Source: a virus. Taken from it: a stretch of 22,555 nt of DNA. The notes below the pieces were generated by a model, which did not search any database, was not told the DNA's origin, and was given only the letters and a program-made list of their open reading frames with translations. The stretch is taken from the IMG/VR virus record IMGVR_UViG_3300046304_000020, positions 1 to 22,555 of that record; one strand, written 5' to 3'. Within the stretch, counting starts at the first letter, position 1; every line of letters begins with the position of its first letter. Of the stretch, positions 1 to 22,555 are shown piece after piece. The position numbers were made by a program, and so were the translations under genes.

Positions 1-207
1 GGCATTGTTAAATGTTCCTGTCAATTCCCCGTAGAGAAATATTTCAAAAGAGTTATTCCCTGCCGATATTGGGTATGTGCCGTAGGCATCGCCTTGCACC
101 CCACTGTTTTTCCAATTACAAGCCGTTGCCGTTGCCAATGTCGTTCCCGTTGCGGGTGACCCTGTGGCTGTACCACTTGCTTGTTTCCATGTCCATGTAA
201 CGCCCAT
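1..207 (-). CDS. Tail-associated protein, 3' end cut by the window edge
   Basis: An open frame runs from an ATG at 207 to the left edge with no stop, giving 69 visible residues beginning MGVTWTWKQASGTATG. The visible part is rich in Gly, Thr, Ala and Asn with alternating aromatic residues, a composition common in beta-rich tail tube or tail fibre proteins. No domain is recognisable. It lies last in the leftward virion gene order, after the gp10-like and probable tail-completion genes, where a major tail protein usually sits. Its ATG is 2 bp past the TAG of a 28-aa reading frame, so the two probably share the promoter at 301-333. A tail role is inferred from position and composition only. Confidence 0.55.
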   Translation of the reverse strand, partial: MGVTWTWKQASGTATGSPATGTTLATATACNWKNSGVQGDAYGTYPISAGNNSFEIFLYGELTGTFNNA

Positions 208-209
208 GT

Positions 210-296
210 CTATCTCTTTTTAAAGTTCGTCATTCTAAACCATTCCAACCAAGCTAAAAATGCTTGCACCCGTTGTTTTGTTGGTATTTTGCTCAT
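210..296 (-). CDS. 28-aa basic mini-protein behind a near-perfect promoter
   Basis: ATG at 296, TAG at 210-212, product MSKIPTKQRVQAFLAWLEWF followed by RMTNFKKR. It is basic with one short amphipathic segment (AFLAWLEWF). The case for a gene is its position: a TTTG-N21-TAACTTTG promoter ends exactly 4 nt before the ATG, which would make the mRNA leaderless, and the stop is 2 bp from the ATG of the next tail gene. It may be a real small protein or a leader peptide coupling translation of the tail gene. No homologue is recognised. Confidence 0.4.
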   Translation of the reverse strand: MSKIPTKQRVQAFLAWLEWFRMTNFKKR

Positions 297-300
297 AGGG

Positions 301-333
301 CAAAGTTATAGCTTTTATTTATATCTTTTCAAA
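301..333 (-). promoter_or_regulatory. Bacteroidota-type promoter for the tail gene at the left edge
   Basis: Minus strand reads TTTG (333-330), 21 bp, then TAACTTTG (308-301), matching the Bacteroidota -33/-7 consensus TTTG...TAnnTTTG. The ATG at 296 begins 5 nt after the last G of the -7 box, so transcription is expected to start at or next to the start codon. Confidence 0.6.
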
Positions 334-334
334 A

Positions 335-937
335 TTATATTGGTACGCCACATTCATCCAACAATACCAATGTATCTTCAAAACATGATGGTGACATTAA
401 ATATTTCACCTTTACCCTCATACTCATGTAGTCGTGCGGGTGCATCAAAAAGCCCACCTCCGTTGTGTTGTAGGTGTATTTGCCCGTGAACACACTCTCT
501 GTCTTTGCTTCCTGAGTGACATCTAATATTGTTATCCCTGCATAATCACCACTTGACCAATTGACTGGTATTTCGTCAAGTTCTTTCATAATGGACATAA
601 AGGCTTGCTCACTGTTCCATGTCATTTTCTTGCCGTTGAGCCATGCGACTATTCTGAGTTCTGTTTCAGCCAACCAACCGCCTGTCTTGGGGTCATGTAC
701 GGCACTAATACCTGACACTTCTTCAAAGTATAGAACTGATCGGTAGTTGCTGTTCGGCACAAGGTCTGTCCGTGTTTTTGTCTCACAGTCTCCTGTCACA
801 ACGTTGATCGCATACGGCAATGTCACCTTTTTCTTGCCGTCCATTGTGGTTACAACTTTTACCAAGCCAGCATATTTTTGTAGCCAAGGTAAGGCTGTCA
901 GTTGCCCCAATAAGATATTTGCTATGGCTACGTTCAT
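335..937 (-). CDS. Probable tail completion/terminator-like protein (200 aa)
   Basis: The start taken is the ATG at 937 (MNVAIANILLGQ). An upstream in-frame TTG at 949 overlaps a -7 promoter box, so it is unlikely to be used. The product of 200 aa has mixed alpha/beta composition, no signal peptide and no membrane segment. No catalytic motif is visible. It lies between the gp10-like protein and the tail protein, the usual slot for a tail terminator or head-tail completion protein in long-tailed phages. That role is inferred from gene order. The plus-strand mini-gene island at 1012-1835 separates it from the gp10-like gene, and it has its own candidate -7 box 9 nt upstream. Confidence 0.6.
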   Translation of the reverse strand: MNVAIANILLGQLTALPWLQKYAGLVKVVTTMDGKKKVTLPYAINVVTGDCETKTRTDLVPNSNYRSVLYFEEVSGISAVHDPKTGGWLAETELRIVAWLNGKKMTWNSEQAFMSIMKELDEIPVNWSSGDYAGITILDVTQEAKTESVFTGKYTYNTTEVGFLMHPHDYMSMRVKVKYLMSPSCFEDTLVLLDECGVPI

Positions 938-946
938 GCTTCCCGG

Positions 947-954
947 CAAAAGTA
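947..954 (-). promoter_or_regulatory. -7 box TACTTTTG before the tail-completion gene
   Basis: Minus strand TACTTTTG matches TAnnTTTG and ends 9 nt before the ATG at 937, predicting a leader of only about 5 nt. No TTTG is found at the expected -33 position, so support is weaker than for the promoter at 301-333. The same box variant recurs at 6292, 9479 and 11144. Confidence 0.4.
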
Positions 955-999
955 CTAATTTAGCATCATTCTAATTACGTTTTTGTTGAAAAATAATTT

Positions 1000-1007
1000 T
1001 AGCTTTG
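1000..1007 (+). promoter_or_regulatory. -7 box of a leaderless promoter for the first mini-gene island
   Basis: TAGCTTTG is followed by TGGC and then the ATG at 1012. The stretch TTTGTGGCATGG is identical to the one in front of the RepL-like gene (minus strand, 12206-12195). A TTTG occurs 14 bp upstream, which is too close for the usual 21-bp spacing, so the -33 element is uncertain. Confidence 0.5.
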
Positions 1008-1011
1008 TGGC

Positions 1012-1260
1012 ATGGAAAATATAGACTTTGCGTTCTTCGCATTACTTTTTGGATTGTGGGTTATTGTGTGGCTAACCAGAAACCCGCCAAGAAAGGTAAA
1101 GAAGCAAGCCTGCGTACAATTTACGGACACATTGGATGGCTGTCACAAGATGATAAGTAGCCAAATACAAAATGGGTACACGATATTGTCCTTCTGTTTA
1201 ATCCCCAAAACAGCCACCACGTTTACCATTATCATTTTGTTTGAAGGAACTGAAAGATAG
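1012..1260 (+). CDS. 82-aa membrane mini-protein, first gene of plus-strand island 1
   Basis: ATG at 1012, TAG at 1258-1260. Residues about 6-21 (FAFFALLFGLWVIVWL) form a clear membrane segment, followed by a basic stop-transfer stretch (RNPPRKVKK). A second hydrophobic patch (TFTIIILF) lies near the C-terminus. The N-terminus has few charges before the helix, so orientation is unclear. It is the first of five tightly packed small reading frames placed against the direction of the virion genes. Lysis, superinfection exclusion or host-membrane interaction are possible, but no family is recognised. Confidence 0.5.
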   Translation: MENIDFAFFALLFGLWVIVWLTRNPPRKVKKQACVQFTDTLDGCHKMISSQIQNGYTILSFCLIPKTATTFTIIILFEGTER

Positions 1261-1264
1261 AACT

Positions 1265-1414
1265 ATGTTTGAAAACGGTATTTGGTTATTCTTGTCACAG
1301 ATATATAAACACCCCAAAAGCGTTTATGCTTTTACGGCTTGGTTAACTATTATCAACATTTTGAACTTAATGTGGACAATATGCTTATCAATAAAGCTCC
1401 TGCCTAAATTATGA
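1265..1414 (+). CDS. 49-aa membrane mini-protein
   Basis: ATG at 1265, 4 bp after the stop of the preceding gene, and TGA at 1412-1414. The C-terminal half (from about residue 21, YAFTAWLTIINILNLMWTIC) is one membrane-length hydrophobic segment. The N-terminal part carries an amphipathic stretch and basic residues. The stop overlaps the next start as ATGA, which points to coupled translation and supports a real gene despite the length. Function unknown. Confidence 0.45.
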   Translation: MFENGIWLFLSQIYKHPKSVYAFTAWLTIINILNLMWTICLSIKLLPKL

Positions 1415-1533
1415 TAGTAACAGTAATCCAATCCGCAATTTCTAACCACGACTTCTTAGGGGGCTTGGCTGGCTTTTTACTTTTGATAGTCTGTATTATT
1501 GGGCTATCAAGGGCATTGTCTGAACGCGATTAG
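1411..1533 (+). CDS. 40-aa membrane mini-protein
   Basis: ATG at 1411 overlaps the previous stop (ATGA), TAG at 1531-1533. Residues about 16-32 (GGLAGFLLLIVCIIGLS) are a single membrane helix, followed by a short charged tail (RALSERD). The product resembles small single-pass proteins of phage lysis or exclusion cassettes in form only. Function unknown. Confidence 0.42.
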   Translation: MIVTVIQSAISNHDFLGGLAGFLLLIVCIIGLSRALSERD

Positions 1534-1556
1534 TTAACTTATTATTATCACCCGAA

Positions 1557-1730
1557 ATGAAAGAAAAACTGTCAAAAGAACAACGCGAGAAATTTGATTT
1601 TTTTGCGATAGCAATTGAAGCGGCAACAAGAAGGCATAAGAATGGCACCGAAACTGCGTAGGATGTATATTTACTCCTCAAAGTCAGTGGTGCTTTTAAT
1701 AGGTTGAAAAAAATCACACAGAAAAAATAA
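1557..1730 (+). pseudogene. Small helical protein gene interrupted by an in-frame amber codon
   Basis: ATG at 1557 opens a frame that reads 34 codons (MKEKLSKEQREKFDFFAIAI then EAATRRHKNGTETA) to a TAG at 1659-1661. It then continues in frame for 22 sense codons (DVYLLLKVSGAFNRLKKITQ then KK) to a TAA at 1728-1730. The second part keeps the helical, Lys-rich character of the first, and its stop lies 3 bp from the next ATG, matching the tight packing of the island. One base change (for example GAG to TAG) would restore a 57-aa protein. Alternatives are a genuine 34-aa protein with a fortuitous open tail, or a sequencing error. TAG ends several other genes here, so general amber reassignment is unlikely. 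Confidence 0.45.
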
Positions 1731-1733
1731 CCG

Positions 1734-1835
1734 ATGGATTGGCCTATAATTTTTGTTGCGTTTAGTATTGGGTGGGCTTTGGGGATGGTGGCTTGTTTAC
1801 TTTTGTTGGCACATCATGCAAACAAACGGGAATAA
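1734..1835 (+). CDS. 33-aa membrane mini-protein
   Basis: ATG at 1734, TAA at 1833-1835. Nearly the whole product is one hydrophobic helix (WPIIFVAFSIGWALGMVACL), ending in a basic tail (HHANKRE). It closes the five-gene plus-strand island 1 bp before the stop of the convergent gp10-like gene. That exact fit between neighbours argues that the island is a functional insertion. Function unknown. Confidence 0.42.
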   Translation: MDWPIIFVAFSIGWALGMVACLLLLAHHANKRE

Positions 1836-1836
1836 A

Positions 1837-2322
1837 CTATTGAACCCTCATTTCGGCAGGCAGTAATTTCATTATCTTTTCGTTAAAGTCGTCTTGCATT
1901 TCTTCCTCTAAGTGTTCCAATTCTAAATCAGAAATGTCAAGGGCGAATCCTTTGTAATGTTCTAATTCAACTAACTTTTTAATGGTGCCTGGGTTTTGTC
2001 CACCCAAAGTCGCTGTTGTTTCTGTATTTCCCACTAACCCTATCCCCCGCCACATATCACCCGTAAAGGTTAAATCAACGAAATTCAGGTTCGGGTTTGT
2101 TCTTAATACCCTATTCTTGTCTATTTTATATTGGCGGTAACTCTCACTGTAAGGAGACATCATGAATAAGTTTGGGTATCGGGCTGTTTTACCTGTTGTT
2201 TGAACTCTCGTTTGAATTGTCTCTTTTGCGTTTGAAACAGCCAAAACAGCCATTTCGCCCATTATTTTAGGTAAAGCATCCTGTATCTTTTGAATATTCG
2301 CTATGGCCGCATCGAGTGTCAT
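1837..2322 (-). CDS. HK97 gp10-like / phage virion morphogenesis protein (161 aa)
   Basis: ATG at 2322 overlaps the TGA of the upstream 360-aa gene (ATGA); TAG at 1837-1839. The N-terminus (DAAIANIQKIQDALPKIMGE) is a long helix, followed by a basic, polar region with a Ser/Tyr-rich loop and a GDMWRGI segment. This layout resembles gp10-like and virion-morphogenesis proteins, which act at the head-tail joint and fall after the capsid gene. Length is in the usual range. The family call is by pattern and context, since no catalytic motif exists to confirm it. Confidence 0.6.
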   Translation of the reverse strand: MTLDAAIANIQKIQDALPKIMGEMAVLAVSNAKETIQTRVQTTGKTARYPNLFMMSPYSESYRQYKIDKNRVLRTNPNLNFVDLTFTGDMWRGIGLVGNTETTATLGGQNPGTIKKLVELEHYKGFALDISDLELEHLEEEMQDDFNEKIMKLLPAEMRVQ

Positions 2323-3401
2323 ATCAAAGCCGTTACAATATTTATCTTTGATTCACAGGTATAGCACCCGCTTTGGCTTACATCAATCACGGTTCCCAAA
2401 TGAGCAACCTTCTCGGTGTAGTATTGTGCCGCTAAAACAGCATTGTTAGCCATTGTCTCGCGGTTCATCAGCACTGCTGAGTTTATGTTCTGTGAGTTGA
2501 GAATCATATTCAATGCGTAGTAAACCGTTTTGTCTCTTACTGTGCTTGCTATCAATAGTGCATTTGGGTTGCCTAAGTAGTCCAAATTGTCACATATCAC
2601 CTGTTTTGAATCACAGGTCACCTGACATTCTACCACAAAGCCATTCATCACATTGCTGTTGGCCATAGCATCTTTCATCTCCTGATGAGTGTCTGCCTGA
2701 ATACCGCCTACCATTAAGGAATTATACCACATCCTGTCCGCTTGGTACTCGTTCCCCCATTGGGTGCAGTTAGGTGAAAAGCCACAACAGGCAATGGCAT
2801 TGGTCAAAGCACGGGCTGATGTTTGTTCTGCCACAAGGTAGTATTCTACTTCTCCACCGTCGTACATGGGTAGTTCGTAGTTCAACGTTGCCGAAAACGT
2901 TAATACATTGGCTACACATGCGATGGTGAAAGAATGAACTGACACCGTTGTCAGGCTGCTGTATATCCTGCATTGGTAAGTTGCCGTTGTGTCCATGCAA
3001 AGCCCTACCCGTTCTATTTTCAACACCCCGTTTTTTGTTGGTTTGGGGTATAGGGCTATGCCATAGTAGTTCTTTGAAATAACCGTGGTGTCTGTCGATG
3101 TAAATTTCCTTTTGCCAATCGAGCCGACAAAGTTGTTATTTGCTTTTTTCTGATTCTTGGCAATAGCTACCTGTACGTCCGAGATAAAATCATTTATTGC
3201 ATTTGTCCGTGCTGTGGCCAACATCGGGAATAATCCGTCATTGGCACAATCGGCTGCGGCCTCTGCCATGTTAAGATTCAGAAATTCATGTTCGTCAATG
3301 TAGTACCCCGATTCTGAAAGATCGCTCGTAGATGTGTCGGTGAAACAGGAACAGGCCGTCCTACTCAGCCCAATAATATTATTTAAACAGGTAAGTGCCA
3401 T
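2319..3401 (-). CDS. Cysteine-rich phage structural protein of unknown role (360 aa)
   Basis: ATG at 3401, TGA at 2319-2321, overlapping the next ATG. The protein is unusually Cys-rich for a virion component, with clusters near the N-terminus (CSCF about residues 18-21), in the middle (IACCGF) and at the C-terminus (CYTC). A middle region from about residue 115 to 190 looks beta-rich (VLKIERVGLC, ATYQCRIYSS). The rest is helical with Ala/Asn-rich stretches. It lies directly after the major capsid gene, where head decoration or connector proteins are found. The cysteines could bind metal or form cross-links in the particle. I do not recognise the family. Confidence 0.65.
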   Translation of the reverse strand: MALTCLNNIIGLSRTACSCFTDTSTSDLSESGYYIDEHEFLNLNMAEAAADCANDGLFPMLATARTNAINDFISDVQVAIAKNQKKANNNFVGSIGKRKFTSTDTTVISKNYYGIALYPKPTKNGVLKIERVGLCMDTTATYQCRIYSSLTTVSVHSFTIACVANVLTFSATLNYELPMYDGGEVEYYLVAEQTSARALTNAIACCGFSPNCTQWGNEYQADRMWYNSLMVGGIQADTHQEMKDAMANSNVMNGFVVECQVTCDSKQVICDNLDYLGNPNALLIASTVRDKTVYYALNMILNSQNINSAVLMNRETMANNAVLAAQYYTEKVAHLGTVIDVSQSGCYTCESKINIVTALI

Positions 3402-3418
3402 AGTCTTTCACCGCCAAA

Positions 3419-3436
3419 GGGGGCAATAAAGCCCCC
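3419..3436 (-). terminator. GC hairpin between capsid gene and the next structural gene
   Basis: GGGGGC (3419-3424) and GCCCCC (3431-3436) pair perfectly around a 6-nt loop. Read on the minus strand the stem is followed only by TTTGGCGG, so it is a weak intrinsic terminator at best. It may attenuate transcription after the highly expressed capsid gene or protect an mRNA 3' end. Confidence 0.45.
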
Positions 3437-3455
3437 GTTGATCGTATGTTTTTTT

Positions 3456-3477
3456 GGTCGCTGAACGAAGTCGAAGC
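3456..3477 (+). repeat. 22-bp interspersed repeat, intergenic copy A
   Basis: GGTCGCTGAACGAAGTCGAA plus two further bases, starting 42 bp past the capsid gene's hairpin side and ending just before the capsid stop codon. It matches copy C at 8723 in 19 of 22 positions. All three copies read the same way on the plus strand. Confidence 0.7.
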
Positions 3478-3478
3478 G

Positions 3479-4657
3479 TTAGCTTCCGCTTTGTGCGTTG
3501 TTGAAGAACCTCAGTACGCCTGTATTTTCGCTGTCACATCCCAATGGGTTTAGCCAGATGCCTGCGTTAACAGTCATACGGAAGTGATGCTCAATTTCGT
3601 TGGCCACACAGTATGGCTTGTAAAGTACATCGTACTCAACGCCTGCCAAGTTCTGTGAACCAATTTTCCATGCGGTGTATATGCCGTCAAAGTTTCTTGG
3701 GGTTGTATCCCAATATGCTTTTGACGCAAAGGCAACAGCACCCTGATCAATCATGTATGTAACATGGTCGGGGGTGTTTCCTGTAACAACATTCCAAGGG
3801 TCGAAATAAATCTTCATCGCTGAAAATTTGTTTATCAAGTCCTTGTCGTTTGCGTTTACCGCACTCATTTGTGCATTCCAATATTCGCCTTTGAGATTTG
3901 AACCGTTCAAAAGGAAAGGGTTATCAAATTGGTTCATCTCTGCCAATGTCACAAACTCTCCGAAAAGGTCTGCTGTCCAATCTGCGGCGGGTATGGTGTC
4001 ATACCCTGTACCTTGTGCAAGCCCTGTTTCCCATTGGTTCACGCCTGCGAAGTTGTTCAGCCAAGGTATCATGGTAGCTGCAAGATAGTTATCCAAAACG
4101 ACACCACCATTTTTAAACCCAAGAGCGATAAACTCCTCTGGCTCCATAGCCAATCCCCTAAATTCTTTCTCTTTCACATAAAATTCGTGTTGCTGACTGA
4201 TGTTCATAATCATGTCTTTTTTCACACCCTCCAATTCGTCACCGCCAATAGTACATTCCGTAGAAAGTGCTGTGGTGGTCGTGTTACAGGTTTTGCCCCA
4301 AATAAGGGATAGTGTCCTGTCCTTACCTGTTTGCAATTCTGCTAATTGGGCTGTGTTGTTTTCGATGATTGCCTGTGCTGTCTGCACATGAGGGTTCATG
4401 TGTTTCACACGGGTGTTGGTATCCCACTTTCCTTCTGCCCTTGCCTGAATAGCCAAGAGTGCGATGTCGGAAAACGTTCCCGCCACGCCAAAAGAGGTAA
4501 AACTTTTCTGCCCGAACAATAAGCCCGAACATCCAAACGCAAACAAAGCAATGGCTAACCGCATGACGGCATCCCCGATACTTTGGCTTTGGGCTACAAT
4601 CGCCACTCCAAGCAGCAAGAACCCGATAATTAACATTCTATTTTTCATTCTATTCAC
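3479..4657 (-). CDS. Major capsid protein with an unusual hydrophobic N-terminus (392 aa)
   Basis: ATG at 4657, 4 bp after the scaffold stop; TAA at 3479-3481. The call rests on order (directly after the scaffold gene) and size. The body from about residue 53 (SFTSFGVAGTFSDIALLAIQ) onward is a soluble alpha/beta protein with many Asn, Trp and aromatic residues, suitable for a capsid subunit of HK97 type. The first 50 residues differ sharply: a basic start, a hydrophobic core with a signal-peptide look (IIGFLLLGVAIVAQSQS, about residues 10-26) and a second hydrophobic stretch (RLAIALFAFGCSGLLF, about 33-48). This could be a cleaved delta-like region, an in-frame fusion to a small membrane gene, or a wrong start, but no convincing later ATG exists before residue 87. 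Confidence 0.7.
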   Translation of the reverse strand: MNRMKNRMLIIGFLLLGVAIVAQSQSIGDAVMRLAIALFAFGCSGLLFGQKSFTSFGVAGTFSDIALLAIQARAEGKWDTNTRVKHMNPHVQTAQAIIENNTAQLAELQTGKDRTLSLIWGKTCNTTTTALSTECTIGGDELEGVKKDMIMNISQQHEFYVKEKEFRGLAMEPEEFIALGFKNGGVVLDNYLAATMIPWLNNFAGVNQWETGLAQGTGYDTIPAADWTADLFGEFVTLAEMNQFDNPFLLNGSNLKGEYWNAQMSAVNANDKDLINKFSAMKIYFDPWNVVTGNTPDHVTYMIDQGAVAFASKAYWDTTPRNFDGIYTAWKIGSQNLAGVEYDVLYKPYCVANEIEHHFRMTVNAGIWLNPLGCDSENTGVLRFFNNAQSGS

Positions 4658-4661
4658 AATT

Positions 4662-5567
4662 TCAAATTTGTCCGGCCTTTTTCATTTCGTTGTACCGGTC
4701 TAACGCTGCATCTTTTTCTTCGGGTGTCTTGGCATCTGTAAATGCTTTCAACAATTCAGCACCCGTTGATGCTGTTACGGGTTTTGCCGCTCCCCCCGAC
4801 CCTGCCCCACCGTCGCCTGCGTTACCCGCACTACTCCTGTCGGTGGATGCTTTAAATTCAAAGGCACGTTCTGCAACAGATTTTACATGGTTGTCAAATG
4901 GTATTCTATTGCCATGACCGTCCTGTAAGTCGTTGCCGTCTTTGTCAATTAGGACAATCTTCCCATCTCTAACCTCGTAGTTACTCGCCTCCAATTCCCT
5001 TACAAACAAATTGTCTATTTGGGTTTTGGCTTTTATGGTGTCTGTTGGAAGTATTGGGTTAAGCCCGTTGAATATTGCCAATGCCTGATCTTTCACCGTT
5101 TGAAAGGTTTGAGATTTTGTCATCTGCACCTTAAACTCATTCACCTTTTGGTCGAAGTCCGTTTCAAGTTGCTTTACTTTGTTGTTGCTTGCTTCTACTG
5201 CATCCAAATACCATTTAGATTTCAGCACTTTGTCCTCCGTAAGCTCTGTTCCCCCCTGCGGTGCTTTGGCTGATAGAACCGTTTCAATAAGTTTGAACGG
5301 GTCGGCCTCGTCAACTTCGAGTTTATACTGCTCTTTTATTTTGGCTGTGATGGCCGTGATGGCATCTGTCTTTGCTTTTTCGATAGCTGCTTTGGTGTCA
5401 GGCTTTAGTTTTTTAACCCTTTCAACGTCAAGTGCAAGAAACGATTCCAATGCGGTATCATTAATTTCTTTCTCCGTGCCTTCCTTATAAAGGATAGGGG
5501 TAATTTCCTCTGAACTCAGGCCGTGTGATTTATTTAACAAGCCTATTAAGATTTCTTCTGCTGTCAT
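4662..5567 (-). CDS. Capsid scaffolding protein (301 aa)
   Basis: ATG at 5567 overlaps the TGA of the 65-aa gene (ATGA); TGA at 4662-4664. Residues about 40-160 are charged and helical with heptad-like Lys/Glu patterning, as expected of a coiled-coil scaffold. A Gly/Ala/Ser-rich linker (about residues 245-265) precedes a short helical C-terminal segment rich in Lys and Glu, which in scaffolds is the capsid-binding end. It lies immediately upstream of the major capsid gene, the standard place. No protease motif is visible, so the scaffold is probably released or cut by another protein. Function is from composition and context. Confidence 0.75.
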   Translation of the reverse strand: MTAEEILIGLLNKSHGLSSEEITPILYKEGTEKEINDTALESFLALDVERVKKLKPDTKAAIEKAKTDAITAITAKIKEQYKLEVDEADPFKLIETVLSAKAPQGGTELTEDKVLKSKWYLDAVEASNNKVKQLETDFDQKVNEFKVQMTKSQTFQTVKDQALAIFNGLNPILPTDTIKAKTQIDNLFVRELEASNYEVRDGKIVLIDKDGNDLQDGHGNRIPFDNHVKSVAERAFEFKASTDRSSAGNAGDGGAGSGGAAKPVTASTGAELLKAFTDAKTPEEKDAALDRYNEMKKAGQI

Positions 5568-5761
5568 TTTTTCTTTTTGTTTGCTTCAATTTGTTTTTTG
5601 ATGTTTTTGATCTCCTGTATTGTCCTTTCAGACAACTGTACCACCTTGCGGTCATTTTCGTCCGCCCTACTCCAGTGTTTATACACCGTGTCTTTTTGGG
5701 CTTCCCACTCGGCCTCGCTTATCTCGCGGGGGTACTTGGCAAGTGTGCTTACTATTTTCAT
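5564..5761 (-). CDS. 65-aa charged protein in the head operon
   Basis: Both ends overlap their neighbours by 4 bp: ATG at 5761 with the stop of the upstream gene, and TGA at 5564-5566 with the scaffold ATG. The product is highly charged, helical and ends in a poly-Lys tail (QIEANKKKK). The coupling makes it a real gene. It may assist assembly or be a decoration or minor scaffold component. No family is recognised. Confidence 0.6.
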   Translation of the reverse strand: MKIVSTLAKYPREISEAEWEAQKDTVYKHWSRADENDRKVVQLSERTIQEIKNIKKQIEANKKKK

Positions 5762-6252
5762 GCGATAAGCCCCAATAGTGTGGCCTTGTTCATTATAGGT
5801 GTGGTTGTAACACCTTCCTGCCTCAATATGTTCCGCAATTCAGCGTTTGTCATTTCGCTGTATATAGATGTGTTGGCCGTTGTGGTTATTGATGCCCTCG
5901 GAACCCCCGTGAGAAGCAACCCTTCCAACTCCATGTTTTCCATATCAGCATCGAATGGGATTCCCTGTTCCTGTAACTTGGCCACCAATTCTTTTCTTGT
6001 GGTTTTGGGTGCGGTGTTTAGTTCAACACCTTCGGGCAACCCACCATTCTTTCTTGTTTCAACAATTTGTTTGTACCTCTCAATTTCATCTCTTGTTTTG
6101 TCCGAAAGTACGGGCGGTTGGAATTTGATTTCCTTCCAGTTTCTCTGTTGGTTAGGGTCGTTTTTAATAACCTCCCAATTTTTCGGTGAGAAACGTCTTT
6201 CTACCCTTCTCCCATTCGGGAACTCTAAAAACGCATAAACATCTGCTTGCAT
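5758..6252 (-). CDS. Head-operon protein with two HeH/SAP-like helical repeats (164 aa)
   Basis: ATG at 6252, TGA at 5758-5760 overlapping the next ATG. The C-terminal half holds two similar helix-extended-loop-helix units: TRKELVAKLQEQGIPFDADM at about residues 84-103 with its following helix, and TNAELRNILRQEGVTTTPIM at about residues 135-154 followed by NKATLLGLI. Such HeH/SAP/LEM-like units often bind nucleic acid or mediate contacts in phage head and Rho-N-like proteins. The N-terminal half (YAFLEFPNGRRVERRFSPKN) is basic and beta-like. It is first in the scaffold-capsid run and has its own promoter at 6300-6333. Confidence 0.6.
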   Translation of the reverse strand: MQADVYAFLEFPNGRRVERRFSPKNWEVIKNDPNQQRNWKEIKFQPPVLSDKTRDEIERYKQIVETRKNGGLPEGVELNTAPKTTRKELVAKLQEQGIPFDADMENMELEGLLLTGVPRASITTTANTSIYSEMTNAELRNILRQEGVTTTPIMNKATLLGLIA

Positions 6253-6266
6253 AAAATCTTTTTAAG

Positions 6267-6299
6267 TTTGCTATTTAGAATATTTCTAAATTACTTTTG
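6267..6299 (+). promoter_or_regulatory. Promoter of plus-strand island 2
   Basis: TTTG (6267-6270), 21 bp, TACTTTTG (6292-6299). This is the best-formed promoter in the window. The ATG of the downstream gene is at 6320, giving a leader of about 15 nt. Its -7 box abuts the -7 box of the divergent minus-strand promoter. Confidence 0.65.
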
Positions 6300-6333
6300 C
6301 AAATATATTTCTATTATCTATGACAAATGCAAA
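6300..6333 (-). promoter_or_regulatory. Promoter of the scaffold-capsid gene run
   Basis: Minus strand TTTG (6333-6330), 22 bp, TATATTTG (6307-6300), with the gene start at 6252. The -7 boxes of this and the opposing promoter lie back to back (6292-6299 and 6300-6307), so RNA polymerase should be able to occupy only one at a time. Confidence 0.6.
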
Positions 6334-6526
6334 TATTATAGAAAAAATAAATAAGGGTTGGTCGTTGAGCGGAGTCGAAACATGGTGGAAATCATTGTTT
6401 ATTGCTGTCACCAACCTTTGTAAGATTGTAATTATATATGGGTTGGTGGGTGTTATCCTGCTTACCCCAATTATAAAAGGCTTATGGCTGCTGTCAAAAA
6501 TCTATTGGAATTTACTACCTTTTTAA
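6320..6526 (+). CDS. 68-aa two-segment membrane protein, island 2 (holin-like in form)
   Basis: ATG at 6320, TAA at 6524-6526. The N-terminal 22 residues are soluble. They are followed by an amphipathic stretch and one or two membrane segments (LCKIVIIYGLVGVILLTPII, then GLWLLSKIYW). Size and layout fit a small holin or another membrane effector, but no conserved motif supports a specific family. Residues 14-21 (WSLSGVET) are encoded by a copy of the 22-bp repeat. The gene sits in a plus-strand pair inside the minus-strand head operon and has a near-consensus promoter. Confidence 0.55.
   Translation: MTNANIIEKINKGWSLSGVETWWKSLFIAVTNLCKIVIIYGLVGVILLTPIIKGLWLLSKIYWNLLPF
6360..6381 (+). repeat. 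22-bp interspersed repeat, coding copy B
   Basis: GGTCGTTGAGCGGAGTCGAA plus AC, lying in frame inside the 68-aa membrane protein gene, where it encodes WSLSGVET. It differs from copy C (8723) at five positions. Confidence 0.65.
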
Positions 6527-6750
6527 ACAAGCGGTCGGCCTACCTTGTTATGTTCGGACACATAGAGGCGGTGCGGTTAAACCTCCCTTCGGTGTCGGTA
6601 GAACAGGCTATGGGTCAATTTTTAGATAAGTATGACCTTGACATCGAACTGCGTTCCGCCATGCGTGAATATTACCGTATGCAAAAAGAGTTAATAGAAT
6701 TAAGCCGCACCGAGGCGTTTCTTGGCAAGAGAATTGGAAATGTAGTTTAG
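6484..6750 (+). CDS. 88-aa helical protein, island 2
   Basis: ATG at 6484 lies inside the end of the 68-aa gene (43-bp overlap); TAG at 6748-6750. The product is predicted helical with a hydrophobic face early (NLLEFTTF) and a charged C-terminal helix (REYYRMQKELIELSRTEAFL). An alternative start at 6550 (MFGHIEAV) would remove the overlap. Its last 51 bp overlap the 3' end of the convergent minor head gene, so both strands are coding there. No family is recognised. Confidence 0.5.
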   Translation: MAAVKNLLEFTTFLNKRSAYLVMFGHIEAVRLNLPSVSVEQAMGQFLDKYDLDIELRSAMREYYRMQKELIELSRTEAFLGKRIGNVV

Positions 6751-7599
6751 CGTATGACGACACCGATGGCCACCGAGATCAATAAATGGGTCATATCCCC
6801 TGTTTTTCCCTTGAAAGTGCGGTTTTTTATCGTACCCACCGAAGGTGTCCTCCGCAGTGCCAAAGAGAGTTATCTGTTCATTGGTAAAGACTTTGCCATT
6901 CCTGTGTATGCAGAAATCGCGTGATTCTTTCACCAACCCCCCAGCATATACGGCATAGCCCATGCCTACCCTTTTAGATAGTTGGACATTTACCGAACGG
7001 TCAAATTGGGCGAAGCTGTCGTAGGCAAAGGTGTCGAAGTGTTTAGCAAAACCACCCTGTAATTCTTTTGTACCCTTTACTAATTCTCTGACCTCCTTTA
7101 TATATATGTCTCTTGGTTTGACGGGTGAGATTATTGCTTTCAATGTCATTTGTTTGATTTCATTTCTAAGGCCTGTGTCTTTGACGAATGACTCCAAGAA
7201 ACCACCTTTGGTTAGTGCCTGTCCATTTTCGCTGATGCCAAAGCGTTGAAAGGTTCTTTGCTTTACTATCTCGGCATTTTCTTCTGCCATAGTGGGAACG
7301 ACAGATTGGTAATAGGCGGTATTCAGCACCATTATCTCACTATATCCTTTGACCATTGTTTTTATGACGGGTAGGATTTCATCTTTTACGAACTGTTCCC
7401 AGAGGCGATCAATGTAATTGAGTTTTGCTATGTTTGATTTAGTGTTGGCCAATGTTCTGTCACCGTCTAATTTGGCAATAAACTTGTCTGTCAGTTCATC
7501 ATACAGCTTATTTTCAAGGCCTGTAACTTTCTTTCTCAGCAAGGTTTCCTTTGTGTCAAGCAGTTCTGCCTTCAGTTGTTCGTATTCAGGATAGTCCAT
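6700..7599 (-). CDS. Minor head protein, Mu gpF / SPP1 gp7-like (299 aa)
   Basis: ATG at 7599 shares its A with the portal stop (TAATG); TAA at 6700-6702. The N-terminal two thirds is helical and charged. The C-terminal domain has the head-morphogenesis signature: SRDFCIHRNGKVF (about residues 226-238) and later GGHRCRH (276-282), equivalent to the conserved Cys and His-x-Cys-x-C/H positions of gpF-like proteins. Family members join the portal inside the head and are needed for head assembly or DNA ejection. Position straight after the portal is the classical one. Confidence 0.82.
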   Translation of the reverse strand: MDYPEYEQLKAELLDTKETLLRKKVTGLENKLYDELTDKFIAKLDGDRTLANTKSNIAKLNYIDRLWEQFVKDEILPVIKTMVKGYSEIMVLNTAYYQSVVPTMAEENAEIVKQRTFQRFGISENGQALTKGGFLESFVKDTGLRNEIKQMTLKAIISPVKPRDIYIKEVRELVKGTKELQGGFAKHFDTFAYDSFAQFDRSVNVQLSKRVGMGYAVYAGGLVKESRDFCIHRNGKVFTNEQITLFGTAEDTFGGYDKKPHFQGKNRGYDPFIDLGGHRCRHTLNYISNSLAKKRLGAA

Positions 7600-9425
7600 T
7601 ACTGCTGCATATCACCTTTTGGCAAAACTATTTCAGGTTCATTCTTTTTGTTTTCGGCCACGATGGAATCCACCTTTGCTTTTATGAGCATCTTTTGTTT
7701 TTCGTAGGTCATATCGTAGAACCACACTTCTTTCGCTTCCATTTCCAACTCCTCAAAGATAGGGTCGTAGTTGGCATATAGCGTTTTTGTAAATACCGTC
7801 ACCTCGTTGCCTGCCATGATCACAAGAATTTCTTCCTGTGTCTTGCCATTGAATGGATGGTGTCTGCTTTTGCACTCGTAGCGTTTCAATGCTACTTGGT
7901 CGTCACGGTAGATGTCTTTCATCACCTCGCCCGTTAGGTTTGTGCGAACCGCCCCTGGGGCATTTGATTGGTTGGCCATTTGAAGGTCGAGCAACTTTTG
8001 GTTGAAAGACTTTAGGCCGAAGTCAGATGGGGGAACGCGGTTGACGATCAGCCCATCGTCATTGTCGGTAAAGGCAGCACATATCCGCACTATCTCCATG
8101 TATATCTTGGCCATTTGGATAGCGTAGTCGTACAATGGGTCATACACATTTTGAAGGTCAATATTTTTGGCCGTAGCCGTTTTTTCAACGGTGTCCTGTG
8201 TGAATGTCTCGGAGTTAAAGCAGGCACGGTGGAACGATGTCCTGAGATACTCCTGCCATTCACCCATAAACTTCAGGAACTCCGTGTCGGGGTGGAAATA
8301 CACCACCAACTTAGAAATATCAATAACATCATCACCTTTTCTTGGAAGGTCGAATAGGATTACCTCCTGTGCCGATGTTGGAACCAATCGTGCTGTACCG
8401 CCGCACTTAGAACACTCATGTGGCTTTTGACCTGACGACGGACATAGCCCTGTCGAAGAATCTGGCTTACACCTATCGGCATACATCACTTTTTGCGGGT
8501 GTGCGTGAAGGGCTTGCGTCAAGTCCATCTCACTCACCGCCTTGATAGTCTTTTTAAGATATGGCACACCGCTATGGAAAGGGTTTACATAGGTTTCGCC
8601 CTGCGTGAAAATATCCTGAACGTATCCTATCCTTTTGGCCTGTACCATGCCTGCACCAGAAAAGTGTTTTTCGAGGGTATAGAATTTAGAGTTTGCTTTG
8701 TTGGATATAACCTCACCGCTTTGGTCACTGAGCGAAGTCGAAGTGGGTTGTTCAAACAATTCCGTTATCACCCATGCCCAATCGGTGAAGTAGAGGGTGT
8801 ATCTTGTGCCTTCCTTTGTTAGTGTGTCACCATTGGCGGCAACCTTTGAGAGTGTAATCTTTTCTTTGATAAACAGGTAGTTCAATGATCTGTCACGGTT
8901 ATAACCGTAGTCAATGGCCGAATGGGAAGAATATTCAACGGGTCTTGGTTTGGCTTTTTCTGTGGCTGAGTCGAAAGGGTCAAACTCCACCACTATCCAA
9001 GCGTTGGGGTCTGAGAAGGACAAGTCCTTCACCCTTGTTTTTAGGTAATGGTCAATAGAGTCGCCGCCATAGAAGGTATCTGTAACCTTTTGCAGTGCCT
9101 CTGTTTTTGTTTCAAAGCCTTCGCCTTTGTCACCTTGTTCAAAGTCGAGTTTATCAATCAGTGGTCTTGCTCGGTAGGTTTTCTCGTATGTCTTTATCAC
9201 ACCGCCTGTCATGGCAGGGGTGATGGATTCTGTCAGTGACACCCTTTGTTTAAAGTCTTCGGGAGATTCCCGCCGAACAACCTGACGGAGATCAACATCC
9301 TGACCTTCGCCCGTTATCATACGCATGTAGTATTCGGCCCATGTGACGGCCCTGTCGTACCATTTATGTTTAGGTTCTTTCTCAATAGCTTTGAGTACGT
9401 ACACCCTTGCCTGTTCTGTGTTCAT
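7599..9425 (-). CDS. Portal protein with an inserted zinc-finger-like loop (608 aa)
   Basis: ATG at 9425, TAA at 7599-7601. Size, charge and place between terminase and minor head protein mark this as the portal, the dodecameric ring through which DNA enters the head. The N-terminal region (WYDRAVTWAEYYMRMITGEG, about residues 22-41) and the tryptophan-rich clip/stem region fit. Cysteines 319, 328, 338 and 341 (CPSSGQKPHECSKCGG) form a zinc-finger-like loop that is not part of the usual portal core. Residues 228-235 (TSTSLSDQ) are encoded by a copy of the 22-bp interspersed repeat, a possible small insertion. Transcription likely starts at 9450-9482. Confidence 0.8.
   Translation of the reverse strand: MNTEQARVYVLKAIEKEPKHKWYDRAVTWAEYYMRMITGEGQDVDLRQVVRRESPEDFKQRVSLTESITPAMTGGVIKTYEKTYRARPLIDKLDFEQGDKGEGFETKTEALQKVTDTFYGGDSIDHYLKTRVKDLSFSDPNAWIVVEFDPFDSATEKAKPRPVEYSSHSAIDYGYNRDRSLNYLFIKEKITLSKVAANGDTLTKEGTRYTLYFTDWAWVITELFEQPTSTSLSDQSGEVISNKANSKFYTLEKHFSGAGMVQAKRIGYVQDIFTQGETYVNPFHSGVPYLKKTIKAVSEMDLTQALHAHPQKVMYADRCKPDSSTGLCPSSGQKPHECSKCGGTARLVPTSAQEVILFDLPRKGDDVIDISKLVVYFHPDTEFLKFMGEWQEYLRTSFHRACFNSETFTQDTVEKTATAKNIDLQNVYDPLYDYAIQMAKIYMEIVRICAAFTDNDDGLIVNRVPPSDFGLKSFNQKLLDLQMANQSNAPGAVRTNLTGEVMKDIYRDDQVALKRYECKSRHHPFNGKTQEEILVIMAGNEVTVFTKTLYANYDPIFEELEMEAKEVWFYDMTYEKQKMLIKAKVDSIVAENKKNEPEIVLPKGDMQQ
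8723..8744 (+). repeat. 22-bp interspersed repeat, copy C inside the portal gene
   Basis: GGTCACTGAGCGAAGTCGAA plus GT. Its outer ends (CACT...AGTG) are complementary, so it can form a loose hairpin. On the coding strand it keeps the portal frame and specifies TSTSLSDQ. I recall this sequence type as frequent in Bacteroidota chromosomes, which could not be checked here. Confidence 0.7.
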
Positions 9426-9449
9426 AGTCTTTCTTTATAAAAAGTTTGA

Positions 9450-9486
9450 CAAATATAAATCTAATTGATTTGATAATTCAAAAGTA
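9450..9486 (-). promoter_or_regulatory. Portal promoter, with a second overlapping -7 box
   Basis: Minus strand TTTG (9482-9479), 21 bp, TATATTTG (9457-9450), 24 bp before the portal ATG at 9425. The -33 TTTG is itself part of a second -7 box, TACTTTTG (9486-9479), which would give a transcript with a longer leader. Confidence 0.6.
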
Positions 9487-9538
9487 AGGTAGTAAGTTTG
9501 TTTTTTCATTATCAGGTTTAGTGGGTTTAGTAACATGG

Positions 9539-9566
9539 GGGCGGGGTAGTAGCCGCCCTTTCTTTT
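9539..9566 (+). terminator. GC hairpin with T-rich tail after the terminase gene
   Basis: GGGCGG (9539-9544) pairs with CCGCCC (9553-9558) around an 8-nt loop. The T-rich tail TTTCTTTTT follows on the plus strand, so as an intrinsic terminator it points rightward, although no plus-strand gene precedes it. It lies just past the end of the minus-strand terminase gene and may also end or attenuate that transcript. It could instead block antisense transcription into terminase. Confidence 0.5.
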
Positions 9567-9586
9567 TCGGCTACGTTCAATAACCG

Positions 9587-11119
9587 TCACTCAAAATAAT
9601 CATCAAAGCAGCTTGCAAGAAAATACTCAATAGCATCGCCTGCGTGACCATTTTTCTGATATTCCTGCCCCGAAGAATCTTTCACCTTAGTTTTTCTCTT
9701 ACCCCCGTCAGGCCCTTGGGTACACATGGTAAAGTCGGCCACAAGTTCACCGCAACGCGGGTCAACCTCGATGTCAATATTAAAACCACCGTAGAGCATC
9801 TTATTAAGAAAGTCTGCCCGTTTGACCACAGAAGGGTTGCTGTATAAAACCCTGTTAGAGCTTTTGTTGAGCAGGCCATCGGGGGCATATCCGATAAACT
9901 GTTCTATCATATCGTAGTTATGTTCGAAGTCTTTATTTTGGGTGCTGCGGGCGTGGCCCGAGGCGTCACCATATATAAAAGCACCTGAGTTGTGTTTTAG
10001 GATGTCGAAATACTTGTACCTTACCGCGAGGGCCGCACTTTCGGAGTTGCTGTCGGGTGGCCGCATAGGAAATTCATCAATGAATCTCACCTTATATCTA
10101 TTATCAACAAAAGCAATTTGGGCAATGCCGACATATAGATATGGTATGACGTTAAAGTCAAAGAAAATGTGCAGGGCGATGGTTGGGTCGTATGGGCATG
10201 GTTTGACGTGTTTGATATAATTATATTCATGGTAGAACTCTCCGCCCTGCTTCGACACTGGGCTGCCGAAGATAAACCTATCAATTTTATGTTGGTTGCC
10301 CGCAAAGTCTTCCAAAAGATTCTCTATGTACCCTTCGGGCAGGTTGGCCTTATTGGAATATATGGTAGAATTGATCACCAGCTTTCTTTCTGTCTCCAAC
10401 TTAAAATAGCTTTTAGCATATAGCTTAGAGACGATCTCCGAGTAGTGTTTTGGAAGGTCGAACCAATCGTTTATCCATTCCACCTTAGCGGGGGAAGTGA
10501 AAATATACAATGGGTTGAAGGACTTAACCACCTTGCCGTTTTCTGTCATCAGCGGAGCATCTTTGCTTGTCCTTGTCCACAGGCCGCTATTTTCATTTTC
10601 GTGAACCGTTTTAAGTGAATATTTTTTATCCCCATCGACCACAAAGATTGCCTTTTGACGGAGTCTGCCGACGATAACATCTTTCACGGCTTCTTCCCTT
10701 GTATCCTTAGTTTCATCGAGCAAGGCCCAAGCAAATTCAAAACCATCAATAAGCTGATAATTTTCAAGCGATGCAATACAAATCAGTCCGCCATTATAGA
10801 GACTAATCATGCCATCATAATCGGTCAGGGAGTGAAGTTTTGGCCAGTTATCCTGTGGGCGTTTGTTAACGACATAGTGAATATCCTTCACTAAGCCAAA
10901 CTCGTCATGCCACATATCGAACATTCTTTTGAGTGTAGCCCCTGAAAGTTGTTTATAGGCATTAGCGGCCACAAGGCCGATTGCATCGGGGAATTGGTCA
11001 AGAAACTTTATAGCCATCATGCCCAAAAGCCATGACTTGCCCGATCCAATCCCCGATACAAACAGGTTTCTTTCTTTATCCGAATTATAAATTTCTTTCT
11101 GAGGGTTTGATAGTGCCAA
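9587..11119 (-). CDS. terL: Terminase large subunit (510 aa)
   Basis: TGA at 9587-9589; the start is TTG at 11119, the first plausible codon ahead of the conserved N-terminus. Residues 23-29 (GIGSGKS) are the Walker A loop, W131-E136 (WALLDE) the Walker B with catalytic Glu, and TSP at 209-211 the coupling motif. The C-terminal nuclease domain has acidic residues at D321 (IFFDFNV), D385 (YGDASG) and D495 (HAGDAIEYF), as in RNase H-like terminase nucleases. The enzyme cuts concatemeric DNA and pumps it through the portal with ATP. Length is normal and no intron or break is seen. The small subunit is not adjacent; a candidate lies 1.7 kb away at 12839. Confidence 0.92.
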   Translation of the reverse strand: MALSNPQKEIYNSDKERNLFVSGIGSGKSWLLGMMAIKFLDQFPDAIGLVAANAYKQLSGATLKRMFDMWHDEFGLVKDIHYVVNKRPQDNWPKLHSLTDYDGMISLYNGGLICIASLENYQLIDGFEFAWALLDETKDTREEAVKDVIVGRLRQKAIFVVDGDKKYSLKTVHENENSGLWTRTSKDAPLMTENGKVVKSFNPLYIFTSPAKVEWINDWFDLPKHYSEIVSKLYAKSYFKLETERKLVINSTIYSNKANLPEGYIENLLEDFAGNQHKIDRFIFGSPVSKQGGEFYHEYNYIKHVKPCPYDPTIALHIFFDFNVIPYLYVGIAQIAFVDNRYKVRFIDEFPMRPPDSNSESAALAVRYKYFDILKHNSGAFIYGDASGHARSTQNKDFEHNYDMIEQFIGYAPDGLLNKSSNRVLYSNPSVVKRADFLNKMLYGGFNIDIEVDPRCGELVADFTMCTQGPDGGKRKTKVKDSSGQEYQKNGHAGDAIEYFLASCFDDYFE

Positions 11120-11143
11120 AATAATTTAGAATGAATCTAATGG

Positions 11144-11151
11144 CAAAAGTA
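11144..11151 (-). promoter_or_regulatory. -7 box of the terminase promoter
   Basis: Minus strand TACTTTTG (TAnnTTTG) ends 24 nt before the TTG start at 11119. No TTTG stands at the expected -33 position. It faces away from the plus-strand -7 box at 11166-11173, so the region is a compact divergent promoter. Confidence 0.45.
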
Positions 11152-11165
11152 ACCTATTTTGATTT

Positions 11166-11173
11166 TATCTTTG
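11166..11173 (+). promoter_or_regulatory. -7 box of a leaderless promoter for the 40-aa gene
   Basis: TATCTTTG, then ACCC, then ATG at 11178. The 4-nt spacing repeats that at 296, 1012 and 12198. No clear -33 TTTG is present. Confidence 0.48.
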
Positions 11174-11177
11174 ACCC

Positions 11178-11300
11178 ATGAATAGCAACAAACCAAGATT
11201 ATGTGAAAACTTCGGTGTCTGTGATGCAGAATGTCAGTGTATCTTAACAATCAACGCCCATTGGGATAATGATTTTACTGGAATAGATTCACCGGTTTAA
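11178..11300 (+). CDS. 40-aa cysteine-rich mini-protein
   Basis: ATG at 11178, TAA at 11298-11300. Cysteines at 9, 15, 19 and 21 (C-x5-C-x3-C-x-C) in the first half could bind a metal ion; the second half is acidic (WDNDFTGID). It sits directly behind a -7 box and 10 bp ahead of the winged-helix gene, so the two likely form one transcript. Function unknown. Confidence 0.45.
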   Translation: MNSNKPRLCENFGVCDAECQCILTINAHWDNDFTGIDSPV

Positions 11301-11310
11301 TAACAAAGTC

Positions 11311-11667
11311 GTGTCAGTAACAAATTTTGAAGAACTAACCTTAGAGCTAACGGACAAAGAGTTAAAGCTCATACCGCTATTAGAAAGTGGGTTTAGCCGT
11401 TACACCATAAACAACCCAATCAAATCGGCAGAGATAGTGGCCAAGTTAAACGCCAACCCGAACATTTCACTAAACTTCACAGGGCCACGCTTACGTAAAT
11501 GCGTCAACTACATCCGTTCCCGTGGCCGCCTGCCAATTATAGCAACCTCTGACGGCTATTTTGTCTCATACGACCCAACCGTCATCCAATCACAAATACA
11601 ATCACTCAGGGAACGGGCAAATTCAATCATCTCCTGTGCCGATAACTTAGAACATTTTTTAGAATGA
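11311..11667 (+). CDS. Winged-helix phage DNA-binding protein (118 aa)
   Basis: Start is GTG at 11311, TGA at 11665-11667. The middle segment GPRLRKCVNYIRSRGRLPII (about residues 58-77) followed by SDGYFVSYD (about 80-88) has the helix, turn and beta-wing layout seen in small phage regulators and replisome-organiser-like proteins. The C-terminal helix (IQSQIQSLRERANSI) could dimerise. It ends 7 bp from the convergent RepL-like gene. It may regulate the replication module or load replication proteins. The fold call is by pattern and the function is open. Confidence 0.6.
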   Translation: MSVTNFEELTLELTDKELKLIPLLESGFSRYTINNPIKSAEIVAKLNANPNISLNFTGPRLRKCVNYIRSRGRLPIIATSDGYFVSYDPTVIQSQIQSLRERANSIISCADNLEHFLE

Positions 11668-11671
11668 AAAG

Positions 11672-11690
11672 ATTTACTGTTTTAGTAAAT
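11672..11690. repeat. AT-rich inverted repeat at the 3' end of the RepL-like gene
   Basis: ATTTACT (11672-11678) and AGTAAAT (11684-11690) pair around GTTTT. The core TACT...TTTTAGTA resembles the 18-bp operators at 12218 and 12250. It may be a third binding site or a weak bidirectional terminator between the convergent genes. Confidence 0.4.
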
Positions 11691-12198
11691 TGTCCTTCTT
11701 GAAGTCGGAAAAGATTGTAGTCACCTTCTCATCATACAACCGCCCCTTCCTCCCTATGAAAGGATTGAGCATATAACAGACCCGCACCTCACCATATATC
11801 AACCCTTTAATCTGATATAAAATCCCTGCCTTCATTAACCTCTTCATTAACTGAATATACATCGCCTCCGACTTAACCTCTAAATACCTCTGTAACGTCT
11901 CATTCGTATGGGGCCTGTTCCCATTATAAACAATGCTCATAGGCGTTCTCACTACCACAGCCATCTTTAACACATTCGCCAAGTCAGAATTGTTTATCAT
12001 TCTCGCAATCACAGCCAAAGCAGCCGAATCTATCACAGCATAGTCACTTGAACTAATTACAACCATACCACTATTTTCATGCACCACCACCTTAGTTCCA
12101 TTCTTAGCCTCCGACGATAGCAACTCACCAGTGGATGAATTGTGATACTGACTTAAATCAACTTCTACCTTACGCGTTGCCTTTATTACCCTAACCAT
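11674..12198 (-). CDS. RepL-like winged-helix replication/regulatory protein (174 aa)
   Basis: The ATG at 12198 (MVRVIKATRKVEVDL) is preferred over an upstream in-frame ATG at 12297, because the intervening codons run through a promoter and two palindromes. TAA at 11674-11676. The centre has a winged-helix pattern (SEAMYIQLMKRLMKAGILYQ, then the wing and YMLNPFIGRKG), and the ending YMLNP...KG...F is typical of RepL-like plasmid and phage initiators. Beside it lie an AT-rich repeat block and operators sharing a 9-mer, as expected of an autoregulated initiator. A purely regulatory role is the main alternative. Promoter spacing predicts a leaderless mRNA. Confidence 0.55.
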   Translation of the reverse strand: MVRVIKATRKVEVDLSQYHNSSTGELLSSEAKNGTKVVVHENSGMVVISSSDYAVIDSAALAVIARMINNSDLANVLKMAVVVRTPMSIVYNGNRPHTNETLQRYLEVKSEAMYIQLMKRLMKAGILYQIKGLIYGEVRVCYMLNPFIGRKGRLYDEKVTTIFSDFKKDNLLKQ

Positions 12199-12202
12199 GC
12201 CA

Positions 12203-12210
12203 CAAATATA
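12203..12210 (-). promoter_or_regulatory. -7 box of the RepL-like gene, leaderless
   Basis: Minus strand TATATTTG, then TGGC, then ATG at 12198. The expected -33 position (about 12232-12235) has no TTTG and falls inside operator 1, so the promoter may be weak or activator-dependent, and bound protein should block it. Confidence 0.55.
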
Positions 12211-12217
12211 AGGCAAA

Positions 12218-12235
12218 ACTACTATTTTTAGTAGT
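12218..12235. promoter_or_regulatory. Operator 1, perfect 18-bp palindrome
   Basis: ACTACTA-TTTT-TAGTAGT, perfect 7-bp arms, lying 7 bp upstream of the -7 box of the RepL-like gene. Identical to operator 2, which starts 32 bp further on (about three helical turns). Confidence 0.7.
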
Positions 12236-12249
12236 CTGCAGCCTTTTAA

Positions 12250-12267
12250 ACTACTATTTTTAGTAGT
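12250..12267. promoter_or_regulatory. Operator 2, identical 18-bp palindrome
   Basis: Second perfect copy of ACTACTA-TTTT-TAGTAGT. Read on the minus strand both copies contain ACTAAAAAT, the same 9-mer found in two of the phased repeats at 12360-12512. Confidence 0.7.
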
Positions 12268-12359
12268 CCAAAAAATCCGCCGTAACCCACACCACACTTA
12301 CGTTACAACCACTTTTTTTAACCTCCTTCCCTTATTATTATTAGAAGCACCCCTTTCTG

Positions 12360-12512
12360 ACTAAAAAAAATTCTGTCAAAAAACCCCCTAATAACCCCCT
12401 TTTTAACTAAAAATCTCCACGAAGGTCTTACACAATACCCATTTTTACTAAAAAAATTCTAAGAAGGGTAGTTATTAAGTCTCTTTTTAACTAAAAATCT
12501 CCAAGAAGGGTA
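12360..12512 (+). repeat. Four imperfect repeats phased at 41-46 bp
   Basis: Core ACTAAAAA occurs at 12360, 12406, 12447 and 12490, each preceded by a T-rich run and, for the last three, followed by a GAAGG element. The copies at 12399-12426 and 12483-12510 match at 26 of 28 positions. The spacing is close to four helical turns, so a bound protein would sit on one face. Confidence 0.65.
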
Positions 12513-12718
12513 TATAGCCCTACTCATACCTACTGTATAGGGGGGTATAGGGGGCAAATGTTATATAATCCCTTTTATGTTAACTTGATTCCCTTGAATA
12601 AGTTGTAATAAATATACCCTACACATACATTTTGAATAATATAATACTTTTTAGGTGTTTTTAATAGTGTCTTCTAAGGGATAGTATAGGGCAAAAATTG
12701 ATTGATTGATTGTTTGGG

Positions 12719-12782
12719 ATTGACTACCTTTTTAGCCTATTTTATTACAACTACCTATTGACTACCTTTTTAGCCTATTTTA
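12719..12782 (+). repeat. Two perfect 26-bp direct repeats
   Basis: Copies at 12719-12744 and 12757-12782, beginning ATTGACTACC and ending AGCCTATTTTA, 38 bp apart start to start. They lie just beyond the 3' end of the small terminase gene. Confidence 0.75.
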
Positions 12783-12838
12783 AAGGGTTGTTCTATTGGG
12801 TCACCTTATTACAGAGACACTAACTAACGGTTGTTAGG

Positions 12839-13411
12839 TTATTCTTCGACGGTAGATTCTTCCAATGTCAGGTAGTCAGGAAGTTTAAGGGGTTTATAGT
12901 TAGTTTGGTCTTGTGACTTGTTATTGTTATATCCCAATGACTGGCCGGTGTTGTTAAGGGCAAACATTATAGATATATCAGAAGGTTCAATATATCGTTC
13001 TTCTGTCAGGGTTAACACCTGGCCTTCCTTGTTAATAGCTTCTTTTTTGGCAACTCTTTTTATTCCTGCTATACGTTGCCTCAGTGATGAAACTGCAAGG
13101 TATCTGATCTCATCAACTGTTGAAAGTACTATCTGTTTAACCATGTCGTTAAGGTCAATATCTTTCTGCTGCCAATCCCAATAAGTCTGCCTATGTATTC
13201 CTATCGCATTACATGCTTCACCTATGTTACCATCAAACAATTTTACAGCTTCCAAAAACAGGCTTCTTTTCTCATTATAAGACATGTAAGGATTTATTTG
13301 CTTCATTGCATACTTTGGTTCATCGTCCAAAATAGACATTTCATTCCCATTATTAGAATCAATTACCGTAATTAGATTTTGTTCTGAAAGTTGCTTTTGT
13401 TTTTTGTTCAT
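12839..13411 (-). CDS. Probable terminase small subunit, helix-turn-helix (190 aa)
   Basis: ATG at 13411, TAA at 12839-12841. Residues about 61-82 (GNIGEACNAIGIHRQTYWDW) are a clear helix-turn-helix of the type found in small terminases that resemble phBC6A51-like proteins. The following helical region (residues about 90-125) would form the oligomer core, and the acidic C-terminus could contact the large subunit. Small terminases recognise the packaging site, which often lies in or beside their own gene; the direct repeats at 12719-12782 are candidates. It is separated from the large subunit by 1.7 kb. A transcription regulator is the alternative. Confidence 0.62.
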   Translation of the reverse strand: MNKKQKQLSEQNLITVIDSNNGNEMSILDDEPKYAMKQINPYMSYNEKRSLFLEAVKLFDGNIGEACNAIGIHRQTYWDWQQKDIDLNDMVKQIVLSTVDEIRYLAVSSLRQRIAGIKRVAKKEAINKEGQVLTLTEERYIEPSDISIMFALNNTGQSLGYNNNKSQDQTNYKPLKLPDYLTLEESTVEE

Positions 13412-13435
13412 AGACTATTTTCTGAAATGATTTTA

Positions 13436-13470
13436 CAAAGTTAATCAATCTGTCTAATATACTATTCAAA
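13436..13470 (-). promoter_or_regulatory. Promoter of the small terminase gene
   Basis: Minus strand TTTG (13470-13467), 23 bp, TAACTTTG (13443-13436), with the ATG at 13411 about 20 nt beyond the predicted start site. Spacing is 2 bp longer than in the best promoters here. Confidence 0.5.
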
Positions 13471-13785
13471 CCTTGTTTTAGGCCATTTTTAAGCGATTTA
13501 AGACGTTTTTACCTTGTTTTGGTATCCTAATATTGACCTTCATTAGTTTGGGCAATACGTTGAAAATGACTACTTTAATAGACAGAAATAGTCAAAAAAA
13601 GTTTTCATTTTATAGTGTTTTGGCATGGTTTTTTATTTCTCCGTTTGTATTGTATTTAAGACACTGTCTACTTTTTTATTTCATTGATTATCAATACTTT
13701 ATAGCAAAAGTGTTTTCTTCTGTCCTTTTTAAAATACACTTCTTTGTTTTCTTACTTTTATAAGTCTCTGATTATTAAGTATTTG
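13471..13785. other. AT-rich intergenic stretch between divergent operons
   Basis: No convincing gene. A 76-codon open frame (13533-13763) starts with TTG and encodes an almost pure Phe/Leu/Ile string, as AT-rich non-coding DNA does. The motif CCTTGTTTT occurs twice (near 13471 and 13511). Confidence 0.4.
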
Positions 13786-13793
13786 TATGTTTG
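13786..13793 (+). promoter_or_regulatory. -7 box for the rightward early operon
   Basis: TATGTTTG matches TAnnTTTG, 45 bp before the first ATG of the operon. No TTTG lies at the proper -33 distance, so this is a tentative site. Confidence 0.35.
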
Positions 13794-13838
13794 GCAAAGG
13801 TGTTGCAAATAGGTTCACGTATTTAAACGAAACGAAAA

Positions 13839-14018
13839 ATGACACAATCCACTAAATTAGACAGATTAACCGAGTACTTCAATTTACAGGAGGAGCTTTT
13901 TAGTATTCAAGATTCGCGGGATAATTGGCCAGATGGTATGACATACGGCACAATGTGCGAACGGATTAATGAATTGACCATTGAAGTAAGGAAATTAGCG
14001 AAACAATTAACTTTTTAA
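13839..14018 (+). CDS. 59-aa acidic helical protein, first gene of the rightward operon
   Basis: ATG at 13839 after an A-rich leader (AACGAAACGAAAA), TAA at 14016-14018. Two predicted helices (LDRLTEYFNLQEELFSIQ and MCERINELTIEVRKLAKQL) could form a coiled coil. It stands 22 bp before the 421-aa gene and shares the same style of A-rich leader, which supports a real gene. Function unknown. Confidence 0.6.
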   Translation: MTQSTKLDRLTEYFNLQEELFSIQDSRDNWPDGMTYGTMCERINELTIEVRKLAKQLTF

Positions 14019-14040
14019 TTCACTTAAACAAAGCAAAAAA

Positions 14041-15306
14041 ATGAAAACAATTCCAATTTATTCAGAATCATTTTACACCTTCCTGAGAAATTCAGATTGT
14101 AAAATTGCGAACATCTTGTATAGGCTGCATAATAAACATTATCGCTCAAACATTCTCACAACGTCTCTGATTAATTACATTACTTTCAGGACAGACGGGT
14201 CAATATCTTATTTGCCCGCTGGAAAAGAACATTTGATTAACGACGATAATGGAGACTGGAAACGTGACGGACGGCAAAGCGGCAAAGCGGCAAAAGTAAT
14301 CAAAAAGCTATTTTGCGAACGGTTTAAAAAATACCTGAAAGAAGCGGATTTTGAATGTTTTTCAAATCAGTACAAGGCAGAATACAATGAGGACGGCTAT
14401 ACATTCGATTTGAGGCCAAATGTTGAAATACCGGACGTTTACGATATGGGCAGAAAAAACGGCGGCGGTTCATTAAATAGTAGCTGTATGAACGGAGATA
14501 CTGAATACCTGGAAATCTACAAACATTGTAACAGCCTTCAAATATTAACCCTGACTAATGCCAACGAGCTACTTTGCGGACGGGCGTTAATTTGGAAGGT
14601 ATCCAATGAAATTACCCTAATGGATCGTATTTATGTTAGTGACGATTTTATGTATGACAGTTTTTTAAGGTATGCGACAACTCATAAATTTTGGATAAAA
14701 CAGGATTATAAGAGCTATGACAATAAACAAGACTTTATCGATAGCGAAGGCAACATAGTAAACGGCGAACATTTTACTATTTACACTGATACGGATTTTG
14801 AGCAATATCCATATATTGACACCTTTCAATATGGCAATGATGGCGAATTGAATAATTATAGCGGTGATTATACATACAATTGCACCGATGGTACGAGAGA
14901 AGGTGATGAAGATCAACACAGCGGAGAAAGTTACGACGATATTAATGACCGCTGGATAGATGAAGATTACGCTTGCTGGATTACCAGCGGTGATCGTTGC
15001 TACCGTGACAGATGCTGCAATGTTGAGGATTGCGTTTCTATTGGCGAATATTGGTATTATAAAGAAGACAGCAATATTGTTGAAGTGGGCGGAGAATATT
15101 ACAAAACTGACAGCGAAGAAATTTGCATGGTTGATGGTGATTATCATTTGGTTGATGACTGCTGCTATTCTGATAGAGATAACGAATATTATTTAACTGA
15201 TGACTGTGTTTATAGCGACGAGCATAGTGACTGGATTTTGAAAAGCGATGCAGTAGAAGTTTGTGGTAATTATTTTCACAAAGACGATGTTTTGGAAGTG
15301 GCCTAA
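14041..15306 (+). CDS. 421-aa phage protein with acidic Cys/Tyr repeat tail
   Basis: ATG at 14041 behind an A-rich leader, TAA at 15304-15306. The first 270 residues include GGSLNSSCMNG (about residues 141-151), then LQILTLTNANELLCGRALIW and EITLMDRIYVSDD. I recall an SCM...GRAL.W...MDRIY pattern in uncharacterised phage proteins, but could not check it. The C-terminal 140 residues are very acidic and carry repeated short units of about 15-20 residues built on Tyr-Tyr, Asp-Asp and Cys (for example EYYLTDDCVYSDE), probably stacked beta-hairpins with possible metal sites. No catalytic motif is evident. It is followed by the metallopeptidase gene, 11 bp away. Confidence 0.75.
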   Translation: MKTIPIYSESFYTFLRNSDCKIANILYRLHNKHYRSNILTTSLINYITFRTDGSISYLPAGKEHLINDDNGDWKRDGRQSGKAAKVIKKLFCERFKKYLKEADFECFSNQYKAEYNEDGYTFDLRPNVEIPDVYDMGRKNGGGSLNSSCMNGDTEYLEIYKHCNSLQILTLTNANELLCGRALIWKVSNEITLMDRIYVSDDFMYDSFLRYATTHKFWIKQDYKSYDNKQDFIDSEGNIVNGEHFTIYTDTDFEQYPYIDTFQYGNDGELNNYSGDYTYNCTDGTREGDEDQHSGESYDDINDRWIDEDYACWITSGDRCYRDRCCNVEDCVSIGEYWYYKEDSNIVEVGGEYYKTDSEEICMVDGDYHLVDDCCYSDRDNEYYLTDDCVYSDEHSDWILKSDAVEVCGNYFHKDDVLEVA

Positions 15307-15317
15307 TACAAACGAAA

Positions 15318-16301
15318 ATGAACGAAAATAAACTAATAGAAATCTTAGCTATTCAATCTGAAAGTTATAACCAAACGGCAATGTTTCAATACATTGTAAG
15401 CGAATTGACCGAAATGGGTTGCGAATTATACGAATATAACGGCTGCATATATGCGACGAAAGGCAACGCGGATTTATACACTTGTGTCGTTTCTCACATG
15501 GATACAGTACATACTATTTGCGAAGATTTAACACCTATCGGGATTAATGGCAATATAACAGGATTTAATGCCGTGACTATGGAGCAAACCGGAATCGGCG
15601 GCGATGACAAAGTAGGGATTTTTATTGCCATTCAATGCCTTGAATCTTTCGATAATATCAAAGCCGTATTTTTTCGTGATGAAGAGGTAGGGTGCGAAGG
15701 TAGTTACGATCCCGACCATGATTTTTTTAATGATTGTAGCTTTGTTCTGCAATGCGACCGAAAAGGAAATTCGGGTTTCGTAACTAATGCCGGCGGGACA
15801 GAATTAAGCTCAAAGCAATTTCAAAACGATTTAAAGCCTATTTTGAAGCAATACGGATATAAAACAGTTAACGGCATGATGACCGACGTAATGGCTTTAA
15901 AAGAATCTGATATACTATGCAGTATGGCAAATATTGAGTGCGGTTATTATAACCCGCACACCGCCCAGGAATATGTTAATATTAACGACGTTCAAAATTG
16001 CCTGAACATGGTTAAAAAGATTATTACAGATATGAGCGGCAAAGATTATCCCTGTAAATATCAGGCACCGAAACACAAAGGTTACAAGTCTGCAAAATAC
16101 GACTACTTCAATAGATGGGATAAAATAGATTCTATTGAAGGCAATGACGATTTTTGTACCTGTGACTGCTGTAATGAAGAATCAAAACTGGAATATATTT
16201 CAGACTTTAATATGATGCTATGTTCTAAATGTGTCTCAAACTATTTGCCCGAAAGAGTAAACAAATGGGATTGGTTGAATGATGACGAAACTAAATTTTA
16301 A
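15318..16301 (+). CDS. Clan MH (M20/M28-type) zinc aminopeptidase-like protein (327 aa)
   Basis: ATG at 15318 after AAACGAAA, TAA at 16299-16301. The complete two-zinc site is visible: H60 and D62 (SHMDT), D96 (GIGGDDKVG), E122-E123 (RDEEVG), D147 (QCDRKG) and H214 (NPHTAQEYV). This order is that of peptidase T and M28/M42 aminopeptidases, which cut short peptides. The lid/dimerisation domain of M20 enzymes seems missing, so the catalytic core is compact (about 240 residues). A C-terminal extension has a zinc-ribbon-like cluster (C280, C282, C284, C285, C302, C305). There is no signal peptide, so it acts in the cytoplasm. Such enzymes are unusual in phage early operons; host peptide metabolism or processing of a phage peptide are possible roles. 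Confidence 0.8.
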   Translation: MNENKLIEILAIQSESYNQTAMFQYIVSELTEMGCELYEYNGCIYATKGNADLYTCVVSHMDTVHTICEDLTPIGINGNITGFNAVTMEQTGIGGDDKVGIFIAIQCLESFDNIKAVFFRDEEVGCEGSYDPDHDFFNDCSFVLQCDRKGNSGFVTNAGGTELSSKQFQNDLKPILKQYGYKTVNGMMTDVMALKESDILCSMANIECGYYNPHTAQEYVNINDVQNCLNMVKKIITDMSGKDYPCKYQAPKHKGYKSAKYDYFNRWDKIDSIEGNDDFCTCDCCNEESKLEYISDFNMMLCSKCVSNYLPERVNKWDWLNDDETKF

Positions 16302-16306
16302 AGCAA

Positions 16307-16408
16307 ATGAAAACCCTAATTTCAACCCTCCTTACTGCCTTAGTGATAATAGGCATGGTATATGTCACAACCTTTTTTTACTCACTTATTAAACAATTAA
16401 CGAAATGA
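16307..16408 (+). CDS. 33-aa membrane mini-protein
   Basis: ATG at 16307, 5 bp after the peptidase stop and preceded by AAAGCAA; TGA overlaps the next ATG (ATGA at 16405). Residues about 4-26 are one membrane helix (LISTLLTALVIIGMVYVTTF), with a short basic C-terminus (KQLTK). The tight coupling supports a real gene. Function unknown. Confidence 0.55.
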   Translation: MKTLISTLLTALVIIGMVYVTTFFYSLIKQLTK

Positions 16409-16605
16409 AAAACACAATTAAAAGATCAGATTTTAGATTTAGTCCTGCGGGCTACGGTCACTATAAAGTGACTTACCAAAGTCCGGTAACTTTCAAAAAA
16501 TGGACGGTCACGACTTCAAACATGCCGCTAATTGATGCGACAAAAAACGCGGATGAACCAAAAATAAAAGACTTAAATGAGCTTAAAAAAACCTGCAAAC
16601 CATGA
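16405..16605 (+). CDS. 66-aa basic protein, rightward operon
   Basis: ATG at 16405 overlaps the previous stop; TGA at 16603-16605 overlaps the next ATG. The N-terminal half looks beta-rich (SDFRFSPAGYGHYKVTYQSP, then FKKWTVTTS), the C-terminal half is Lys-rich and helical. It may bind nucleic acid, judged by charge only. No family is recognised. Confidence 0.65.
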   Translation: MKNTIKRSDFRFSPAGYGHYKVTYQSPVTFKKWTVTTSNMPLIDATKNADEPKIKDLNELKKTCKP

Positions 16606-16802
16606 AAAACAACGCTAAAATTTCAATCCTAAGCGGCCCAACCTTAACCCGTGACCAAATGTTAAGCAATTATAGGGAATGGCTTATAGAAGAAGTAAAC
16701 GCGGGCCGTATGACCCCAATAGAACGCAAAGCAAACTCAAGAGACTGGACGCAATTTTCTGATCAGCGACTTTTGACGATGTACACCATATTTTTTGACT
16801 AA
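16602..16802 (+). CDS. 66-aa protein, rightward operon
   Basis: ATG at 16602 overlaps the previous stop (ATGA), TAA at 16800-16802. The product is helical and charged (QMLSNYREWLIEEVNAGRMT), with a Trp/Phe-containing C-terminal part. The size and ATGA coupling fit early phage host-takeover proteins, but nothing specific can be said about its function. Confidence 0.62.
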   Translation: MKNNAKISILSGPTLTRDQMLSNYREWLIEEVNAGRMTPIERKANSRDWTQFSDQRLLTMYTIFFD

Positions 16803-16823
16803 TATTATTTTTTTAACTAACCT

Positions 16824-17015
16824 ATGATCTATACTATTGAAGCATTTACCGAGCGTGATTTTTCGGTTGGTTACTGGCACCCTGACTTACAAACTATTTC
16901 AGGTGCCATTTGCTACACTACCAAAATTGAAGCTGAACAGGAACGAATCAAGGCCGAACAAGTCGGTAAACAAAAAGGCTATACACTGACTTTTAAAGTA
17001 ATTGAGAAAATATGA
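16824..17015 (+). CDS. 63-aa protein, rightward operon
   Basis: ATG at 16824, TGA at 17013-17015 overlapping the next ATG. A beta-rich first half (MIYTIEAF, VGYWHPDLQTISGAICYTTK) is followed by a charged helix (EAEQERIKAEQVGKQKG) and a last strand (TLTFKVIEKI). It looks like a compact alpha/beta mini-domain. Unknown function. Confidence 0.62.
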   Translation: MIYTIEAFTERDFSVGYWHPDLQTISGAICYTTKIEAEQERIKAEQVGKQKGYTLTFKVIEKI

Positions 17016-17101
17016 AAAACCCGCAATTTTGGCTGTTTGCTATTGTAGCAATTTGCACCGTTATCAAACTCCTGACTATGGAATACGATAAAAGAGACTA
17101 A
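17012..17101 (+). CDS. 29-aa membrane mini-protein, last gene of the operon
   Basis: ATG at 17012 overlaps the previous stop, TAA at 17099-17101. Residues about 6-22 (FWLFAIVAICTVIKLLT) form one membrane helix; the tail is charged (EYDKRD). The intrinsic terminator begins 23 bp later. Function unknown. Confidence 0.5.
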   Translation: MKNPQFWLFAIVAICTVIKLLTMEYDKRD

Positions 17102-17124
17102 CTTAATTTTTTAACAAAGCATTT

Positions 17125-17148
17125 AAAGCCCTTTAATTAGGGCTTTTT
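17125..17148 (+). terminator. Intrinsic terminator of the rightward operon
   Basis: AAAGCCCT (17125-17132) pairs with AGGGCTTT (17139-17146) around TTAATT, and the stem runs into TTTTT on the plus strand. It is the clearest intrinsic terminator in the window and ends the operon that begins near 13786. Confidence 0.82.
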
Positions 17149-17210
17149 GCATTTATAGGGTATAAGACCTGAATTGTATTTGAACGCGACAGAAGACAAA
17201 TAAACAATGT

Positions 17211-17609
17211 TTAAAGGCCGTAGCGTGCTTTTATAATCATTCTGCACTTGCCCACTAATTTAGTGACCGTCTTTTCTTTGATGTAAAGAAGGTTCCCGAT
17301 GTTGTGAACGCCATGTAGCACGCTCGAATGATCCCGATGCCCGATTTCTGCCCCTATTTCACACAATGAGTTTGTGGTATGCCGCCTTGCCAACCAACAG
17401 TAAACATGCCTCGCATTGACCCGCTCCCGTTTGCGTGACTGACTGACAATATTTTCCGGCGATTGCCCTGAAACATTAGACACTATTTCGACAATGTCTT
17501 TTAATCTCATGCTCCGATCATGCCTGTCAACATCTACCAACCCTGGATATAACAAGACGCTGATGTGCGGAATTGGATTTTTCTCTTCTATGACGTTATT
17601 TTCTAACAT
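17211..17609 (-). CDS. Stand-alone DnaA domain IV-like DNA-binding protein (132 aa)
   Basis: ATG at 17609 directly after an A-rich leader, TAA at 17211-17213. Residues about 32-120 match the C-terminal DnaA-box-binding domain: a helix (RLKDIVEIVSNVSG), the basic loop and helix (RKRERVNARHVYCWLARRHT) and the signature GHRDHSSVLHG (90-100), equivalent to the GGRDHTTVLHA region of bacterial DnaA. The AAA+ ATPase and N-terminal domains are absent and no upstream frame supplies them. Such a protein could recognise DnaA boxes without ATP, either recruiting host replication proteins or competing with host DnaA. It is the last gene of the leftward set and converges on the rightward operon. Confidence 0.82.
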   Translation of the reverse strand: MLENNVIEEKNPIPHISVLLYPGLVDVDRHDRSMRLKDIVEIVSNVSGQSPENIVSQSRKRERVNARHVYCWLARRHTTNSLCEIGAEIGHRDHSSVLHGVHNIGNLLYIKEKTVTKLVGKCRMIIKARYGL

Positions 17610-17655
17610 AATATTATTTTTTTAGTGGGTGACCGTATTTTGTTGATAGTTGACG

Positions 17656-17874
17656 CTATTTTTCTATCTTTGGTAGTAATCTCGACGACTTTATAGGTGA
17701 ACCATATTCCGTGTATGGCTCAGGAGTGTACGCTAAAATTACTTTTGCAGGGCTACACATCCCCGAATAATGTAACTTTATACCTACCTTAAACCGGTGG
17801 TATCTATCCCGTAATTCTCCGTTGGGGATGACTAACCTGTCTATCAGCCCGTTTTTTATTGATTGCCAGTTCAT
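17656..17874 (-). CDS. 72-aa basic protein
   Basis: ATG at 17874, 1 bp after the stop of the upstream gene, TAG at 17656-17658. The sequence is basic with a beta-like middle (RYHRFKVGIKLHYSGMCSPA) and no clear motif. Tight spacing to the upstream gene suggests the same transcript. No family is recognised. Confidence 0.6.
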   Translation of the reverse strand: MNWQSIKNGLIDRLVIPNGELRDRYHRFKVGIKLHYSGMCSPAKVILAYTPEPYTEYGSPIKSSRLLPKIEK

Positions 17875-17875
17875 A

Positions 17876-18190
17876 TTATTTGTCCATTAAATCGTTGTGA
17901 TCGGGTGGATAGTTTGAAGCATTGCCCGTGCTGAACTTGTTTGCAAAGAACTTCTTTGCCGCTTCATCAGGGTTGTGATTATCACATGCCCCGATTTCAC
18001 AACGCCAATCATTGGGGTCACAAATGTTGTAGTCAGATGTTACCTCTGTGGTTGTCGTTGGAAATTGATTGTGGTATTGTTCCATGCACATCACTATTAA
18101 TGACCTGTACCAATCTAATATATCAGTGTCGTCAATGAAGTCAATCAACCCCTTGAAATTTTCTTCTACTATTTCCTGTGGTGTTTTCAT
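17876..18190 (-). CDS. 104-aa acidic protein
   Basis: The ATG at 18190 (MKTPQEIVEENFKGLIDFID) is chosen because it overlaps the stop of the AP2-like gene as ATGA. The longer in-frame extension to 18322 would run through that gene in another frame. TAA at 17876-17878. The N-terminal half is helical and acidic; the C-terminal half is Asn/Asp-rich with three cysteines (CDPNDWRCEIGAC) that might bind metal. Function unknown. Confidence 0.6.
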   Translation of the reverse strand: MKTPQEIVEENFKGLIDFIDDTDILDWYRSLIVMCMEQYHNQFPTTTTEVTSDYNICDPNDWRCEIGACDNHNPDEAAKKFFANKFSTGNASNYPPDHNDLMDK

Positions 18191-18390
18191 GCTCTTTTCA
18201 ATATGTTCACTGGTTCGAAATAATCCCTTATCAACCTCATATCGTAGGCTATGGCTGCAAGTCTCTCTGTTGCATAACTCTGAATGATTCTTACCCCATT
18301 CCTGCCATATTGCATCCTCCAAGGTTTGGCTACATACTTCGGGTCATCCCTGAAATATACCCCTGTGTATTTTGATGATTTGTCTTTCAT
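18187..18390 (-). CDS. Stand-alone AP2-like DNA-binding protein (67 aa)
   Basis: Residues from SSKYTGVYFRDDPKYVAKPW through RMQYGRNGVRIIQSY to ERLAAIAYDMRLIRDYF match the AP2 fold: three strands (the SKYTGV start and R-rich second and third strands) and an amphipathic helix with AAxAYD. AP2 domains occur in phage HNH endonucleases as the DNA-binding part, but no nuclease is fused here. The ATG at 18390 is preferred; an in-frame ATG at 18423 would add 11 residues. An A-rich sequence nearly identical to the leader of the DnaA-IV gene lies just upstream. TGA overlaps the next ATG. Confidence 0.7.
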   Translation of the reverse strand: MKDKSSKYTGVYFRDDPKYVAKPWRMQYGRNGVRIIQSYATERLAAIAYDMRLIRDYFEPVNILKRA

Positions 18391-18438
18391 TACACAAAGA
18401 TGTGATATTATTTTTTTAGTCATGCAAATTGAATCATT

Positions 18439-19311
18439 CTAAATTAGCCATTCTTCTAATTGCCTGTAATATTCTGCCCATAGTTTCGACAGGTCACGCT
18501 TGATTGCTTCAGGGTGTTCCCCCTCAAATGGTGCAGTGAAGCATTCCATCCTGTTTCTGTATTCATGCACCCCGTTATATATGTCCTCAATTGCCTGTCT
18601 TTGGTAGTCGCCCCCTAATACCCACCTCAAATATACCATGTTGAAATAATTTGGAATAATATTCATTGGATTTAAACTTTCCGTGTAGTACCGTATTTTT
18701 TCAAAGACTTGGGTAGGGAAAACATAAGAGTAGTGGTACATTTGAATGCCCGTATGTTCAAACAATTTGTCCCCGTCAATGTGTTTTGGGTGGAAGTTTT
18801 CACAGGTCAGTCGAGGTGGTCTGTGAGAAGCCCATGTAGCACCTTTCTCGTACTTAAACACCCTCCTGAAATTGTTTGGCAATTGTTCAAAACCTGTTAA
18901 ATATCTATCAAATCCACCATAGAAAGTACAACTCCTGACGGCTACCGAATCGGGGCGTACCACCACAAGAAAGTCTTTTAGCTTTTCTAAGTCCTCACCC
19001 TTCCAACATTCATCACTGTCCACCTGTAAAAGATAATCTGTGTCAGGATTTACCAAGTGCATCACAGCATTGGCCTGCTCTGTCTTTTCCTCATACTGCC
19101 CGTGAATTACTTTTATCGTGTTCTTGGTGTCGGGAAAATGATCAATAATCTCATTCGTACCGTCTGTTGATGTGGTGTAACCTTTGTCTTGCCAATAACT
19201 GACCGGGCCTTCACTAATCAATATTTGACCTACATGGTCGTATAATGATTCTAAAACCTGTTTCAAAACAAAGTTTCCATTAAATACAATTATGACTGCC
19301 GTTAGTTTCAT
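18439..19311 (-). CDS. Family 2-type glycosyltransferase (290 aa)
   Basis: ATG at 19311 overlaps the stop of the 59-aa gene; TAG at 18439-18441. The N-terminus (MKLTAVIIVFNGNFVLKQVL) is the nucleotide-sugar binding strand and helix of a GT-A fold. E34 begins the segment after the second strand, and D98-S99-D100 in YLLQVDSDECW is the metal-binding DxD. The C-terminal part (MYHYSYVFPTQVFEKIRYYT) has the conserved His/Tyr acceptor-loop region of this group. There is no membrane segment, so it is cytoplasmic. Likely targets are host surface glycans, virion proteins or modified bases; the sequence does not say which. Confidence 0.8.
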   Translation of the reverse strand: MKLTAVIIVFNGNFVLKQVLESLYDHVGQILISEGPVSYWQDKGYTTSTDGTNEIIDHFPDTKNTIKVIHGQYEEKTEQANAVMHLVNPDTDYLLQVDSDECWKGEDLEKLKDFLVVVRPDSVAVRSCTFYGGFDRYLTGFEQLPNNFRRVFKYEKGATWASHRPPRLTCENFHPKHIDGDKLFEHTGIQMYHYSYVFPTQVFEKIRYYTESLNPMNIIPNYFNMVYLRWVLGGDYQRQAIEDIYNGVHEYRNRMECFTAPFEGEHPEAIKRDLSKLWAEYYRQLEEWLI

Positions 19312-19487
19312 TTCTTAAATTGTTCGTTAAAATCCTTCATCCATTTTTCGTGATCGACTCTCATCTTTTTATTAAATTCGTCAAAGAACTTACGATCTTC
19401 TCGTATAGCCTCATAGCTGAAATGTTGAAACAAAATCAGTACAACACCAATAAGGATTACAGGCAAAAGCGTTCCAATAATACTCAT
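19308..19487 (-). CDS. 59-aa membrane-anchored coiled-coil protein between two glycosyltransferases
   Basis: ATG at 19487 overlaps the stop of the upstream glycosyltransferase, and the TGA at 19308-19310 overlaps the ATG of the downstream one. The product starts with a membrane helix (IIGTLLPVILIGVVLILF, residues 3-20) and continues as a charged helix (EAIREDRKFFDEFNKKMRVD and beyond). Double ATGA coupling makes it a real gene. It could anchor or cluster the glycosyltransferases at the membrane, which is inference from position. Confidence 0.7.
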   Translation of the reverse strand: MSIIGTLLPVILIGVVLILFQHFSYEAIREDRKFFDEFNKKMRVDHEKWMKDFNEQFKK

Positions 19488-20281
19488 ATCTTAAAACTTT
19501 TTACAACACTCCAATAATTTTCATAAATAGCCCTCAATTTCGGGTTGGCCATTACCTGTTCGTTAGCCGTGTATTGTTGATGTTGGGTGCTTGGGGTAAA
19601 TCCATCTTCATCCCACTTGAGCTTCGAGAAATGTGTAAAGCATACATCACCAATATCCTTTTCACTCATTACCTGCCACTGCCACATGGCCCCGTGTTTC
19701 ACACAATCTATGGCAATATTTTCTGTCATCATCGGAAATGCTTCGAGGAATCGCTGGTCAAAACAAGTGGCCAATTCTTTTGGCTCTTTTGTCAAGACAG
19801 CATTTGCCCACCAATCAAGTATGGGAAAGCCATTTCGTGAGAAATATACCACGCCACAATTATACAACCCTTCCGACCTGTTCATCTGCTTCGTGAATTG
19901 AAGGTGCGAAAATATACCTACGTCTGCATTGCCCAATGACTTATAGAGAAAATCTATATCTTTATGAAAGTATATATCGGAATCTATATAACAGATTGAA
20001 TCAGGATTTTCTTCCATTGCGACCCATTGGGTGAAGTAACTTGCAAGGGTATAACAGTAGTCTGAATAGTTCCGTTCTTTTAGTTGTTTCAACCCTACCC
20101 ATTCGTGTTTGTATGGGATTACATACACATTTGTCGTTGGGTCTAATAGGATGTCGTAGGTCTCATCATCGAGGCAACAGTAATGTACCGTTATTTCCTG
20201 ACTTGATTTTTTTAACGATTCTATCAGGGCCAATCCTTGTGAAAGATAATTGATGTCTGATAATGTTGTTAGGTGTATCAT
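19484..20281 (-). CDS. GT-A glycosyltransferase, GT8-like (265 aa)
   Basis: The ATG at 20281 (MIHLTTLSDINYLSQGLALI) is chosen because it overlaps the NinB-like stop as ATGA; an ATG 12 bp earlier is possible. The DxD motif is D100-S101-D102 (CYIDSDIYF), followed by YNCGVVYFSRNGF and FDQRFLEAFP, then a late His (FTHFSKLK), the layout of nucleotide-diphospho-sugar transferases of the GT8 type. No membrane segment. With the second enzyme and the 59-aa membrane protein it forms a three-gene coupled unit downstream of the NinB-like gene. Confidence 0.78.
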   Translation of the reverse strand: MIHLTTLSDINYLSQGLALIESLKKSSQEITVHYCCLDDETYDILLDPTTNVYVIPYKHEWVGLKQLKERNYSDYCYTLASYFTQWVAMEENPDSICYIDSDIYFHKDIDFLYKSLGNADVGIFSHLQFTKQMNRSEGLYNCGVVYFSRNGFPILDWWANAVLTKEPKELATCFDQRFLEAFPMMTENIAIDCVKHGAMWQWQVMSEKDIGDVCFTHFSKLKWDEDGFTPSTQHQQYTANEQVMANPKLRAIYENYWSVVKSFKI

Positions 20282-20703
20282 GTTTTTCTCCAATCTGTTT
20301 GTGGTTCGGGGATAAACACATTCAAATGCTCAGATGCGAATTGGTAAATACGCTCCCAATAAGCCATTGAATCAGTAGTCGTCATTTCCTGTGTGCTTCC
20401 ACCATAGTGAGTTACTTCCCCTGTCTGTTCGTTTACAAATTGCTTCTTGTTGAACATCGCTTTTAAGATTTCGTGGGTGTCGTCTGAATCAACAGCATGG
20501 CCTAAGTCTAATAGCCCCTTCGTACAAAGAGGTATAATAACACCCCAATAGAAAGAGTTCTGCAAGTTAGTCCTTTTCTTAGAAACCCTTTCTAACTTCA
20601 TCTCATAATTACCATCTTTCAACAATGAAACGGCAACGTCAAAACTCTGACGGTTTCTTATCCGTAGTTTCCCATTAGATATAGTCGCTGAGAAGGTTTT
20701 CAT
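20278..20703 (-). CDS. NinB-like recombination protein (141 aa)
   Basis: ATG at 20703 overlaps the stop of the upstream gene, TGA at 20278-20280. The segment KKRTNLQNSFYWGVIIPLCT (about residues 42-61) and the length match NinB/Orf proteins of lambda-like phages, which bind single-stranded DNA and help RecA-type recombination. The C-terminal part (SMAYWERIYQFASEHLNVFI, PEPQTDW) also fits. The neighbourhood lacks a recognised single-strand-binding protein or exonuclease, so its partners are unknown. Confidence 0.66.
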   Translation of the reverse strand: MKTFSATISNGKLRIRNRQSFDVAVSLLKDGNYEMKLERVSKKRTNLQNSFYWGVIIPLCTKGLLDLGHAVDSDDTHEILKAMFNKKQFVNEQTGEVTHYGGSTQEMTTTDSMAYWERIYQFASEHLNVFIPEPQTDWRKT

Positions 20704-21161
20704 TGACCAGTCAACTTAACAGTTGTCTTAGATGATTTAATCGGGGGGAATATGGTATGGGTGACAGTTCCTTCTTCATCACAAATGTCCGTTGGCACTC
20801 GCAACCCTTGAAGAATCTTCTCCCTTACACCTATCAATGCTTTTAGATTAAGCATTTCCAAGTTCATCCGCGTCCATTCGGGGTCGTTACAGCCCGAATA
20901 ATTGTACCGAGTACCAGCTTCCATAACTTCGACAAGAGACCCTAAATAGACTTCTCCCTTGCGTTTACCTGCTTCTGTGAGGGATAAGTCCTCTGTGGCC
21001 TCCATAACAGCATCAAATGCCTTGATTACGTTCTTGGCGTATATCCTGAATTGAAGTGGGTCAATATACCCTTCACGGATTTCTTCTGTAACAACCTGTG
21101 CGAAGTTCTGTATCTTCTCTTTGGTGGTTGGGAGTTGGTTGAATAGTTTTATTTCGTTCAT
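20700..21161 (-). CDS. 153-aa helical phage protein
   Basis: ATG at 21161, TGA at 20700-20702 overlapping the NinB-like ATG. The product is mostly helical, with amphipathic helices (TKEKIQNFAQVVTEEIREGY, AKNVIKAFDAVMEATEDL) and a short Cys/Tyr-containing loop (YNYSGCNDPEW). The coupling to a NinB-like gene suggests a part in DNA metabolism. No family is recognised. Confidence 0.66.
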   Translation of the reverse strand: MNEIKLFNQLPTTKEKIQNFAQVVTEEIREGYIDPLQFRIYAKNVIKAFDAVMEATEDLSLTEAGKRKGEVYLGSLVEVMEAGTRYNYSGCNDPEWTRMNLEMLNLKALIGVREKILQGLRVPTDICDEEGTVTHTIFPPIKSSKTTVKLTGQ

Positions 21162-21205
21162 AGCCTGATTTGATTAATGGGTGTTTAGAGTTCTGCGGTT
21201 GATAT

Positions 21206-21502
21206 TCAAAATGGACAACTATTATCAATAATCAAATTGCAATGTACAGATTTTTGTTGGAATGTTTTGTAACCAGTTCTTTTCCCTAAAATCTGAAAAC
21301 AAAGACGACCATTGTAATATTTCAATTTTAGTGGCTTCTCTGTCTCCAAGTCTATAAAGTTTAATTGGCCAATCCAACCTATCTTATTTAAACGACGCTT
21401 TACAGTTATTGTGTTGGTTTTTATGTTCATAAATGTACTTTTACTCCAGAAAGCAGGTGTTATACGCAAGTTTAAAAATCGCCTACCCGCCTGTACTTGC
21501 AT
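21206..21502 (-). CDS. 98-aa basic protein
   Basis: The ATG at 21502 (MQVQAGRRFLNLRI) is chosen to limit overlap with the upstream gene to 20 bp; an ATG at 21526 is the alternative. TAA or equivalent stop at 21206-21208. The protein is strongly basic and beta-like (ITVKRRLNKIGWIGQLNFID, LKLKYYNGRLCFQILGKRTG), which could fit nucleic-acid binding. No motif is recognised. Confidence 0.5.
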   Translation of the reverse strand: MQVQAGRRFLNLRITPAFWSKSTFMNIKTNTITVKRRLNKIGWIGQLNFIDLETEKPLKLKYYNGRLCFQILGKRTGYKTFQQKSVHCNLIIDNSCPF

Positions 21503-21773
21503 TGTAATACTCTTTATATTCTTCATAGTCCCATACTTGTATTGAGCAATTCAACTTGCCTTTCTCCTTTTCTTCCTTCGCTTCCCAATGCCACATTTGT
21601 TCATCTTCTGTTCCTTGTTCGGATAAAAAGTAGAAGTAACCTTCATTCATCCCCGCTAAAATATTGTTGTCAGGGTACATCATTCCTGCTTCGTAACAAC
21701 ATATTTCTACTTCTACTTTTTTTCCTATGTAGATTTTGTGATTCTCAAATGTTATCAATGTTACTTTTGCCAT
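21483..21773 (-). CDS. 96-aa acidic protein
   Basis: ATG at 21773 shortly downstream of a palindromic site (21789-21808). The product begins beta-like (MAKVTLITFENHKIYIGKKV), has aromatic and acidic residues throughout (EQMWHWEAKEEKEKG) and a Tyr/Glu-rich C-terminus. No homologue is recognised. Its N-terminus is slightly overlapped by no other gene, and the next gene overlaps its 3' end. Confidence 0.6.
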   Translation of the reverse strand: MAKVTLITFENHKIYIGKKVEVEICCYEAGMMYPDNNILAGMNEGYFYFLSEQGTEDEQMWHWEAKEEKEKGKLNCSIQVWDYEEYKEYYNASTGG

Positions 21774-21788
21774 CGCTTCAATTTTTAA

Positions 21789-21808
21789 ACCAGCTTATAA
21801 CAGCTGGT
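21789..21808. promoter_or_regulatory. Operator-like palindrome before the 96-aa gene
   Basis: ACCAGCT and AGCTGGT form perfect 7-bp arms around TATAAC, 16 bp upstream of the ATG at 21773. The position fits a regulator site over a promoter or leader. Confidence 0.45.
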
Positions 21809-21836
21809 ATAGTAAATAAAAAATATTCTTGTCTAT

Positions 21837-21874
21837 TTTTGCGGGTATATTTTTTACTTCCCATACCCGCAAAA
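21837..21874. repeat. 12-bp-stem hairpin between two leftward genes
   Basis: TTTTGCGGGTAT (21837-21848) and ATACCCGCAAAA (21863-21874) are perfectly complementary around a 14-nt loop. On either strand the stem is followed by A or mixed bases, not by a T-run, so it is not a standard intrinsic terminator. An RNA-processing signal or a protein-binding site is possible. Confidence 0.55.
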
Positions 21875-21889
21875 CGTCGTTAGCACCAA

Positions 21890-22159
21890 TTAATAAAGAC
21901 ACCACTTGCCCTCTTCGACATCGAATGACCTTATCATCTGCATATCTTGAAATTTCATCAAATTAGGCATAGCACAATAACCAAATTCTTTGTGCATCAA
22001 CTCAATGAATTTTTCACCATCAGCAGGGTGCATAACTATTACAGTTGGGTATCTATTGCTTGAAAAGATGAAATTTCTACGTGCTTCGTGAATAGCATCA
22101 AAATTAACTGGTGCTAACACGGGTTTGGCAAAAAAGCCGTTTTTTTCTTCGTTTGACAT
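21890..22159 (-). CDS. 89-aa phage protein of unknown function
   Basis: ATG at 22159, stop at 21890-21892. The middle (RYPTVIVMHPADGEKFIELM) reads as a strand followed by a helix, and the C-terminus (QDMQMIRSFDVEEGKWCLY) as strands, giving a small alpha/beta fold. It is the first leftward gene after the divergent right-edge gene. A weak -7 box lies at 22236-22243. No family is recognised. Confidence 0.6.
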   Translation of the reverse strand: MSNEEKNGFFAKPVLAPVNFDAIHEARRNFIFSSNRYPTVIVMHPADGEKFIELMHKEFGYCAMPNLMKFQDMQMIRSFDVEEGKWCLY

Positions 22160-22235
22160 ATTGTTCTAAATTTTAAGTTTTGTTCTTCGATTTAACTTTT
22201 CGTTTCGGCTTCTTCGCCAAGCCCGATAACGTTAG

Positions 22236-22243
22236 CAAAAATA
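22236..22243 (-). promoter_or_regulatory. Weak -7 box for the leftward gene set
   Basis: Minus strand TATTTTTG fits TAnnTTTG, 76 nt upstream of the ATG at 22159, without a matching -33 TTTG. Such an AT-rich match can occur by chance. Confidence 0.25.
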
Positions 22244-22339
22244 GCGGTCTGACGACACTTTAACCATGTTGACGGACGGAAAACAAAAAGAAAAAACCCC
22301 GACAAATATTTGACAGAATGTTTATCTAAAAATGAATAT

Positions 22340-22555
22340 ATGAAGCCTATCTTACTCATTGCTTGTATTGTCATAATTACCGTATGTGCTTACCTTATCC
22401 ATGACAACTATACTTTGACTCATCGGGTTGACCGATTGACGCAGACTATTGACAGTATTGGACGCCAACAACCAGACAGTTTGACCATCTTCAAACAACA
22501 GTTTAAAGAGGATTCGTATATTAGGCAGTTAGATCGGGACACGACACTAATCATT
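22340..22555 (+). CDS. Membrane-anchored coiled-coil protein, 3' end cut by the window edge
   Basis: ATG at 22340 opens 72 codons without a stop to the right edge. Residues about 4-20 are a membrane helix or uncleaved signal (ILLIACIVIITVCAYLI), followed by a polar, helical region (HRVDRLTQTIDSIGRQQPDS). The layout resembles phage Rz-like or other periplasmic coiled-coil proteins, but too little is visible to name it. It is transcribed away from the leftward gene set. Confidence 0.5.
   Translation, partial: MKPILLIACIVIITVCAYLIHDNYTLTHRVDRLTQTIDSIGRQQPDSLTIFKQQFKEDSYIRQLDRDTTLII

Follow-up and report, generated by a model that had tools for sequence, protein, structure and literature searches.

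The stretch of DNA analysed here at its full length, called the window, is a fragment of viral DNA, 22,555 bp long; its left 11,966 bp are 99.97% identical to a second contig, which extends 7.2 kb further, into genes resembling tail genes. On the minus strand of the window the genes for the small (terS) and large (terL) terminase subunits enclose a RepL-like gene, which is preceded by a pair of palindromes and a repeat-rich block that the initial annotation described as a candidate phage origin. The features of the locus, and one distant gene that bears on its interpretation, are the following.

9587..11119, minus strand: terminase large subunit, grouping with the PBSX/Terminase_6N type
11311..11667, plus strand: 118-aa protein (phrog_2113, E 2.3e-8), convergent with the RepL-like gene and lying between terS and terL
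11674..12198, minus strand: RepL-superfamily winged-helix-like protein of 174 aa, with TGE and Asn-Pro motifs
12203..12210, minus strand: -7-like box TATATTTG, fitting TAnnTTTG, just before the start codon
12214-12221, minus strand: second -7-like box TAGTTTTG, fitting TAnnTTTG
12216..12236, minus strand: proximal palindromic operator-like site (repeat family D6)
12248..12268, minus strand: distal palindromic operator-like site (D6), 32 bp (3.05 turns) from the proximal one
12351..12376, plus strand: repeat copy 1 (CCCTTTCTGACTAAAAAAAATTCTGT), 4.4 turns from copy 2
12377..12496, no strand: 120-bp stretch with the strongest curvature in the window (183.8, against a mean of 39.1 and an sd of 22.4)
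12389..12425, plus strand: repeat copy 2 (..CTTTTTAACTAAAAATCTCCACGAAGG), the D1 reference copy, core at 12406
12431..12467, plus strand: repeat copy 3 (..ATTTTTACTAAAAAAATTCTAAGAAGG), core at 12447
12473..12509, plus strand: repeat copy 4, sharing 86% identity over 37 bp with copy 2, core at 12490
12535..12554, plus strand: tandem GTATAGGGGG x2
12561..12760, no strand: melting-element-like 200-bp stretch, with only one other in the window as unstable; the low-stability DNA as a whole (12556-12760) ranks in the top 0.1% of positions
12697..12716, plus strand: ATTG run
12719..12744, plus strand: perfect 26-bp direct repeat, copy 1 (repeat family D3)
12757..12782, plus strand: perfect 26-bp direct repeat, copy 2, 38 bp (3.6 turns) from copy 1
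12839..13411, minus strand: terminase small subunit (Flavobacterium phage 1/32 TerS, 24.7%, E 3e-10; weak PHROG matches)
17211-17609, minus strand: DnaA domain IV protein that stands alone, the ATPase domain being absent (Bac_DnaA_C, E 3.1e-20)

Elsewhere in the window, 15318-16301 (plus strand) encodes a peptidase M42/PepT-like protein, barely past the cut-off (Pfam M42, E 1.4e-5), and 18439-20293 (minus strand) holds two adjacent genes that look glycosyltransferase-like by eye.

Searches of Pfam, PHROGs, NCBIfam and the PDB gave no acceptable match for the 174-aa protein, the RepL model PF05732 finds nothing in the window, and a single-sequence AlphaFold2 prediction is too low in confidence to interpret (mean pLDDT 35.9). 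No relatives were found by tblastn in phages or plasmids, and there is no RepL-like gene in 30 terminase-related viral contigs. A first relative was found among 395 Bacteroidota genomes (E 3.3e-6), and a two-row profile yielded three more among 399 genomes of one Bacteroidota order; a five-row profile found none at E 1e-5 in 395 genomes across the whole phylum, and the family is therefore rare. A profile of the four homologues, built without the window protein, scores it at 57.6 bits over its whole length, the next protein of the window reaching only 4.5 bits. A RepL reference set was assembled from 12 proteins of plasmids and one phage, its query being confirmed by the matched records at 100% over residues 1-144. 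In a profile-profile comparison with this set, the five-member family aligns to RepL over 139 columns with 97.3% probability (E 2.7e-11), and the alignment takes in the helix-turn-helix region and both motifs, the N-terminal TGE and the Asn-Pro. The family profile scores 74.8, and the highest score among 320 background ORFs, taken as single sequences, is 28; this background is fairly compared only with family members scored in the same way, whose scores are 26-52. Taken alone, the window protein scores weakly in hhalign (26, 13.7%), within the top of the background, and the RepL conclusion therefore rests on the family. The residues N145 and P146 are invariant in the family and are aligned with the Asn-Pro pair of RepL (Asn-131/Pro-132 in the numbering of PMC10655114). 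Thus, while the family libraries give no match for the protein that the initial annotation called RepL-like, the profile of its homologues supports homology of the family to RepL (PF05732).

All four homologues lie on Bacteroidota islands, next to tyrosine recombinases (integrases) of a single type; the island cargo includes, on L145, a type I restriction system and, on L146, RadC and a helicase. The homologue of L142 (1126-2043, minus strand), whose island has a type I restriction system, is 305 aa long and apparently carries the winged-helix/NP domain twice. On L139 the integrase (7472-8668) beside a RepL-like homologue is split in two frames (236 and 158 aa), and that island may therefore be immobile.

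The control region of the RepL-like gene is laid out around its two palindromes. The -7 box of Bacteroidota has the consensus TAnnTTTG, and the two boxes that fit it, TATATTTG and TAGTTTTG, adjoin or overlap the proximal palindrome. The homologue L141 likewise has two palindromes, 31 bp apart (three helical turns), just before its start codon, the second of which contains TATATTTG, as read from the sequence; among 300 shuffles of each, a paired-palindrome score as high is reached twice for L141 and never for the window. No such pair is found upstream of the other three homologues. Because the palindromes abut or overlap a -7-like box, and because L141 has the same layout, it is plausible that the Rep-like gene is controlled by its own two palindromes, a proposal that does not depend on any word shared with the repeats. 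Autorepression by the 174-aa protein may fairly be inferred.

Upstream of the operators, the core ACTAAAAA occurs on the plus strand at 12360, 12406, 12447 and 12490, spaced by 46, 41 and 43 bp, and the plus strand of the window has no further copy. These positions and spacings, together with the two perfect 26-bp repeats and the ATTG run, are as the initial annotation gave them, and an unprompted repeat search recovers the families D1-D3 and D6, both perfect 26-mers and both operator copies. Among 300 dinucleotide-preserving shuffles of the 540 bp, none has four copies of ACTAAAAA, none a 32/37 repeat and none an exact 26-bp repeat, and the repeats of the block therefore exceed AT-rich noise. 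The helical phasing that had been claimed for the array is present in copies 2-4, where 41 and 43 bp add up to 84 bp, or 8.0 turns, but does not extend to copy 1, which at 46 bp (4.4 turns) from copy 2 is out of phase. No DNA match to the block was found in phages, its repeat words are absent from the viral contigs searched, and an Rfam scan returned no match above threshold.

Curvature, scored by a dinucleotide wedge model across the whole 22.5 kb, has its maximum at the repeat array, and its next-highest value at 12153-12272, where the operators and the beginning of the gene lie. The curvature of the array is reached by none of 500 shuffles of the region in 120- and 160-bp windows and by 2 of 500 in 80-bp windows, and the model supports the presence of phased tracts in the array. 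As in an iteron origin, there are direct repeats near a putative initiator gene, and adjoining them an AT-rich, easily melted stretch, although the intergenic DNA at 13588-13790 is equally unstable. The AT-rich intergenic stretch around it (13412-14040; 629 bp, 30% GC), located between divergent genes, melts about as easily as the block and is a further candidate for an origin or a promoter.

The initial annotation had gone further, proposing that the initiator controls its own dose through a site common to operators and iterons. The 9-mer ACTAAAAAT, on which this was based, does occur in repeats 2 and 4 and in the minus strand of the operators. Of 500 shuffles, however, 79 have at least as many 9-mers common to region and operators, which is the chance level and leaves the match without weight. 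Repeats 2 and 4, moreover, are one duplicated unit (86% over 37 bp) and therefore count once. There is no 10-mer common to repeats and operators, and the half-site ACTACTA of the operator palindrome (ACTACTA-TTTT-TAGTAGT) is confined, within the intergenic region, to the operators, with none in the repeats, so that the dose-control argument falls. In AT-rich DNA a shared A-rich 9-mer is no evidence for a common binding site. The operator 18-mer has no further site in the window with fewer than five mismatches; its single occurrence in each of 14 stretches of other viral contigs was taken as chance, and a GACTAC link between the operator motif and the 26-bp repeats was found unpersuasive, GACTAC occurring 16 times in the window. 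Operators that contain the site of the repeats, the feature invoked by the initial annotation, are thus missing here, but such sharing is not a feature of every iteron replicon.

The reading of the block as a phage origin is accordingly partly supported, through its anatomy (the repeats, the strongest curvature, the unstable stretch and the Rep-like neighbour), while the shared-site argument drops out. There are no DnaA boxes near the block, and the whole window has one match, against about four expected by chance; DnaA boxes are not required of all phage origins. The cumulative GC skew, proposed earlier as a check, does dip at the block, but the dip is merely local and the skew follows gene direction.

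Among known systems, the RepL replicons (PF05732, pSN2 family) are alike in having a small wHTH-type protein with TGE and (L/I)NP..xxG motifs. In the Tunicatimonas pelagia plasmid NZ_CP120685, three copies of AGTGTTGTA, at distances of 22 and 42 bp, stand just before repL, a pattern with modest support (33 of 1000 shuffles are as good). The locus differs from these replicons in that its protein misses the Pfam model and its repeat words are others. The iterons of lambda are spaced by about 20 bp, whereas the repeats of the window are spaced by ~42 bp and lie outside the initiator gene, and lambda O and the putative initiator of the window are unrelated by sequence as far as tested. What the block does have in common with a lambda-type origin (O protein) is four spaced repeats, curvature over them and an adjacent AT-rich stretch, the lambda origin being built of bent iterons adjoining an AT-rich region (PMC7466680). 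Plasmids of the pSN2 type are reported to replicate by a rolling circle, with an identifiable dso (PMC5703833). The lytic replicon of phage P1 (RepL/oriL) similarly ties an AT-rich stretch to a phage-borne Rep gene (PMC9948254), but its oriL sits inside repL, unlike the block described here, which lies outside the Rep-like gene. Comparable to the chromosomal homologues is also SEN1990 of ROD21, likewise a wHTH protein on integrative islands that is distant from plasmid RepL, but which lacks the conserved Asn-Pro that the window protein family has (PMC10655114). Although annotated as RepL, SEN1990 is dispensable for replication of this excisable island and affects transcription (PMC10655114). 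Since SEN1990 is dispensable in this way, and since the four homologues are also island genes beside integrases, membership of the family is insufficient to establish initiation.

In the reading that we prefer, and to which we give slightly less than an even chance, the gene (11674-12198) and the block (12199-12838) would together form a compact RepL-superfamily replicon that a Bacteroidota phage has captured and carries between its two terminase genes. The RepL-superfamily protein would bind its two palindromes and repress its own promoter, the curved array of ~42-bp repeats would serve as a scaffold for the initiator or for a phage or host partner, and the strands would open in the AT-rich stretch at ~12560-12760, where replication would start.

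The surroundings of the block would also suit another function. Intrinsic bends and repeats are typical of the pac sites recognised by TerS, as in SPP1, and many TerLs of the PBSX/Terminase_6N type package by headful. As the block directly abuts terS, and the TerL groups with large subunits of this type, the array could be a packaging initiation site: with TerS bound to the curved repeats immediately downstream of terS, headful packaging by TerL would begin there, and the RepL-like gene would be incidental. This reading, a serious if unlikely rival, is made doubtful by the comparison with relatives, for which 80 viral and 23 genome loci related by TerL were gathered. Among those examined closely, terS mostly runs directly into terL, with no RepL-like gene between them in any, and none of the 12 relatives with an identified terS, nearly all of which have the two genes adjoining, has a bend comparable to 184 within 700 bp of it (87-145); in a search of the viral contigs no homologue of the window's TerS was found. 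Since these relatives have neither the gene nor a comparable bend, gene and curved upstream block are, on this comparison of sequences, a lineage-specific addition, in which the bend goes with the gene and not with terS. The exception in spacing is L044 (IMGVR_UViG_3300044940_000160), in which the two terminase genes are separated by a simple heptamer array, about 47 tandem copies of the 14-bp unit CTGTTCACTGATAA (two heptamers) filling the gap at 5243-5883. Heptamer arrays occur elsewhere on L044 too, with shorter ones on L107, and this 7/14-bp array was for that reason set aside as support for a pac site. That a captured island-type RepL replicon would combine initiation of replication and of packaging on one curved cis block, thereby coupling copying with packaging, we consider distinctly unlikely.

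The block might instead be devoted to transcription control, with no origin at all. In that case the wHTH protein would be a regulator with the palindromes as its operators, and the curved A/T tracts would activate from upstream or bind nucleoid proteins. The palindromes that abut or overlap -7-like boxes are in keeping with this, as are the homologues beside integrases, in the manner of island regulators, and the role of the RepL-annotated SEN1990 in transcription and not replication (PMC10655114). The array, however, is located ~150-310 bp upstream of the start codon, which is unusually far for a simple promoter, and the protein retains the Asn-Pro conserved in RepL proteins and missing in SEN1990, so that we hold this explanation to be about as unlikely as the packaging site, and as serious a rival. 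Finally, the block could be a decayed or neutral leftover of an island, consisting of functionless, recent A/T-rich duplications, with the origin elsewhere. Its copies, 86% and 100% identical, do look recent, and the stand-alone DnaA domain IV protein, which could itself be or assist another initiator, offers a possible origin neighbourhood at 17211-17609. An intact open reading frame and a phased curvature beyond that of shuffles of the same sequence nevertheless speak against decay, and there are no DnaA boxes near the DnaA-like gene either, which makes a leftover very improbable.

The preferred reading, that of a captured RepL-superfamily replicon, leaves a defined candidate block of ~1.2 kb (11674-12838) for an origin assay, in a group in which, to our knowledge, few phage origins have been mapped. 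It is accompanied by a comparison of profiles that relates an unnamed family of proteins, encoded on Bacteroidota islands, to the RepL family of replication proteins.
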